Part shown: positions 1 through 64,000 of the stretch, one piece after another
Layout: each line of letters opens with the position of its first letter
How positions within the stretch are numbered: position 1 is the first letter of the stretch
Source: Acetivibrio alkalicellulosi
GTDB lineage: Bacteria; Bacillota; Clostridia; Acetivibrionales; Acetivibrionaceae
Direction: 5' to 3'
Length of the DNA: 64,000 bases
Assembly (NCBI GenBank): GCA_008125075.1
Contig: VLTH01000001.1
Coordinates: 780,671 to 844,670 of the forward strand
The notes under the pieces: model-generated
Told to the model about the DNA's origin: nothing
Seen by the model: only the letters and a program-made list of their open reading frames with translations
The model's database searches: none
Program-made: the position numbers and the translations under genes

Positions 1-85
1 ACTTTTTTAGAAGATATAGCTCCTCTGTTTATCGCAGCAGAACTTAACTACTATAATTGCAGCTTCCACTGCGATATGCCATAAA
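1..85 (-). repeat. Family C structured repeat, copy 1
   Basis: The reverse complement of this stretch matches 12657-12740 over about 80 bases with few differences. Shared structure includes a GCAGC-GGAA-GCTGC hairpin with a GNRA-type loop. In this copy one pair is G-U instead of G-C, so pairing is kept. The element runs off the left window edge. Here it lies in inverted orientation relative to the copy behind the scaffoldin gene. It is a dispersed intergenic repeat of unknown role. Confidence 0.75.
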
Positions 86-90
86 GTAAG

Positions 91-138
91 AAATTAAAAC
101 TTTAGGTGGGGAAATTCCTTCACCTAAAGTTTTAATTT
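91..138 (+). terminator. Strong hairpin terminator
   Basis: A perfect 18-bp stem (91-108 pairing with 121-138) encloses a 12-base loop, with A-rich and T-rich outer ends so that it could work on either strand. It probably ends a transcript entering from the left of the window and lies just before the promoter of the RDD gene. Confidence 0.75.
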
Positions 139-162
139 GAATAATCTTTTATATTTTGAAAA

Positions 163-191
163 TTGACACATGTATATATTGTTAATATAAT
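163..191 (+). promoter_or_regulatory. Consensus sigma-A promoter for the RDD gene
   Basis: TTGACA (163-168) and TATAAT (186-191) are separated by exactly 17 bases. Both hexamers are perfect matches to the housekeeping consensus. The start codon of the RDD gene follows about 65 bases downstream, so this promoter very likely drives it. Confidence 0.75.
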
Positions 192-258
192 ATATTAAGG
201 TTACTTTAATGTTAATTTGTAGTATTTAAATTTAATGAAATTAAGGGAGAGTATTTAA

Positions 259-714
259 ATGAATGCTGAGGAAATCGCTATAAATTATGGGTTCTCAATA
301 ATTGTCATGAGGTGGGCGGCTACTTTAATTGATTATTTTATATTGCTTGTGATTTCTACAATTAGTATCATAATACTTGGAGAAGGATATTATGAAACAT
401 TAGTGTTTTTTTGGCTTTTATTTATTGTCATATACTATGTTGTTTTAGAAGGCGTTAGTGGATATACGTTAGGCAAGTTACTCTTTAGAATTAAGGTAAT
501 AAATAATGACTTTACTGTGCCTGGTATACATAAGTCAAGCTGCCGTACACTTTTAAGGCTTATTGAAGTTAATCCTGTTTTATTTGGTGGATTACCTGCA
601 GCTATAATTATTAATCATACAAAATATAGACAGAGATTGGGAGATGTAATTGCACAAACTTATGTTGTAAAAGTTAAAGATATAAAAAATTCTAAAGTAT
701 TGATAAATAATTAG
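259..714 (+). CDS. RDD family integral membrane protein
   Basis: A 151-residue protein with hydrophobic segments at roughly residues 18-40 and 47-66 and a third weak one near 105-118. An Arg in the first segment (VMRWAATLIDYF) followed by Asp matches the Arg-Asp-Asp pattern that names the RDD family (PF06271), and YTLGKLLFRIKV is the typical loop after the second helix. RDD proteins are small membrane proteins, some linked to ion transport. No specific substrate can be given. The ATG follows GGGAGAG at good spacing. It is monocistronic, with its own consensus promoter upstream and a gene-free 190 bases downstream. Confidence 0.8.
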   Translation: MNAEEIAINYGFSIIVMRWAATLIDYFILLVISTISIIILGEGYYETLVFFWLLFIVIYYVVLEGVSGYTLGKLLFRIKVINNDFTVPGIHKSSCRTLLRLIEVNPVLFGGLPAAIIINHTKYRQRLGDVIAQTYVVKVKDIKNSKVLINN

Positions 715-908
715 ACATTCATGAGTGAAAATCTCACTAAAATAGCATGAAAAGTATAATGGAAATGAATACTTACTAAGTAAACAAATTCAACGCCCAT
801 GAAATAAGAGATTTCTATTATTAAAAAGTATTTTCACAATAGAATAAAATTTTTACTTTCTACAAAGACTACAAGTGTTATAAATAATTTAAGTTTGGAG
901 GAAGTAAA

Positions 909-1085
909 ATGAATATAAATAAAATGGATCAGCCAAATCCAGGAATAAAATGCGTAGTAAATACATGCCACTACTATATGACAGGTGATTACTGTTCAGC
1001 TGAAAAAATTGAAGTACAACCTAGAAATGCAACAAATACAGAAGAGACAGATTGTGCTACTTTTATACCAGAAGCTAGAGCATAA
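909..1085 (+). CDS. DUF1540 small cysteine protein
   Basis: A 58-residue protein starting at ATG 909 behind GGAGG (about 898-902). It shows the DUF1540 pattern: GIKCVVNTCHYYMTGDYCSA followed by an I-x-V segment and a last Cys in TDCATF. Four Cys residues suggest metal binding. DUF1540 proteins are common in spore-forming Firmicutes and often occur as one or two copies of this Cys motif. Their role is unknown. A perfect 11-bp hairpin follows the stop codon. The gene stands alone between an RDD gene and the convergent mtnP. Confidence 0.8.
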   Translation: MNINKMDQPNPGIKCVVNTCHYYMTGDYCSAEKIEVQPRNATNTEETDCATFIPEARA

Positions 1086-1109
1086 AGAGATTTATCTAAA
1101 CGTTGGTGC

Positions 1110-1137
1110 TTCAGGTGGAGACTCAACTCCACCTGAA
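1110..1137 (+). terminator. Hairpin between DUF1540 gene and mtnP
   Basis: TTCAGGTGGAG (1110-1120) pairs perfectly with 1127-1137 around a 6-base loop. Only a loose T-rich stretch follows, so termination efficiency is uncertain. Its place between two convergent genes suggests it serves both. Confidence 0.55.
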
Positions 1138-1162
1138 TATATCTTTCAGCATTTTTTATAAT

Positions 1163-1969
1163 CTAAATTCCCAACTCAGACAATTCTACATTAGGGCAAT
1201 TACATTTATGGTTTTCTGAGTTAGTTCTTTTAATAATTTCAAAAAGCATCTTTTTAACTTTTTCATTGTTTTGTTCAAATACTTTAAGTACTTCTTCTTC
1301 TGTTACAGGAGGTATATCATCACGACCTTCAAGGCCAGCATCATAATCAGTAATAAGAGCAATATTAACATAGCACATACCAAGTTCTCTTGCCAAATAG
1401 CTTTCAGGATACTGAGTCATATTTATTACTTCCCAGCCCATTTTACTAAACCATCGACTTTCAGATACTGTTGAAAATCTAGGTCCTTGTATTACCACAA
1501 CAGTTCCTTTTTCATGAGTAGTTATGCCAAGATCTTTTCCAGTATTTATGGCAATTTCTCTAAGTGCAGAGCAATATGGGTGTGCTGGACTGATATGTCT
1601 GGTTATTGGACCATCAAAAAAGGTGTCTTTACGTCCTGTTGTCCTGTCGATAAATTGATCAGTTATAACAAAGTCACCAGGCTTAATGTGAGGTTGTAAA
1701 CTACCTGATGCTGTAGGCGCAAGTATTTTTTTAGCACCAAGTTTTTTCATAGCATACATGTTGGCTCTATAAGGTATCATGTGTGGTGGAAACTGGTGAT
1801 TCTTACCATGACGTGGTAGAAAAGCTACTTTTTTACCCTCATATTCTGCAATAGCTATTTTATCACTAGGTTTTCCGAAAGGAGTATCAATCTCAATTTC
1901 TTCTACGTTTTGTAAAAAAGCATAAAATCCAGAACCACCAAAAACACCTAAATCAACTTTTAAATCCAT
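1163..1969 (-). CDS. mtnP: S-methyl-5'-thioadenosine phosphorylase
   Basis: 268 residues, the usual length for the MTAP branch of the PNP/MTAP phosphorylase family. It cleaves methylthioadenosine (a by-product of polyamine synthesis) with phosphate to adenine and methylthioribose-1-phosphate in the cytosol. Diagnostic parts: N-terminal GVFGGSGFYAF phosphate-binding loop, LPRHGKNHQFPPH, APTASGSL, and the substrate-binding block VINMTQYPESYLARELG. The preferred base could also be inosine or guanosine in some bacterial members. The C-terminal tail carries a CNCP pair. RBS AGGAGGT lies upstream of the ATG. No other methionine-salvage gene is adjacent, so it appears to be a stand-alone gene. Confidence 0.92.
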   Translation of the reverse strand: MDLKVDLGVFGGSGFYAFLQNVEEIEIDTPFGKPSDKIAIAEYEGKKVAFLPRHGKNHQFPPHMIPYRANMYAMKKLGAKKILAPTASGSLQPHIKPGDFVITDQFIDRTTGRKDTFFDGPITRHISPAHPYCSALREIAINTGKDLGITTHEKGTVVVIQGPRFSTVSESRWFSKMGWEVINMTQYPESYLARELGMCYVNIALITDYDAGLEGRDDIPPVTEEEVLKVFEQNNEKVKKMLFEIIKRTNSENHKCNCPNVELSELGI

Positions 1970-2011
1970 CTTTTTACCTCCTGTTATTTTAAAAATAAAG
2001 ACTTACTTTCA

Positions 2012-2100
2012 GATTGTAGAAAATATAACTTTCACAACTAGGCCTTATTTGATGCCAAAAGGCTCCATAAAGTGAAGTAATATTTCGGATAATCCTTAAT
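2012..2100 (-). repeat. Family A MITE-like repeat (copy 1)
   Basis: An approximately 90-base intergenic element whose two ends are imperfect inverted repeats (GATTGTAGAAAATATAACTT at one end, and the complement of ATTATCCGAAATATTACTTC at the other). The centre carries GGCCTTATTTGATGCC. The same element recurs at 3445-3546, 16752-16855, 26861-26960, 58066-58152 and, interrupted or shortened, elsewhere. Lies upstream of mtnP. Confidence 0.75.
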
Positions 2101-2347
2101 CAATTATATTTTATAAAGTTCAAATGTTTTATCATTACATAACTATTATAGTATAAATACTGAAAGATTCAATCTATTTCTTGTCATTTTTTTCTCTTCC
2201 ATCATAAACCTCATATAAAAATATGATATTTGTCGAAACATAATAATATTATTTTGCTTTAAATAATAATTTAAATGTATAATTTTTTTATAATCACAGG
2301 AATTTCAATGTTTGATATATATTACTAATGCTAAAGGAGATAAAATT

Positions 2348-2983
2348 ATGAATCACAATTTTCATTCTATAAAAGATTTGCTAATAAAACAAAAGAAAGA
2401 TATCGAAAAGACAATAAATCTTATGAAAGAGCATAGAATTGCGGAACAGGATATTGATTCACCTAATGAATTGTCCAACTACGACAATCATCCAGCAGAT
2501 ACTGGAACAGAATTGTTTCAAGTTGAATTAAATAACGCACTTAAAGTACATGAAGAACATCTTTTAAAAGATATACAGGATGCCATTAAGAAAATAGATA
2601 ATGGTAAATATGGAAACTGTGACTTTTGTGGTCAGGAAATTGCTTATGAAAGACTAGAGGCAATTCCCTATTCTAGACTATGTATAAACTGTGAGAACAG
2701 TAAAGAAGTTACAATGGAGTATCTTGACAGGCAGAGGCCTGTTGAAGAGAAAGTATTAGATGCTCCTTTCGGGAGAAAATATCTAAACTCAAGAGAAGAT
2801 GATGAGTTTGAAGGTATTGATCAGTTAAACGATCTTATGAAATTTGGATCATCAGATACTCCACAAGACATGGGAGGTTATGAAGATTATGAAGAGTTTT
2901 ACACAAATGAAATAGATAATCAGGGGATTGTAGATGAAATGGACAAAATATCTAACGAACAGTACAAACGTCAATTATACTAA
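2348..2983 (+). CDS. DksA/TraR-type zinc-finger protein (YteA family)
   Basis: A 211-residue soluble protein. The N-terminal part is a charged helical hairpin (about residues 1-85) and is followed by the DksA/TraR zinc finger, YGNCDFCGQEIAYERL with a second pair in CINCE (roughly 88-120). The finger is followed by an acidic tail of about 90 residues. This arrangement matches the Firmicutes YteA family (TIGR02890), which is related to sporulation-linked regulators; direct function is not established. ATG 2348 is chosen because AAGGAGAT sits at ideal spacing, whereas an upstream in-frame start at 2312 has no RBS. Single gene. Confidence 0.82.
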   Translation: MNHNFHSIKDLLIKQKKDIEKTINLMKEHRIAEQDIDSPNELSNYDNHPADTGTELFQVELNNALKVHEEHLLKDIQDAIKKIDNGKYGNCDFCGQEIAYERLEAIPYSRLCINCENSKEVTMEYLDRQRPVEEKVLDAPFGRKYLNSREDDEFEGIDQLNDLMKFGSSDTPQDMGGYEDYEEFYTNEIDNQGIVDEMDKISNEQYKRQLY

Positions 2984-3829
2984 GGAATGTGGTGTATGTA
3001 TCAAAAGTAAAAAAAAATATGCACCCAAGGAATGTTTGAAGTAATCTAATAAGGCCTGTAGTGAAACAGTAGTAGAAGTTATATTTTCAGCGTTAGAATT
3101 TTGAAAATAATAGCTGCCTCTATATTTTTCACTTCAGGTCACATTTTTTCAAAATTGACCATGTGAAAAAGATATATTAAATAATTTCAAGATACTTACT
3201 AAGAGAAGAGAAAATGTCCCTCTTACACATAGAACTTTTTTGATAGTATTAATTGTGGGTACGTAAATTATTATTAGTTTCGCATAATTTATAAAGAGAC
3301 AATAAAAAAAAGGTACGTTTTGATTCTAACGAGTTTATAAAAAATAATGATAACTATTATAGATTAACTTTTTGAAATATGTTAATATAGGATTAGAGTC
3401 AAAAGAAATTACGTTAAACTTTACACTAAATGGTTGGTGTAATAAGGATTAGGTGAAATATTACTTCCACTTTTTAAATAGGTCTATTTGGCATCAAATA
3501 AGATCTGTAGTGAAATAGTAGTGGAAGTTATGTTTTCAGCAATCCTAAATCAATTGTAAATACTTTGTTAAATGTTTAGATTTAAGTTTTGGGAGGAGTT
3601 GTATTTTACATAGTTTAATCTACAAAAAACTGCTAATAAAAATCGATGCATTATATCATTCATTTCAAACCAAAAGCCATTATAATATCCATAAAATATC
3701 AATGTAGTATTATAAAATTCAATCAATTTCCCTATAAAATGTTAAATGAAGTTTTTTACTATTGTTTTATTTAGTGCCAATAATTTTGTGTAATTTTATA
3801 TAAAAATATATTAAGGAGTGAAGGTAAAA
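2984..3829. other. Long repeat-rich intergenic region before the GH9 gene
   Basis: No credible coding sequence is visible. It holds a shortened family A element (about 3037-3101), a full family A copy (3445-3546) and an 11-of-12 inverted repeat (TTTTGATTCTAA at 3318-3329 against the complement of TTAGAGTCAAAA at 3394-3405). The final 250 bases are very AT-rich and probably contain the promoter of the cellulase gene, but no hexamer pair stands out. Confidence 0.5.
3445..3546 (+). repeat. Family A MITE-like repeat (copy 3, full length)
   Basis: This is the clearest full copy. The left end begins AGGATTAGGTGAAATATTAC and the right end, reverse complemented, begins AGGATTGCTGAAAACATAAC, so the termini form an imperfect inverted repeat of about 28 bases. 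Between them lie GGTCTATTTGGCATC and TGTAGTGAAATAGTAG. No open reading frame is inside, so it would need a transposase from elsewhere. Confidence 0.8.
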
Positions 3830-6800
3830 ATGATGAAGAAAAAAGTATCATTACTTCTTGTGCTTGCTATGATTTTAACTTTATTAGTGCCACAAATAAC
3901 AGCAAACACAGAAGAGCCAGAAGAAGGCTATAGGAGACTTCAGGACTTTCAGATTTTCAAAGATGATCCCATTATAGTTGGATGGGCAGGAAGTGGAGAT
4001 GAAGAACTTGAAACTGTGAATGAAGCCTTACCAGTAGATTTTGAAGAAACTTATAATGGATTGCCATCTATAAGAATCAACGTAACTAAACCTGTTGCAA
4101 GCTGGTGGTGGTTATCAATTATTCCATATATTAATCAATATCCTGATGCTCTTAAATATAAGGGGTGGAGTACATATGATTTCACTGATTATGTTGAAAA
4201 TGGACTTCTTGAGTTTAACATTAAAGGAGCAGTGGGCGGAGAGAACTTTATGATAGGATCAAGATACAATTTCTATCATAGGGGGTTTGAAAAAAAACAT
4301 GACGAAATAGCAGTAAATATAAACAATTATGTTAATATAACTCCAGAGTGGCAGAGTGTTAAAATACCTTTAAAAGATATTATGACTCATAGAGATATAG
4401 AACATTCTCCATTAGATTCTATTTGTCTGGTTTTTAAAAACTCTCCTAGAAATACATTTACGGTATGGGTTAATGATATAAGAATTGCATCACCTGATAA
4501 TGAAAGAAGCTATCCTGAGATAAAAGTAAATCAGGTTGGATTTTTGGAAAACTCAGAAAAATATGCTCTTGTTTCAGGTTTTCCAGAAGAATTAACTGCT
4601 GATAAAGGAACAAAATTTTCAGTTATTAATGTAAGTGATGATTCGGTTGTTTATGAGGGCACTTTATCTCTTGTATCCGAGTTTGAAGCTGTTGATTCAG
4701 GAGAAAAGATTTTGAGAGCTGATTTTTCAAGTGTTAAGACACCTGGTAAATATTATATCAGTGTTGATGCAGAAGGAATAGAAAATTCACTTGAATTTAA
4801 AATAGGAAATGGCATATATGATTCTTTGTTAGTGGATGCTTCAAGATATTTTTATTACCAACGTCAGGGAATAGAACTTATCGAACCATATGCACCTGAT
4901 TATCCAAGATCTGATATGACACCAAATGACGCACAGGCTGTTTTTATGTCTGGTGAAAAGGAACCAATAGATATTACAAAAGGATGGCATGATGCTGGTG
5001 ATTATGGCAAGTATGTAAATGCTGGAGCAACTGCAGTTTCAGACTTATTCTGGGCATATGAAATGTTTCCTGAACAGTTTATGGACAACCAATTTAATAT
5101 ACCTGAAAGTGGAAATGGAATCCCTGATATTCTTGATGAAGCTAGATGGGAGCTTGAGTGGATTCTGAAAATGCAGGATAAAGATAGTGGAGGTTTTTAT
5201 CCAAGGATACAGCATGACAATTTCAACATAGAGGATTTAGAAACTATAGATGAAATAAAAGAAATAAAAAGAATTATTTTTGATCAAAATGGTCCTACTA
5301 CTGATGATACTGCGTGTGCAGCTGCTATATTAGCTCATGCATATATCATATATAAGGATATTGATGAGGATTTTGCAAATGAGTGCTTAGATGCAGCAAA
5401 AAATGCGTGGGTGTTTTTAGAAAATAATACAGTCAACATCATTTCACCACGTGGAGCCTACAATGTTCACGACGATAGTGGAAACAGACTATGGGCATCT
5501 GCTTCACTTTATAGAGCAACAAACGAGGAAGTTTATCACAATTATTTTATAGACAATTATAAAAGTTTCTATTATAAGTTTCGTGATGAATTAGGATATG
5601 CACATACATGGGGAGATATGTGGCTAACTGCATTTTTGATGTATTATAAAGCTGAAAACAAAAATAGTGATGCAATAGAATGGATTAATGGAGAACTGGA
5701 TTTATGGATTACAAAAATGCTTAATAGATACGAAGAAAATCCATGGAATAATGCTATAGTTCCAGGTAATTATTCATGGGGAAGTAATATGAAGGTTTTA
5801 AATGTACCGATGGGTGCAATTATAGCTTCAATGCTAATGGATACATATAATAGCAAAGTAACCAATTTTGGAATTGACTCTCTTAATTGGATACTTGGTA
5901 CCAATCCTCTTCGTTACAGTTTTGTTTCAGGATATGGTCAGGATTCTCTAGAAGAAGTTTTTAGTACAATATATCATTATGATGACAAAGTTGGTATTCC
6001 AAAGGGATACATGGCAGGAGGGCCTAACTCCAATGAAGGTCAATTACTTTCAAGATTTGCCGCTAAGTGTTATTCAAGAAGTGCTGGGGATTGGGTTTCA
6101 AATGAACATTCAGTTTATTTGAATTCATCACTTGTTTTCATGGCAGCTTATGCCAACGAAAAGGCAAATGAAGAACCTGTAGAAGTGGATTTTAAATATG
6201 GTGATTTGAATAATGATGGTGTAATAAATTCAACTGATTATGCAAAAATGATAAAGCATATTTTGAGAATTGAGAGAATAACTGATGCCAATATACATAA
6301 GGCTGGCGACTTAAATGGAGATGGAGCAATAAATTCTATAGACTTAGTTTTATTACGAAGATATATACTTGAAATAATAGATATATTTCCTGTTGAAGAG
6401 GTAAGTGAGCCAACAGTTCCTCCTATTCTTCCTCCTTCTTTACCTAAGTTAACACAAAGTATTGAGGATTTAGGAGATTGGTCGCTTTATACTCTTTCTA
6501 ATACCAAAACAAGTGCAGAATCTTCTTCAGATGGAGTTTCATTATCAATATCTAAAAGTGGAACTTCATCAAGAGATATTAGATTAATATATAATGATTC
6601 CATTGAACTTATCAGTGGTGAATATGAATTAGATATGGTTTTTGGAGCGCTTTCAAACAGTGATAATGATTTTAGAAAAGTACGTGTTGTTTTAGAAAAA
6701 GATGATTCAACAAGAGAAGTTATATACGATAATGTTTTTTCAATTTCTCTTCTTCCAATGCCAGGTCCTGTAAAGTTACCTTTTAGTGTTCCTGTTGATT

Positions 6801-9514
6801 GTAAAGCTAAGTTTTCTATTGACTTAGGTTACTTTGATGGAGAACACATTGGAGAACATAGAATAGAAATAACAAACCCAACATTTAAACGTACAGGTGA
6901 CTATGTAGATATAAGTGATCCTATTGATCCTATTGAACCAGTCGTTGTTAATGTACCAATTTTAAATTCTGACTTTTCTCTTGGCACTGCTGATAATTGG
7001 TGGGATATAAGTGCGGTTGAAGATGGTGTAGGTATTGTTGAAGTTGAAGGTGGAGCACCAAATCTATGGGATGTTACCGCTGGATATTGGAGAGCTTTTA
7101 GATTAGAAGAAGGTAGAGAATATACGGTATCATTTGATATTGCTACAGAAGAGTCACATACAGCTGCATTTGAAATTATAGATGATGCTATAAATAAAGG
7201 AGTATATCTTAAACATTTTACATTAAGTGGTGGCGGAGAGTTTGAGACAATTGTATTTGATGATCTTGAATTAAACGAAGAAATTATGGCAAAGTTTCAA
7301 TTTCAATTAGGTTTTGGTACAGAAGGCGAAACATACAATGTATATATAGCAAATGTAAGAATTACATATCTTGATGATGGAACAGGTGCACCAGTTATAG
7401 ATCCAAAGGCTAATTTAGTTAGAAATGCTGATTTTTCAGCAGGCACTAGAAATTGGGGAGCATTCTCAATGTCTTTTGGTGAAGCAGATTTTGCAGTTGT
7501 AGATGAAGAAGCTGTAGTTAGTATTACCAACACAGGAACTGTTGACTATGCTGTTCAATTCTTCCAAGATGGAATAAGATTGTATGAGGGAAATAAGTAT
7601 AAGTTATCATTTAGATATAAGGCAAATGAAGAAAGAATTGGAGAAGTTCGTATTCAAGAAAATGGAGGAAGCTATACTGGATACTTCTCTGACAACCGAT
7701 TGACCTTTACTACAGAATGGCAAACTTATGAAAAAGAGTTTACAATGAGATATGAAAGTGACACTGTTGCACGTCTTTGTTTTAATTTAGGTAAAGCAGG
7801 AGAAGCTACAGTGGTTGATCAAGTAATATACTTTGATGATTTTAGTCTTGTTATGACAGAAGGAACAATTCCTGAAGATGAAAAGGAAAGTTTAATAAGA
7901 TTAAATCAGTTAGGTTATCGTCCAGATGATGCTAAAGTTGCTTTTGTTATTTTTGATGAGCCAACATTTGAGGTTTATACAGAAGATGATAAACTTGTTA
8001 TGACAGGCAATACGTATCTTTATAGTACGGATAGGGATGGAAATCCTGTTGTAGATTTTAATAGTGGAGATATTACACGTGTTGCTGATTTTAGCACAAT
8101 TAAACATGATGGAAGATATTACATTAAAGCAGGAGATGAAAAGTCAGTTGTTTTTGAAATAAACAAAAATGTATATGATGAAGTAACTAATGCTGTTTTA
8201 AAACTTTTCTATTTTCAAAGAAGTGGAGAATTAAAAGAAGAATATGTAGGTGAATTATTTGCTCGTGGTCCTGGTCATACAGAAAAAGCAAAATACTATA
8301 AACCAACAGATGAAATTTATGGAGATGTAGAAATTGATGTCCATGGTGGTTGGTATGATGCAGGGGATTATGGCAGGTATATTACACCTGCTTCAAAAGC
8401 AGTGGCAGATTTATTAATGACAGCAGAGCATTTTCCAAGTACAACTCAGATAGACTTTGGTGGACCTGATAAACTATTAGGTGAAATTAGATACCAATTA
8501 GAATGGATGCTTAAAATGCAACATCCAGAAACAGGAGGGGTATATCATAAAGTAACTGGTCAATACCATGCTTCTATGACTACGTTACCTCATAATGATT
8601 TAGCTCAGTTGTACTTATCACCTGTATCGGCACCTGCTACAGCAGATTTTGCAGCAGTTATGGCTTATGCTTACAGGATGTATAAAGATATTGATGAGAA
8701 ATTTGCAAAAGATTGTCTTGATGCTGCATTACTTGCATGGAAGTGGCTTCAGGATAATCCTAATATAAATGGCTATACCGACCCAGACTTTTTCCATAGT
8801 GGTGATTATAATGATCCTAGCTCGAGAGATGAAAGATTTTGGGCGGCAGCAGAGCTTTATAAGACAACAGAAGATATAGAGTTTCTACAGTATATGGAAG
8901 CCAATCCACTTCCACGAGCAGGTTTTGGATGGCATGACATGGGCTCTTATGCTCTTGTAGCTTTGCTAACAACAGATTTTATTGATCAAGATAGTGATTT
9001 ATATAAAAGGGCTAAAAATCGTTTTATTGCTGATGCCCAATCAATATTACGAGTGTGGGAAAATGATGGATATAAAGTTGCTCTAAATTATTATGTATGG
9101 GGTAGTAATAAGGACTTAGCAGATCGTGCTATGATTTTAATATTTGCAAATAAATTAGAGCCAGATGCTAGATATCATGAAGCTGTTTTAGATCAAGTAC
9201 ATTACTTCCTTGGAAGAAATGCAAATGATATTAGCTATGTTACCGATTTTGGTCAAAAATCAGCTCAAAATCCTCATCACAGACCTTCGGCTATACTTGG
9301 TCAAGTTGTTCCAGGTATGCTTGTAGGAGGGCCTAATGCAGAAATTATGACAATTATACACGACCCTGTTTCTCAGATGGTGGATGAAGACACTCCTCCA
9401 GCAAGAAGGTATGCAGATATAACAGGAAGTTATGCTACAAATGAAATTTGTATCTACTGGAATTCACCATTGGCATATGTACTAGGATATATATATGAAT
9501 TAAATCAAAATTAA
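3830..9514 (+). CDS. Bifunctional GH9-dockerin-CBM4-GH9 cellulosomal cellulase
   Basis: A secreted enzyme of about 1894 residues with two GH9 catalytic modules. Order: signal peptide (1-26); CBM30-like module (about 35-220); CelD_N Ig-like (227-325); GH9 (328-780); type I-like dockerin (790-855, two NDG/GDG calcium loops with INSTDY and INSIDL); a beta-sandwich module of uncertain family (875-1025); two CBM4/9-type modules (1040-1345); second CelD_N Ig (1350-1445); second GH9 (1447-1890). Catalytic residues are visible in both: DAGDYGKY (Asp388, Asp391) with Glu759, and DAGDYGRY (Asp1510, Asp1513) with Glu1872. The first half resembles CelJ-type endoglucanases and the second CbhA/CelK-type cellobiohydrolases, so the protein looks like an endo/exo fusion hung on one internal dockerin. 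ATG 3830 is preferred over GTG 3818, which lies in the RBS. A strong terminator follows. Confidence 0.9.
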   Translation: MMKKKVSLLLVLAMILTLLVPQITANTEEPEEGYRRLQDFQIFKDDPIIVGWAGSGDEELETVNEALPVDFEETYNGLPSIRINVTKPVASWWWLSIIPYINQYPDALKYKGWSTYDFTDYVENGLLEFNIKGAVGGENFMIGSRYNFYHRGFEKKHDEIAVNINNYVNITPEWQSVKIPLKDIMTHRDIEHSPLDSICLVFKNSPRNTFTVWVNDIRIASPDNERSYPEIKVNQVGFLENSEKYALVSGFPEELTADKGTKFSVINVSDDSVVYEGTLSLVSEFEAVDSGEKILRADFSSVKTPGKYYISVDAEGIENSLEFKIGNGIYDSLLVDASRYFYYQRQGIELIEPYAPDYPRSDMTPNDAQAVFMSGEKEPIDITKGWHDAGDYGKYVNAGATAVSDLFWAYEMFPEQFMDNQFNIPESGNGIPDILDEARWELEWILKMQDKDSGGFYPRIQHDNFNIEDLETIDEIKEIKRIIFDQNGPTTDDTACAAAILAHAYIIYKDIDEDFANECLDAAKNAWVFLENNTVNIISPRGAYNVHDDSGNRLWASASLYRATNEEVYHNYFIDNYKSFYYKFRDELGYAHTWGDMWLTAFLMYYKAENKNSDAIEWINGELDLWITKMLNRYEENPWNNAIVPGNYSWGSNMKVLNVPMGAIIASMLMDTYNSKVTNFGIDSLNWILGTNPLRYSFVSGYGQDSLEEVFSTIYHYDDKVGIPKGYMAGGPNSNEGQLLSRFAAKCYSRSAGDWVSNEHSVYLNSSLVFMAAYANEKANEEPVEVDFKYGDLNNDGVINSTDYAKMIKHILRIERITDANIHKAGDLNGDGAINSIDLVLLRRYILEIIDIFPVEEVSEPTVPPILPPSLPKLTQSIEDLGDWSLYTLSNTKTSAESSSDGVSLSISKSGTSSRDIRLIYNDSIELISGEYELDMVFGALSNSDNDFRKVRVVLEKDDSTREVIYDNVFSISLLPMPGPVKLPFSVPVDCKAKFSIDLGYFDGEHIGEHRIEITNPTFKRTGDYVDISDPIDPIEPVVVNVPILNSDFSLGTADNWWDISAVEDGVGIVEVEGGAPNLWDVTAGYWRAFRLEEGREYTVSFDIATEESHTAAFEIIDDAINKGVYLKHFTLSGGGEFETIVFDDLELNEEIMAKFQFQLGFGTEGETYNVYIANVRITYLDDGTGAPVIDPKANLVRNADFSAGTRNWGAFSMSFGEADFAVVDEEAVVSITNTGTVDYAVQFFQDGIRLYEGNKYKLSFRYKANEERIGEVRIQENGGSYTGYFSDNRLTFTTEWQTYEKEFTMRYESDTVARLCFNLGKAGEATVVDQVIYFDDFSLVMTEGTIPEDEKESLIRLNQLGYRPDDAKVAFVIFDEPTFEVYTEDDKLVMTGNTYLYSTDRDGNPVVDFNSGDITRVADFSTIKHDGRYYIKAGDEKSVVFEINKNVYDEVTNAVLKLFYFQRSGELKEEYVGELFARGPGHTEKAKYYKPTDEIYGDVEIDVHGGWYDAGDYGRYITPASKAVADLLMTAEHFPSTTQIDFGGPDKLLGEIRYQLEWMLKMQHPETGGVYHKVTGQYHASMTTLPHNDLAQLYLSPVSAPATADFAAVMAYAYRMYKDIDEKFAKDCLDAALLAWKWLQDNPNINGYTDPDFFHSGDYNDPSSRDERFWAAAELYKTTEDIEFLQYMEANPLPRAGFGWHDMGSYALVALLTTDFIDQDSDLYKRAKNRFIADAQSILRVWENDGYKVALNYYVWGSNKDLADRAMILIFANKLEPDARYHEAVLDQVHYFLGRNANDISYVTDFGQKSAQNPHHRPSAILGQVVPGMLVGGPNAEIMTIIHDPVSQMVDEDTPPARRYADITGSYATNEICIYWNSPLAYVLGYIYELNQN

Positions 9515-9531
9515 TATAATATTTTAAAGAT

Positions 9532-9566
9532 AGAGCTTCGCTTTTTATAAAGTGAAGCTCTTTTTT
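9532..9566 (+). terminator. Rho-independent terminator after the GH9 gene
   Basis: AGAGCTTCGCTTT pairs with AAAGTGAAGCTCT (one G-T pair) around a short loop, followed directly by a run of T. It is a textbook intrinsic terminator 18 bases behind the stop codon, so the cellulase is probably monocistronic. Confidence 0.9.
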
Positions 9567-9600
9567 AGAAGTCTTGGAACGAAGTGAAAGACTTAGAACA
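9567..9600 (+). repeat. Family B repeat, half unit
   Basis: AGAAGTCTTGGAACGAAGTG followed by AAAGACTTA is the arm of family B, itself a small hairpin (AAGTCTT with AAGACTT). Closely related arms occur at 16289-16360 and twice at 57871-57976. Confidence 0.65.
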
Positions 9601-10483
9601 ATATGAATCCATATTTTGTAATGTTTTTTCAATATGTTTTGATAATCTAGAGAAACACCACTACATAATTGGTGCTAAATTATGTATATAAAAAAGTAAT
9701 AAAATATTCATATTTTTATGTAATATAATACACTAGTATTGACTTTTAAAAAATCATCTGCTAGGATAAAATACTGTTGAAAGATACTAAATATTAAGAT
9801 ATAATTAAATTAGGAAAGGATATCTTTTGGCTTCATGGTTATTTTTGTGAATCACATATTAATTTCCAAGCCTTGTTCTATCATAAGTAAGTGTAAGTGT
9901 TAGTGTTAGTTATTTTCGGATTTCGAAGGCGGCATTGTTTTAATTGGCATTTTTGTAGTAGTACAAGAAATATGAAAATAAAATTATGTATGGGTATCAA
10001 CTGGTTATTACAATAATATAATATATACACTAGGTTATAATACACAAATCATCCTACTCTTCTAAATACCTTTTTTCAAAATAAGTATTCGTTTTATTGT
10101 CTTATTATTTAAGCCTTAATACTTTGCAGTACATAATTAAAGTTTACGATATGTTGATTGTAAAGTTTTTGTTGTAGTTTTATTTTTAAAAAATAATATT
10201 AATTATATATTATAAAATTTTTCATAATTAGTAATATAAGGGCGTGGATTTAATAATTGTTTACCCACTTAAAACTTATTAAAGGAGGGAATAAAAAATT
10301 TTAATAAGTGTGTGCATTATTAAACCTGCTTCAAAAAAAGGTACTATTTAGTATCTTTAGGGCGAGAAATTAATTACTAAAATGATAAAGAAAGATATAT
10401 CAGTTTAATTTCTCATATGCCCATGTGATTTTTTTAAAATCACATATACTTATATATAAAATTTTTTGGGAGGAATCAAAAGT
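9601..10483. other. Long 5' region of the scaffoldin gene
   Basis: No coding sequence is recognised. A short microrepeat built from AGTGT/TAGTG units sits at about 9886-9912. From 10268 on there are three perfect hairpins in a row (10269-10305, 10360-10422, 10423-10445). An orphan AGGAGGG lies in the loop of the first hairpin with no start codon behind it. The region is long enough for a structured leader of more than 200 nt. Confidence 0.5.
10269..10445 (+). promoter_or_regulatory. Structured leader with three hairpins upstream of the scaffoldin
   Basis: Hairpin 1: ACTTATTAAA near 10269 pairs with TTTAATAAGT ending near 10305. Hairpin 2: GGGC plus GAGAAATTAA (10360-10373) pairs with TTAATTTCTC (10405-10414) and, after a 4-base bulge, GCCC (10419-10422). 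Hairpin 3: ATGTGATTTT (10423-10432) pairs with 10436-10445 around TTT. The last stem ends 22 bases before the RBS. Known clostridial cellulosome mRNAs are processed and stabilised at stem-loops; a similar role here is inference. Confidence 0.5.
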
Positions 10484-12655
10484 ATGAAAAGAAATATTTG
10501 TAGGGTTCTAGTTGTCATGCTATTGTTGACCACATCTTTAGTTATTGCCAATTTACCATCAACAGTAAAAACAGTGGAAGAAAGATGTATTGTGTTAGAA
10601 GTAGACAAAACAAATGCAAATGTAGGGGATATAATATTAGCGAAAGTTAATGTATATAACATTGACAAATTAGCAGGGTATCAAGTTAATATTAAATATG
10701 ATCCTGAGGTCTTACAAGCTGTTGATGTTGATTCAGGAGCTGCTTTTACCTCAAACACAAAACCTAAAAATGGTAATTTAATAAATAATGCTGACTTAGG
10801 AATAATTGATGCTGTGAGCAATGATGTTGAAAGAGGTATATTAAATTTTGGAAGAACTTATACATATCTTGATGATTATAGAGGACTAGGTGATGTTGAA
10901 GAAATAGGAACTTTAGCTGTTATAGGTTTTAAGGTTCTTGAGCAAAAGCCTACATCTATTAGATTTGAGAATACTCCTACAATGCCAACAGGAGTTATAG
11001 GAACTATGCTATTTAACTGGGATGGAGATGTAATAGCAAATTACTCAGTAGTACAACCAGATATTATAAATAATGACAACTCAGGAACATCAGAAGGATA
11101 CATTGAGCTGGATTTAAATCAAAATGTTGCTCAGGTAGGTGATATAATAAGGGCATCAGTTAAAGTTAATAATATTGATAATTTTGCAGGATATCAGGTA
11201 AATATTAAATATGATCCTGAAGTTTTACAAGCTGTGAATCCTAATACTGGCGAAGTTTTATCAATTCGGTCTATGCCACTAGATGGAAATATTTTGGTTA
11301 ATTCAGAATACGGAGTAATATCAGCTGCAAATAATGATATTCAAAGAGGACTTTTAAATTTTGCAAAATCATATACATATCTTGATGATTATAAAAACAG
11401 TGGAGATCCACATTCAACTGGAATAATTGCAGAAATTGGATTTAAAGCTATTAATATTGGAAATACAAATATTGTTTTTGAAGATACTTCAACTATGATG
11501 AGTGGAATACAAGGAACTATGTTATATAACTGGAATGGAGAAAGAATATCTGGATATAACGTAAAAAATTCACCAAATGTAACAATAACATCATCAGGTG
11601 TATCACCAGTAGTTCCGCCAGTTACAGATGGATATATAGAAATGACATTTGATAAGAATACTGCTAGAGTTGGTGAAATTATAGAAGCGTCAATAAACAT
11701 TAATAACATCTCAAATTTTATGGGTTATCAGATAAATATAAAATATGACCCAACTGTACTAGAAGCTGTTGATACAAATACAGGGGTTGCTTTTGGAAGA
11801 AGAACTATGCCAGCAAATGGAACGATTCTTGTTAATGAGAATTATGGGGTTATTGAAGCTGTAAACAACAATATTGATGAGGGAATAATAAATTTTGCAA
11901 AAACTTATAGTAATGCTGAGCAATATAAGCTAAATGGTGGTGCAGAAGAATCAGGCACTATTGGAGTAATAGGATTTAGAGTGCTTAAAGAAGAAAGTAC
12001 AAGTGTAAGTTTTGAAAACACTGTAACAATGCCAGGGGGGTTGACAGGTACATTGTTATTTAACTGGGATGGAAATCAAGTGTTAAATTATTCTGTTATA
12101 CAACCCCAAACAATTAATTCAGGAAGCCATAACCCTGGTGATGATTCTGGGAATATTTCTGGTGAAGTTATATCTATGGTTTTTGACAAAAAAACAGCAT
12201 CGATTGGAGATATAGTAACGGCTTCAATAAACATAAACAATATTAATAATTTTGCAGGATATCAGGTAAGTATAAAATATGATCCAGAAGTTTTAGAACC
12301 TATAAATGCAGTTACAGGTGAAGCCTATGGCAGAAGAACAATGCCTGAAAGTGGTAGTATTCTTGTAAATAGCACATTTTCACCATTAACAGTTGCTTCT
12401 CATGATTTATCAGAAGGTAGGTTGTCTTTTGGAAAGACTTATACTGAATTAAGTGCTTATAGAACGTCTGGGACTGGTGAAAATTCAGGGACACTAGCAA
12501 ATATTTCATTTAGAGTTCTAAAAACAGAAAAAACACTAGTTTCCTTTGAAGAAACAAGTGCCTCAGGAGCTAGTATATTTGGTACATTATTATATGACTG
12601 GAATGGATATAGATTATCAAATTACTCAGTACTACAGCCAGGTGAACTAAATTAA
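10484..12655 (+). CDS. Secreted scaffoldin with four type II-like cohesins
   Basis: 723 residues: signal peptide (about 1-27) and four tandem cohesins at roughly 35-195, 205-362, 383-542 and 560-723, joined by short Ser/Gly/Pro/Asn linkers. Each repeats the cohesin core GYQVNIKYDPEVLQAV or a close variant, then ILNFxxTY, and ends with GTMLFNWDG...YSVxQP. These features fit type II cohesins such as those of SdbA/OlpB-type anchors and the cell-free scaffoldin Cthe_0736. Type II cohesins bind the X-dockerin of primary scaffoldins, so this protein would gather up to four loaded scaffoldins. It has no dockerin, SLH, sortase motif or lipobox, so it should be released. ATG 10484 has GGGAGGA at 9 bases; an upstream TTG overlaps that RBS. 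A lipoprotein with the same cohesin type follows. Confidence 0.9.
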   Translation: MKRNICRVLVVMLLLTTSLVIANLPSTVKTVEERCIVLEVDKTNANVGDIILAKVNVYNIDKLAGYQVNIKYDPEVLQAVDVDSGAAFTSNTKPKNGNLINNADLGIIDAVSNDVERGILNFGRTYTYLDDYRGLGDVEEIGTLAVIGFKVLEQKPTSIRFENTPTMPTGVIGTMLFNWDGDVIANYSVVQPDIINNDNSGTSEGYIELDLNQNVAQVGDIIRASVKVNNIDNFAGYQVNIKYDPEVLQAVNPNTGEVLSIRSMPLDGNILVNSEYGVISAANNDIQRGLLNFAKSYTYLDDYKNSGDPHSTGIIAEIGFKAINIGNTNIVFEDTSTMMSGIQGTMLYNWNGERISGYNVKNSPNVTITSSGVSPVVPPVTDGYIEMTFDKNTARVGEIIEASININNISNFMGYQINIKYDPTVLEAVDTNTGVAFGRRTMPANGTILVNENYGVIEAVNNNIDEGIINFAKTYSNAEQYKLNGGAEESGTIGVIGFRVLKEESTSVSFENTVTMPGGLTGTLLFNWDGNQVLNYSVIQPQTINSGSHNPGDDSGNISGEVISMVFDKKTASIGDIVTASININNINNFAGYQVSIKYDPEVLEPINAVTGEAYGRRTMPESGSILVNSTFSPLTVASHDLSEGRLSFGKTYTELSAYRTSGTGENSGTLANISFRVLKTEKTLVSFEETSASGASIFGTLLYDWNGYRLSNYSVLQPGELN

Positions 12656-12656
12656 A

Positions 12657-12740
12657 TCATATCGCAGCGGAAGCTGCAATTATAGTAGTTAAGTTCCTCT
12701 GTGATAAACAGAGGAGCTATATCTTCTAAAAAGTTTGCTA
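12657..12740 (+). repeat. Family C structured repeat, copy 2
   Basis: Begins just behind the scaffoldin stop codon and matches the complement of 1-85. Contains the GCAGC-GGAA-GCTGC hairpin and a perfect CCTCTGT-GATAA-ACAGAGG hairpin that is weaker in copy 1. It then runs into an AAAAAGTTTGC stem. Confidence 0.75.
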
Positions 12741-12758
12741 AAAAAGCAAACTTTTTGA
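12730..12758 (+). terminator. Hairpin terminator after the scaffoldin
   Basis: AAAAAGTTTGC (12730-12740) pairs perfectly with GCAAACTTTTT (12748-12758) around a 7-base A-rich loop. The T run is within the stem, as in many clostridial terminators. Confidence 0.65.
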
Positions 12759-12807
12759 GAAGAATAGTATATTATTAAAAACCTATTTTGCTTTTAACAT
12801 ATTTATT

Positions 12808-12832
12808 ACCCCATCTTTTTGGTGGGGTTTAT
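12808..12832 (+). terminator. Second terminator before the lipoprotein gene
   Basis: ACCCCATC pairs with GGTGGGGT (one G-T pair) around TTTTT and is followed by TT-rich sequence. With the preceding hairpin it suggests that the lipoprotein gene has its own promoter. Confidence 0.65.
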
Positions 12833-12916
12833 CTTTGAAAATTTATTAAAACAATTGAAATTAAGCAGATAATGTGGTATAAATGAATTCTAAGTAAATT
12901 TCAGGAGTTGATATAA

Positions 12917-13732
12917 TTGTTAAAAAAGTACAGCGTGTTAATATTTGTTATTTTTATTGGATTGACTTTAATTTTATCTAGTTGTCAATCAAAAAATGAC
13001 AAGGATTCATCAGACAAAAATCCTACTACTTCTGTGGATGAGTTAGATTCTACTAAACAGGAAGAACAATCAAAATCTAATAATGAACAAAAAGATAATG
13101 ACTCAAAAGTTGGCAATGAGGATTTGACTGATTCAAATGGCTCAAATGATAATGATGGCAATGTTAATACTGGCAATGATAATACAGGCGATAAAACACC
13201 TATAGAAAGTGGTAATACTGTGACAATACCTTCATCAAATAACTATATTCAAATTAAACTAGATAAAAATTCTGGTGAAATCGGTGAAATAATAAAAGCA
13301 GATATTGTATTAAAAAGCATAAACGGTATTGCTGGTTATCAGGTAAACATAAAATATGATCCTAAAGTTTTACAAGCTGTTAATTATGATACTGGAGAGC
13401 CACTGGGAAATAGAACAATTCCTTCTGGTGGGACAATGATTCAAAATGAGGCATATAATGTATTACCCCTACCAGGAAATAATATTGAACAGGGAATTAT
13501 AAACTTTGGCAAAACCTACGTAAATCTTAACGCTTATAAAGAAAGTGGATCATTAGAAAAAGAGGGAACTTTTGCAACTATAGGATTCAAGATTTTAGAA
13601 AAAACTAGTACAAGTATTAGATTTGAAGATATAGGTACAATGCCAACGGCTATATCGGGAACAATGTTGTTTGATTTAAATGGTGAGAGGATATCAGGAT
13701 ATCAGATAGTTCAATCTGAGACAATAAATTAG
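12917..13732 (+). CDS. Lipoprotein with one type II-like cohesin
   Basis: 271 residues. A signal peptide ends in the lipobox LSSC with Cys23 as the lipid-modified residue. Residues 24-105 are a disordered Ser/Asn/Asp/Lys-rich spacer, long enough to cross the cell wall. Residues about 112-271 form a single cohesin (GYQVNIKYDPKVLQAV, INFGKTYV, GTMLFDLNGE), closely similar to the four cohesins of the neighbouring scaffoldin. The likely role is to tie X-dockerin-bearing scaffoldins to the outer face of the membrane. Known type II anchoring scaffoldins usually use SLH modules, so lipid anchoring is unusual. TTG 12917 is chosen because AGGAG lies 9 bases upstream and no better start exists. Its own terminator follows. 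Confidence 0.85.
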   Translation: MLKKYSVLIFVIFIGLTLILSSCQSKNDKDSSDKNPTTSVDELDSTKQEEQSKSNNEQKDNDSKVGNEDLTDSNGSNDNDGNVNTGNDNTGDKTPIESGNTVTIPSSNNYIQIKLDKNSGEIGEIIKADIVLKSINGIAGYQVNIKYDPKVLQAVNYDTGEPLGNRTIPSGGTMIQNEAYNVLPLPGNNIEQGIINFGKTYVNLNAYKESGSLEKEGTFATIGFKILEKTSTSIRFEDIGTMPTAISGTMLFDLNGERISGYQIVQSETIN

Positions 13733-13764
13733 ACATTCTTAAAATTTAAAATGCAATTTTGACT

Positions 13765-13807
13765 AAAAGTGTTTTATAACATTATTGTTATAAAACACTT
13801 TTTTTAT
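13765..13807 (+). terminator. Strong terminator after the cohesin lipoprotein
   Basis: A perfect 16-bp stem beginning AAAAGTGTTTTATAAC (13765-13780), pairing with 13787-13802 around ATTATT and ending in a run of T. Confidence 0.9.
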
Positions 13808-13809
13808 TA

Positions 13810-13890
13810 GAAGTCTTAGAAAAGGTGGAAGAAGTAAAAAATAAGGCTCTCCATGGGCGCAGCTTTTCTAATAAAGGCTGCATGGAATAA
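13810..13890 (+). repeat. Degenerate family B repeat
   Basis: AGAAGTCTTAGAAAAGG and AGCTTTTCTAATAAAGG resemble family B arms, and the region holds inverted GGCTCTCCATGGG / CTGCATGG pieces. It is more diverged than the copies at 16289 and 57871. Assignment is tentative. Confidence 0.4.
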
Positions 13891-14006
13891 ATGCAAAGAA
13901 ATATAAACACTCTCTTATAAAATAATAAATAACTAAACCAAAGGGAATAATTACAGTATTATAAAATTTTCAAAAAGTATAAATATTAATTATTTAGGAG
14001 GTATTA

Positions 14007-14888
14007 ATGGAATCAAATAGCTCATTAGAACTGGAAATGTTAATGAATATAGTTATTGCAACTCTTGCAGGTTTTATTAGTAGATGGAACCTTCTAAGAG
14101 TGGATTTTAGGCAATATCCTACATATCCAAATGGATATCTTATTCATCTTACTGTGGGATTTATTGCTTCGGCAGCTGGAGCAATTGCAGTTCCGGCACT
14201 GCTTTCTAAAAACTTTACGGCAGTAACTTTTTTGTTGTTATCAATACAGCAGTTCAGAGATGTAAGAAAGATGGAAAAAAGTAGCTTAGAAGAGCTTGAT
14301 AAAAATGCATATTTTCCAAGGGGAGCTTCATACATTGATGGAATTGCAAAAACATTTGAGTCTAGAAATTACCTTGCAATGATTATATCCTTGACAACTG
14401 TAGTCCTTTTGTTGTTGTTAAAAGGAGTTTTGGGAAAAGTTATAAGTATTGGACTTACTTTAGTTGCAATTGTTTTATTACATTATTTTGTAAGTAGATT
14501 TTTAAAAGGACATTCTATAAAAGATGCAACTGATATTGAAATTGCAAAAATATCTTTTAAAGATAGTGATCTTTATGTAGAGGATATTTTTGTATCAAAT
14601 ATTGAAGATGAGAAAACAAAGAAGAGGATTTTAGAAGGCGGAATAGGTATAATACTAAAACCTAAAGGTAAAAATCAGGTTATTCAAGTGCATAATACAG
14701 GACAACAGCAAGCAATAAAGCATGAGTGCTCAAGGCTTCTAGGTTTAGAAAACTACATCGAAAGTGTAAATGACTTAGAAAGAGGATGGATTGCCATATG
14801 TATTGTACCAATTAGAAAAGAACCCAATTCATTAATTGAAATAATAGAAAATGTACCTCTTCTTGAGGTAATGAGAAAACAGGCATAA
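14007..14888 (+). CDS. YIEGIA family membrane protein
   Basis: 293 residues. Membrane segments are predicted at about residues 12-30, 46-68, 120-140 and 144-162, followed by a soluble C-terminal domain (about 175-293). The family signature appears as YIDGIAKTFESRNY, one conservative change from the YIEGIA motif (PF14045). The N-terminal LRVDFRQYPTYPNGYLIH is also typical. The family occurs in spore-forming Firmicutes and has no known biochemical role. ATG 14007 follows TTTAGGAGGT at good spacing. It lies alone between the cellulosome cluster and a GH8 gene, and no functional link to cellulose degradation is evident. Confidence 0.85.
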   Translation: MESNSSLELEMLMNIVIATLAGFISRWNLLRVDFRQYPTYPNGYLIHLTVGFIASAAGAIAVPALLSKNFTAVTFLLLSIQQFRDVRKMEKSSLEELDKNAYFPRGASYIDGIAKTFESRNYLAMIISLTTVVLLLLLKGVLGKVISIGLTLVAIVLLHYFVSRFLKGHSIKDATDIEIAKISFKDSDLYVEDIFVSNIEDEKTKKRILEGGIGIILKPKGKNQVIQVHNTGQQQAIKHECSRLLGLENYIESVNDLERGWIAICIVPIRKEPNSLIEIIENVPLLEVMRKQA

Positions 14889-15001
14889 GATAAAAAAGAC
14901 AAAAATGTGGCAAATAAAAATAAATTTTGATATAATATTTCATGATATAATTTTTGTATTCTTTGCAAAAATCTTTATTTGCAAGTATCACCAAATAAAG
15001 G

Positions 15002-15026
15002 GATAGTATTTAATAATGATACTATC
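15002..15026. promoter_or_regulatory. Inverted repeat directly before the GH8 gene
   Basis: GATAGTAT (15002-15009) and ATACTATC (15019-15026) form a perfect 8-bp inverted repeat with a 9-base gap, ending one base before the GH8 ribosome binding site. It could be an operator for a sugar-responsive repressor or an mRNA hairpin affecting translation. No regulator gene is adjacent. Confidence 0.45.
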
Positions 15027-15040
15027 GAAAGGAGATCAAA

Positions 15041-16171
15041 ATGAAGGGTGCATTTTACACTGGTATGTACAGAAATTTATTTAAAGAATTTGGTTATGAT
15101 GAAAAGGAAATTGAACAAAAGATTGATGATGCATATAAAACAATTTTTTATGGCTCTCCAGATGAGAGATTATATCATGAAGTTGGAAGTGATATGGCCT
15201 ACTTTGTAGACACTGGAAATAATGATGCTAGAACTGAAGGCATGTCATATGCAATGATGATGTGTGTGCAAAGAGATTGGAAAAAGGAATTTGATAAACT
15301 TTGGAAATGGTCAAAAACTTATATGTGGATGGAAAGTGGAGAAAATGCAGGATATTTTGCATGGTCAGTGTCAACAGATGGTAAGAAAAACTCATATGGA
15401 CCTGCTCCAGATGGTGAAGAATACTTTGCCATGGCGCTTTTCTTTGCATGGAAACGCTGGGGTGATGGAGAAGGTATTTTTGAATACTCCAGGGAAGCAA
15501 GAGATATTTTAAGAGAGTGTGTACATAAAGGCGAAAATGGGAAGCCAGGTAACCCTATGTGGGAGCCGAGTAACAAATTAATTAAGTTTATTCCCGATTG
15601 TGATTTTACAGACCCATCCTATCATCTGCCACATTTTTATGAGTTATTTGCCTTATGGGCCGATGTTGAGGATAGAGAATTTTGGAGACAAGCAGCTAAG
15701 TCTAGTAGAGAATATTTGAGAAAAGCCTGCCACCCTGTTACAGGTTTAGCGCCAGAATATGCACATTATGATGGAGCTCCGTATTGTAAAGATAATAGAG
15801 AGCGATATTACAGTGATTCATATAGAGTGCCAGCTAATATTGGACTTGATTATGCCTGGTTTGAAGAGGATGAGTGGCAAAGTGAATGTGCTGATAACAT
15901 TCAGAGATTTTTCTGTGAAACTGTTAAAGGAAAAATAGATATGATATATGAGATAGATGGAACAATAATAAATGAAAAAGCTCTTCATCCAGTTGCAATT
16001 ATTGCAACTAATGCTCAGGCATCATTAGCAAGCAAAGGAAACTACCAAAAGGAGTGTGTAGATTTATTCTGGAATACTCCTTTAAGAAAAGGAGACAGAA
16101 GATATTATGACAATTGTTTGTATATGTTTTCATTATTAGCTTTAAGTGGTAACTTTAAAATATGGAAGTGA
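15041..16171 (+). CDS. GH8 reducing-end xylose-releasing exo-oligoxylanase
   Basis: 376 residues, single GH8 catalytic module without signal peptide, dockerin or CBM, so it works in the cytoplasm. It resembles Rex enzymes (EC 3.2.1.156, for example from Bacillus halodurans), which release xylose from the reducing end of imported xylo-oligosaccharides. The N-terminal YRNLFKEFGYDEKEI, the general-acid motif TEGMSYAMMM (Glu66), and YSDSYRVPANIGLDYAWF fit this subgroup, and overall length equals that of Rex. ATG 15041 is preceded by AAAGGAG. An inverted repeat upstream may control it. It complements the secreted cellulosome by finishing hemicellulose breakdown inside the cell. Followed by family B and a bidirectional terminator. 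Confidence 0.88.
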   Translation: MKGAFYTGMYRNLFKEFGYDEKEIEQKIDDAYKTIFYGSPDERLYHEVGSDMAYFVDTGNNDARTEGMSYAMMMCVQRDWKKEFDKLWKWSKTYMWMESGENAGYFAWSVSTDGKKNSYGPAPDGEEYFAMALFFAWKRWGDGEGIFEYSREARDILRECVHKGENGKPGNPMWEPSNKLIKFIPDCDFTDPSYHLPHFYELFALWADVEDREFWRQAAKSSREYLRKACHPVTGLAPEYAHYDGAPYCKDNRERYYSDSYRVPANIGLDYAWFEEDEWQSECADNIQRFFCETVKGKIDMIYEIDGTIINEKALHPVAIIATNAQASLASKGNYQKECVDLFWNTPLRKGDRRYYDNCLYMFSLLALSGNFKIWK

Positions 16172-16288
16172 ATTGGTTTAGCTGAAGCTTTACCAACAAC
16201 AGATACTAAAAAACGATAAAAAGAAATTATAGCTCAAAAATTAAATATAGGTAGTTCAACTTTATGAAAATGATGTAGAGTTGTAAGA

Positions 16289-16360
16289 CTTCTAATAAAA
16301 GCTTGTGGCATCGAGCCCCTTCGCTTTTAAGTCTTTCACTACGTTCCAAGACTTCTAACA
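16289..16360 (-). repeat. Family B repeat, complete unit
   Basis: Carries two arms (AAGACTTCTAATAAAAGCTT and the inverted arm ending in CCAAGACTTCTAA) around the core GGCATCGAGCCCC. The complement matches the tandem copies at 57871-57976 almost perfectly, including the CTTTCACTACGTTCC arm. Confidence 0.75.
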
Positions 16361-16362
16361 AT

Positions 16363-16392
16363 AAAACACGGGGCAGAGAGCCCCGTGTTTTT
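16363..16392. terminator. Bidirectional terminator
   Basis: AAAACACGGGGC (16363-16374) pairs perfectly with 16380-16391 around AGAGA, giving a T run on both strands. It separates the GH8 gene (+) from the convergent small gene (-) whose stop codon lies at its edge. Confidence 0.9.
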
Positions 16393-16690
16393 AATCATTA
16401 TCAAGAATTGCTATTTTGTTATCATTTGCAAATTTTATTATTTCTCTTTTATATTGATCAAAATGTTCCCAGTCCATGGGTTTAGTTAATATAATAGGTG
16501 ATTTAAGCCCCTTAGCATGTATTTCTATTTTTTCTGTAGCTTTTTTTGAAAAAAGTCTTGATATAGTATAGTAGCCAAAACGTATTTCTTCAATTTGTAG
16601 ATAATCTAGATATACATGATGTCCCTTTTTATCAAGTACCGTTATCCCTGTCCAATCTCTGTTACAAGTAATAAGTCGATCATTTTTCAT
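16391..16690 (-). CDS. Uncharacterised small protein
   Basis: A 99-residue soluble protein that I cannot assign to a family. It starts at ATG 16690 behind GGGAGGGAG; an in-frame extension to 16777 lacks an RBS and would run into a repeat element. The sequence reads as mixed alpha/beta with a basic middle (YTISRLFSKKATEKIEIHAK) and a TKPMDWEHFDQY motif, vaguely like a PH-like or YcxB-type fold, but this is only an impression. A family A repeat covers its upstream region. Convergent with the GH8 gene. Confidence 0.6.
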   Translation of the reverse strand: MKNDRLITCNRDWTGITVLDKKGHHVYLDYLQIEEIRFGYYTISRLFSKKATEKIEIHAKGLKSPIILTKPMDWEHFDQYKREIIKFANDNKIAILDND

Positions 16691-16751
16691 TGTAACTCCC
16701 TCCCTTACAAAAAAACAAGTATGTATATCCTTTAGAGAAATAATCGTAATT

Positions 16752-16855
16752 AGGATTGCCCAAAATATAACTTCCACTACTATTTCACTATGGGTCTTAT
16801 TTAATGATAAATATTCTCTCTTTAAAAAGTGGAATTAATATTTCATCTAATCCTT
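16752..16855 (-). repeat. Family A MITE-like repeat (copy 4)
   Basis: A full-length copy in reverse orientation relative to 3445-3546. It begins AGGATTGCCCAAAATATAAC and ends TTCATCTAATCCT. It sits in the 5' region of the small gene on the minus strand, leaving about 60 bases before its start codon. Confidence 0.8.
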
Positions 16856-17110
16856 AACTGTGTATACCCTTCTTAGTAAAAAAACTTTAAAAATTTCATT
16901 AGAAGGATAGTATATAAATAAATAATATGTTATTGTTATGTTAAAAGTAATTAATAACGAACCAGTACATTAAAAAATAACTTATTAGAAACCTTAATGT
17001 GCTTTACATAGCAATTACTTTAGCTTAAGTATTATACTATAATTATATTATAACATAATATTTAAACTAAAAAAAGTATAATATAAAATTTTCAAATGGA
17101 GGAAAGAAAC

Positions 17111-17974
17111 GTGAATAATAGCATTGATAATATTTTAACAGGGTTGTTTGAAACAGGAGCATTAAAGATAAGCTCTCATGATAAGCCTTTTTGGTATACA
17201 TCTGGAACAATAGGGCCTTATTATATAAATACACATTTTCTTTATGGAAATGAAGAAAAAGCAAAAGATCTTTTGAACTTTATTGATTTAGAAAAGGAAG
17301 ATAAGTTGACCTGTCCTAAAAATATTTTAGAAAAGACAATTGATAATTATAATTCTGATTTAATATACAAAGGGCTAGTTGATGAAATGTGCTTGTTTAT
17401 AAAAAACAATATAGACATTGATGATGTTGACTGCATATCTGGTGGAGAAAGAAGGGATTGGTTTTTCTCTCTTATTATAGCAAAAATCCTTGATAAACCG
17501 CACATAACAATATACAAAGATTTAGATTGTGTAATGTTATATAATGATAATACAGAAAAATTAGATGACTTAAAAGGAAAAAAAGTACTTCACATAGCTG
17601 ATCTTATAACAGAAGCATCTAGTTATGAAAGGGCATGGATACCAGCGGTTAAAGATAGAGGAGGAGAAATTAAGTGGAGCGTTGTGGTTGTTGACAGAAA
17701 GCAAGGAGGAGAAGAACTTTTAAGAAAATTTGGAGTACAGTCTTTCTCGATAATTGATATCGATATAACTTTCTTTAAAAAAGTTTTGTCAAAGAATATC
17801 ATAAGCCAAAAACAATTTGAAATGCTGGAAAAGTATTTAGATGACCCTAAAGAGTCTATGAGTAATTTCTTAAAGGAAAATCCTCAATTTTTAGAAGATG
17901 CATTAAATTCCAATGACCGAGAAAGTCAGAGGGCTAAAATTTGCATTGAAAAAAATATTTACAATTTAAAGTAA
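17111..17974 (+). CDS. Orotate phosphoribosyltransferase-like protein
   Basis: 287 residues, similar to a clostridial branch of orotate phosphoribosyltransferase-like proteins. The fold is suggested by an N-terminal FWYTSGTIGPYYINTHF, a central SGGERRDWFFSLIIAKIL (flexible-loop region) and a PRPP-site-like strand LHIADLITEASS followed by VVVVDRKQGGEELL. In true OPRTases the PRPP loop reads D-x-x-T-T-G-G; here it is changed, so catalytic activity on orotate is doubtful. The C-terminal 70 residues are an extra helical tail. GTG 17111 is chosen since GGAGG lies 8 bases upstream; ATG 17096 overlaps that RBS. Single gene, with no pyrimidine genes near it. Confidence 0.7.
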   Translation: MNNSIDNILTGLFETGALKISSHDKPFWYTSGTIGPYYINTHFLYGNEEKAKDLLNFIDLEKEDKLTCPKNILEKTIDNYNSDLIYKGLVDEMCLFIKNNIDIDDVDCISGGERRDWFFSLIIAKILDKPHITIYKDLDCVMLYNDNTEKLDDLKGKKVLHIADLITEASSYERAWIPAVKDRGGEIKWSVVVVDRKQGGEELLRKFGVQSFSIIDIDITFFKKVLSKNIISQKQFEMLEKYLDDPKESMSNFLKENPQFLEDALNSNDRESQRAKICIEKNIYNLK

Positions 17975-18037
17975 ACTATAGTAGATGTAGTTATGTAACT
18001 GTTTTGCTGTTTTTAATAGAGGGGAGTTGCCGTTAAA

Positions 18038-20572
18038 GTGAAAAAATCTGTGGATTTACTTTTGGGGACTATCTTGGTTACTTCTTTTGTTTTACTTCAT
18101 TTTGTACTTAACGCTAATGTTTACTCATTTAGTCAAGCTAATAATATTGAAGAAGAAAAAATTGTATTTCCAGCCTCAGTTGATAACAGCAAGTTGAAAT
18201 GTTTTCCACCTATTGAAGATCAGGGACGATTAGGTTCGTGTGCTGCATTTAGTACAACATATTATCAATTAACCCATATGTTTGGCTTATTATTAGATTG
18301 GGATGTAAAAAATGATTTTGAGAATAATAAAAAGTTTTCACCTAAGTGGACTTTTAATCTTTTAAATGGTGGAAGAAATAATGGAATTCTAGTAACCGAT
18401 GCATATAATCTGTTTCTTAAATCAGGTGCTGCAAAATGGAATGAATTTAGTTATGTAAATGACGGAGAAAATTCTATAGATTATAAAGAGTGGCCAGTTG
18501 ATGGTGACATATGGAAGAATGCTTTAAATTATAGGATTGATGATTATGGCTATGTAGAAATATGGGACGGAAGTGATACGCCTGTAAAAAATACTGAAAG
18601 CGAAAGCCTTTATGAGATTAAAAGACTTCTAAATGAAGGACATGTGCTTGTAGTAAGTACAAATGTTAGTGGTTGGAAAATCTCTTTTGTAAGCGATGAC
18701 ATATCAACTATCGAAGATGATGAGTATGTAAACCAACACATTGTATATGCAAGTGGAATTTCATCAGTTCTAGAAGACGGTCATTCTATGACTGTTGTGG
18801 GCTATAATGACCATATATGGATAGACATTAATAATAATGGAAAAGTCGATGATGGAGAAAAAGGTGCATTTAAAATTGCAAATTCCTGGGGTGATAAATA
18901 TTTAAATGAGGGATTTCTATGGATGTCATACGATGCTTTAAATAAAGTTTCTGCTGTAAAAGACAATCCTCATATAGATGATCGAATTAATGCATGGAGA
19001 TTTAATAACTACGCATATTGGATTATGCCAAAAATAAATTATACTCCAAAACTTATGATTGAATACAAAATAAGTACTAATAATAGATATGAACTTAAAA
19101 CTCTTTTTGGGTATTCAAACAAAAAAAGCATACAACCATCTGTTTTTTGGAATCCTGATAGTATTAATGTTTTTTCTTTGTTTGATGAAGTAATAGGATT
19201 TGATGGAAATATGGGTGTGTCTGATGCAACTTTTGTATTTGACTTAACAGATTTATATGATATGTATAATAATAAAGATGGCTATTGGTATGGATACTTT
19301 ACTTTTTATGATATTGGAATGGGTGCAGAATTTATAAGTGTTTTAAAAGAGCTTAGAGTAATAGATTTAGAAAATAGTAGGACATATGAATTCTATGATC
19401 TTCCTGTAGAAATAGGATTAGAACCCTTGATTATTGGTCCTATTCATGTAGAAAAAGAAAACTATGAGGTTACTAGAACTACACTAAAGTCAAATATGAT
19501 ATCAAAAAGAAGAGACCCTCAAGTGGTGTCAATAAATGATAAAGTATATGTTATTGGAGGTTTTGAATTTGGAAAAGGATATGTAAATACAATTGAAGAG
19601 TATAATGCTAAAACTGATAGTTGGATTAAAATAACTGATTTACCTGGAGCGCTTATAAGTAAGCCTTATGCAACTGTTATTGAAGATAAAATTTATATAT
19701 TGAGAAGAATTTCTGAAAATGAGGGAATAATTGAAACATATAATCCTTTTAAAGACAAATGGCAATATAAAACACATATAAGCTACAGTAGTTGTCAGGG
19801 TATTATTGAGATGAAAGGGAAAATATATATTATAGAAAATAATATTCTTGATAATGAAAATTCACAGGTCAGAATTTTGCAGTATGATCCTTCAACTAAT
19901 AATATAAAGGTAGAATCACTTATTAATTCAAACCTAACTTACTTTTTTCCCATAGCAGAAGGAACTAGGGTTTTTTTAATAGGAGGAAAAAGAGGAAGAG
20001 AAAGATTAGGCGGATTTAATGAAAACCATTACACTCAAAACGTTCTTATGGTTTATGATACAATAACAAAAGAATGGGACGTTAAGACTCCCTTGTCAGA
20101 TAAATATAGTTGCAGGGGTGGAGTGGTTATAGATGGGAAAATATATGTAATTTATAGGTATATGAATAAACTAGGTATTATGGAATACGATCCTCATAAT
20201 GATAAATGGAGTTACTTAAAAGCTGATATTAGCTTTAGAACAAATGTAGGAATAGGGGCATTTGGTAGTAATATTATAGTTGTTGGAGGAGATATATCCA
20301 CCACCACATTGTCTTTGTTTTTTAACTCAGATGCAGTTGAAATTATAAAAATAAAAAGTGATGTTTTATATGGTGATGTTAATGGAGATGGTAAAATAGA
20401 TTCTAGGGATTATGTATTACTAAATAGATATATATTAGGTATAATTGACCAATTTCCCTGTAATAATGGTATAACTTCAGCAGATGTGGACAGAAATGGT
20501 CAAATAGACTCAACAGACTATATTTTGTTAAAGAGGTACCTAATAGAAATTATTGAGAATTTGCCAGTTTGA
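18038..20572 (+). CDS. Dockerin-bearing papain-like (C1A) protease with Kelch repeats
   Basis: A secreted protein of 844 residues. After a signal peptide (about 1-30) comes a papain-family domain (about 50-330) with the active-site Cys68 in QGRLGSCAAFS, His249 in GHSMTVVGYN and Asn282 in ANSWG. A linker domain (about 335-475) leads to Kelch-type beta-propeller repeats (about 480-770, e.g. INDKVYVIGGFEF). A dockerin closes the protein (about 777-844) with loops VNGDGKIDSRDY and VDRNGQIDSTDY. The dockerin predicts docking onto type I cohesins, putting a protease in the cellulosome. Whether it trims cellulosome parts, degrades plant protein or defends the complex is unknown. GTG start 18038 follows GAGGGGAG. 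Confidence 0.88.
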   Translation: MKKSVDLLLGTILVTSFVLLHFVLNANVYSFSQANNIEEEKIVFPASVDNSKLKCFPPIEDQGRLGSCAAFSTTYYQLTHMFGLLLDWDVKNDFENNKKFSPKWTFNLLNGGRNNGILVTDAYNLFLKSGAAKWNEFSYVNDGENSIDYKEWPVDGDIWKNALNYRIDDYGYVEIWDGSDTPVKNTESESLYEIKRLLNEGHVLVVSTNVSGWKISFVSDDISTIEDDEYVNQHIVYASGISSVLEDGHSMTVVGYNDHIWIDINNNGKVDDGEKGAFKIANSWGDKYLNEGFLWMSYDALNKVSAVKDNPHIDDRINAWRFNNYAYWIMPKINYTPKLMIEYKISTNNRYELKTLFGYSNKKSIQPSVFWNPDSINVFSLFDEVIGFDGNMGVSDATFVFDLTDLYDMYNNKDGYWYGYFTFYDIGMGAEFISVLKELRVIDLENSRTYEFYDLPVEIGLEPLIIGPIHVEKENYEVTRTTLKSNMISKRRDPQVVSINDKVYVIGGFEFGKGYVNTIEEYNAKTDSWIKITDLPGALISKPYATVIEDKIYILRRISENEGIIETYNPFKDKWQYKTHISYSSCQGIIEMKGKIYIIENNILDNENSQVRILQYDPSTNNIKVESLINSNLTYFFPIAEGTRVFLIGGKRGRERLGGFNENHYTQNVLMVYDTITKEWDVKTPLSDKYSCRGGVVIDGKIYVIYRYMNKLGIMEYDPHNDKWSYLKADISFRTNVGIGAFGSNIIVVGGDISTTTLSLFFNSDAVEIIKIKSDVLYGDVNGDGKIDSRDYVLLNRYILGIIDQFPCNNGITSADVDRNGQIDSTDYILLKRYLIEIIENLPV

Positions 20573-20620
20573 TTAGTAATGCTAAAAGTGGTGTTTTGTA
20601 CATAAAAAGGAGGAACTTTA

Positions 20621-22036
20621 TTGGAAAGAAAAAATATTCATGTTTTACCAGAAGAAATCGAAAAGCAACGAGAATATATTGGCATTGTAAAAGAAGCAAG
20701 CAAAGGTCAGATAAGAAAATATCATTTAAGTACATTTGGATGTCAAATGAATGAACATGACTCGGAAAAACTTGCTGGAATGCTATCAAATATGGGTTAT
20801 ATAGAAACAGATAACACAAAAGAAGCTCATCTTATTATATATAATACCTGTTGTGTCAGGGAAAATGCTGAACTAAAAGTATACGGACATTTAGGAGCTT
20901 TAAAAAAATTAAAAAGCGAAAATCCAGAGCTTGTTATTGCTGTTTGCGGCTGTATGATGCAGCAAGAAGAAGTTGTAAATCACATAAAAAAGACCTATAG
21001 ACATGTAGATTTGATATTTGGTACTCACAATTTGCATAAGTTTCCTGAACTCTTATTTAGTGTTTTAGATACAAATAATACTGTAATTGATATATGGAAT
21101 ACAGAAGGACGGATTGCAGAAAATGTTCCTGTTGAGAGAAAAGATGGGGTAAAAGCATGGGTTACCGTTATGTATGGATGTAATAATTATTGTTCTTATT
21201 GTATTGTACCTTATGTAAGAGGAAGGGAAAGAAGCAGGCTTATTGTAGATATAAAAAATGAAGTGGATATTTTAGGAGCAAATGGATTTAAAGAGGTTAC
21301 TCTTTTAGGTCAAAATGTAAATTCCTATGGAAAGGATCTTCAAGACAATACTACTTTTGCAAAGCTTCTTTATGAAATAAACAAAGTTTCTGGAATTGAG
21401 AGAATAAGGTTTATGACATCTCACCCAAAAGACCTATCTGATGATTTAATTTATGCTATAAGAGACTTAGATAAGGTATGTGAGCACTTACATCTTCCTT
21501 TTCAATCCGGTAGCACAAGAATACTAAGAGAAATGAACAGAAAATATACAAAAGAAGAATACTTAGAGCTAGTGTATAAAGTAAAGGAGAGTATTCCTAG
21601 AATATCTCTTACAACAGATATAATTGTTGGCTTTCCTGGAGAGACCAAAGAAGATTTTGAAGATACTTTAGACATATTAAAAAAGGTTCGTTTTGATTCT
21701 GCCTATACTTTTTTATATTCTAAAAGAACAGGAACTCCAGCTTCAAAGATGGAAAATCAAATATATGAAGAAATTAAAAAAGAAAGATTTGAAAAACTTC
21801 TGGAGGTTCAGAATTCAATAAGTAAAGAGATAAATAAAGAATATTTAGGAAAAAAAGTTGAAATACTTGTTGAGGGAATTAGCAAAACAAACGATAATAT
21901 ATATACAGGAAGAACAAGGGGAAATAAAATTGTAAATTTTGAAGGAAATAAGGACTGCATTGGAGAAGTTGTAACTGTTAGCATTGATGAAATAAGAACA
22001 TGGTCTTTAGAAGGAAGGATATTAAAAAACCATTAA
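20621..22036 (+). CDS. miaB: tRNA-2-methylthio-N6-dimethylallyladenosine synthase MiaB
   Basis: 471 residues, a radical-SAM methylthiotransferase that adds the methylthio group to i6A37 of tRNAs. An N-terminal UPF0004 domain with three Fe-S Cys ([30 protein letters not shown]), the radical-SAM motif [19 protein letters not shown], and a C-terminal TRAM domain (about 405-470) are all visible. TTG 20621 follows AGGAGG. It heads the series miaB, YlbF/YmcA-like, mutS, mutL, miaA; miaA makes the i6A substrate on which MiaB acts. A CAP-domain gene is inserted between miaB and the YlbF-type gene, unlike Bacillus. Confidence 0.95.
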
Positions 22037-22040
22037 GAAC

Positions 22041-22163
22041 TGTATAGAATATTTCCCAGGGTCTATTTTTCATCAATAAAAAGCTCGAGGCTTATAGCTA
22101 GGATCCTTTTTAAGTCTTTGACTTTGAATAGGTCCTATAGTGAAATAGTAATTAAAGCTTTAC
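22041..22163 (+). repeat. Family A repeat interrupted by family B (copy 5)
   Basis: The family A halves GGTCTATTTTTCATC (22060-22074) and GGTCCTATAGTGAAATAGTA (22131-22150) are split by a family B insert (22079-22130). AATA occurs at both borders (22075-22078 and 22127-22130). Removing the insert and one AATA restores the family A centre. The outer left end is diverged. Confidence 0.7.
22079..22130 (-). repeat. Family B repeat nested inside family A
   Basis: Contains AAAGCTCGAGGCTTATAGCT and CTTTTTAAGTCTTTGACTTT, the family B core and arm in diverged form, flanked by AATA on both sides. Confidence 0.6.
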
Positions 22164-22206
22164 TATGACCGTTACTAAAGAAAAAAATTATATGGAGATT
22201 ATGAAA

Positions 22207-23538
22207 ATGAAAAAAATAAGCTCGGTTTTAATAGTAATAATATTACTTTTATATCCCCTTGAAGTAATTGATGTATTTGCGTCTAGGGATATAAAAGTTA
22301 CAATCAATAATGAGTTAATAACTTTTGATGTAAAGCCCCAAATTATTAAAGGTAGAACTGTTGTTCCGGTAAGGGGTATATTTGAACACCTTAATGCACA
22401 AGTAGAGTGGTTTGAAGAAACACGTACAGTACTTGTTTTAAAAGATGATATAAGAATATTTTTAATTATTGACAGCATAAATGCCTATGTTAATGAAGAG
22501 CTTATAAAACTTGATGTACCCGCAATGATAGTTGATGGAAGAACATTAGTACCATTAAGATTTATTTCTGAGAGTCTAGGTGCTGATGTGTCGTGGGATG
22601 AGAAAAATAGAGTTGTGGGAATAAGTTTTATTGATACCTATGAGCATATATTCAATGAATCAATAAGTTTTGATATGCTAAGTGAGCAATATCAAAGCAA
22701 AATAGAAAAATTAATTGGTGCTCCCTTAAGCTATATTATAAATATTTTTGGACATCCTGATAGAGTAGATCAAAGTAAATATGGGTTTGACTGGTATATC
22801 TATAATAATGATTTAAGTAAGTATATAATGATTGGTATTGATAGTGATAGTGATAAAGTTGTTGGAATTTATACTAACTCTAAAAGTTATAGTTTAAGTG
22901 AAAAAATTGCAGTTGGAGCAGATAAAGAACTTTCAATGAAAATAATGGGTGAACCAATACTTTATATTGTTAAAGATAACACAAGATACATGATGGATGG
23001 TTCTGGAAAAAGCAATTTATTTAATGTTAATGGTGAATTTTTTGCTACTATTTTTTATGATATCCATGAAGATAGCAAGGTTACCTCATTTTTATTAATT
23101 GAGTATAAGACTGAAAAATCTTTTAAAGGTTATTATGGAGAGACATCAAAGGAGCTTGAATTAAGCTATGAAAAACAAATATTTGATCTTGCAAACTCAA
23201 TAAGACTTAGGCATGGCAAAGAACTTCTTATATGGGATGAAGTAGCTTCAAAAGTAGCAAAAGCCCATAGCGAAGATATGTATGTAAATGATTTTTTTAG
23301 TCATACAAATTTAAAGAATGAGAGTCCTTTTGATAGAATGAAAAACATGGGTATGAGTTTTAGAAGTGCATCAGAAAACATTGCAAGTGGACAGCTTTGT
23401 TCAATTTATGCTCATGAAGCATGGATGAACTCCTTGACAGGTCACAGAGAAAATATTTTAGCTGACTTTACTTATATTGGTGTAGGTGTGCATTTAGGCT
23501 CTGTACCTTTTTATACCCAAAAGTTCTTCAAACCTTAA
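22207..23538 (+). CDS. Secreted CAP-domain protein with copper-amine-oxidase-type N domain
   Basis: About 443 residues. A signal peptide (about 1-26) is followed by a copper amine oxidase N-terminal-like domain (about 28-135), shown by the paired motifs GRTVVPVRGIFE and GRTLVPLRFISE, common in clostridial surface proteins. A CAP-associated N domain (about 165-310) and a CAP/SCP domain (about 318-440: HSEDMYVNDFFSHTN, SASENIASGQ, GHRENIL) follow. CAP proteins are secreted and of varied function; several in Firmicutes are tied to envelope or spore biology. Start choice is uncertain: ATG 22207 has GGAG nine bases upstream, ATG 22201 is the alternative. Inserted between miaB and the YlbF-like gene. 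Confidence 0.82.
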   Translation: MKKISSVLIVIILLLYPLEVIDVFASRDIKVTINNELITFDVKPQIIKGRTVVPVRGIFEHLNAQVEWFEETRTVLVLKDDIRIFLIIDSINAYVNEELIKLDVPAMIVDGRTLVPLRFISESLGADVSWDEKNRVVGISFIDTYEHIFNESISFDMLSEQYQSKIEKLIGAPLSYIINIFGHPDRVDQSKYGFDWYIYNNDLSKYIMIGIDSDSDKVVGIYTNSKSYSLSEKIAVGADKELSMKIMGEPILYIVKDNTRYMMDGSGKSNLFNVNGEFFATIFYDIHEDSKVTSFLLIEYKTEKSFKGYYGETSKELELSYEKQIFDLANSIRLRHGKELLIWDEVASKVAKAHSEDMYVNDFFSHTNLKNESPFDRMKNMGMSFRSASENIASGQLCSIYAHEAWMNSLTGHRENILADFTYIGVGVHLGSVPFYTQKFFKP

Positions 23539-23546
23539 ATAAGGAG

Positions 23547-23604
23547 TGCAAAAAATATAATTTGATACCCCGTGATAAGTGGAAGTAATATTTAAGATAT
23601 TCCT
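23547..23604 (-). repeat. Shortened family A repeat
   Basis: Only the outer arms remain: AAAAAATATAATTTGATACC at the left and AAGTGGAAGTAATATTTAAG with ATTCCT at the right. The centre is missing, as expected for an internal deletion derivative. Confidence 0.5.
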
Positions 23605-23756
23605 AAGGTGCGGGATTTTCAAAAATTATTTAAATAAAACCTAATTAATTATTAAATTTTTATTTATTTTGTGATAAAATATTATATTATATAGTTTGTA
23701 TGTTCAATGTCTTTCAATATAGTAATGCATAAAATAAATTATGGAAGGTGATGGAT

Positions 23757-24143
23757 ATGGATATTTTAACAAAGGCAAAAGAACTTGGAACTATGATTAG
23801 CATGTCAGAACAAATGAATAGTTTTAAGAAATGGGAAGCAAGTCTTGAGAGAGACCATAAAGCAAGGGCTATACTTCATGAATATAAAGCGCTTCAAACA
23901 GAAATGGTCCGAGCAGCTCATGACGACATGGAAAAACCAGTACTTGATCAAATAAAAGAACAGCTAAGTGTTAAGTATGATGAAATAAACAGCTGTGAGA
24001 TAACTCGTAATTATCTTGAGTCAAAGGACAAGCTTGATAGTCTTATTAAAAAAATAAACGACGTGCTAATATATTCCATTACAGGAGATGAAGCAGGATC
24101 TAATCACAACTGCAGCTCTTGCGCTAGTGGATGTGGAAAGTAA
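23757..24143 (+). CDS. YlbF/YmcA family protein (RicA/RicF-like)
   Basis: 128 residues, mostly alpha-helical, matching the YlbF/YmcA family (PF06133). The C-terminus ends in CSSCASGCGK, three Cys residues like those which bind an Fe-S cluster in the Bacillus Ric complex (RicA/YmcA, RicF/YlbF, RicT/YaaT). That complex affects RNase Y activity, competence, biofilm and sporulation. Its place directly before mutS matches ymcA (ricA) in Bacillus, where the order is miaB, ymcA, cotE, mutS, mutL. Whether it is the RicA or the RicF type cannot be told here. ATG 23757 is chosen because GGAAGGTG gives 6-base spacing; GTG 23748 and ATG 23751 overlap the RBS. Confidence 0.82.
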   Translation: MDILTKAKELGTMISMSEQMNSFKKWEASLERDHKARAILHEYKALQTEMVRAAHDDMEKPVLDQIKEQLSVKYDEINSCEITRNYLESKDKLDSLIKKINDVLIYSITGDEAGSNHNCSSCASGCGK

Positions 24144-24221
24144 GTATTAAATTATTTCAATATATAAATGAACTTTTGATAGCTTTAGGCTATTAGTAAA
24201 TTATTTGAGGGGTAAAGTAAA

Positions 24222-26849
24222 ATGGCAGCATTGACACCTATGATGCAGCAGTATATTGAAATTAAGGAACAGTATAAAGACTGTATCCTTTTTTTCAGGC
24301 TGGGAGACTTTTATGAAATGTTTTTTGAAGATGCCAAGACTGCATCTTACGAACTTGAAATAACTCTAACAAGCAGAGAATGCGGATTAGATGAAAAGGC
24401 TCACATGTGTGGAGTTCCTTTTCATTCCGCAGATTCTTATATTGCAAGGCTTATTAATAAAGGATATAAAGTGGCAATTTGTGAGCAAGTAGAAGATGCT
24501 ACATTAGCAAAGGGATTAGTAAAAAGAGATGTAGTAAGAGTTGTTACACCAGGTACAATAACTGATTCTACAATGCTTGAAGAGAAAAAAAACAACTATC
24601 TTATGTCCATATATAAAATAAAGAACTATTTTGGAATAGCCCTCACAGATCTTTCAACTGGTGAGTTTATTTCAACATCAATAACATTAGGCAATACTGT
24701 TTTTAAACTTTTAGATGAAATAGCAAAGTTTTCACCTTCTGAAATAGTAGTTAACAATGAATTTTTAAATGATGATAACTTAATTAAGTCTATAAATAAC
24801 AGATTTAATGTTTACATATCTTCAATAGATGATAAATATTTTTCTCAGGATGTATCCGTCAAAAAACTAGAAAGCTATTTTAAAGAACATGCATTTGATA
24901 CTAATGATTTTAATTTGTATATAAATGCTTCTGGCGCTCTTTTAGAATACTTAGAACAGACTCAAAAGATAAACTTAAGCCACATTCAAAGTTTTAATAC
25001 ATATCAAATTGAAGAGTACATGGTTTTAGACATATCTACAAGAAGGAATTTAGAACTTACTGAAACTATGAGAGAAAAGTCAAGAAAAGGCTCATTGCTA
25101 TGGGTTTTAGATAGAACTATGACATCAATGGGTGGGCGAACTTTGAGAAAATGGGTGGAGCAGCCTCTAATTAACATATATGATATTAAAGATAGATTAA
25201 ACGGAGTAAATGAATTAAAAGAAAACTTTATGGTTAGAATGGAGATTAGAGAGCATTTAAAGAGGGTATATGATTTAGAAAGATTAATGGGAAAAGTAAT
25301 ATTAGGCAGTGCAAATTGCAGAGATTTAGTATCAATTAAAAATTCTATTGGACAAATACCATATATTAAAGATCTATTAAAAGATTTAAGTCAAAGTGTT
25401 AATGTAAAAAACTATAATCAACTAGATCCACTTTTAGATGTTTATGAATTATTGGAAAAGTCAATAATTGATGAACCCCCTGTTTCTGTTAAAGAAGGGG
25501 GAATTATAAAACAAGGTTTTAATGAAGAAGTTGATAAATATCGAAGTGCTTCAACAGAAGGAAAGAATTGGATTGCTGCAATTGAAAGCTCTGAAAGAGA
25601 AAAAACAGGGATTAAAAACTTAAAAATAGGCTATAACAAGGTATTTGGTTATTTTATAGAAGTTACAAAGTCATATTATTCTTTAGTTCCTAAAGAATAT
25701 ATAAGAAAGCAGACACTTTCAAATTGTGAAAGATATATTACAGATGAGCTAAAAAAAGTTGAAGATACTGTTTTAGGAGCTCAAGAAAGACTAATTGAGC
25801 TTGAGTATAGTATATTTACTCAAATTAGAGAGAGGGTTTGTGTTGAAATTAATAGAGTAAAAGCAACAGCAAGTTCTCTTTCAAATATTGATGTATTGTG
25901 TTCGTTAGCTGAAGTAGCAGACAGAGAATGTTATGCTATGCCAGAAATCACAAACAAAGATGAAATTGAAATCTGCGATGGTCGTCATCCTGTTGTAGAA
26001 AAAATGATTGACCAGGGTACATTTGTGCCAAATGACACATATTTAGATAGAAATGAAGACCTTATTGCAATAATAACAGGACCTAATATGGCTGGAAAGT
26101 CTACATATATGAGACAGGTAGCGTTAATTGTACTTATGGCTCAAATAGGTAGTTTTGTGCCAGCCAAAAGTGCTAAAATAGGTATAGTTGACAGAATATT
26201 TACCAGAGTTGGTGCTTCAGATGATTTATCTGCAGGACAAAGTACTTTTATGGTGGAGATGACTGAAGTTGCAAACATTTTAAACAATGCAACCTGTAAA
26301 AGCCTATTGATTTTAGATGAAATAGGCAGGGGAACTAGCACATATGATGGTCTTAGTATAGCATGGTCTGTTATTGAGTTTGTTGGGGAAAAATCAAAAA
26401 TCGGAGCCAGGACACTTTTTGCAACTCATTATCACGAACTGACAGAACTTGAAGGTAAAATTGAGGGAATAAAAAATTATTGTATTTCAGTAGATGAAAA
26501 AGGCGATGATATTATTTTTCTAAGAAAGATTATAAGAGGTGGAGCTGATGACAGCTATGGTATTCAAGTGGCAAAACTAGCAGGAGTTCCATTAAATGTT
26601 ATAAATAGAGCAAAGGAAATATTAAAAGAACTAGAAGATGCAGACATAAATAAAAGAGAAGTTAGAATAAAAAAGGGCAAAAAGCCTATTGAGGGTCAGA
26701 TTGATGTGTTCTCATTTAACACTGCGCAAAGAAGCAGCAATGAAGTTTTGACACATCTAAAAGATATGGATATTACAACACTGACACCTTTAGATGCATT
26801 AAATGTATTATATGATTTGCAAAAGAAAGCAAAAGACTGTAATATATAG
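24222..26849 (+). CDS. mutS: DNA mismatch repair protein MutS
   Basis: 875 residues, full MutS1. The N-terminal mismatch-binding domain has the expected FFRLGDFYEMFFEDA (Phe-x-Glu motif for mismatch contact). The ATPase contains Walker A GPNMAGKSTYMRQ, Walker B LLILDEIGRGTSTYDGLS and the THYHEL block near residue 735. It recognises mispairs and recruits MutL. ATG 24222 lies behind TGAGGGGTAA. mutL follows after a family A repeat that separates the two genes by 135 bases. Confidence 0.97.
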   Translation: MAALTPMMQQYIEIKEQYKDCILFFRLGDFYEMFFEDAKTASYELEITLTSRECGLDEKAHMCGVPFHSADSYIARLINKGYKVAICEQVEDATLAKGLVKRDVVRVVTPGTITDSTMLEEKKNNYLMSIYKIKNYFGIALTDLSTGEFISTSITLGNTVFKLLDEIAKFSPSEIVVNNEFLNDDNLIKSINNRFNVYISSIDDKYFSQDVSVKKLESYFKEHAFDTNDFNLYINASGALLEYLEQTQKINLSHIQSFNTYQIEEYMVLDISTRRNLELTETMREKSRKGSLLWVLDRTMTSMGGRTLRKWVEQPLINIYDIKDRLNGVNELKENFMVRMEIREHLKRVYDLERLMGKVILGSANCRDLVSIKNSIGQIPYIKDLLKDLSQSVNVKNYNQLDPLLDVYELLEKSIIDEPPVSVKEGGIIKQGFNEEVDKYRSASTEGKNWIAAIESSEREKTGIKNLKIGYNKVFGYFIEVTKSYYSLVPKEYIRKQTLSNCERYITDELKKVEDTVLGAQERLIELEYSIFTQIRERVCVEINRVKATASSLSNIDVLCSLAEVADRECYAMPEITNKDEIEICDGRHPVVEKMIDQGTFVPNDTYLDRNEDLIAIITGPNMAGKSTYMRQVALIVLMAQIGSFVPAKSAKIGIVDRIFTRVGASDDLSAGQSTFMVEMTEVANILNNATCKSLLILDEIGRGTSTYDGLSIAWSVIEFVGEKSKIGARTLFATHYHELTELEGKIEGIKNYCISVDEKGDDIIFLRKIIRGGADDSYGIQVAKLAGVPLNVINRAKEILKELEDADINKREVRIKKGKKPIEGQIDVFSFNTAQRSSNEVLTHLKDMDITTLTPLDALNVLYDLQKKAKDCNI

Positions 26850-26860
26850 AGTGTACTTAG

Positions 26861-26960
26861 TATTGCTAGAAAATATAACTTTCACTACTATTTCACCATA
26901 GGCCTTATTTAATGCTAAATAGCCTTAGTGAGAAGTGTAAGTAATATTTCATCTAATCCT
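26861..26960 (-). repeat. Family A MITE-like repeat between mutS and mutL (copy 7)
   Basis: Starts TATTGCTAGAAAATATAACT, contains GGCCTTATTTAATGC, and ends TTTCATCTAATCCT. It fills nearly the whole gap between mutS and mutL and ends about 25 bases before the mutL start, so the mutL 5' leader carries this hairpin-forming element. Confidence 0.8.
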
Positions 26961-26984
26961 TATTCAATGTGGAAAGGTTTTGTT

Positions 26985-28988
26985 ATGGGGCATATTGTAA
27001 TACTTGACGAAAATACATCAAACCAGATAGCAGCAGGAGAGGTAGTAGAAAGACCATCTTCAGTTGTAAAAGAGCTTGTAGAGAACTCTATTGACGCAGG
27101 CAGTACAAATATATTAGTTGAAATATCAAAAGGAGGTATTTCACTAATTAAAGTATCTGATAACGGAAGTGGCATACAAGAAGATGATGTGGAAATTGCT
27201 TTTGAAAGACATGCCACAAGTAAAATCAGAAATTCTTATGACTTAGAATCCATTTTAACTTTAGGATTTAGAGGTGAGGCTTTAGCAAGTATTGCATCTG
27301 TTTCGGTTGTTGAACTTACAACTAGAGTAAAAAATAAGCCATGTGGCATGTATATAAGGATAAGGGGCGGAATTGTAGAAGAGACAAATCAGGCAGGTTG
27401 CCCAGTAGGGACAACTTTTATTGTAAAAGAACTTTTTTTTAACACTCCTGCCAGATTTAAATTTTTAAAAAAAGATACTACAGAAGCTGGATATATTTCT
27501 GATATAGTAAACCGTATTGCACTTGGAAATCCCCACATTTCCTTTAAATTAATTAACAATAAAAACAGTGTTTTACATACACCAGGTAATAATGATCTTT
27601 TAAGTACAATATTTAGCTTGTATGGAAAAGAAACTTCTAGAGAATGTCTTGAAGTTTTATATGAAGATGATAAGTTTAAAATAACAGGGTATGCTGGTAA
27701 GCCTTCTATTGCAAGGTCAAACAGAAACTGGCAATCAATATATTTAAATGGAAGATATATAAAGAATAAAGTTATTTCTGCAGCTATTGATGAAGCTTAT
27801 AAAACTTTTTTATTAAAAAATAAGTTTGCTTTTATAGTATTAAATATAACAGTCAATCCTATGCTAGTTGATGTAAATGTTCATCCAACAAAAATGGAAG
27901 TGAGATTTTCTAATGAACAAGATATTTTTAGGGCTGTCTATCATGCTTTAAATAATGCACTTTTGAGTAAGTCACTTGTAAAAAATGCAGATCTTTTAGA
28001 AAAGAAAAATAATATATTTAAATTTGAAGAAAATATAAAAGAAACTGACTATGTACAGCAAAAAATGAAAACCTCTTTTGATATGGAAGCTTCTAGAAAA
28101 ATTGATACAGAAAATAAAACATTAGAGTTTGCTAAAAGTACGTCAGGCTTTTATAATGAATATAAAAATACACAGTCCTTATGTGACGATGAAATAGAAG
28201 TGAATTCAAAATCAGATGAGTATATTGACACAACAATTGTAAAAAAAGAAGAAGTGGAAAAATTGTGTCAACCCCAAATACTAGAAAGCAAAAATGTAGA
28301 AACTAAGATATCACAAAAAGAAGTTGAAAGTATTAGTTTTAAAAAAGTAAATGAAGAAAAAGAAGATAATCACATTGAAAAACCAGATGATGAAGTTAAT
28401 AAGGATATATTGGTTGATTCCACAATCATAGGTCAGGTATTTTCAACATATATTATACTTCAAAACGGGGAAAATCTTATCTTGATTGATCAGCATGCTG
28501 CTCATGAAAGAATTGTATTTGAAAATTTAAAAAAGAAATATTATAATAAGGAAAATTTATCTCAATATTTATTATCACCAGTTGTATTAGAACTTACATA
28601 TCAGGAGATAAGTTTTATAAAAGAACATAATGAAACATTAAATAAATTAGGTTTTATTATTGAAAGTTTTGGTAATAATTCTGTTATAATAAGAACAGTA
28701 CCACTATTAAATGAATTAGATAGTATAAAAGAAGTGTTTTTGGAAATTCTTGATTTATTAATGTCAAAAACTAAAAAGGACAACATTTGTATTGAGGAGG
28801 AGGCACTTTATAAAATGGCATGTAAGTCAGCAGTTAAAGCTAATGTTAAGCTTGATAAAGTTGGTATAGGAAATATTTTAAAAGAGCTCTCTCAAATAAA
28901 TAATCCATATACTTGTCCTCATGGAAGGCCAACTATAATAAAAATTACAAAATATGAATTAGAAAAGATGTTTAAGAGGATAGTTTAA
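26985..28988 (+). CDS. mutL: DNA mismatch repair protein MutL (endonuclease type)
   Basis: About 667 residues. N-terminal GHKL ATPase with IAAGEVVERPSSVVKEL, ENSIDAGSTNI and GFRGEALASI. A poorly conserved acidic linker (about 345-480) leads to the C-terminal dimerisation and endonuclease domain with DQHAAHERIVFE, the metal-binding motif of MutL proteins that nick DNA in organisms lacking MutH, and the CPHGRP motif near the end. ATG 26985 is chosen: it follows GGAAAGG and gives the usual N-terminus (MGHIVILDENTSNQIAAG). The upstream in-frame extension lies within the family A repeat. miaA begins two bases after the stop. Confidence 0.96.
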   Translation: MGHIVILDENTSNQIAAGEVVERPSSVVKELVENSIDAGSTNILVEISKGGISLIKVSDNGSGIQEDDVEIAFERHATSKIRNSYDLESILTLGFRGEALASIASVSVVELTTRVKNKPCGMYIRIRGGIVEETNQAGCPVGTTFIVKELFFNTPARFKFLKKDTTEAGYISDIVNRIALGNPHISFKLINNKNSVLHTPGNNDLLSTIFSLYGKETSRECLEVLYEDDKFKITGYAGKPSIARSNRNWQSIYLNGRYIKNKVISAAIDEAYKTFLLKNKFAFIVLNITVNPMLVDVNVHPTKMEVRFSNEQDIFRAVYHALNNALLSKSLVKNADLLEKKNNIFKFEENIKETDYVQQKMKTSFDMEASRKIDTENKTLEFAKSTSGFYNEYKNTQSLCDDEIEVNSKSDEYIDTTIVKKEEVEKLCQPQILESKNVETKISQKEVESISFKKVNEEKEDNHIEKPDDEVNKDILVDSTIIGQVFSTYIILQNGENLILIDQHAAHERIVFENLKKKYYNKENLSQYLLSPVVLELTYQEISFIKEHNETLNKLGFIIESFGNNSVIIRTVPLLNELDSIKEVFLEILDLLMSKTKKDNICIEEEALYKMACKSAVKANVKLDKVGIGNILKELSQINNPYTCPHGRPTIIKITKYELEKMFKRIV

Positions 28989-28990
28989 AT

Positions 28991-29947
28991 ATGGAGTTAG
29001 AAAAATTAGAAAATGTAATTATAATTATTGGACCTACAGCATCAGGAAAAACTAAATTATCTATAGAACTTGCAAAAGAAGTAGATGGAGAAATAGTATT
29101 AGCAGATTCTATGCAGGTGTATAAGTATATGGATATTGGTACTGCAAAGCCAGACAAGGAAGAAATGGCAGGAGTTAGACACTATTTAATAAATGAAATA
29201 TCTCCTGATGAGGAGTTTAGTGTTGCTAAGTACCAGCAATATGCATATAGATATATTGAAGAAATATTAAAAAAGGATTGTATTCCAATAGTATCAGGAG
29301 GCACTGGACTTTATATAAATTCTCTTATTTATAATATAGAATTTGCCGATACAATATGTGACTGGAAATTAAGAGAAAGGCTTACAAAAGAGGCAGAAGA
29401 AAAGGGAAATGAATATGTACACAATAAGTTAAGAGAAATTGACCCTGTGGCAGCTGAAAAAATACACATGAACAATTTAAAAAGGGTAATTAGAGCAATT
29501 GAAGTTTTTACTTATACAAACAAGCCAATTTCAATCCATCAAGATGAGTCTACAAAAAGAGCCCCAAAGTACAACTATATTATAATGGGCTTAAGGTTAG
29601 AAAGAAAAAGGCTTTATGAAAATATAGAAAAAAGAGTAGATCAAATGATGGAAAGAGGCCTTGTTGATGAAGTGAAAAAACTAATAGAAATGGGGTATGA
29701 TAAAAGTACAATTGCAATGCAAGGATTAGGTTATAAAGAAATATTGTCATATATAAGAGGTGAAATATCAAAAGAAGAAGCTGTTTATATCTTAAAAAGG
29801 GACACAAGGCGGTATGCAAAAAGGCAGATTACTTGGTTTAAAAGACTTAATGACGTTTATTGGATTGACGTGGATGATGTAGAGGGAGAGAAAGAAATTC
29901 TAGAAAAAATGAAATATCATATTGCAAGGTATGGAATTATCTTGTAG
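28991..29947 (+). CDS. miaA: tRNA dimethylallyltransferase MiaA
   Basis: 318 residues, usual length. It transfers a dimethylallyl group to A37 of tRNAs reading UNN codons, making the i6A that MiaB then methylthiolates. The P-loop GPTASGKTKLS, the DSMQVYKYMDIGTAKP substrate loop, SGGTGLYINSLIY and the C-terminal DTRRYAKRQITWFKR are all present. Starts two bases after the mutL stop codon, so the two are probably translated from one mRNA. hfq follows, as in many bacteria. Confidence 0.96.
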   Translation: MELEKLENVIIIIGPTASGKTKLSIELAKEVDGEIVLADSMQVYKYMDIGTAKPDKEEMAGVRHYLINEISPDEEFSVAKYQQYAYRYIEEILKKDCIPIVSGGTGLYINSLIYNIEFADTICDWKLRERLTKEAEEKGNEYVHNKLREIDPVAAEKIHMNNLKRVIRAIEVFTYTNKPISIHQDESTKRAPKYNYIIMGLRLERKRLYENIEKRVDQMMERGLVDEVKKLIEMGYDKSTIAMQGLGYKEILSYIRGEISKEEAVYILKRDTRRYAKRQITWFKRLNDVYWIDVDDVEGEKEILEKMKYHIARYGIIL

Positions 29948-30030
29948 AATATAAGTTGTAGCATGTAATTAAGTTTAAGTTAAGTATTTTAAAGAAAGAA
30001 TAAAAAGAGAGAAAAAGAGGAGGATTATTT

Positions 30031-30273
30031 GTGAATAAGAATAATATTAATTTACAAGATGTCTTTTTAAATCAGGTAAGAAAAGAGCATATTGCTGTAA
30101 CAATCTATCTAACAAATGGTTTTCAATTAAAAGGAATGGTAAAGGGTTTTGATAACTTTACAGTAGTATTAGATAGTGAAGGAAGACAGCAGCTAATTTA
30201 CAAGCATGCTATATCCACAATAAGTCCAATGAAATTGGTTAATCTTATTTTTAACGACCCAAGATCAGAATAG
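30031..30273 (+). CDS. hfq: RNA chaperone Hfq
   Basis: 80 residues, a single Sm-like domain. Sm1 ([19 protein letters not shown], with [20 protein letters not shown]) and Sm2 ([13 protein letters not shown]) match Hfq. It forms hexameric rings that bind U-rich and A-rich RNA and support small-RNA regulation. GTG 30031 follows AGGAGG. It lies directly behind miaA, the order seen from Proteobacteria to Firmicutes, and is followed by a strong bidirectional terminator. Confidence 0.96.
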
Positions 30274-30322
30274 AATATAACAACTATTAAGCCTTGTGGT
30301 TCCTTTTAAATATGACATGTAA

Positions 30323-30358
30323 TAAAAAAGAGGCTCCTTTTTAGGAGGCCTCTTTTTT
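30323..30358. terminator. Bidirectional terminator between hfq and lexA
   Basis: AAAAAAGAGGC with TCC pairs with GGA and GGCCTCTTTTTT, one bulge allowed. A and T runs on either side suit termination of hfq (+) and lexA (-). Confidence 0.85.
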
Positions 30359-30998
30359 ACATTTTTCTAAAAACTCCAATAACTTTTCCTAAAATAGACA
30401 AATCATCTTTAACAATAATAGGTTCTAAATATTTGTTTTCAGGTTGTAATCTAATACAGTCCTTTTCTTTATAAAAGGTTTTTACTGTTGCTTCATCGCC
30501 AATTAGGGCTACTACAATATCTCCGTTACTTGCAGTTGATTGCTGCTTTATTAGTATAAAGTCATTGTCAAATATTCCTGCTTCTATCATACTGTCTCCT
30601 CTAACTTTGAGCATAAATGCAGATGAATTTTGAACAAAGTCTAATGGTAGAGGAAAAGTATCTTCGATATTTTCAACTGCTAAAATTGGCTGACCTGCAG
30701 TAACCTTTCCAACTATAGGTACATCAACAAGCTCTCGCTTTGAATATATGTGATTAGGTTCATTTAAAGATTCTCTTTTTTTATTATTTATAACTTTTAA
30801 TGCTCTTGGCTTTGAGGGATCCTTTACTATAAACCCTTCTTTTTCAAGTTTCTCTAAGTAACTGTGTACAGTAGAGGTGGATTTAAAGCCTACTGCGCTG
30901 CATATTTCCCTAACAGAAGGGGGATAGCCTTTTTTTTCAATTTCATCCTTTAAGAAATCAAGAATATCCTGTTGTTTTTTACTTATTTGTTTTTGCAT
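30357..30998 (-). CDS. lexA: SOS repressor LexA
   Basis: 213 residues. The N-terminal winged helix-turn-helix (about 1-70: [25 protein letters not shown]) is followed by the S24 peptidase-like domain with the self-cleavage site Ala-Gly in KVTAGQP, the nucleophile Ser in [11 protein letters not shown] and the Lys in DEATVKTF. RecA-stimulated self-cleavage lifts repression after DNA damage. It is divergent from yneA, and three LexA-type boxes lie between the two start codons, showing auto-regulation and control of yneA. Confidence 0.96.
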
Positions 30999-31092
30999 AC
31001 TTTCACCTCAAAAAATTTGTTTTTATAAAAATTCTAAAGAACTATATTTTTTAATCCTTTAAAAGTATTATAACACAATATAAAAAAAAATC

Positions 31093-31166
31093 AAACTAAT
31101 GTTCGATAAAAACATTGACAAAAGAACTAATGTTCTATTATAATTATATTAAAAGAACATACGTTC
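31093..31166. promoter_or_regulatory. Three LexA boxes and the yneA promoter
   Basis: Boxes fit the Firmicutes LexA consensus GAAC-N4-GTTC: AAACTAATGTTC (31093-31104, one mismatch), GAACTAATGTTC (31124-31135) and GAACATACGTTC (31155-31166). The rightward promoter is TTGACA (31115-31120), 18 bases, TATAAT (31139-31144). The second box lies in its spacer, 3 bases after the -35 hexamer. The first box lies at the far end of a leftward lexA promoter (complement of ATTATA near 31068-31073). Bound LexA should block both genes. Confidence 0.9.
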
Positions 31167-31189
31167 AGGATTTTAAGGAGTGAGTAAGT

Positions 31190-31477
31190 ATGAAAAAACG
31201 TTATACTTTAAAAAATAAAAAAAGGTTTTGCTTTTTTATTGCAATTATTTTTATTACAATGTTTTTTATAGTTTCAATAAATAACACCCATGGCTATATA
31301 GAACCAAGCTATGAGGCAATTGTAGTTGATAGAGGAGATACTTTATGGGGGATTGCACAAAAGTACAATAAAGGAGGAGACATACGTCATTACATACATG
31401 AAATTATGAAAATTAATAATTTAGAAAACAGCAATATCTCCGAAGGAAGTGAACTTATTGTAATTATTAAGGAATAG
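31190..31477 (+). CDS. yneA: SOS-induced cell division suppressor YneA (LysM)
   Basis: 95 residues: basic N-terminus, one transmembrane segment (about 12-31) and an extracellular LysM domain (about 42-93, VVDRGDTLWGIAQKY). This is the structure and gene position of YneA of Bacillus, which blocks division at the septum during the SOS response. Three LexA boxes sit upstream and lexA is divergent. ATG 31190 follows AAGGAGTG. Confidence 0.88.
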   Translation: MKKRYTLKNKKRFCFFIAIIFITMFFIVSINNTHGYIEPSYEAIVVDRGDTLWGIAQKYNKGGDIRHYIHEIMKINNLENSNISEGSELIVIIKE

Positions 31478-31632
31478 CTAAAATATTTAATTCCACTTTG
31501 TTGTAAGACCTATAATAATGATAAAATGTTTTTATAAAAAAACAATTTAAAACAAGTCTTTTCATCTTGAAAAAAATATTTAATCTGCTAAAATATTATT
31601 ATATTTTATAAACTTAAAGAGTGGAGAAAGAT

Positions 31633-32547
31633 ATGATAACTGGATGGCTTGTTGTAAATCACTTTGTTAGTTCAAATAAGTTTCTTGAAATATATGAATG
31701 GCTTCAAACTGCGGGAGAAAAACAAGGCATAAATTTAATAAAAAAAACAAATGTTGAAATAATGTGTGGTTTATATGAGCCATATAAAACTAAGCTTTTC
31801 TGTACAAAACCTGACTTTGTTTTGTTTTGGGATAAAGACATTAAATTAGCTAGATTTCTTGAAAAAAATGGCTTGAGATTATTTAATTGTGCAGATAGTA
31901 TTGAAATATGCGATGATAAGGCTCTTACTCATATCAACTTATTGGATACTGGAATTAAAATGCCAAAAACTATTATAGGTCCTAAAATATTTAGGTATTC
32001 AGAGAAAAAGTATAGTCAATTTATTGATATGGTAGTAGATGAATTAGGATTTCCTTTAATAGTAAAAGAATGCTTTGGTTCTTTTGGTCAGCAAGTTCAC
32101 TTGACATCTAATTATGATGAAGTATACAAATTAATGAATAATATAGGTGAAAGACCTGTGATGTTTCAAGAGTTTATTAGTTCTAGTTGTGGCAAGGATA
32201 TTAGAATTAATGTTGTTGGTGAAACTGTTGTTGCAGCAATGTATAGATACAATGATAATGACTTTAGAGCAAACATAACCAATGGAGCAAAAATGATAGA
32301 ATACATTCCTGATGCTCATCAAATTGAGCTTGCTGTTAAAGTGTGCAAAACTTTAAATCTTGACTTTGCTGGAGTAGATATATTGTTTGGTGAAAATAAT
32401 GAACCTATACTATGTGAGGTAAATTCAAATGCACATTTTAAAAGTATATATGATTGTACAGGCGTAAATGTAGCAGATTTTATTTTAAGTGATGTTGTAG
32501 CTAAAGTATATCAGAGCAGCATTACTGCAGTTAATTCGTGTAGCTAG
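31633..32547 (+). CDS. ATP-grasp ligase of the RimK type (first of two)
   Basis: About 304 residues of RimK/LysX-like ATP-grasp architecture. An N-terminal pre-ATP domain (about 1-95) is followed by the ATP-grasp fold with LIVKECFGSFGQQVHL (ATP-binding loop), GKDIRINVVGETVVAAMYR and metal-binding PILCEVNSNAHFKS. Such enzymes join a carboxylate to an amine (often Glu addition) using acyl phosphates. The substrate cannot be read from the sequence. ATG 31633 follows GTGGAGAAAG; GTG 31621 is inside that RBS. A related but divergent ATP-grasp gene lies 138 bases downstream, so the two may act on one product. Confidence 0.8.
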   Translation: MITGWLVVNHFVSSNKFLEIYEWLQTAGEKQGINLIKKTNVEIMCGLYEPYKTKLFCTKPDFVLFWDKDIKLARFLEKNGLRLFNCADSIEICDDKALTHINLLDTGIKMPKTIIGPKIFRYSEKKYSQFIDMVVDELGFPLIVKECFGSFGQQVHLTSNYDEVYKLMNNIGERPVMFQEFISSSCGKDIRINVVGETVVAAMYRYNDNDFRANITNGAKMIEYIPDAHQIELAVKVCKTLNLDFAGVDILFGENNEPILCEVNSNAHFKSIYDCTGVNVADFILSDVVAKVYQSSITAVNSCS

Positions 32548-32685
32548 TAATTATCTTTAAATATATAATGCTAATGAATCAATCTGCGCATATGCATGTT
32601 TGCCTAAAATTGGTAATTGCACGTCCATTAAATAAAAAGGTTCTATTTTAAAAAGCTTTTTTAGAATAGATAAAGGACTGAAAAT

Positions 32686-33522
32686 ATGGAAGCTTGGCTT
32701 ATATATGATAGATCTGGCATGGATAGAAATATTAATTATATTAATTTTTACTTTGAAGAATGTAATAAAAGAAATATCAATCTAAAATTATTACTTACAG
32801 AAGATATTAAGATTGTAATAAGAGAAAATAAATGCACCATTATTTATAAAAATGAAATTCAAAAGATGCCCAAATTTGTAGTATGCAGAACTATTAATTC
32901 TCTTTTAACTAAACATTTAGAGATGATGGGAATAGCTGTTTTTAACAACTCTTTTGTTAGCTCGGTTTGCAATGACAAACAAAAATCATATCAGTACATA
33001 TCCTTAACGGGTATTAAAATTATGGACAGCATTTTTACAGATTGTTCTTATTGTGAAGATATTGATTATCCTGTTATTGTTAAGCCCTCTAATGGATATG
33101 GAGGACAAAATGTTTTTTTAGTTAATAACAAAAAAGAATTTGAAAATGCAGTAAGGAATATGCAAAATACAACCATTGTTATTCAAAAAGTTGCTAGTGA
33201 TTTAGGTAAAGACTTGAGAGTATATGTAATTGGAGATGAAATTGTAGCTTCAATGTTAAGGGTATCAAAATCTGATTTCAGAAGCAATTATTGCCTAGGA
33301 GGCTCTGCGAAGTTATATCATTTAAACAACTATGAAAAATCAATAGTTCATAAAGTTATTGATATGTTTGACTTTGGTTTAGTTGGTATTGACTTTGTTT
33401 TTGATAATGGTGAACTTACTTTTAATGAAATTGAAGATGTTGTTGGCTCTAGAATGTTGTATTCAAAGACTGATATAAATATTGTTTCTATGTATTTAGA
33501 TTATATACTTTCCATAGTATAG
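32686..33522 (+). CDS. ATP-grasp ligase of the RimK type (second of two)
   Basis: 278 residues, related to the preceding protein but clearly diverged. Visible: N-terminal domain MEAWLIYDRSGMDRNINYIN, a switch segment VCNDKQKSYQYISLTGIKI, ATP-loop VIVKPSNGYGGQNVFLV, GKDLRVYVIGDEIVASMLR and a metal-binding segment ELTFNEIEDVVGSRM. In place of the usual E-x-N-x-N the last motif reads F-N-E-I-E-D, an unusual but possible metal site. It starts at ATG 32686 with a weak RBS (AAAGGACTG). Possibly a partner of the first ATP-grasp enzyme or a second step in making a modified peptide; no precursor peptide gene was seen. Confidence 0.75.
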   Translation: MEAWLIYDRSGMDRNINYINFYFEECNKRNINLKLLLTEDIKIVIRENKCTIIYKNEIQKMPKFVVCRTINSLLTKHLEMMGIAVFNNSFVSSVCNDKQKSYQYISLTGIKIMDSIFTDCSYCEDIDYPVIVKPSNGYGGQNVFLVNNKKEFENAVRNMQNTTIVIQKVASDLGKDLRVYVIGDEIVASMLRVSKSDFRSNYCLGGSAKLYHLNNYEKSIVHKVIDMFDFGLVGIDFVFDNGELTFNEIEDVVGSRMLYSKTDINIVSMYLDYILSIV

Positions 33523-33589
33523 TGGGGGGAGATACTACTCTTAAATATTAACCCATGGAGACATAGTTACTTGCCCCCATGGCCTAAAG

Positions 33590-35425
33590 TTATAGTTTAT
33601 CTATAACTTTACCAGAAATTTTTCTCATATCAAGACCTAAACTATCAAGCTTTTGAGTGATTTTTTCTTGTTCAACATTTCGCTTAATTTTAAGGGTAGT
33701 GGTTTTCACTAAATCTTCATAAGTCAAAATAAAGTATCTTATAATTTTGTACTGGGGCAAAGTGTCATTTATTTTTTTTATTGCATCACTAAATAGGGAA
33801 GCAAGATCCTCATCCTTTAAAATTTCACCTTTTTTAGTTTGTATAGCTTCCTTATCAACTACAAGTTTTGCACATACCTGGACATCACCATTAGGTGAAA
33901 GGTAACCCCATGAAAAAGAATCACAAACTCCGGGAATATCATTGAGGAGAACTTCGTACTCCTCTGGAAATGCTTTTTTTCCGTTTGTAAAAACAATCAT
34001 AGACTTAGCACGACCACGTATACTTATAAAGCCTTTATTGTCAATTATTCCAAGGTCTCCAGTTTTAAACCATCCTTTTTCATCAATTACTTCATTGGTG
34101 GCATCACTATCCTCGTAGTATCCAAGCATTACATTAGGCCCACGGGCTATTATTTCACCTATACCGTCCTGGTCAGGAGAATCAATAGCTACTTCAATAC
34201 CTGACAAAGGATAGCCTATTGTACCGGGCTTAATAAAAAAGTCATTATTAACAGATATAACAGGTGAAGTTTCGGTAAGCCCGTAACCTTCAAGAAGCTT
34301 TAGACCAATTTTGTCAAACCAGATTATTACTTGGGGATCTAAAGGTGCAGCACCTGAAACTGCAATTCTAAGTTTTGGGCCTAGCTGATTAAATATGCTT
34401 TTAAACAGCTTTCTTCTAATATCAATTCCAACAAAACGTAATATGTCAGATGTTTTTATAAGAGCTTTAACAATCTTGGCTTTACCTGACTTTTCAATTC
34501 CCTTTATAAGTTTTTTGTGCATGGCCTCAAAAATAGCCGGTACGGCAACTAAAATAGATACATTATATTCTAAAATATTTTGGGCAATATATTTTATACC
34601 GTCACAATAAGCTATACAAACACCACTATGAACCATCATAAGTAGCCCAATAGTATTTTCAAAAGTATGATGCAATGGAAGTAATGAAAGATGAACATCA
34701 CCTGGACCTATTTGAATACTAGTTGAAACACTTGTAACATTACTGGCAATATTAGAGTGGGAAAGCATTACACCCTTTGACATACTTGTGGTGCCTGAAG
34801 TAAACAGAAGAACCGACAGTTTATCTTTATCAATTTGAGTATCTATAAAGTTTAGGTCGCCTTCATCAATTAAACTCTTTCCTTTGCTAATCAGATCAGG
34901 CATATTTAGAAACCTATTGTCACTACCAACTGTATTATTATTTTTTTCAATACATATATAGTACTTTATTTTTTTATTTGATTGAGAAATTTGTGTCATA
35001 GTCTGGTGATAAGGAGGACTATAAAAAATTGCATCCACTTGACCTCTTTCAATTAAGTTTATAATCTCATTTTCTGGCAGGTACTTATCCATAGGAACAA
35101 CTACTCCAGTTCCATTTACAACTGAGAAGTAACAGACGCCCCACTCATACCTGTTTTCGCTAATTATTGCTATTCTTGAATTTTTAAGTCCAAGAGAAAG
35201 TAATGCAGTTCCAAGGCAGTCAATTTCCTTATCAAACTCAATATATGTCTTTCCAACTATTTGTCCCTTTTTATCTTTAAATTTAAAGCCAACAGTATTG
35301 CCAAAGTTTTTCACACTTCCCTTTACAAGTTCTTTAAGATCATTAATAGCTCGTGGCTTATAATAGCCTAAACCCTTAACAATTCTTCTGTCGTCTTCAA
35401 AGAAAATATCAATACCCTTTTTCAT
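33590..35425 (-). CDS. AMP-forming long-chain acyl-CoA synthetase
   Basis: 611 residues of the ANL superfamily (AMP-binding, FadD/long-chain type). ATP/AMP motif LLFTSGTTSMSKGVMLSH near residue 208, LEGYGLTETSPVISVN (A5), GWFKTGDLGIID (A7) and RGRAKSMIVFTNGKKAFPEE (A8) are visible. It would activate fatty acids to acyl-CoA at the membrane or in the cytosol; specificity is not determinable. No thiolation or ketosynthase genes are near. RBS AAGGAGAAC lies upstream of the ATG. Convergent with the ATP-grasp pair, and its 5' region is next to an interrupted family A repeat. Confidence 0.88.
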   Translation of the reverse strand: MKKGIDIFFEDDRRIVKGLGYYKPRAINDLKELVKGSVKNFGNTVGFKFKDKKGQIVGKTYIEFDKEIDCLGTALLSLGLKNSRIAIISENRYEWGVCYFSVVNGTGVVVPMDKYLPENEIINLIERGQVDAIFYSPPYHQTMTQISQSNKKIKYYICIEKNNNTVGSDNRFLNMPDLISKGKSLIDEGDLNFIDTQIDKDKLSVLLFTSGTTSMSKGVMLSHSNIASNVTSVSTSIQIGPGDVHLSLLPLHHTFENTIGLLMMVHSGVCIAYCDGIKYIAQNILEYNVSILVAVPAIFEAMHKKLIKGIEKSGKAKIVKALIKTSDILRFVGIDIRRKLFKSIFNQLGPKLRIAVSGAAPLDPQVIIWFDKIGLKLLEGYGLTETSPVISVNNDFFIKPGTIGYPLSGIEVAIDSPDQDGIGEIIARGPNVMLGYYEDSDATNEVIDEKGWFKTGDLGIIDNKGFISIRGRAKSMIVFTNGKKAFPEEYEVLLNDIPGVCDSFSWGYLSPNGDVQVCAKLVVDKEAIQTKKGEILKDEDLASLFSDAIKKINDTLPQYKIIRYFILTYEDLVKTTTLKIKRNVEQEKITQKLDSLGLDMRKISGKVIDKL

Positions 35426-35520
35426 AGTTGTTCTCCTTAAATAATATTTATGACCTGATAATAATTATAACTAATAATATGTGAATTTACAATAATTAAG
35501 AACTTTAGAGTCTGAAAATT

Positions 35521-35680
35521 AGAAATGCTGGAAATATAACTTTCCACTACAGGTCTTATTAGAATTATTAGAACAAAACAGAATACCTAAAAGGTGTGGG
35601 ACTCGATTCCACGAGCTTTTTATTGATGCCAAATAGGCTCGGGGATAATTGGAAGTAATATTTTAGACATTCCTTATTAT
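35521..35680 (-). repeat. Family A repeat interrupted by family B (copy 6)
   Basis: The outer parts read GAAATATAACTTTCCACTAC, then AGGTCTTATT, and after the insert GATGCCAAATAGGCTC and GGAAGTAATATTTTAGACAT. Compared with 2012-2100 the break falls in the central TTATT-TGATGCC. TTATT is present on both sides of the insert (35556-35560 and 35620-35624). Confidence 0.75.
35561..35624 (-). repeat. Family B repeat nested inside family A
   Basis: A 64-base insert with a hairpin core GTGGGACTCGATTCCAC next to GAGCTTTTTATT, flanked by TTATT duplications. Same position within family A as the insert at 22079-22130. Confidence 0.65.
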
Positions 35681-35711
35681 ATCAAAAAATTAAAAAAAAT
35701 TTAAAAAGTAC

Positions 35712-35740
35712 TTGACGAATAGGGGATTTTAATTTAAAAT
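35712..35740 (+). promoter_or_regulatory. Promoter of the ylxM-ffh operon
   Basis: TTGACG (35712-35717), 17 bases, TAAAAT (35735-35740), each one mismatch from the sigma-A consensus. Transcription would begin at about 35747, which excludes an in-frame start at 35740 for ylxM and supports ATG 35782. Confidence 0.7.
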
Positions 35741-35781
35741 TGGGTGTAAAGTATTTTTGCTTTACAGGTGAATATAAAAAT

Positions 35782-36126
35782 ATGGATAGTGTTTATGAGA
35801 TGGCATTGCTCATTGACTTTTATGGTCAGATGCTTACTAAAAGACAATTTGATATAATGGATTTGCATTTTAACAGTGATTATTCACTTGGAGAAATTGC
35901 ACAGCAGCTTAATATAAGTAGACAAGGTGTACATGATAACATAAAGCGAAGCAAAGCTTTATTGAAAAAAATGGAAGTAAAGCTTGGGCTTGTAGATAGA
36001 TTTAATACACAAAAAAATAAAGAAGAGCGAATACTTAAATATTTGGAAGATATAAATAAAAGTAATATGAGTGAAGAAGACATTGCTATTTTAAAGAAAA
36101 TTGAGGACGAAATAAAAAATGTCTGA
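35782..36126 (+). CDS. ylxM: YlxM, helix-turn-helix partner of SRP protein Ffh
   Basis: 114 residues matching the YlxM/p13 family (PF04297). A helix-turn-helix region is seen at YSLGEIAQQLNISRQGVHDN with the preceding MLTKRQFDIMDLHF. In streptococci YlxM associates with the SRP RNA and Ffh and tunes FtsY-dependent targeting. It is the first gene of ylxM, ffh, rpsP, khpA, rimM, trmD. ATG 35782 fits family N-termini (MDSVYEMALLIDFYGQML) and has AGGTG 11 bases upstream. Confidence 0.9.
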   Translation: MDSVYEMALLIDFYGQMLTKRQFDIMDLHFNSDYSLGEIAQQLNISRQGVHDNIKRSKALLKKMEVKLGLVDRFNTQKNKEERILKYLEDINKSNMSEEDIAILKKIEDEIKNV

Positions 36127-36168
36127 AAATCGAAAGTTAAAGGATATCAAAGTTGAGGTGTCTTATAT

Positions 36169-37530
36169 ATGGTGTTTGAAGGATTATCCAACAAGCTTCA
36201 GGAAACAATTAAGAAGCTTAAGGGAAAGGGAAGAGTTACAGAAAAAGATGTAAAAGAGATGATGCGAGAGATTAAGCTTGCTCTATTAGAGGCAGATGTT
36301 AATTTTAAAGTTGTAAAGGACTTTATTGCTAAAATATCTGAACGAGCAGTTGGTCAGGACGTATTAGATAGTTTGACTCCAGGGCAGCAAGTTATAAAAA
36401 TCGTACATGAAGAGATGATAAGCCTTATGGGGGCAAGTCAAAGTAAGGTGACTTTTTCATCTAAGCCACCTACTGTCTATATGATGGTTGGACTTCAGGG
36501 GTCAGGTAAAACAACTACTACTGGTAAGCTTTCAAGTCTATTGAGAAAGCAGGGGAAGAATCCTCTTTTAGTTGCATGTGACGTTTACAGGCCTGCAGCT
36601 ATTAAGCAGCTTCAAGTGGTCGGCGGTCAGCTGGATATAGAAGTTTTCTCAATGGGTGATAAAACTAATCCTGTTGATATAGCAAAGGCTGCCATTGATC
36701 ATGCAAATGCAAAACAGCACGATTTAGTTATAATAGATACGGCTGGAAGACTTCACATAAATGAAGAACTGATGGAAGAGCTTCAAAATATAAAAGGAGC
36801 AGTCAAACCACATGAGATTTTACTTGTTGTAGACTCAATGACTGGTCAGGATGCTGTTAATGTAGCTGAGACTTTTAATGATAAACTAGGTATTGATGGC
36901 ATTGTATTGACAAAACTAGATGGAGACACTAGAGGTGGAGCAGCACTTTCTGTAAAGGCTGTTACAGGAAAACCCATTAAATTTATGGGTATGGGTGAAA
37001 AATTAAGTGATATAGAGCCTTTTTTCCCAGATAGAATGGCATCTAGAATCCTTGGAATGGGAGATGTTATTAGCCTTATAGAAAAAGCTCAGGAAGCATT
37101 TGATGATAAAAAAGCACTTGAAATGGAAAAGAAAATGCGTACCCAGCAATTTACTTTAGATGACTTTTTAGATCAAATGCAACAGCTTAAGAAAATGGGG
37201 CCATTAAATCAGATTTTAGGTATGATACCTGGAATAAATGCAAATGCATTAAAAGATGTTGACATAGATGAAAAGAAAATGGTTCATGTTGAGGCTATAA
37301 TAAAGTCAATGACTAAAAAAGAGAGAACAGACCCTTCCATAATAAATGGCAGTAGAAGAAAGAGAATTGCTAAAGGAAGTGGCACTACAGTTCAGCAAGT
37401 CAACAAGCTTTTAAAAGACTTTGAAGGCATGAAAAAGATGTTTAAATCAATGACTGAAATGGGAAAACAAAGCAAGGCAGGCAAGCATGGCAAAAAGGGA
37501 TTAGGTAGATTCCGATTGCCTTTTAAATAA
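36169..37530 (+). CDS. ffh: Signal recognition particle protein Ffh
   Basis: 453 residues, SRP54 family. The N and G domains (about 1-295) hold the GTPase motifs [28 protein letters not shown] and [10 protein letters not shown]. The Met-rich M domain (about 325-440, [20 protein letters not shown] and [11 protein letters not shown]) binds signal sequences and 4.5S/6S RNA. With FtsY it targets nascent membrane and secreted proteins, which matters in a cell exporting many cellulosome parts. The start lies 42 bases behind ylxM with a GAGGTG RBS. Confidence 0.97.
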
Positions 37531-37556
37531 TAATTCATAATCGGGAGGTGAAAAAA

Positions 37557-37805
37557 ATGGCAGTTAAAATGAGATTAAAAAGAATGGGTGCAAAAAGGAG
37601 TCCTTTTTATAGAGTTGTTGTAGCCGACTCAAGATTTCCAAGAGATGGAAGGTTTATTGAGGAAATAGGTACTTACAATCCAATGAAAGATCCAAGTGAG
37701 GTTAATATTGATTCTGATAAGGCTCAAAAATGGCTTAAAAATGGAGCTCAACCTACAGACACTGTAAAGTCTCTACTTAAAAAGGTTGGAGTTATTCAAA
37801 AATAA
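37557..37805 (+). CDS. rpsP: 30S ribosomal protein bS16
   Basis: 82 residues, usual length. [20 protein letters not shown] and [14 protein letters not shown] are the family signatures. It is an early-assembling protein of the small subunit. ATG 37557 is chosen because GGGAGGTG sits 6 bases upstream and the family begins with M-A-V-K; an in-frame ATA/ATG-like extension to 37548 would lie within the RBS. A weak terminator-like hairpin follows before khpA. Confidence 0.97.
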
Positions 37806-37838
37806 AATAAAGAGATAATTATTGGTCTTTTTATTTTG
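37798..37838 (+). terminator. Attenuator-like hairpin after rpsP
   Basis: AAAATAAAGA pairs with TCTTTTTATTTT with one mismatch and a long loop. It would lower, but not abolish, read-through from rpsP to khpA and rimM. Confidence 0.4.
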
Positions 37839-37870
37839 ATACTATGTTTAAGATTACGGGAGGCATAAGA

Positions 37871-38101
37871 ATGAAAGAACTTCTCGAAACTATTGCTAAA
37901 TCCTTGGTAGATTTTCCTGATGATGTTTCTGTAAATGAGGTTGAAGGGGAAAAAACTATTATACTTGAGCTTAAAGTATCAAAAGATGATATGGGCAAGG
38001 TTATTGGTAAACAAGGTAGAATAGCAAAAGCAATCAGAACAGTGGTTAAAGCAGCTGCTGTCAAAGAAAATAAAAGGGTTTCTGTAGAAATACTACAGTA
38101 A
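37871..38101 (+). CDS. khpA: KH-domain RNA-binding protein KhpA
   Basis: 76 residues, a single KH domain with the GxxG loop in VIGKQGRIAKAIRTVVKAA. KhpA, with KhpB, binds many RNAs in Gram-positive bacteria and affects cell elongation in streptococci. ATG 37871 is chosen from GGGAGG at 7 bases and from usual family length. Its position between rpsP and rimM is the normal Firmicutes order (ylqC of Bacillus). Confidence 0.93.
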   Translation: MKELLETIAKSLVDFPDDVSVNEVEGEKTIILELKVSKDDMGKVIGKQGRIAKAIRTVVKAAAVKENKRVSVEILQ

Positions 38102-38170
38102 ACTATTCTGAAGATGTTTTTTTAGAATAGAAGCTAATGAACTTATATCTTTAGAATATAAGATTTAAAG

Positions 38171-38202
38171 TATATGGACAAGTTGAAAATCTTGTCCATA
38201 TA
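38171..38202 (+). terminator. Hairpin between khpA and rimM
   Basis: TATATGGACAAG pairs perfectly over 12 bases with CTTGTCCATATA around an 8-base loop. TTTATAAAAAA follows, not a clean T run, so it may be a terminator or an RNA-processing hairpin. Confidence 0.55.
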
Positions 38203-38253
38203 TTTATAAAAAAGACTATTCCAATAGGTTTAAGGTATGGTGATATAATTATT

Positions 38254-38778
38254 ATGATTCAATTTTTTGAAATAGGTAAGATTGTAAATACTCATGGTGT
38301 AAAAGGTGAAATAAAAATTATACCTCTTACAGATGATCCAAATAGATTTAGTGAGTTAAAATGTTTATTTATTGCACCTTCTATTTCCACTGAAATGGAA
38401 AAGTATAATGTAGAAGGTGTAAAATATCAAAAGAACTTTGTGATATTAAAGCTAGAGGAAATAAATGATATAGATACTGCTCAAAGCTTTAAGGACAAGT
38501 TTGTAATAATTGATAGAAAAGATGCTATTAAACTTGAAAAAGAATCATATTTTATATGTGATTTAATCAATATAAATGTGTTTGATGAAAGTGGAAATAA
38601 TCTAGGGTATTTAAAAGAAGTTTTAAAAACCGGAAGCAACGATGTTTATATTGTAAAAAATAATACTGGTAAAGAAATACTAATACCCGCTCTTAAAACA
38701 GTCATCAAGGGTGTTTTTCTTGAAGAAAAGAAAATGGTAGTTAGCTTACCACAAGGACTGATTGATGATGAAGTTTGA
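38254..38778 (+). CDS. rimM: 16S rRNA processing protein RimM
   Basis: 174 residues. The N-terminal barrel has [20 protein letters not shown] and the C-terminal PRC-barrel has [18 protein letters not shown] and [14 protein letters not shown]. RimM binds uS19 and helps mature the 16S 3' domain. ATG 38254 fits the family; its RBS is weak. trmD begins inside its last codons (11-base overlap), so the two are coupled. Confidence 0.95.
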
Positions 38779-39445
38779 TATTTTAACTCTCTTTCCTAAG
38801 ATTTTCGATGATGTATTAAGTGAGAGTATTATTGGAAGGGCACAAAAAAATAACTTAATTGAAATTAATCCTATAGATATTCGAAAATTTTCAGATAATA
38901 AGCACAAAAAGGTGGATGATTACCCGTATGGAGGGGGCGGAGGCATGGTTATGACTCCTCAGCCTATTTTTGATGCTTATTTATCAATAACCCGAAATTT
39001 ATCTTATAAACCTAAACTAATCTATTTATCTCCTCAGGGCAAGGTATTAGACCAAAAAAAGGTAAGGGAATTATCAAAAGAGAATCACTTAGTATTATTG
39101 TGTGGACATTATGAAGGAATAGATGAAAGAGTAATAGAGGAGATTGTAGATGAAGAAATATCAATAGGTGATTATGTTTTAACGGGAGGAGAACTTCCGG
39201 CGATGGTTTTAATTGATTCAATAAGTAGGCTTGTTCCTGGAGTACTATCTAGCGAAGAAGCATACAAAAGTGAATCTCACTATGATGGTCTGTTAGAATA
39301 CCCTCAATATACAAGGCCCTATGAATTCTGTGGCAAAAAAGTTCCTGATATTTTACTTTCAGGTCATCATGCAAACATCCAAGAGTGGAAAAGACAACAG
39401 TCATTAAAAAGAACTATGGAAAAAAGACCTGATTTGTTAAAGTAA
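38768..39445 (+). CDS. trmD: tRNA (guanine-37-N1) methyltransferase TrmD
   Basis: 225 residues, slightly short but complete SPOUT methyltransferase. It makes m1G37, preventing +1 frameshifting. The trefoil knot parts [15 protein letters not shown] and [20 protein letters not shown] with the preceding [17 protein letters not shown] are intact. ATG 38768 fits the usual start ([13 protein letters not shown]). In nearly all Firmicutes rplS follows trmD; here rplS is 18 kb away. Confidence 0.96.
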
Positions 39446-39782
39446 ATATAAGTGGAGTTATATACCAACAAATCCTTTCACTATTGGTCAATTTTGAATG
39501 CTTTTATACAGTTTTTATGTTTTTATCGTTTTTATCTGATTTCGTTGCACAAAATATAGATTTCTTGTATAATTATATATAGACAAGCTTATGGAATCAA
39601 AATTACATAATATCAATTAATCCAATTAAACCACATTTTAATATGTGATAATCAAATAGTTTTATAGTGCTATAAGACAATAATTGCAAGATGGTAGATT
39701 AAGTAATTAATAAACATTAAGGTAAGTTTTTGTTTTTTTATTGAAATGCAAATTAAAAAAATTTACTAAGAGGAAGATAAAT
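39446..39782. other. Gap at the left border of the 18-kb block
   Basis: No gene is seen. A clear promoter lies at 39545-39573. No tRNA end, integrase or long direct repeat marks the border with trmD, so the mechanism by which the block entered is not visible. Confidence 0.5.
39545..39573 (+). promoter_or_regulatory. Promoter of the histidine kinase gene
   Basis: TTGCAC (39545-39550), 17 bases, TATAAT (39568-39573). It is positioned about 200 bases before the kinase start, giving a long leader. Confidence 0.6.
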
Positions 39783-41915
39783 TTGAAAATTAGATCAAAA
39801 CTATTTTTAATGATAGCTACTTTAATATTTTGCATTGTTTTTATTATATTACTTTTAGTGTATGAAATAAATGTTTCATCTCGAAATTATGAAACAATAA
39901 TAAAGGGGCATGATTTAATAATAGAATTTGAAATAGCATTAGGTTTGGTAAATGAGCTTATTTCAACTTCTGACTTAATTAGAACAAAGGATGAATGGAT
40001 TAAATCAGTAGATAATTATTCAAATTCACTGGCAGAGTTTATAGAATCAAAAAATCTAAAATACTTGTTATCTGATGAGGAATTAAGATTTAAGTATGAT
40101 ACGTTAGTTAGAGTAAGTGATAGTGCTAATTCAAGGTTTTTAGTAATTAAAAATCAACTTAAGGAAATCGAAAATAATAGCAATTTAAGAAGAATTGATT
40201 TATCAGACCCCACACTACTTTTTGAAAACAAAGAATTGTATTTTACCTATTATGAAATAAGAGAGCTGAGAACTTATTTTTCTTCAACAGTTAGAACTTC
40301 TATAAATTCACTTGTTGATTCCTTGCGTGAAAAAAGCGAGCTACAACAAAAGCGAAAACATAATATATATTTTACAATAGTTTTTTTACTATGTAGCTCT
40401 ATAAGTGTTATTTCCATAACAATAATAAATAGGACATCTAAGAATTTTAGTTTAATATCAAAATCCATTTCAGATATTTCAAAAGGTAATTTTACAGAGC
40501 AGCTTTATATTAAATCAAATGATGAATTTGGCATATTATACAAAGATATTAATAGATTTGTAAATGATCTTAAAAATAATGTGGGAAATATTATTCAATT
40601 TACTAAAGCAATTAATCAAGAAAATATAGTAGAAACTAATATTTCAAATGTTTTAGAGAACATTGTCTTGCAGATTTTTAATTATACAACAGCTGATGGA
40701 ACAGCGTTATACTTATTAAATGAAGAAAAAAGTCATTTAATTATAAAAAGTGTTACAGGAAACTTTTATTCTCCTGAACTAATTAATACATATGATAATG
40801 AAATAAATGACAAAAATTTAAGTGAATTTTTCCTTAATAAAAAAGTACCAATAGATAATTCTTTAGCAGGAAGTGTTATAAAAAATAATGAAATTATTTT
40901 TATAAAAGATACAGAAAATGATAAAATGTCAAAAGAACTTGATGACCTAATAAAAAACTTAGTTTATTCAATGATTGTTATTCCTTTAGTTGTTTCAAAT
41001 GAAATTATAGGTGTACTTTCTATTATGAAATTAAAAGAAAACGGTAGTTTAACAGATTTAGATTATATACATATAAAAAGTTTTACTGAATATGCAGGAC
41101 TGGCTATAGATAATTATAATAAATTAAAAATACAAGCTGAAAAAAACCAGCTTGAAAGAGAAATAACAATACAAAAAATGTATGAAGCAAAACTTAAAAA
41201 TAGTAATAAAGAATTAGAAGATTTTGCCCATATTGTCTCACATGATTTAAAAGCACCTCTTCGCCAAATAATAGCTTTTAGTAAAAATCTAGAAAACACC
41301 TTTAAAGATGGTATTGATAGTATGAGTGCTGATTTTCTAAATAGAATAGTTGGTACCTCAAATTATATGCAAAAATTAATAAATGGATTGTTAGAGTATT
41401 CTAGAATAACCTCAAAACCAAATGCAATTGAAGAAGTCAATTTGCAAGAAATTGTGAATGAAGTTGTGAATGACTTTGAGATTCAAATACGTGAAACTAA
41501 TGCTGAACTAAAAATAGATGAATTACCGAAAATAAAAGCAGACCCAATTCAGATGAGACAGTTATTTCAAAACCTTATTGGAAATGCTTTAAAATATCAT
41601 AAGAAAGATATAAGTCCATACATAGAAATAAAAAGTTCAATGATTACTAATGAAAAGATTTTATCAGAGTTAAAGCCAAATAGTCTTTACCATGAAATAA
41701 TTGTAAAAGACAATGGAATTGGTTTTGAATCAAAATTTGCTGATGAGATATTTGGTGTTTTTACCAGGCTAGTAGGAAAAAATGAGTATGAGGGAACAGG
41801 TATAGGATTATCAATATGTCAAAAAATAGTTAAAAGGCATGGTGGAATGATTAAAGCCACCAGTGTAAAGAATGAAGGTGCAACATTTATTGTTGTTCTT
41901 CCTGAAAACAATTAA
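39783..41915 (+). CDS. Membrane sensor histidine kinase (HAMP-GAF-HisKA-HATPase)
   Basis: About 710 residues. TM1 (about 8-30), a 160-residue extracellular sensor, TM2 (about 192-215), HAMP (about 216-270), GAF (about 280-440), coiled coil, then HisKA with the phospho-acceptor His487 in IVSHDLKAPLRQ and an ATPase with N box LIGNALKYHKK, G1 DNGIGF and G2 EGTGIGLSIC. The phytochrome-like kinase core lacks a photosensor. It likely phosphorylates the REC domain of the next protein, 59 bases downstream. TTG 39783 is preferred: GAGGAAG lies 6-7 bases upstream and the first TM follows at once; TTG 39741 has no RBS. Confidence 0.88.
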   Translation: MKIRSKLFLMIATLIFCIVFIILLLVYEINVSSRNYETIIKGHDLIIEFEIALGLVNELISTSDLIRTKDEWIKSVDNYSNSLAEFIESKNLKYLLSDEELRFKYDTLVRVSDSANSRFLVIKNQLKEIENNSNLRRIDLSDPTLLFENKELYFTYYEIRELRTYFSSTVRTSINSLVDSLREKSELQQKRKHNIYFTIVFLLCSSISVISITIINRTSKNFSLISKSISDISKGNFTEQLYIKSNDEFGILYKDINRFVNDLKNNVGNIIQFTKAINQENIVETNISNVLENIVLQIFNYTTADGTALYLLNEEKSHLIIKSVTGNFYSPELINTYDNEINDKNLSEFFLNKKVPIDNSLAGSVIKNNEIIFIKDTENDKMSKELDDLIKNLVYSMIVIPLVVSNEIIGVLSIMKLKENGSLTDLDYIHIKSFTEYAGLAIDNYNKLKIQAEKNQLEREITIQKMYEAKLKNSNKELEDFAHIVSHDLKAPLRQIIAFSKNLENTFKDGIDSMSADFLNRIVGTSNYMQKLINGLLEYSRITSKPNAIEEVNLQEIVNEVVNDFEIQIRETNAELKIDELPKIKADPIQMRQLFQNLIGNALKYHKKDISPYIEIKSSMITNEKILSELKPNSLYHEIIVKDNGIGFESKFADEIFGVFTRLVGKNEYEGTGIGLSICQKIVKRHGGMIKATSVKNEGATFIVVLPENN

Positions 41916-41974
41916 AATAAAAATACATGCAGCTTGCACATATATGATTTATTTTTTGAAGGGAGATTATTAAA

Positions 41975-43717
41975 TTGAGTAAGGTTATAAAATTATTATT
42001 AGTTGAAGATGATGAAAATGACTATATAATTATGAAAAGTGTTGTTTCCCAAATAAAGTATGAAAGTTATTCTATTGACTGGGTGTCTACTTATGATAAA
42101 GCAATTGAGGTTATAACATCTAAAGATAACGATTTTGATGTTATATTTTTGGATTACAATTTAGGTAGATATAATGGGCTAGAATTGTTGCAGGAAATAA
42201 AAGAAAAGGGATCTACCACTCCAATTATTTTATTAACCGGTCAGGATGACCGGGAAGTTGACATTAGAGCAATGGAGAACGGAGCAACAGATTATATGGA
42301 GAAAAGCAAGCTAGATGTAGATGTTTTAGAAAGAGCTATCAGATATGCTCTTGCAAGAAAAAAATCAGAAGAAAAGATTTTTTATCTAGCCTATTATGAC
42401 AATTTAACTCAGCTACCTAATAGATTTTTGTTTATTCAAAAGCTTAATCAGGCAATTTTAAGTAACCAGAGAAGTGAGAGGAATTTGGCTGTTTTTTTTA
42501 TTGATGTTGACAATTTTAAAATATATAATGATACACTAGGTCACAAATTTGGTGATTTATTATTAAAAGAAGTCAGTAAAAAACTTTTAAAATGTATTCG
42601 AATGAGTGATTGTGTTTCTAGAAACTCAGCAAATGGACTAACTGATGTTGTTGCACGTTTAGGAGGAGATGAATTTACCATTCTCTTAACTGAAATCAGT
42701 CACTCAGCAAACAGTTCAATAGTGGCAGAGCGAATTCAAAGAGAATTTGAAAAAGAAATAGTTATAGATAATCAGGTGCTATATATAACACTAAGTATTG
42801 GAATAGCTATTTACCCATATGATGGTTTAACAAAAGATGATTTACTTAAAAATGCTGATATTGCTATGTATAATGCAAAAAGAGAAGGAAAAAACACATA
42901 TAGATATTATAAGAACTCTTCATATGAAAAGCAAAACTACAATTTATTAATGGAATTTGATTTAAGAAATGCTTTAAAGAATAATGAATTAGATGTGTTT
43001 TATCAACCAATAGTAGATATTGATACAGAAGAAATCATTTATATGGAGGCATTAGTAAGGTGGCAACATCCTAAAAATGGAATAATAATGCCTGATGAGT
43101 TTATACATTTAGCCGAAAATATAGGAATAATAGACAAGGTTGGAGATTGTATTCTTGAGAAAATTTGCATTGATTTTCAAGAAATGTGTCAATCAGGGAC
43201 TCCGATTGTTCCTATTTCAATAAATATTTCACCTAAGCAATTTGATAATGTTGAGCTATTTAAAAAAATAAAAAATGCACTGGAAAATTATAAAATTCCT
43301 TCCTCATCAATAATAATCGAAATAACTGAGTCCTGTGTGTTTAGCCCTAGAATTAAGGATAATATAAATAAAATAATTAATAATTACAAAGAATACGGAA
43401 TTAAAATATCTCTTGATGACTTTGGGACTGGATATTCATCATTGAAGGTGTTGCAAATATTACCAATAGACTTTATAAAAATTGACCGTTCTTTTACTAA
43501 AGATATTATAGAAAACAAAAAAAATCAAGCAATTATTGATGCAATATTAGTTTTAGCAAAGAAATTAGACATCTCAGTAATAACCGAGGGAATTGAAACC
43601 AGGGAACAGATGGAATACTTAAAAATGAAGAAATGTAAAAATGTACAAGGTTATTATTATTATAAGCCGCTTCCATTTGAGGGAATAAAAGAAGTCTTGA
43701 AAAAGGCCATAAGATAA
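41975..43717 (+). CDS. REC-GGDEF-EAL cyclic-di-GMP regulator
   Basis: 580 residues. The receiver domain (about 1-125) has acidic DD near residue 11-12, phospho-acceptor Asp60 in FLDYNLG and Lys of YMEKSK. The diguanylate cyclase domain (about 135-305) has an intact GGDEF at 230-234. The phosphodiesterase domain (about 320-575) has Glu358 in EALVRW, plus DDFGTGYSSL and the KIDRSF motif. Both catalytic modules look complete, so it could make or break c-di-GMP depending on phosphorylation by the adjacent kinase. TTG 41975 follows GGGAGAT. A 124-base inverted-repeat element lies behind it. Confidence 0.92.
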   Translation: MSKVIKLLLVEDDENDYIIMKSVVSQIKYESYSIDWVSTYDKAIEVITSKDNDFDVIFLDYNLGRYNGLELLQEIKEKGSTTPIILLTGQDDREVDIRAMENGATDYMEKSKLDVDVLERAIRYALARKKSEEKIFYLAYYDNLTQLPNRFLFIQKLNQAILSNQRSERNLAVFFIDVDNFKIYNDTLGHKFGDLLLKEVSKKLLKCIRMSDCVSRNSANGLTDVVARLGGDEFTILLTEISHSANSSIVAERIQREFEKEIVIDNQVLYITLSIGIAIYPYDGLTKDDLLKNADIAMYNAKREGKNTYRYYKNSSYEKQNYNLLMEFDLRNALKNNELDVFYQPIVDIDTEEIIYMEALVRWQHPKNGIIMPDEFIHLAENIGIIDKVGDCILEKICIDFQEMCQSGTPIVPISINISPKQFDNVELFKKIKNALENYKIPSSSIIIEITESCVFSPRIKDNINKIINNYKEYGIKISLDDFGTGYSSLKVLQILPIDFIKIDRSFTKDIIENKKNQAIIDAILVLAKKLDISVITEGIETREQMEYLKMKKCKNVQGYYYYKPLPFEGIKEVLKKAIR

Positions 43718-43729
43718 AGTTTTTTTAAA

Positions 43730-43853
43730 AAAGGGGATGTTGCAAAACTAATATTTATTAAATAATGACCGTAAATAAAGTTTCAATAAGTTTCAAATAC
43801 ACTAAAAAGGCTGGTGTGTAATGTATGTTTATTCATTACGCAACAGCCCCTTT
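43730..43853. mobile_element. 124-bp inverted-repeat element (MITE or IS end pair)
   Basis: The ends are AAAGGGGATGTTGC (43730-43743) and the complement of 43840-43853, AAAGGGGCTGTTGC, 13 of 14 identical. TTTTTAA occurs just outside each end (43722-43728 and 43855-43861). The GGGG-TGTTGC type of end is known from several transposases of the IS1182/IS6-like kind. There is no coding capacity, so it is a non-autonomous copy. It may also act as a terminator. Confidence 0.65.
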
Positions 43854-43866
43854 ATTTTTAATCAAA

Positions 43867-45111
43867 TTACTCCTTAGTGTTTAGCCAATCAGTGTATTCA
43901 TCTAAAAGGCTTTTACTCCAGCTTGGAGCTTCTCCTTTAGGACTAAATGCAGGAAGAGGGTGTAAATCTTCGCCAAGTAACTTAACAATACTGTTTCCAT
44001 ATAAATCCCAGGTGTTAACATTGTCTTTGGTGACAATAGGAAATGGTGTCTTTCCTATTGGAGTTTGAGAGTAATCATATGTTTCAATAGACATGTTTTC
44101 ATTACCCCAGTAAGTGCCCTTTGGCTGATTTGCAATAAGGGGTATTGGAATTTTTGGCATTTCATATGGGGCATACTGATACGAAGCATCTTTTAATATA
44201 TATTTTTTTGCAATTTCCCATGTAGAATAAGATATTGCATCTGGAACTTGTGCATAAACCGAATCAATTAGTCCATTTCTCAACCATGCTAGGGTTGAAG
44301 GTTTGCCATCAATACTAGCTATAAATATATGGTTTGGATGGTCAACATAATACAGCATACCATATTTCTCTAAAGCGCTTATTGTGCCGACAAGATATGA
44401 ACCATCACTTCCTGAGAGAATAGCAGCAGGAGCTTTGTCTATACTACTAAGAGATTCATCAATAGCCTCTGCCCATCCACTAGGCGAAAGGCCTCCTGTT
44501 ACTGAAATATAGTTTATTTCAGGATGGTTTTCTTTTATCCAATCAAATCCTTCCTGGCGCAATCTCCATCCACTTTGTCTTAAGTCACCATTTACAGTAA
44601 TTATGGTTTGTCCTTCAGTTGTACCATATTTTTCTTTTATCCAGGCAACTGCTTCTTTTGCCATCAATTCACCTGCTTTGTAATCATCAAAAATTACAGA
44701 AAAACGACTTTCCTCAGTTATAAAACCTTTAAAAGAAACCACAGGGCAATTATAATCCTCTTCTGCTTTTCTAATTGCCTCGTTTATACCTGTTGAACTT
44801 GTGGGAAAAACAAACAAAATATCAGCTTGTTTGGCATAAGCAATAATTTGCTCAGATTGTGTTACTTCTGAACCATCTGCTGTGTCAAAGTTGAAATTCC
44901 ATCCATCTTTTGTTACTGCCAATTCAAAATACTTAATAATTGTATTCCACCAATATTCACCAGCGTATGGCATTAGAAGCCAAACGGTTTTTCCATGTTT
45001 AAATTCATTTGACTGGACTTCACTATTAGACTTTGTACAGGATGTTAAGGAAATGTTTAAAAAAAGTGTAATTGCTAAAAAAAATGTTACTATCTTTACA
45101 AAATGCTTCAT
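43867..45111 (-). CDS. Sugar-binding lipoprotein (periplasmic binding protein, RbsB type)
   Basis: 414 residues. The signal peptide ends in a lipobox LTSC with Cys25. The rest is a two-lobed type I periplasmic binding fold (PF13407): GKTVWLLMPYAGEYWWNTII, AKQADILFVFPTSSTGINEA, IITVNGDLRQSGWRLRQEG and AAILSGSDGSYLVGTI. No ABC ATPase or permease genes are near, so it may serve a distant transporter or act as an extracellular ligand sensor, conceivably with the nearby membrane kinase (inference from position only). RBS GGAGGG precedes the ATG. Confidence 0.85.
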   Translation of the reverse strand: MKHFVKIVTFFLAITLFLNISLTSCTKSNSEVQSNEFKHGKTVWLLMPYAGEYWWNTIIKYFELAVTKDGWNFNFDTADGSEVTQSEQIIAYAKQADILFVFPTSSTGINEAIRKAEEDYNCPVVSFKGFITEESRFSVIFDDYKAGELMAKEAVAWIKEKYGTTEGQTIITVNGDLRQSGWRLRQEGFDWIKENHPEINYISVTGGLSPSGWAEAIDESLSSIDKAPAAILSGSDGSYLVGTISALEKYGMLYYVDHPNHIFIASIDGKPSTLAWLRNGLIDSVYAQVPDAISYSTWEIAKKYILKDASYQYAPYEMPKIPIPLIANQPKGTYWGNENMSIETYDYSQTPIGKTPFPIVTKDNVNTWDLYGNSIVKLLGEDLHPLPAFSPKGEAPSWSKSLLDEYTDWLNTKE

Positions 45112-45165
45112 AAGAACCCTCCATTGATTTTTAGTTTAAATAAATACTGCATCTATTTCAAATAA

Positions 45166-45239
45166 ATAAAAGCTTGGGGCTTAGAGCCCCTTGCCTTTTA
45201 TTTATTTTAAGACCTTCGAAGATTTCTAGTAAAGCTTGA
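45166..45239 (-). repeat. Family B repeat
   Basis: Core AAAGCTTGGGGCTTAGAGCC with CCTTGCCTTTTA, followed by an arm TTTTAAGACCTTCGAAGAT. The hairpin GGGGCTTAGAGCCCC is preserved although the arms have diverged. Confidence 0.65.
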
Positions 45240-45365
45240 GAAATTGATACACTTTGCTTTTATATATTAAATATCGGATTTATAATAAATACATGTTATA
45301 CTGTTTTAAGTAAAACCACCATAAATGCTACTAGAGAGTTCAAGTTTTGAGAATATCTAAAAAGT

Positions 45366-46556
45366 TTACTCAACTGTAATGCCTCCATCAATTGTTACAA
45401 CATAATATTCTGTACATTGTTTGCATTCTTCATTAGCATATGTTTTGCAATAAAAGCAATAGTTATTTTCCCATACAAAGTATTCATCTTCATTTTTAAT
45501 TGATATGGGGTAGAATTCCTTTGAAGAAGGATCTTTTAGATTAAATTTAATTGATGCAAAATCTCCATCTTGACGTATTAGATCATAAATATCTGCTTCA
45601 TTTACTTTAAATTTAAAACTAATCTCATTATCTTCTGGTCTGATTTCATATGAAAAATTAGTATCCTCTATGTTAGGAAGTATGGATCCTGGAAGAATTT
45701 CAACAGCTTCTAAATCATTGGAATCATATTCAACGACAAATTCAAAATTATCAATTCCTCCCATAGAAGGTGGGTCATCACGATGAATTACATTTGTAAA
45801 GGTTATTGGAACAATTACAGAATCACTTTCTAAAGGATTATATGTAACTGTATCTACTTGTAATTGTTTTCGTCTTACAGCTGGTCTTACAAATCTTGCA
45901 TAATGTTGGGCAGATATTCTTTCTCCTCCTTTTACTATTATAGTGGTGTTATTTGGGTATTCACTTATAATACTTGAGGCAGGAACGTTAAAAGAAGCAC
46001 TTCCAAAAATTGTACAAGATATTGATATATTTAATTCAGTATTAGCTGGGTAAGTAAAATATTTAGTTCGATATTCCTGATTACCAATAAATATATTATA
46101 CGATCCATCTTCTTCTGGTGTTACATTAAGTGGGGCGGGATCAAGTTTTAATGTTGCATGCCCAGAGGCAAAAGTAGCATGTTGACCAATGCATAGAACT
46201 TCTATTTGGACTAATTCTTGACTAACAGGAAAACTATCAATTTGATTTAATATGTATCTTCTTAATAGAATATAGTCACTAGAATCAACTTTTCCATCAC
46301 CATTTAAATCTGCGTATACAAATGGATTGCCTACAGGAAAATCATCAATAATTTCTAGTACATACCTTCTTAATAAAACAAGGTCAATTGAGTTTATCTT
46401 TCCATCTCCATTTAAATCCCCATATGATGGTCTTAAATCTTCATTAGTTAAATCTTCATTAGTGTCTCCAAATGCAGACGATAACAGTAATGACATTGTT
46501 AACAATGTAACAACCATTAAAAAGATTGTTTTCCTTACTTTTTTTGCACATTTCAT
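45366..46556 (-). CDS. Adaptor scaffoldin: N-terminal dockerin plus C-terminal cohesin
   Basis: 396 residues, secreted. Signal peptide (about 1-31); dockerin (about 45-112) with two complete calcium loops LNGDGKINSIDL and LNGDGKVDSSDY; a middle region of unknown fold (about 115-240); and a C-terminal type I-like cohesin (about 245-396) recognised from VIVPITFTNV, GGIDNFEFVVEYDSNDLEAV, LPGSI, FSYEI, ISFKFKV, DGDFASIKF and the closing IDGGITVE. Inside the last loop is a CxxC-x7-CxxC cluster (Cys367, 370, 378, 381), not expected in cohesins and possibly metal binding or disulphide bonded. A protein with one dockerin and one cohesin can extend or switch specificity within a cellulosome. GGGGGA RBS before the ATG. 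Divergent from the CRISPR locus. Confidence 0.8.
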   Translation of the reverse strand: MKCAKKVRKTIFLMVVTLLTMSLLLSSAFGDTNEDLTNEDLRPSYGDLNGDGKINSIDLVLLRRYVLEIIDDFPVGNPFVYADLNGDGKVDSSDYILLRRYILNQIDSFPVSQELVQIEVLCIGQHATFASGHATLKLDPAPLNVTPEEDGSYNIFIGNQEYRTKYFTYPANTELNISISCTIFGSASFNVPASSIISEYPNNTTIIVKGGERISAQHYARFVRPAVRRKQLQVDTVTYNPLESDSVIVPITFTNVIHRDDPPSMGGIDNFEFVVEYDSNDLEAVEILPGSILPNIEDTNFSYEIRPEDNEISFKFKVNEADIYDLIRQDGDFASIKFNLKDPSSKEFYPISIKNEDEYFVWENNYCFYCKTYANEECKQCTEYYVVTIDGGITVE

Positions 46557-46664
46557 AAAATTTCCCCCTTAATATAACAAACTTTTATATTTATATACAG
46601 CATTATATCATATCGCGCTTACGGTAACAAGGATTTTGGAAAAAAGGAGAACAATGTTTTTAAA

Positions 46665-46694
46665 TCGACAAAGAACATATGTTTGTAATATAAT
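46665..46694 (+). promoter_or_regulatory. Promoter with LexA-like box upstream of the cas locus
   Basis: TCGACA (46665-46670), 18 bases, TATAAT (46689-46694). GAACATATGTTT (46673-46684), one mismatch from a perfect LexA box, lies in the spacer 2 bases after the -35, nearly the same layout as the proven-looking yneA promoter of this window. A looser GAACAATGTTTT is at about 46650. It points towards cas10, whose start is 440 bases further on. Confidence 0.5.
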
Positions 46695-47134
46695 TAAGTA
46701 TATAAATGTGTTAAATACTTATAATTTAAATAGTTATATGTTATGAAAAACAAGTACTTTGATAATTAACGTCAAATGCTTGTTTTTTTTGAAGAAAATC
46801 TCCTAAGTGAAGATTAATATTTAAATAAGGAGATGAAAAGTAGATGCTATTCTCAATCTATTAAAAGTACTAGGTAATTTATCATGAATCAGAATAATAT
46901 TGATGTTTTAGAAAATGTCTCAAGTTAGCAGGAGTTTCCATAATATATAATTTATGAAGATCTATAATAAGAAAATTATAAAGACAAGAAGGAATTTATT
47001 AGAATTTTGTAGAACAATAGTAATTATAAATACAAAAATCAGGAATACAAAGAATAATCTTCTACAAAATATATAATCTATTGAAAATTAGAAGCTATGT
47101 TTATTGTATTTCTTGTAGTATTAGGAGGGGGATA
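46695..47134. other. 440-base leader before the cas10-csm2 gene
   Basis: No credible gene. A good RBS (AAGGAGATG near 46828) is followed by reading frames of fewer than 20 codons. AACAAG (46750s) and CTTGTT (46780s) could form a hairpin ending in a T run, which would attenuate transcription from the upstream promoter. No CRISPR repeat was found here. Confidence 0.45.
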
Positions 47135-48922
47135 ATGAACAATAAGCTTATAAATCTTACAATTGGAGCATTTTTACATGATATCGGAAAAATTATTTTC
47201 AGATCATCTAATCAAGATTCTAGATCACATCCTTTATCAGGTGAAAAATTTGTAGAAACAATATTCAATGAGCCTGAAATTCTTGAATGTATAATGTATC
47301 ATCATAAACAAGATATAAAGAATTCTAAAATTAAAGATGATTCATTGGCATATATAGTTTATTATGCTGACAATATAGCATCAGGGGCAGATAGAAGAGA
47401 AAAGGAAGAAGATGAATGGGGTTTTGATAAGTATACACCACTTAAATCAGTATTTAACCTGATGTTTAATAATTCGGCTAAAGAAGTATATGACCTAAAA
47501 GAAACTAGAGATATTAATTTCCCCAAAGAAAGTGGAATTTGCAACCAAAGCATTTATAATAAAATATTTAATGATCTAGACAAAGGTTTAAAAAGTGTTA
47601 ATTTTGACAAAAACTATATAAATTCATTAAATGAACTATTAGAAGCTCATCTTTCATATGTTCCTTCTTCAACATATAAAAAAGAAGTAGAAGATATATC
47701 ACTTTATGATCATCTTAAACTTACTGCCGCAATATCTTCTTGCACATACAAGTATTTAGAAGCAGAAAGTAAAACTTCATATAAAGAAGTTTTGTATGAT
47801 AATGAAAAAGATTTTTATGATGAAAAGGCATATTTAATGTTTTCCTGTGATATTTCAGGTATTCAACAGTTTATTTACACAATTTCAAGTAAAGGGGCTT
47901 TAAAATCTTTAAGAAGTAGATCATTTTACCTTGAAATAATGCTTGAACATATAATGGATATGCTTCTTGATAAGTTTGAACTAACAAGAGCAAATCTTAT
48001 ATATACAGGTGGTGGACATGCATATGCACTTTTTCCTAATACAAATGAAGTTAAAGAAGAATTACAAAAAGCAATGAAACAAATAAACAAGTGGTTTTTG
48101 AGAAACCTCGAAACATCTTTATTTATTGCATATGCTTATGAAGAGTGTTCGGGAAATAACTTAATGAACAAACCACATGACAGCACTCCCTATATAAATA
48201 TTTTTAGAAATCTATCCTCAAAAATTTCAAAAATGAAAATGACAAGATATGATCTAGAAGATATAAATATGCTAAATAAAAATATCAACTCTTACAATGG
48301 TAGAGAATGTAAAGTGTGCTCAAATATTAATTCAATAGTTGAAAAGGATGCTTTTAGTGATGAATATAACGTATGTGAAAATTGTAACATGCTATACAAA
48401 ATGTCATCTAAACTTATAAAAGATAATACATTGATTTTAACTGCTAATTCTAAAATTTCAAAGCTTGAAGATATTTATATGCCTATGCCGTCAATATCAG
48501 ATTGTGATAATTATATGTATGTAATATCAGAGAATAAAGCTATTGAACTTCTTGCAGAAAATGTTATGAGAAAATTGCAAAGACCAGATAGAAACGGAAG
48601 AATGACATTTGGAAAACTTACAACATCAAAAATTAGAAACATATTGTCCCTTGTAAATGAAATATACAATAAAGTAATTTTTAGTGATGAAAAACTTGAT
48701 GAAAGAATTCAAAATGAAATAATGTATATGAAAGTAAGACTTATTTATGAAGCCGGTAGAGAACATGAAAAAGAAAAGCCTGTTGGCGAATTTGCAAAAA
48801 AATCTGATATCATAACTGCTATTGACTTTATTGGTGATGATAAAAGAAAGTTTATACGTTATTCAAGATATTTAGAAGCACTGGTGGCATATTTTAAATT
48901 TTTAGGTGGTAAAGACGAATAA
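47135..48922 (+). CDS. Cas10(Csm1)-Csm2 fusion lacking the cyclase palm
   Basis: 595 residues. Residues 1-110 are the Cas10 HD nuclease domain (His15-Asp16 in FLHDIGK; HPLSGEKF; MYHHKQD). Residues about 200-370 form the first palm, with GGGHAYALF (292-300), the normal non-catalytic form. Residues 392-417 hold a CxxC...CxxC zinc finger. From about 474 onward the sequence is Csm2: LTTSKIRNILSLVNEIYN, MYMKVRLIYEAGRE, and DDKRKFIRYSRYLEALVAYF with terminal GGKD. The second palm with GGDD and the D4 domain, together about 270-300 residues in usual Csm1, are missing. No separate csm2 exists. The fused protein could therefore supply the large and small subunits but not cyclic oligoadenylate. ATG 47135 has AGGAGGGGG; TTG 47081 has no RBS. 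Confidence 0.85.
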   Translation: MNNKLINLTIGAFLHDIGKIIFRSSNQDSRSHPLSGEKFVETIFNEPEILECIMYHHKQDIKNSKIKDDSLAYIVYYADNIASGADRREKEEDEWGFDKYTPLKSVFNLMFNNSAKEVYDLKETRDINFPKESGICNQSIYNKIFNDLDKGLKSVNFDKNYINSLNELLEAHLSYVPSSTYKKEVEDISLYDHLKLTAAISSCTYKYLEAESKTSYKEVLYDNEKDFYDEKAYLMFSCDISGIQQFIYTISSKGALKSLRSRSFYLEIMLEHIMDMLLDKFELTRANLIYTGGGHAYALFPNTNEVKEELQKAMKQINKWFLRNLETSLFIAYAYEECSGNNLMNKPHDSTPYINIFRNLSSKISKMKMTRYDLEDINMLNKNINSYNGRECKVCSNINSIVEKDAFSDEYNVCENCNMLYKMSSKLIKDNTLILTANSKISKLEDIYMPMPSISDCDNYMYVISENKAIELLAENVMRKLQRPDRNGRMTFGKLTTSKIRNILSLVNEIYNKVIFSDEKLDERIQNEIMYMKVRLIYEAGREHEKEKPVGEFAKKSDIITAIDFIGDDKRKFIRYSRYLEALVAYFKFLGGKDE

Positions 48923-48949
48923 TTACAAGATTAGAAGGAGGATAAAACA

Positions 48950-49615
48950 ATGTATGGAAAAATAAGAATAAGTGCAGAAATAGAAATAAAGACAGGTATG
49001 CATATAGGAGGTTCAAATGCATATTCGGCAATAGGTGCGGTAGATTCACCAGTAATAAGAGACACACTGACAAAAGACCCGATTATTCCTGGGAGCAGTC
49101 TTAAAGGAAAGCTAAGGACACTTTTAGCAAGAAGTATTTCTCAAAGTATAATTTTAGAAAAACATAATAATGACCATGATTCTATAAAAAGGCTTTTTGG
49201 CTCAAGTGGAGACAAAATAGGAGACAAAATAATTAAGTCTAGATTGATATTTTCAGACTGCCCTTTAAAAAACAAAGATAAGTTAAAAGAAGTAGGAAGT
49301 ACTGAAATAAAATTTGAAAATACAATTGGAAGAATTGATTCTGTTGCTAATCCACGTCAAATAGAAAGAGTAATAAGAGGTGCAATCTTTGATTTTAAGT
49401 TGGTTTATGATATAGATAATAAGGATGAATTAGAAGCTGATATGAAAAATTTTGCACATGCTATAAAACTTTTGCAAATGGACTATTTAGGAGGTCATGG
49501 AACAAGAGGATATGGAAAGGTAGATTTTTCAATTATAGATATTGAAGTTATGGAAAACTGTATTAACCAAGACGAAAAGGCTAAAATAATAGAGATATTA
49601 AGGGATGTGGGATAA
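48950..49615 (+). CDS. csm3: Type III-A backbone nuclease Csm3
   Basis: 221 residues, normal length. A Cas7-type RAMP protein forming the filament along the crRNA. Asp32 in SAIGAVDSPVIRD matches the catalytic Asp which cuts target RNA every 6 nt. PIIPGSSLKGKLRTLLAR and GGHGTRGYGKVDF are the glycine-rich RAMP motifs. It keeps the residues needed for RNA cleavage, even though the cyclase part of Cas10 is gone. AAGGAGG precedes the ATG; csm4 overlaps its stop codon (TAATG). Confidence 0.93.
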   Translation: MYGKIRISAEIEIKTGMHIGGSNAYSAIGAVDSPVIRDTLTKDPIIPGSSLKGKLRTLLARSISQSIILEKHNNDHDSIKRLFGSSGDKIGDKIIKSRLIFSDCPLKNKDKLKEVGSTEIKFENTIGRIDSVANPRQIERVIRGAIFDFKLVYDIDNKDELEADMKNFAHAIKLLQMDYLGGHGTRGYGKVDFSIIDIEVMENCINQDEKAKIIEILRDVG

Positions 49616-50604
49616 TGAATTATTGTCTGTTTAAATTATATTTTACAACAGCGCTACATATAGGCAATGCCAGAGGAGTAGCAACACTTTCCTCATCTGA
49701 AACAACAATTAAAAGTGATACAGTTTTTTCTGCACTATGTCACGAAGCACTTCAAACAGGGGGGAACGATTTATTAGATGAACTGTATAATATGGCTTTA
49801 AATGATAGTATTGCTTTATCTGATGCACTGCCATTTAGTGATGAAAAGTATTTTTTGCCAAAACCAATGCTAAAAGTTGATGGAAATCTTAAAAAAGAAT
49901 ACAATTCCATAGAAAGAAAAGCTGCAAAAAAATTGGAATATATCGAGGCTGCAAGTTTTGAAAATTATATTAAATCAATAAATGGTGATGAAGATTTTGA
50001 TATACAAAGTGCTTCAAATCTTTTGAAAAATATATATGTAATAGGAGTAAAAGCTTGTGTTTCGATAAAAGGAGAAGAAAAGCCACAACCTTATCATATA
50101 GGATCTATTTCTTTTAATGATGATTGTGGTCTTTACATAGTAGTAGGTTTTTCAGATGATAAAAACTTGAATCTAATATCAAAGCTTTTAAAAAATCTTT
50201 CTGTAAGTGGTATAGGAGGGAGGAAACGTACTGGTTTTGGAAAATTTGAATTAGATGATCCAATATATCTTGATGAACCATATACAGATAGCTTAGAGGG
50301 TATTAGTAAGCTATTAAATATTAAGGATGCTAAATATAAAATGGCAATTAATTGTTGTTTGCCAAAAGATGAGGAGCTTGAAAATGCTTTAGATGGAGCA
50401 ACATATTCACTTATTAGAAGGGGTGGATTTGTTGAAAGTTATGAGTTCTCAGAAAAACCATTGAAAAGAAAGACATTGTATGCTTTTGACAGTGGATCTT
50501 GTTTTGTAAATACCTTTAAGGGAGATGTTTTTGATGTTTCAGAGATGGGAAATCACCCTGTATATAGGTTTCTTAAGCCATTGTTTATGGGGGTGAATAT
50601 ATGA
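49615..50604 (+). CDS. csm4: Type III-A Cas5-like protein Csm4
   Basis: 329 residues. Two RAMP-like ferredoxin folds are suggested by LYFTTALHIGNARG with SDTVFSALCHEAL, and the second glycine-rich loop VSGIGGRKRTGFGKFEL near residue 205. Csm4 caps the crRNA 5' handle and binds the Cas10 subunit. The C-terminal MGNHPVYRFLKPLFMGV is typical. It overlaps csm3 at the start and csm5 at the end (ATGA), so translation is coupled. Confidence 0.9.
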   Translation: MNYCLFKLYFTTALHIGNARGVATLSSSETTIKSDTVFSALCHEALQTGGNDLLDELYNMALNDSIALSDALPFSDEKYFLPKPMLKVDGNLKKEYNSIERKAAKKLEYIEAASFENYIKSINGDEDFDIQSASNLLKNIYVIGVKACVSIKGEEKPQPYHIGSISFNDDCGLYIVVGFSDDKNLNLISKLLKNLSVSGIGGRKRTGFGKFELDDPIYLDEPYTDSLEGISKLLNIKDAKYKMAINCCLPKDEELENALDGATYSLIRRGGFVESYEFSEKPLKRKTLYAFDSGSCFVNTFKGDVFDVSEMGNHPVYRFLKPLFMGVNI

Positions 50605-51719
50605 AGAGCCATTTGAAAACTATGAATTTAGAAATTGAAACACTATCACCACTTTATATAGGTAGTGGAAAATCTATTAATAAAAAAGAATACATTTATA
50701 TAGAAAAAGGACATAGAGTATTGATACTAGATAATAACAAGTTTTTTAATTTTCTTGTTAAGAAAAATCTAATACCAGAATATGAAAAATTTATGTTAAG
50801 AGAGCAAAAGGATTTATATAAGTGGCTCATTGAATTGAATATAAGAAAAGAAGAATTAGAGTTATTTAAGAGTTATGAAATAAATGCTTCTGATGCAATA
50901 ATTGCTGACAAGACATTAAAAGAGATAAATTTATTTATAAAGGATAAATATATAAAACCTTATGTACCAGGAAGTAGTCTTAAAGGCTATATTAAAACAG
51001 CAATACTTTCAAAATTTATAAGTGAAGATAAAAGTTTCTCAAGTAAAGTTTATCTAGATATGAAAAATAAATTGACAGAAAGAAAGCTTGAATTTAAAAA
51101 TGAAGAAAGAGAAATTGAAACAAAGTATATAAATAAATTACCATTTGAAAGTAAAAAAGAAAGAAACGGTTCTATTAACTCATTAATGAGAGGTATACAG
51201 ATTAGTGATAGTGAACCTATTGATATTGAAAATATTATTCTTTGTACAAAAATTGACTATAAAAAAGATAAATCAAAAAGCGAAATTGATATATTCAGAG
51301 AGTGTATAAAACCAAATACTGTTATAAGACATACGTTTACATATGACCATGATATATTTAAACAATGCAAAATAGATATACAATTTATAAAAAATTCCAT
51401 AAAAGAATTTTATAACATTCAAAAGAAATACCATATAGATAAATTTATAATTGATAATGATTTTGAAAAAATCATTGATGAAGAATACGAAATATATCTA
51501 GGTGGTGGAGCAGGATATAACTCAAAAACACTTTCTTACTCATTAGGAAATAATGATGTATTGCATTTTGTATCAAAAATAATGGATAAAAAGTTTAAGG
51601 ATCATAAGCATTATCAAGATGTTGATTTGGGTATTTCTCCTAGAACATTAAAGTGCACTAAGTATAATAATAAGTATTATATTATGGGACGATGCAAAAT
51701 TTTATTTAATGAAGCTTAA
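50601..51719 (+). CDS. csm5: Type III-A RAMP protein Csm5
   Basis: 372 residues. The N-terminal LEIETLSPLYIGSGKSINKKEY and IKPYVPGSSLKGYIKTAIL with C-terminal YLGGGAGYNSKTLSY show the Csm5 family. It caps the 3' end of the crRNA and helps final maturation. Length and order are as expected. A gap of about 95 bases separates it from cas2, in which a new RBS GGGGCGA starts the adaptation genes. Confidence 0.9.
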   Translation: MKSHLKTMNLEIETLSPLYIGSGKSINKKEYIYIEKGHRVLILDNNKFFNFLVKKNLIPEYEKFMLREQKDLYKWLIELNIRKEELELFKSYEINASDAIIADKTLKEINLFIKDKYIKPYVPGSSLKGYIKTAILSKFISEDKSFSSKVYLDMKNKLTERKLEFKNEEREIETKYINKLPFESKKERNGSINSLMRGIQISDSEPIDIENIILCTKIDYKKDKSKSEIDIFRECIKPNTVIRHTFTYDHDIFKQCKIDIQFIKNSIKEFYNIQKKYHIDKFIIDNDFEKIIDEEYEIYLGGGAGYNSKTLSYSLGNNDVLHFVSKIMDKKFKDHKHYQDVDLGISPRTLKCTKYNNKYYIMGRCKILFNEA

Positions 51720-51815
51720 TACAATTAGCTTTTAATGTAAACTGTTCTTTGAAAACTTAATATGAATATTTTTTTAAGGGAATTGGTATAAAAAATAATA
51801 CAAGGGGCGATATTA

Positions 51816-52142
51816 TTGGAATGGTGGCAAAAAATGCTTGAATGTGATTCAACAGAAGATATTAATTCTTCAAAGAGGTTAGTTCTTATTATTTATGATA
51901 TTGTAAATGACAAAAGAAGGCGAGCAATGGTAAAATGTCTTGAATCATTTGGGATAAGAGTTCAGAAGTCAGCTTTTGAGTGTTGTTTAGATGAAACTCT
52001 TTATAAAAAAATGTTGAAAAAACTTGAAAAAATAATTTCTGAAGAAGATTTATTGAGAGTCTATAGACTTAGCAGCAGATGTAATATTGAATGTTGGGGA
52101 AGTGTTCAATTATTTGTAAATAGCGATTATTGGGTTTTGTAA
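51816..52142 (+). CDS. cas2: CRISPR adaptation protein Cas2
   Basis: 108 residues. The fold is seen from LVLIIYDIVNDKRRRAMVKC (metal-binding Asp after the first strand), FGIRVQKSAFEC and LLRVYRLS. The first 15 residues extend beyond the usual start, but TTG 51816 has GGGGCGA 5 bases upstream and no later RBS fits. Cas2 forms the core of the Cas1-Cas2 integrase. Here it lies before cas1, with a small coiled-coil gene and the mini-array between them, which is an unusual order. Confidence 0.92.
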   Translation: MEWWQKMLECDSTEDINSSKRLVLIIYDIVNDKRRRAMVKCLESFGIRVQKSAFECCLDETLYKKMLKKLEKIISEEDLLRVYRLSSRCNIECWGSVQLFVNSDYWVL

Positions 52143-52213
52143 TAATAAAGTATGTTTTATCATTGAAAATAATATGATATAATTAATTGAAATAATGAAT
52201 AAGAGGTGTAAAA

Positions 52214-52474
52214 ATGACTGATCGCGAGCTTCTTGAATTGATTGCTAATCAAGTTGGAAAACTTACAAATGATTTTTCTGAATTTAAAAATGAACAGAAA
52301 AAAACAAATAAAGAAATACAAATATTAAGCAATACAGTTACAAGGATAGAGCAAGAACAAGGGAAAAAACTTGATGCTTTATTTGATGGATATATACAGA
52401 ACAATGACAGGCTCAATAGAATAGAAAAGGCTGTAGAAAATCAACAAGAATATATCCTTAAGCGAGTAAAGTAA
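52214..52474 (+). CDS. Small coiled-coil protein between cas2 and cas1
   Basis: 86 residues, almost wholly helical with heptad-like spacing (KLTNDFSEFKNEQKKTNKE, LSNTVTRIEQEQGKKLDALF). It has no membrane segment. Similar small coiled-coil proteins are widespread in clostridia without known function, so it may be a bystander. ATG 52214 follows AAGAGGTG. The position inside the adaptation genes makes a role as a Cas accessory possible but unproven. Confidence 0.7.
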   Translation: MTDRELLELIANQVGKLTNDFSEFKNEQKKTNKEIQILSNTVTRIEQEQGKKLDALFDGYIQNNDRLNRIEKAVENQQEYILKRVK

Positions 52475-52610
52475 ATGATTTGTGCCGATATGCAATACTA
52501 AAGGGTTTGAAGCATTTCTATCAATTGCTTTCATATCATTCAATATAAAATTAACACTTACTACGCAAAAAGTCCCATAACTATTTAAAACACTGGTCTA
52601 AAATACATAG

Positions 52611-52715
52611 TGATAAAAAACCATAACCCCGACAGGGGACGGAAACTTTTAACATTCATATCCTTAAACCTCCTAAATTTATGATAAAAAACCATAACCC
52701 CCACAGGGGACGGAA
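52611..52715 (+). CRISPR. Two-repeat, one-spacer mini CRISPR array
   Basis: Repeat 1 (about 52611-52646) and repeat 2 (about 52682-52715) share 33 of 34 bases. Both have a CCCC-NACA-GGGG hairpin, and repeat 1 ends in GACGGAAAC, the typical 3' handle sequence, so the crRNA reads rightward. Repeat 2 is changed at its end (GGAAGG), as in a terminal repeat. The spacer is 52647-52681 (35 bases). The array sits in the gap directly before the cas1 RBS (52724-52730). No longer array occurs in the window. Confidence 0.85.
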
Positions 52716-52735
52716 GGAAATAAGGGAGGGATTTG

Positions 52736-53743
52736 ATGGGGATTCTTTATTTAAACACAGAGGGGTCAAAAGTTCGTAAAAGTGGTGGCAAAATAATTGT
52801 TGAAAAAGAAGGTGAAACTGTTACTACTATACCTTTAGAACAAATAACAGGTGTTGTTATATTTACAGGTGTTCATTTAACTGAGGCTGTTGTTGTTGAA
52901 TTTCTTAAAATGGGTACATCTGTAACATATCTTTCAACTAGAGGTCAGTATTATGGAAGACTTGAATCTGTCCACAGTGTTGATGTTGAAAGACAAATGA
53001 AACAAGCGTTACTTACAAAAGATGGAAAGTTTTGTTTGGATATTTCAAAGGAATTTATTTCAGCTAAAATTCACAATCAGATTACTGTACTACGATGGTT
53101 TATGAAAAACAAACCTGAAGCAAATCAAGGAGAGCTTGATGAACTTAAAATATCATATAATAAGGTAAAGGAAGCAACTACTATACAACAGCTTATGGGC
53201 TTTGAAGGAAACGCAGCAAAAATATACTTTTTATGTCTATCAAAACTTTGTAAACCAGAATTCAAATTTTACGGCAGGACAAGACAACCTCCTAAAGATG
53301 CCTTTAATTCTATGCTTAGTTATGGTTATGCCTTATTGATGTATGAAATATATACAATTCTTGGTTCTCATGGTTTATACCCTTACTTTGGATTTATGCA
53401 TAAACCCAAAAGAGGTCATCCTGCTTTAGTTTCCGATCTAATGGAAGAGTGGAGACCAGTATTAATTGATGCATTTGTACTTCATTTAGTCAATAAAGGC
53501 AGCTTTAAAAGTATTGATTTTGAAGTTGATTCATCAAGTGGTGGAGTTTTTTTAAGAAGAGATCAATCTAAGGATTTTTTAAGTAGATATGAAAAGAGAG
53601 TTTTAACACAAATTAAAAACCCTGATGATGACTCTAATGAGATATTCAATTACAGAATACAATTGGAACATCAAGTAAAAAAGATGGCAAAAGCAATTGA
53701 TAATAATAACAGTGAATATTATAAAAGCTATCGAATAAGATAA
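52736..53743 (+). CDS. cas1: CRISPR adaptation integrase Cas1
   Basis: 335 residues. The N-terminal beta domain (LYLNTEGSKVRKSGGKIIV) and helical catalytic domain with Glu157 in LMGFEGNAAKIYF and the His/Asp block GHPALVSDLMEEWRP are intact. It integrates new spacers with Cas2. ATG 52736 is chosen, with GGGAGGG five bases upstream; TTG 52733 would be too close. Because the mini-array is in its 5' region and same strand, Cas6-type cleavage of the transcript would shorten its mRNA leader. Confidence 0.94.
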   Translation: MGILYLNTEGSKVRKSGGKIIVEKEGETVTTIPLEQITGVVIFTGVHLTEAVVVEFLKMGTSVTYLSTRGQYYGRLESVHSVDVERQMKQALLTKDGKFCLDISKEFISAKIHNQITVLRWFMKNKPEANQGELDELKISYNKVKEATTIQQLMGFEGNAAKIYFLCLSKLCKPEFKFYGRTRQPPKDAFNSMLSYGYALLMYEIYTILGSHGLYPYFGFMHKPKRGHPALVSDLMEEWRPVLIDAFVLHLVNKGSFKSIDFEVDSSSGGVFLRRDQSKDFLSRYEKRVLTQIKNPDDDSNEIFNYRIQLEHQVKKMAKAIDNNNSEYYKSYRIR

Positions 53744-53830
53744 ATTTTAAAAACTTTTGAAAATAAATGTCTTGTTTTGTTAATTAACGTTATAATATAA
53801 TAAAAAGAAAAGCATTAAAGGGGCGATAAA

Positions 53831-54405
53831 ATGTTATCTTGCTTAAAAATAGAATTAGAAAATAAAGGATATAACTATAATATCGGATCCATACTTCACG
53901 GATTTTTAATGCAAAAAATTGATAATAGTAATTATATAGAAATAATTCATCAAAATAATTTAAAACCTTTTAGTCAATACGTTTATTGTGACAAAATAAC
54001 TAACAATCTTATTTGGAATATTTCTACTCTAAATGAAGAAGCTTATGAAAATATAATATTCCCATTGTCAAAATATGAGTTTGATAATATATATCTTGAG
54101 AATAAAAGTTCACATTTAAAAGTCTTTTAAACAAATGGAATTATTTTTCAAAAGACATATCTTTAGAGGATGAGTCATTATTAAGTAACATATGCCTGTA
54201 TACTAAAATATCAAATTACTCATTAAAAAGTACAAAATTTTATCTTGAGAAAACAAAGATAAATTCATTTATTGGACAAATAGCATTAAAAATGAATGGT
54301 CCAGATCAATTAAAAAGAATATCATGTATGTTATTGGAATTCTCAAAGTACTCAAGCATAGGAATAAAAAATTCATTAGGAATGGGAGGGGTTTTATTTG
54401 AATAA
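53831..54405 (+). pseudogene. cas6: cas6 split by a -1 frameshift
   Basis: The 5' part (53831-54130) encodes 99 residues with the Cas6 N-terminal fold (LHGFLMQKID, HQNNLKPFSQYVY). The 3' part, in the -1 frame from about 54121 to 54405, encodes INSFIGQIALKMNGPDQLKR and the hallmark glycine-rich loop SIGIKNSLGMGGVLFE. The frames meet at T TTA AAA (54115-54121), a classic slippery heptamer, so the break is either a one-base loss in an A run or programmed -1 frameshifting. Joined, the protein would be about 190 residues, short for Cas6. Without it, crRNA processing would need another Cas6. The 3' frame overlaps the csm6 start by 8 bases. Confidence 0.8.
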
Positions 54406-55756
54406 AATATTATTCTCACCAATTGGAGATACAGATCCTGTTAGAGGTGGTTTTGATGGTGCAATGCTTCACATAGTTAGACATTTTAAACCTGATATAA
54501 TATATCTGTATTTTACAAAAAAGATGAGTGAAATTGATTATTCTACAAATGTTTATCAAAGATTTATTCATAAAATTAATTCTGATTGTAGAGTAATAAA
54601 AAAACATACAGATATTGAGGATGCCAGCAATTTTGAATACTTTGTACATGATTTTGAAGAAATAATAAATGAAATTGTAAATGATTATCCAGATTGTGAA
54701 CTATTAATAAACGCAAGCTCAGGGACTCCTCAAATGAAAATAAATTTATGTCTATTAGCAGTTACTTCAAGTATAACTCCAACTTTAATTCAAGTACAAA
54801 GCCCCAATAAAGGATCTAATAGAGATGTATCTCATGAAAATGATTATTCTGACTCGGCTTTTGAGAATAATTTTGACAATCTTCCTAATAGTGAAAATAG
54901 ATGTGTTATAAATCCCAATATATTAGGTTTTAGAAAAGCCAAAATTAAGAGTCAGGTAAAAGCTTTAATAGAAAACTATGATTATAGAGCTGCATCTAAT
55001 ATTTTAAAACCAGAAAAAGAACTTTTTACAAAAGAAATATTTTTACTTTTAGAACATGCACGACTAAGGATTCATGACAATTATCATTCTGCAATAAAGT
55101 TAATTAACAAAAATAGTTACTTTGAATTTTTAAAAAATAAAGTATCCTCTGAATTGTGTGATCTTATAGAATATTTGAGTATTATGGGAATTAAGCAAAG
55201 ACAAGGAGAATTAACAGACTTTATATTAAGAATAAATCCATTTATAACAAAGCTTTCACAGATTTATATTAATAAAAGCAAAATACTTAAACTTGAAAAT
55301 ATAACTGATAGAAGAATGAGATTAAAAAGAGAGCTTATTGAAAAATCTAGTCCTGATTTAATGAGTTTTCTTGATTATGAATTTAGTATTAAAAATTCAA
55401 TTGAAGAAGGAAGTTTTAGGGATAATTCTGAAATTGGAGCAACAAATTTAATTATATTATTAAAATATGTAGTGAAAAATAGTTCATTTAATAAGGATGC
55501 AAAAGAATCTCTTTTAATAATACTAGATTTTTTTAAAACTGTTTTAAGAACTAGAAATGAACTAGCGCATAATATTTTGATTACTACAGAGGAAGAATTA
55601 AAAAATGATTTAGGAAAAGATTCAAAGAGTATTTTTAATGATATTTTTAAGCTTGTTAAATTCCTTTTCTCAAAAGAATTATCTTCTGTTAATTTTGAAA
55701 TATATAATACAATAAATAAAAGAGTAATAAAAAAAATGGATAATAGTATTGTTTAA
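54398..55756 (+). CDS. csm6: CARF-HEPN ribonuclease Csm6
   Basis: 452 residues. The N-terminal CARF domain (about 1-170) shows SPIGDTDPVRGG and LLINASSGTPQMK, the ligand-binding motif typical of Csm6. The C-terminal HEPN domain has the R-x4-H motif RNELAH (Arg386 to His391). In standard type III-A systems Csm6 is switched on by cyclic oligoadenylate from the second palm of Cas10. That palm is missing here, so the activator must come from elsewhere or the gene is idle. TTG 54398 follows GGGAGGGG at 6 bases and overlaps the end of cas6. Confidence 0.9.
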   Translation: MNKILFSPIGDTDPVRGGFDGAMLHIVRHFKPDIIYLYFTKKMSEIDYSTNVYQRFIHKINSDCRVIKKHTDIEDASNFEYFVHDFEEIINEIVNDYPDCELLINASSGTPQMKINLCLLAVTSSITPTLIQVQSPNKGSNRDVSHENDYSDSAFENNFDNLPNSENRCVINPNILGFRKAKIKSQVKALIENYDYRAASNILKPEKELFTKEIFLLLEHARLRIHDNYHSAIKLINKNSYFEFLKNKVSSELCDLIEYLSIMGIKQRQGELTDFILRINPFITKLSQIYINKSKILKLENITDRRMRLKRELIEKSSPDLMSFLDYEFSIKNSIEEGSFRDNSEIGATNLIILLKYVVKNSSFNKDAKESLLIILDFFKTVLRTRNELAHNILITTEEELKNDLGKDSKSIFNDIFKLVKFLFSKELSSVNFEIYNTINKRVIKKMDNSIV

Positions 55757-55935
55757 GGATATTTGCTAATATAGATTTATCAGACATGTACCACAAAAAA
55801 TACGAAAACAGTATAAAGAAACTTGAAATAGATTATGTTGTTAAAAGATTACAATTTTGATAATAAGTCAAAAGAAATAATAATATGGTATAATGATAGA
55901 AATTAAGTAAACATTTTCAAGGGGGAGTAAATATT

Positions 55936-57360
55936 ATGTTAAAAGAAATATGTATAGTAGTATTAACTGTTTGTGTTTTGGTGGGGAATTTTTCTGTTTA
56001 TGCAAATTTAATCGAAAAAGCATCTACAAATTCAGAATATGATCGTACACTTTTAATAGGTGATTTGAATTATGATGGAAGAGTTAGTTCAACTGATTAT
56101 GTTATAGCTAATAGGTATATTCTTAATGGAATTGACTTAAAGACAACAGATGTAAAAAGTTTTTTAGCTTCAGATGTAAATGGAGATGGTGTCTTTAATT
56201 CTACAGATTATGTATTAATTAGAAGGTACATATTACAATTGATAACAAGTTTTCCTGTTGATGATATTGATTACATGCTTGGAGATCTAACAGGTGATGG
56301 AAAGCATTCTTATGAAGATATAGAAATCCTCGAAGCACTTATTTTAGATGAAATAGATGATATTTCACCTATGCTTATGCTTGTTGCTGATATTAATGAA
56401 GACGGAGTAGTTGATGAAAATGATTTGATATTTCTTAAGGAAATTGTTTATAGTAATAGTCTTAAACTTGAAGGAGTAAATTGGTATGTAGATGGTATTT
56501 TTACAGGTGACCTAGACATTGTAAAAGTTTACATTAAAGGTTCTATAGATGGAGAACGTGCAACTATCACAACATTTATGTCTGGTCAAAGTGAAGAAAC
56601 CGAGCTTAAGTTAGATGAAAGCAAAAGATTTTCACAACTTGTATCTCTGGAGTCATTTGAAAAAATCAATATAATAGAAGAAAATTATTACAGCACGACT
56701 ATTACTGTATACAATGGATCTGATAGAATTTCTCACCAACTAAAAAGCCCAAATTTAGCTAGTGAATACAAAGAAAAATGCTACGATGATAGATGTGAAG
56801 CAAAAGCATTGGCTACATCAATTTCAGATGAAATTATTCCACCTGAAGAATTGGTTGATGAAATTCAAAAACACCTATCAGTTATTAGAACTACATATAT
56901 TGAATTGATGCCTCAATTGGGACGTATTAGGTATTTATGTGATACTGATTGGATTTTTGTAAAATTAGATGAGGAATCATATATTGATGTATTAAATGGA
57001 TATTATTCTCATTGGGATGAATTAAATTATATTTACAAAATAAATAGGATTCTAACTGGAGGTTTTTCAAATACTCAAAATCTATCGTCATTAATGTTTG
57101 ATGGTCCCGTAAATGCTAAAATGTATGTACAATTGCCTGGCATTTTATCAGCAGGTAGATTAGAGTTAGGTGATTCCATCTATACTAAGGTTATAAATGG
57201 GAATAGGGTATATTTATTTTATCGTAGGTATGATGCTTTTGAAATAGGTATATATGGTTTTAAAATTGAGAATGATTCACCAGAATTTTTAGGATATTAT
57301 AATTCAGATTTACATTATGATAGTAAGCCAGATTGGCTAATTGAGTTTGAAAAAAATTAA
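55936..57360 (+). CDS. Secreted protein with N-terminal tandem dockerins and unknown C-terminal domain
   Basis: 474 residues. Signal peptide (about 1-24). Residues 39-109 form a canonical dockerin (LNYDGRVSSTDY, VNGDGVFNSTDY, RRYILQLITSFPV). Residues about 113-175 form a second, diverged pair of EF-like loops (LTGDGKHSYEDI, INEDGVVDENDL). The remaining 300 residues match no family I can name; beta-rich stretches end in YRRYDAFEIGIYGFKIEN. An N-terminal dockerin is less usual than a C-terminal one and also occurs in the adaptor at 45366. ATG 55936 follows GGGGGAG. A TATAAT at about 55889 may be the -10 element. Confidence 0.78.
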   Translation: MLKEICIVVLTVCVLVGNFSVYANLIEKASTNSEYDRTLLIGDLNYDGRVSSTDYVIANRYILNGIDLKTTDVKSFLASDVNGDGVFNSTDYVLIRRYILQLITSFPVDDIDYMLGDLTGDGKHSYEDIEILEALILDEIDDISPMLMLVADINEDGVVDENDLIFLKEIVYSNSLKLEGVNWYVDGIFTGDLDIVKVYIKGSIDGERATITTFMSGQSEETELKLDESKRFSQLVSLESFEKINIIEENYYSTTITVYNGSDRISHQLKSPNLASEYKEKCYDDRCEAKALATSISDEIIPPEELVDEIQKHLSVIRTTYIELMPQLGRIRYLCDTDWIFVKLDEESYIDVLNGYYSHWDELNYIYKINRILTGGFSNTQNLSSLMFDGPVNAKMYVQLPGILSAGRLELGDSIYTKVINGNRVYLFYRRYDAFEIGIYGFKIENDSPEFLGYYNSDLHYDSKPDWLIEFEKN

Positions 57361-57383
57361 GTTTTTTGGCCCTTAAAAAAGTG

Positions 57384-57412
57384 TTTACATTACCCTTGTG
57401 ATATGGTATAAT
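57384..57412 (+). promoter_or_regulatory. Promoter of rplS
   Basis: TTTACA (57384-57389), 17 bases, TATAAT (57407-57412). This gives rplS its own start signal, needed since trmD is now 18 kb upstream. Confidence 0.75.
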
Positions 57413-57484
57413 TTATGCTTGTGGAATACGGGCGGTCCTCTGTTTATAATACAAGAACGTCTATGAAGGAAGGAGGATAAGAAT
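57413..57484 (+). ncRNA. Candidate L19 leader
   Basis: A leader of about 70 nt between the promoter and rplS. It contains GGGCGGTCCTCTG, then AAGAACGTCTATG and the AGGAGG RBS. A conserved structured L19 leader is known upstream of rplS in many low-GC Gram-positives and is thought to mediate autoregulation. The match rests on position and length; I did not verify the consensus structure. Confidence 0.4.
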
Positions 57485-57835
57485 ATGGATGTAATTAGAG
57501 CTATTGAGCAGGAACAATTAAAAGCTGATGTAATCAATTTTGAAATTGGTGACTACGTTAAAGTACATGTTAAAGTAAAAGAAGGAACTAGAGAAAGAAT
57601 ACAGGTTTTCGAAGGATCTGTAATTGGAAGAAGAGGTTCTGGCGTTAAAGAATGTTTTACAGTTAGAAGAATCTCATATGGCGTAGGTGTGGAAAGAGTG
57701 TTTCCTGTACATTCTCCAAAGATTGAGCGTATTGAAATTGTGAGAAAAGGAAAAGTTAGAAGAGCAAAGTTGTTTTATTTACGTGACAGAGTTGGTAAAG
57801 CTGCAAAAGTTAAAACAAGATTGGTTAAGAAATAA
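57485..57835 (+). CDS. rplS: 50S ribosomal protein bL19
   Basis: 116 residues, usual length. [36 protein letters not shown] and [17 protein letters not shown] are diagnostic. It sits at the 30S-50S interface. It is normally the gene after trmD; here it restarts the conserved order, followed by lepB, rbgA and rnhB. Own promoter and terminator. AGGAGG RBS at 8 bases. Confidence 0.97.
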
Positions 57836-57838
57836 ACT

Positions 57839-57870
57839 AAAAGGGACTTTTAAAAGTCTCTTTTGTTTTA
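57839..57870 (+). terminator. Terminator after rplS
   Basis: AAAAGGGACTT pairs with AAGTCTCTTTT (one G-T pair) around TTAA, followed by GTTTTA. It separates rplS from lepB. Confidence 0.8.
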
Positions 57871-57976
57871 GTAGAAGTCTTGGAACGTAGTGAAAGACTT
57901 AAAAGCGAAGGGGCTCGATGCCCCAAGCTTTTAGTAGAAGTCTTGGAACATAGTGAAAGACTTAAAAGCGAATAGC
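57871..57976 (+). repeat. Family B repeat, two units in tandem
   Basis: Two units of AGAAGTCTTGGAAC, then A/GTAGTGAAAGACTTAAAAG, with the core GGGGCTCGATGCCCC between. The arms differ by one base. This is the best preserved copy and matches the complement of 16289-16360. Confidence 0.8.
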
Positions 57977-58065
57977 TCCTCTTATAAAGCCTTTAAAATA
58001 AGGGTATATTATTATAGATATAGTTCTTTTAATAATAAAAAAACAATGGTATAATAATATAAAAT

Positions 58066-58152
58066 GATTAACTGAAATATTACTTACGCTCTTCAAAGAG
58101 CCTATTTGGTATTAAATAAGGCTAAAGTGGAAGTTATATTTTCAGAAATCCT
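58066..58152 (+). repeat. Family A MITE-like repeat (copy 9)
   Basis: GATTAACTGAAATATTACTT at the left, GAGCCTATTTGGTATTAAAT in the centre and AAGTGGAAGTTATATTTTCA with AATCCT at the right. It ends about 57 bases before the lepB start, so it lies within or next to its promoter. Confidence 0.75.
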
Positions 58153-58208
58153 AAGCTGTTATTTTATAAAATAATATTTTTTTGAACAGGATAAGGGCTA
58201 GTTATAAT

Positions 58209-58892
58209 ATGGGATCATGGAATAATTATGGAAAATCTGATAAAGTTGATATAGAAGCGCTTAAAAAAAAATATGGTGTAGATTTTCAATCACCAAAACC
58301 TGACTATTTAAAAGAATTTATAAATTGGGTTATGCTTATTATTGCAGCTGTCCTAATAGCCCTTGTTATAAGAACTTTTGCTTTTGAATGGGTAGTTGTT
58401 AGTGGTCCTTCAATGGAGGATACTTTATATAATAATGAAATTCTTTTTGTCAATAAATTAGGTTATATATATTCAGAGCCTCAAAGGGGAGATATTGTAA
58501 TTATGGAATACAAAAAAGGAGATTGGAACTACTTGCCTTTTCATGAGTTGTTTCCTTTTGTAACCCTTTTTTTTCCCCAGAAAAATGAGGTCAACTATGT
58601 CAAAAGAGTAGTAGGTATACCTGGCGATACAATTGATATAAGGGATGGAAGTGTATATATAAATAATGTTTTGTTAGATGAACCATATATAAAAGGTCTT
58701 TCCTATCCAAAAAGTTTTGAACTTCCTGCAATAATTCCAAATGACCATGTTTTTTTATTAGGTGACAATAGAGAAAATAGTCAAGATAGCAGAAACCTAG
58801 GTTTTATTGAATATGAAAAGGTAAAAGGAAAAGTTACATTTAGAATGCTTCCTTTTGATAGTTTCGGGAACATATATAATAATATGAATTAA
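58209..58892 (+). CDS. lepB: Type I signal peptidase
   Basis: About 227 residues with one N-terminal membrane anchor (about 36-57). Catalytic Ser in VVSGPSMEDTLY and Lys in YVKRVVGIPGD (box D) with GDNRENSQDSRNLGF (box E) are present. It removes signal peptides from exported proteins, including the cellulosome parts encoded here. ATG 58209 is preferred (AAGGG upstream, 11 bases); a TTG at 58182 would add nine residues and lacks an RBS. Conserved place after rplS. Confidence 0.92.
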   Translation: MGSWNNYGKSDKVDIEALKKKYGVDFQSPKPDYLKEFINWVMLIIAAVLIALVIRTFAFEWVVVSGPSMEDTLYNNEILFVNKLGYIYSEPQRGDIVIMEYKKGDWNYLPFHELFPFVTLFFPQKNEVNYVKRVVGIPGDTIDIRDGSVYINNVLLDEPYIKGLSYPKSFELPAIIPNDHVFLLGDNRENSQDSRNLGFIEYEKVKGKVTFRMLPFDSFGNIYNNMN

Positions 58893-58911
58893 ATTTTGAT
58901 GGAGGATATAT

Positions 58912-59772
58912 ATGAATATACAGTGGTTTCCAGGGCATATGGCTAAAACAAAAAAATTGCTTTTGGAAAATCTAAAATTGGTAGATGTAGTTATTGAACT
59001 GTTAGATGCAAGAATACCAGTTAGCAGCAAGAATCCTGTAATTGATGAGGTACTTAAAAGCAAGCCTAAAATAGTAGCTTTAAATAAATCTGATCTGGCA
59101 GATGAGAAAGTTTTGAATATGTGGAAAGAATGGTATAGCTCAGTTGGTTATGCCAGTATTTTTATTAACTCAATTAAAGGGACAGGTATTAATCAGCTTA
59201 AAAATAAAATGCGTGATGTTATGAAAGAAAGAATTCAAAGAGATCGTGAAAAGGGTAGGATATTCAGACCTGTAAAAGCAATGATAGTTGGAATACCAAA
59301 CGTAGGTAAATCCTCCCTTATAAATAAAATATCTGGCAGAGGAAGTGCCATAACAGGTGACAGGCCAGGCGTAACTCGAGGAAAGCAATGGATTAATGTT
59401 AATAATGAAATTCAATTGCTAGATACTCCGGGGATATTATGGCCAAAATTTGAAGATCAGAGAGTTGGAATTAATCTTGCAATTACCGGTGCAATAAAAG
59501 ATGATATATTAGATACAACAGAATTGGCAGCTTCTTTGTTTGAAATTTTATGTGCAAACTATCCTGAGTACTTAGTTAAACGCTACAAATTAACTACTAT
59601 TGAAGGAAAAACCGGATTGGATCTTTTGTTAGAAGCTGGCAAAAACAGAGGGTGTATAATTTCAGGTGGACAAGTAGATATGACTAGAATAGCATCTGTT
59701 GTTTTAGATGAGCTCAGAGGTGGTAAAATAGGAAAAATTTCATTGGAAAGACCAGAAGATATTTTACACTGA
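58912..59772 (+). CDS. rbgA: Ribosome biogenesis GTPase RbgA (YlqF)
   Basis: 286 residues, a circularly permuted GTPase: G4 LNKSDL comes before G1 VGIPNVGKSSLIN and G3 DTPGILWP. The N-terminal MNIQWFPGHMAKTKK is diagnostic. It acts late in 50S assembly, promoting entry of uL16 and others. Start ATG 58912 follows GGAGGAT, 19 bases behind lepB. Usual partner order with rnhB. Confidence 0.96.
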   Translation: MNIQWFPGHMAKTKKLLLENLKLVDVVIELLDARIPVSSKNPVIDEVLKSKPKIVALNKSDLADEKVLNMWKEWYSSVGYASIFINSIKGTGINQLKNKMRDVMKERIQRDREKGRIFRPVKAMIVGIPNVGKSSLINKISGRGSAITGDRPGVTRGKQWINVNNEIQLLDTPGILWPKFEDQRVGINLAITGAIKDDILDTTELAASLFEILCANYPEYLVKRYKLTTIEGKTGLDLLLEAGKNRGCIISGGQVDMTRIASVVLDELRGGKIGKISLERPEDILH

Positions 59773-59831
59773 AATTGCACTCCCATAAAATCAAAGGTTC
59801 TTTCAAAAATAGTAGATTTGGAGTTGTGAGG

Positions 59832-60596
59832 ATGAAAATAAGTATAAAAGAAATTGAGAGTTCCATAAAAGATTTAAGCTTTGATGAAGCACTAGAGAAG
59901 CTTTACTCATATAAAGAAGAGTGTGGAGATAAAGTTTTAAAATTGATAGAAAAATATAAAAAGAAAAAAGATCAATATCAATTGGAAGTAAAACGATACG
60001 AAGAAATGTCCAATTATGAAAAAGACGGATTTAATAAAGGATATAAATTAATTGCAGGAATAGATGAAGCAGGAAGGGGGCCTCTTGCCGGTCCTGTTGT
60101 TGCAGCTGCCGTTGTATTACCAAAGGATATTTTTATTGAAGGGCTTAATGATTCAAAAAAGCTTAGTGAGAAAAAAAGAGATGAGCTATTTGACATTATA
60201 AAAAATAAAGCTCTTGATATTGGAATTGGAATTGTAGATGAAAAGGAAATTGATCAAATAAATATTTTAAATGCTGCAAAAAAGGCCATGACTTTAGCAG
60301 TTAATAATCTTAGCACTTGTCCTGACTTACTCTTGATTGATGCTGAAAGTCTTGATGGTTTAAATATAAAACAAGTTCCCATAGTTAAAGGAGATACTCT
60401 TAGCATATCCATTGCTGCTGCTTCCATAATAGCAAAAGTTACAAGGGATAAAATGATGGAAGAAATGGATAAAAAATATCCTGATTATGGATTTATAAAA
60501 CATAAGGGATATGGAACAAAAGATCACATTAATTCTATAAAGAAATTTGGTATTTGTCCGATACATAGAATAAGCTTTACTAAAAAGTTTGTTTAA
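59832..60596 (+). CDS. rnhB: Ribonuclease HII
   Basis: 254 residues. The catalytic Asp-Glu pair is in AGIDEAGRGPLAGPVVAAAV; further acidic residues are in LLIDAESLDG and SIIAKVTRDKMME. An N-terminal helical extension of about 75 residues is usual for Firmicutes RnhB. It removes ribonucleotides from DNA. ATG 59832 gives the usual length and has GGAG at 9 bases; the upstream in-frame extension to 59775 has no RBS. Confidence 0.95.
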   Translation: MKISIKEIESSIKDLSFDEALEKLYSYKEECGDKVLKLIEKYKKKKDQYQLEVKRYEEMSNYEKDGFNKGYKLIAGIDEAGRGPLAGPVVAAAVVLPKDIFIEGLNDSKKLSEKKRDELFDIIKNKALDIGIGIVDEKEIDQINILNAAKKAMTLAVNNLSTCPDLLLIDAESLDGLNIKQVPIVKGDTLSISIAAASIIAKVTRDKMMEEMDKKYPDYGFIKHKGYGTKDHINSIKKFGICPIHRISFTKKFV

Positions 60597-60605
60597 AAAT
60601 TGGGG

Positions 60606-62168
60606 ATGAATACTTTGAAAATAGCACAGTTTCTTGAAGGTCAGCTTAATGTTTCTTCAAAAACCGATATATTGTCATCTTTAAAAATAGGTGATGTTTT
60701 AAGGGCTAAGGTTCTTGAAACTACTAAAGATACTCTTATAATAAAGCTAACTGATGGCACTTTAATAAACGCTGCCACAATGACTGATATTGATGTTAAA
60801 AATGGTGAGTATGTTGATTTTGTAGTAAAAAATAATATAGATGGTCAAATATTTCTTGAAACATTAAAAAACACTACGCAAAAGTCAATAGATGGGGATA
60901 AAGAAATAAATAAAGAGCTTTTAGAGCTAGGTATAAAAGGTGACAAAAGAGCTATTGACATTGCAAAGCAAATAAAGTCAAATGATGTATCTGTAGATAA
61001 GAATTTTTTTGATAAAGTAATTGATACTTTAGAAAAATACGATAATTTATCAATTGATAAAGCAGTTTATCTTTTGTCTAAAAATATTCTTCCCATAGAG
61101 AAAAACATATCTTCTTTAAACCAGATAGTAGATGAAAAATATAAAATAGGTGATGAAATAAACAAGCTCTTTAATGAGCTTATATCTATTGAACATGAAG
61201 AAACAAATATATTACTTGAAAAACATCTTAAAAGCTCTGCCCATAAAAAAACACATACTAAAACTGAAAAAAGTTATAATTTAGATAGTATTAATGAAGA
61301 ATTAAAATCACTTGATATTTCTCCTGAGAATAAGAGTATTTATGAAAAGGTATTTAAGTCAATTGACATAAATAAATTTGATTTTGAAAATATTAAAGAA
61401 TTAATACACTATGTCAAAGACAATGTAAGTGTTTTTTTTAATGATAGTGATAAGGATTTTGAAGCTATTATTAAAAATCTAATAAAAAAATCCAGCAGTG
61501 TTAATGAAAGTTTAAATCAAAAAAAAAATAATGATATCCTAAAAGAAAATAGTAAAAATGAAGTTATTAAAAATATCTTTGATAAATTTTTTATTAATAT
61601 AAACAAAGACTCTAAAGGACATGAGCTTAATGTAAAAAATACATATACGGAAATTTACAAAGAAATTGAGATAATAAAAGATGTGATAAACCAATCTGAA
61701 TTTTTGGGTAAAGGAGAAATAATTGATAAAATAGACAATATTCAAAATAACTTAAGGTTTTTAAATGAGTTAAATAATCATAATACATATATCCAAATTC
61801 CTTTAAACTTTTTTAATAATAAGCATACTGGAGAACTCTACATATTAAAAAGAAATGGTGGCAAAAAAAATATCAATAGGGAAAATACCAGTGTGTTTTT
61901 ATCTTTAAATACTTTAAATTTAGGCCAGGTAGATACACTTATAAATTTAAACAAAAAAAATATAACTTTAAATATCAGTGCAAAAACAACTGAAATGATT
62001 AATTTTATAAAAGAAAACTATGCACAACTTTATAATACATTATTAGAAAAAGGATATAAGGTTGTCGATATAAGATATAGGATATTAGAAGATAGCGTAA
62101 ATATATTAAATGTAAATAATATAGCAGAAAAGGAAAGTAAAACACAAAAACTTGATTATAAAATATAA
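60606..62168 (+). CDS. YlqG-like protein with FliK C-terminal domain
   Basis: About 520 residues, Lys/Asn-rich. The N-terminal part holds a small beta domain (about 20-90, LKIGDVLRAKVLETTKD), the middle is long and poorly conserved with charged helices, and the C-terminal 100 residues resemble the flagellar hook-length control domain FliK_C (LYILKRNGGKKNIN, FLSLNTLNLGQVDTLINL, KGYKVVDIRYRI). It is followed by an FlhB C-terminal-like gene, the same pair as ylqG-ylqH in Bacillus. FliK meets FlhB-C in flagellar export, so the pair probably interacts; the real role outside flagella is not known. Start could be ATG 60606 or TTG 60615. Confidence 0.75.
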   Translation: MNTLKIAQFLEGQLNVSSKTDILSSLKIGDVLRAKVLETTKDTLIIKLTDGTLINAATMTDIDVKNGEYVDFVVKNNIDGQIFLETLKNTTQKSIDGDKEINKELLELGIKGDKRAIDIAKQIKSNDVSVDKNFFDKVIDTLEKYDNLSIDKAVYLLSKNILPIEKNISSLNQIVDEKYKIGDEINKLFNELISIEHEETNILLEKHLKSSAHKKTHTKTEKSYNLDSINEELKSLDISPENKSIYEKVFKSIDINKFDFENIKELIHYVKDNVSVFFNDSDKDFEAIIKNLIKKSSSVNESLNQKKNNDILKENSKNEVIKNIFDKFFININKDSKGHELNVKNTYTEIYKEIEIIKDVINQSEFLGKGEIIDKIDNIQNNLRFLNELNNHNTYIQIPLNFFNNKHTGELYILKRNGGKKNINRENTSVFLSLNTLNLGQVDTLINLNKKNITLNISAKTTEMINFIKENYAQLYNTLLEKGYKVVDIRYRILEDSVNILNVNNIAEKESKTQKLDYKI

Positions 62169-62195
62169 AAAATAAAAGAAAGGTAGCTATTTTAT

Positions 62196-62480
62196 ATGGA
62201 AAACAAAAAAAACAAAGTAAAACAAGTTGCAGCTTTAAGGTATTCTCCTGATAAAAATAGTGCACCTGAAATAATAGGATTGGGAAAAGGAGAAATTGCC
62301 CAAAAAATTCTTGAAAAAGCAAAAGAAAATCACATACCAATTTATGAAAATGAAGATCTTGCAACCACTTTAAATACTTTCAACATTGGAGATGAGGTAC
62401 CACCAGAGCTTTATGAAGTTGTTGCAGGTATTCTTGCATTTATCGGAGCTATAGATAAGAAATATGGTGATAGAAAATGA
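62196..62480 (+). CDS. ylqH: FlhB C-terminal-like protein (YlqH type)
   Basis: 94 residues, equal to the cytoplasmic tail of FlhB/EscU export-switch proteins: AALRYSPDKNSAPEIIGLGKG, AKENHIPIYENEDLATTL, IGDEVPPELYEVVAGILAF. The self-cleavage motif N-P-T-H of true FlhB is replaced by S-P-D-K-N, so it would not undergo the switch cleavage. ATG 62196 follows AAAGGTAG. The stop overlaps the yraN start (ATGA). Confidence 0.88.
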   Translation: MENKKNKVKQVAALRYSPDKNSAPEIIGLGKGEIAQKILEKAKENHIPIYENEDLATTLNTFNIGDEVPPELYEVVAGILAFIGAIDKKYGDRK

Positions 62481-62848
62481 TTAATAAATGTAAAATAGGA
62501 GCAATTGGAGAGGAATATGCATTAAAATTTCTCAAACAAAACAACTTTAAGATTCTAGATAAAAATTTTAGATATAAAAGGTTAGGTGAAATTGACATAA
62601 TTTCCTGGGAAAGCGACATTATTTGCTTTCAAGAAGTAAAGACACGAAGTTCCATAGAATATGGTTATCCCAGGGAGTCTGTAAATTTTAAGAAGCAGGA
62701 AACTATAAGAAAACTTGCACAAATATACATAAATAGACATGGTTTGCAGGACGAAAATATTAGGTTTGATGTTATTGAGGTTTACATAGAAAAAAAGGAA
62801 AGCCATATTTTTTTAAAAAGTATAAATTTAATTAAAAATGCCTTTTAA
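62477..62848 (+). CDS. yraN: YraN family putative endonuclease
   Basis: 123 residues, UPF0102. The restriction-like nuclease core is visible in GEIDIISWESDIICFQEVKTR (split: GEIDII...E-V-K), preceded by GAIGEEYALKFLKQNNFKIL. YraN proteins are linked to DNA metabolism by their fold and context. Starts within the last codons of ylqH and ends just before radC. Confidence 0.9.
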   Translation: MINKCKIGAIGEEYALKFLKQNNFKILDKNFRYKRLGEIDIISWESDIICFQEVKTRSSIEYGYPRESVNFKKQETIRKLAQIYINRHGLQDENIRFDVIEVYIEKKESHIFLKSINLIKNAF

Positions 62849-62864
62849 GGAGGTAGTATATTGT

Positions 62865-63533
62865 ATGCATGAAGGTCATAGAATGAGACTTAAAAATAGA
62901 TTTTTAAAAGAAGGATTGGATGGTTTTGAATCTCATCAAATACTTGAGTTACTCTTGTTTTTTTCTATTCCCAGAAGAGACACCAATGAAATAGCACATA
63001 GATTAATAGAAAAGTTTGGTTCTTTGTCAGGAGTGTTTGAAGCTGACCCTAAAGAGCTTGCTAAAATACAGGGAATAGGCGAAACCTCTGCTTTTTTACT
63101 ATCTTTAATTCCACAACTTTCAAGAAGATATGCAAGTGATAGATGGAGAGATAAGCCAGAACTTAATAGTTCTATAAAAGCAGGAGAGTATGCAGTATCA
63201 TTATTTACTGGAAGAAAATACGAGGTGTTTTATGTAATATGTTTAGATGCACAAAACAGGGTTAATTATGCCCAGATAGTTAATGAAGGTACAATAAACG
63301 AAGCTGCTGTATATCCAAGAAATATAGTTGAAACTGCTCTTTTGCATAAGGCAAATAGTGTTATTTTAGCTCACAATCATCCAGGAGGAAGTTTAAATCC
63401 CTCAAGAGGGGATATGGAAGCAACTAAAGCTATTAAGAGGGCATTAGAAGCAATTTCAATTAAAGTGGTTGACCATATAATAGTGTGTGGAGAAAAATAT
63501 GTTAGCTTTGCAGAAAGAGGCCTTTTAGATTAA
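62865..63533 (+). CDS. radC: RadC family JAMM protein
   Basis: 222 residues. A helix-hairpin-helix region (about 50-85, LAKIQGIGETSAFLL) precedes the MPN/JAMM domain with the zinc motif HNHPGGSLNPSRGD (His, His, Asp) and upstream Glu in QIVNEGTINEAAVYPR. Despite the name, a role in repair is not established. ATG 62865 follows AAGGAGGT and gives usual length; ATG 62838 lies within yraN and has no RBS. Confidence 0.92.
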   Translation: MHEGHRMRLKNRFLKEGLDGFESHQILELLLFFSIPRRDTNEIAHRLIEKFGSLSGVFEADPKELAKIQGIGETSAFLLSLIPQLSRRYASDRWRDKPELNSSIKAGEYAVSLFTGRKYEVFYVICLDAQNRVNYAQIVNEGTINEAAVYPRNIVETALLHKANSVILAHNHPGGSLNPSRGDMEATKAIKRALEAISIKVVDHIIVCGEKYVSFAERGLLD

Positions 63534-63539
63534 TCCATG

Positions 63540-63590
63540 TCTTAAAGTGAATTTATGGTCTATTTGACATCAAACAAGTTCCATAATGCA
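63540..63590 (+). repeat. Remnant of family A repeat
   Basis: GGTCTATTTGACATCAAACA matches the centre of family A; the ends are lost. It sits between the convergent radC and exporter genes. Confidence 0.45.
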
Positions 63591-63605
63591 CCCTTGTAGT
63601 GTTAT

Positions 63606-64000
63606 TTACAATTCCTCATTGCCACCCAGGCCTTTAGTCTTTAGTTTTTTATCTACATATTCATCAATAAATATTTTAATTACTGCAATTATAGGAACAC
63701 CTAAAAACATCCCTAGTAGCCCAAATAAACCACCACCAACAATTATTGCTGTTATTATTAATAGAGGACTTATTCCTACCTGATCTCCAATTATTTTAGG
63801 GCCTAAATACCAACCGTCAAATTGCTGAAGTAAAACTATTATTATTGCAACCCATAATGCCTGAATTGGACTTATAAAAAGGGTTATTATTATGGCAGGA
63901 ACTGCACCAATAAATGGCCCTACATAGGGAATCATATTGGTAATACCAACAATAATACTAATTAGTAGCGCAAAGGGAAGTTTGAAAATAGACAGTATTA
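63606..64000 (-). CDS. AI-2E family transporter, C-terminal part
   Basis: The reading frame is open to the right window edge, so the N-terminus lies outside. The visible 131 residues contain the family's conserved block ITNMIPYVGPFIGAVPA, then QQFDGWYLGPKIIGD, ISPLLIITAIIVGGGLFG, and LGVPIIAVIKIFIDEY, the final membrane helices of PF01594. Members export varied small molecules or ions (for example Na+/H+ exchange); the name should not be taken as proof of AI-2 transport. Convergent with radC. Confidence 0.88.
   Translation of the reverse strand, partial: ILSIFKLPFALLISIIVGITNMIPYVGPFIGAVPAIIITLFISPIQALWVAIIIVLLQQFDGWYLGPKIIGDQVGISPLLIITAIIVGGGLFGLLGMFLGVPIIAVIKIFIDEYVDKKLKTKGLGGNEEL

Follow-up and report, generated by a model that had tools for sequence, protein, structure and literature searches.

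Does the first gene of a type III-A CRISPR-Cas locus in Acetivibrio alkalicellulosi, in which the N-terminal part of Cas10 (Csm1) runs in frame into Csm2, encode a new kind of effector, or does it mark a locus that is being lost? The locus lies in a stretch of 64,000 nucleotides (GenBank assembly GCA_008125075.1, contig VLTH01000001.1, positions 780,671 to 844,670), which is the window analyzed here and to which all positions refer unless another locus or contig is named. The fused gene is made up as follows.

47135-48922, forward strand: cas10-csm2 fusion frame of 595 aa, with an ATG start behind a strong Shine-Dalgarno sequence and the stop codon at 48920-48922
47135-48556, forward strand: Csm1/Cas10 N-terminal part (HD, Palm-1 and zinc region; residues 1 to ~474), by TIGR02578, PF01966, PF18211 and AF2
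48545-48565, forward strand: junction zone (~residue 474/475), lacking roughly 1.0 kb (Palm-2, D4 and the csm2 start) in comparison with relatives, by alignments and interval statistics
48557-48919, forward strand: Csm2 part, complete folded core (residues ~475-595), by TIGR01870, AF2 (pLDDT 92) and Foldseek

At the sequence level the in-frame Cas10-Csm2 fusion is confirmed. In an NCBIfam scan, the Csm1 family TIGR02578 matched fusion residues 7-481 on profile positions 3-463 of 753 (E 4e-128; 429 bits versus a cut-off of 170), and the Csm2 family TIGR01870 matched residues 495-591 over the full profile (positions 1-95 of 96; 79 bits, E 3e-22). A Pfam scan of the 595-aa chain detected HD, Csm1_B and Csm2, without Palm-2 (PF22335) or D4 (PF20824), both of which were found by the same scan in the intact, separate Csm1 of two relatives from the same order. 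Together with the alignments, these scans bear out an earlier note on this DNA, which had described an in-frame join between the HD, Palm-1 and zinc parts of Cas10 and a complete Csm2, with Palm-2 and D4 absent. The Csm1 part retains its HD domain and zinc cysteines and almost all of its conserved residues.

Structure prediction gave the same picture. Modelling alignments that misplaced Csm2 or the zinc region were left out. When the AF2 model of the fusion was overlaid on solved Csm1 chains, residues 2-477 matched them as far as ~residue 463-477, with VIA Z scores reaching 37 and an rmsd of 2-3 Å. The isolated tail was modelled with a pLDDT of 92 and agrees with its earlier assignment to Csm2: its top Foldseek matches were all Csm2 (TM 0.7-0.8), and only Csm2 chains scored below E 1e-3 in the structure search. 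At the junction, the AF2 model of the fusion has a strand passing straight into Csm2 helix 1, with no disorder.

In alignments with two relatives that have separate cas10 and csm2 genes (G019 and G015), Csm1 similarity ends at ~residue 474 (nt 48556) and Csm2 similarity begins at ~475. The junction falls at Csm2 helix 1, and the loss from Csm2 is limited to the N-terminal tail. The corresponding interval in 74 intact loci exceeds the one spanning the junction here by 1002 bp at the median (10-90%: 931-1144), which puts the deletion at ~1.0 kb. A single in-frame deletion, as the earlier note had proposed with a size of roughly 850 bp, is still the simplest origin of the fusion, at this larger size. 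One third of all deletions are expected to leave the frame intact.

The fusion is a singleton in all data searched. In the own genome a single Csm1 scored over the cut-off and a single Csm2 was found, both in the fused gene; neither a second III-A cas10 nor a separate csm2 was found elsewhere in it, as the earlier note had stated for csm2. A survey of 84,980 species genomes, started from an alignment of the fusion's Csm1 part, showed a cyclase motif downstream in 78 of the 80 closest Csm1 loci, the other two being one locus cut by a contig end and one that stops early near a contig end; at none of the 80 did Csm2 lie in the same frame as Csm1. In the csm2 survey, in which the fused Csm2 sits in a 630-aa open frame, ~70 other csm2 genes from the order, class and phylum (Bacillota) were all in frames of at most 365 aa, none with Cas10. 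There was no fusion among the matches listed for plasmids (24 Csm1 records), nor was a Cas10-Csm2 fusion found in phages or viral contigs. The idea that homologues might share the junction thus found no support in any of these sets. A literature phrase search of partial coverage, judged by titles and counts, did not return a Cas10-Csm2 fusion as a natural gene. The Csm1 part is 38-47% identical to relatives, and the Csm2 part ~50%. A different fusion was noted in another Bacillota genome, where a 365-aa open frame (G461:C9:34339-35007) carries two tandem Csm2 domains.

The remainder of the locus contains the following features.

48950-49615, forward strand: csm3, intact, with the catalytic Asp (AIGAVD), by TIGR02582 and sequence
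49615-50604, forward strand: csm4, intact, TIGR01903 over its full length
50601-51719, forward strand: csm5, intact, TIGR01899
51816-52142, forward strand: cas2, TIGR01573
52611-52717, forward strand: minimal CRISPR array, a direct repeat with a spacing of 71, with two 36-nt repeats and one spacer
52611-52646, forward strand: array repeat (36 nt, ending in ACGGAAAC), with the terminal repeat at 52682-52717
52647-52681, forward strand: array spacer, 35 nt
52733-53743, forward strand: cas1, TIGR00287
53831-54130, forward strand: cas6 remnant, N-terminal piece whose frame ends early, by blastp to residues 1 to ~90 of intact Cas6
54106-54405, forward strand: cas6 remnant, C-terminal piece in another frame, by PF10040 and blastp to intact Cas6 from residue ~147
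54398-55756, forward strand: csm6 (CARF-HEPN), frame intact and HEPN RNELAH motif present, by TIGR02672, PF22208 and PF09659

The csm3, csm4, csm5, cas2, cas1 and csm6 genes all score over their family cut-offs, and the III-A families Csm1, Csm3, Csm4 and Csm5 (TIGR02578, TIGR02582, TIGR01903, TIGR01899, all over cut-off) occur together in one operon. In genes and gene order, and in the presence of Csm3, Csm4, Csm5 and Csm6, the locus is like the type III-A Csm systems of L. lactis, S. epidermidis and S. thermophilus, from which it differs in lacking Palm-2, D4 and a free Csm2, in its broken cas6 and in its single spacer.

Judged from its sequence, the III-A cas6 is a pseudogene, broken by a second deletion. 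In comparison with eight intact Cas6 proteins, ~56 residues are absent between the two pieces, the C-terminal one of which has 98 residues; a single-base sequencing error was rejected as the cause of the frameshift because of this loss. The lesion alone would not be lethal to the system, since many type III systems use Cas6 in trans (PMC12669027) and the own genome holds two further cas6 genes.

The array lies between cas1 and an 86-aa coiled-coil-like frame (52214-52474), which follows cas2. Its repeat was not found again anywhere in the genome (5.3 Mb) when up to 2 mismatches were allowed. In reverse, the spacer resembles a ribosome binding site followed by a start codon (GGAGG...ATG), and it would therefore target the start of an mRNA. 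A self-targeting spacer was considered as a cause of decay and rejected, as the only match in the genome at up to 3 mismatches was the spacer itself. A search for a phage origin gave one weak match (E 0.4), which is not meaningful, and there was no exact 25-mer match between the spacer and viral contigs.

We consider it probable that this III-A locus is in early decay, and that the fusion reflects a recent in-frame cas10-csm2 deletion rather than a novel kind of effector. By this account a deletion of ~1.0 kb, in frame by chance, would have taken Palm-2, D4 and the csm2 start and left the fusion, and cas6 would have been broken by another, out-of-frame deletion of roughly 170 bp. Synthesis of the fused protein is probably still possible, as the earlier note had argued from the clean frame and the intact Csm2 end. 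The protein is unable to make cyclic oligoadenylate, because the Palm-2/GGDD domain is gone, and it would probably not form a normal minor filament, because each copy of Csm2 would bring 474 residues of Cas10 with it and there is no D4 foot. Free Csm2 from an internal start was considered and ruled out, as no start with a Shine-Dalgarno sequence was found near the junction (best value -4.7, versus about -9 to -14 at the other starts of the locus). In the Csm complex of L. lactis, plasmid interference requires GGDD; when Csm2 is removed, interference is impaired, and cleavage of target RNA severely so (PMC8964682). As Csm2 is here present only in fused form and GGDD is gone, and both are needed in L. 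lactis, we infer that interference by the III-A locus has most likely been lost. Defence would then rest with the other systems of the genome, and csm6 would be idle or fed in trans. The intact frames of csm3, csm4, csm5, cas1, cas2 and csm6, and the well-kept Csm1 part, count against decay. So do the supply of Cas6 in trans, known from many type III systems, and the cyclase-free Cas10 proteins of other subtypes (see below).

Decayed III-A loci are on record in S. thermophilus, with cas10 pseudogenes (strains LMD-9 and SMQ-301), missing cas genes and single spacers (PMC6951406). The present locus is like these in its damaged cas10, its incompleteness and its array reduced to one spacer, but differs in that its cas10 lesion keeps the frame and joins the gene to csm2.

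The good state of the Csm1 part was compared with that of the broken cas6. Of 77 conserved columns in the Csm1 part, one is changed, and that conservatively, a count not above that of intact homologues. Compared with csm3-csm5, the branch of the Csm1 part shows no lengthening. In the cas6 pieces 5 of 32 conserved columns are changed, within the range of 0 to 14 for intact cas6. Neither conserved columns nor branch length thus give any sign of relaxed selection on the Csm1 part, a result that fits youth or constraint alike. One might take the conservation of the Csm1 part as a sign that the fusion is under selection. The clean frame, however, which the earlier note had taken as speaking for the product, is no evidence of function, because the non-functional cas6 pieces are equally undecayed and a young deletion would be in frame in one case out of three. 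A parsimonious reading is that both lesions, in cas10-csm2 and in cas6, are young, the order and age of the deletions being our reconstruction. An open, in-frame fusion should accordingly be taken with caution as a sign of function.

Palm-2 domains are present at two further type III loci of the genome, one of type III-B and one of type III-D. The III-B locus (L042 7721-19788; C2:2256000-2275900 in the own genome) encodes a 524-aa Cas10 with AGGDD, in which an HD domain was not found, and a CorA-type effector; a reverse transcriptase gene adjoins its cas2, cas1 and cas6. The III-D-like locus (L044 13789-19058 and L045 3031-12316, also on C2) encodes a 549-aa Cas10 with EGDD, multi-domain RAMPs and a CARF protein, and a cluster of cas6, cas1, cas2 and reverse transcriptase genes lies a few kb from it. 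By gene content (cas6, large subunit, cas7, cas5) there is also a putative type I operon (L043 8716-12821, C2), which adjoins repeat-rich stretches resembling CRISPR arrays and shares its contig with the III-B locus. The III-B and III-D systems may substitute for the III-A effector, the loss of which would be tolerable because of this redundancy. If decayed, the locus offers a fresh snapshot of the loss of a III-A system in a genome with two other type III systems.

Among the alternatives to early decay the best placed, though unlikely, is a stripped-down but functional effector, in which the Csm2 part would replace D4 at the foot of the complex, Cas6 would act in trans, Csm3 would cut target RNA and HD would cut DNA, with no cyclic oligoadenylate made. 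In L. lactis, D4 of Csm1 stands at the foot of the Csm2 filament, and three Csm2 and D4 form the H ridge (PMC8964682); by analogy, a single Csm2 fused at the D4 position is geometrically conceivable. HD, the Csm3 aspartate, csm4 and csm5 are intact, and the predicted continuity of strand and helix at the junction would suit such a chain. A more distant parallel is found in type III-H, where a Cas11 seems to take the place of the Cas10 C-terminal domain and the cyclase pathway is lost (PMC12669027). The junction, however, is present in no relative found, and a filament of two or three Csm2 copies would need as many Cas10 fragments, as Csm2 exists only in fused form. The Palm-2 helices, moreover, help to bind the 3' flank of the target RNA, which activates Csm1 in L. 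lactis (PMC8964682). The retention of csm6 at a locus without a cyclase and an array with one spacer also speak against a working effector. Of the cyclase-free effector that the earlier note had predicted, the absence of cyclic oligoadenylate thus stands, given the loss of the domain, but the working effector is not supported, given the broken cas6, the single spacer and the singleton status.

In its most specific form, as a one-chain, cyclase-free III-A effector with Csm2 in place of D4, RNA cutting by Csm3 and perhaps DNA cutting by HD, and csm6 served by the III-D system, we regard this idea as quite doubtful. If true, it would amount to a minimal Csm complex of natural origin; if the fusion works, D4 and Palm-2 would be replaceable by Csm2, and one natural deletion would have separated target RNA cleavage from signalling. 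Cas10 proteins without a cyclase do occur in other subtypes that are thought to be active (III-C, III-F, III-G and III-H). Types III-C and III-F have a cyclase-inactive Cas10 (PMC11229360), and there, as here, no cyclic oligoadenylate is expected and HD may remain, but in those standard subtypes it is the cyclase motif that is missing, whereas here the domain is deleted and Csm2 stands in its place. Type III-H is like the fusion in having a small subunit in place of the Cas10 C-terminus, with no cyclase activity expected. It is, however, a subtype of its own, with a distinct Cas10 clade, a separate, diverged Cas11 and no signalling effectors, whereas here we see, once, an otherwise ordinary III-A locus with csm6, in which Csm2 is fused and both parts of the fusion are scored by III-A families.

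A decayed effector could also be combined with a csm6 that is kept because another type III system supplies its activator in trans, which we regard as very unlikely. The csm6 frame and HEPN motif are intact, and two candidate sources exist in the III-D Cas10, with its EGDD and a CARF protein, and the III-B Cas10, with its AGGDD and CorA; EGDD is a motif variant among likely active cyclases (PMC11229360). The putative product of the III-D Cas10 would, however, have to match the CARF domain of Csm6, the pairing with CorA suggests SAM-AMP instead for III-B, and young lesions would leave csm6 intact even without selection. An assembly error, with the deletion absent from the organism, is highly improbable: the junction is known from one assembly, but the genome is in 3 contigs and 99.98% complete, a second, independent deletion lies 5 kb away in cas6, and the fusion is exactly in frame.

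The csm6 gene (54398-55756) has an unusually long branch in comparison with the csm6 of loci with similar csm1-5, with its best match in another locus (L054), which suggests, at the level of sequence, that csm6 was exchanged as a module.
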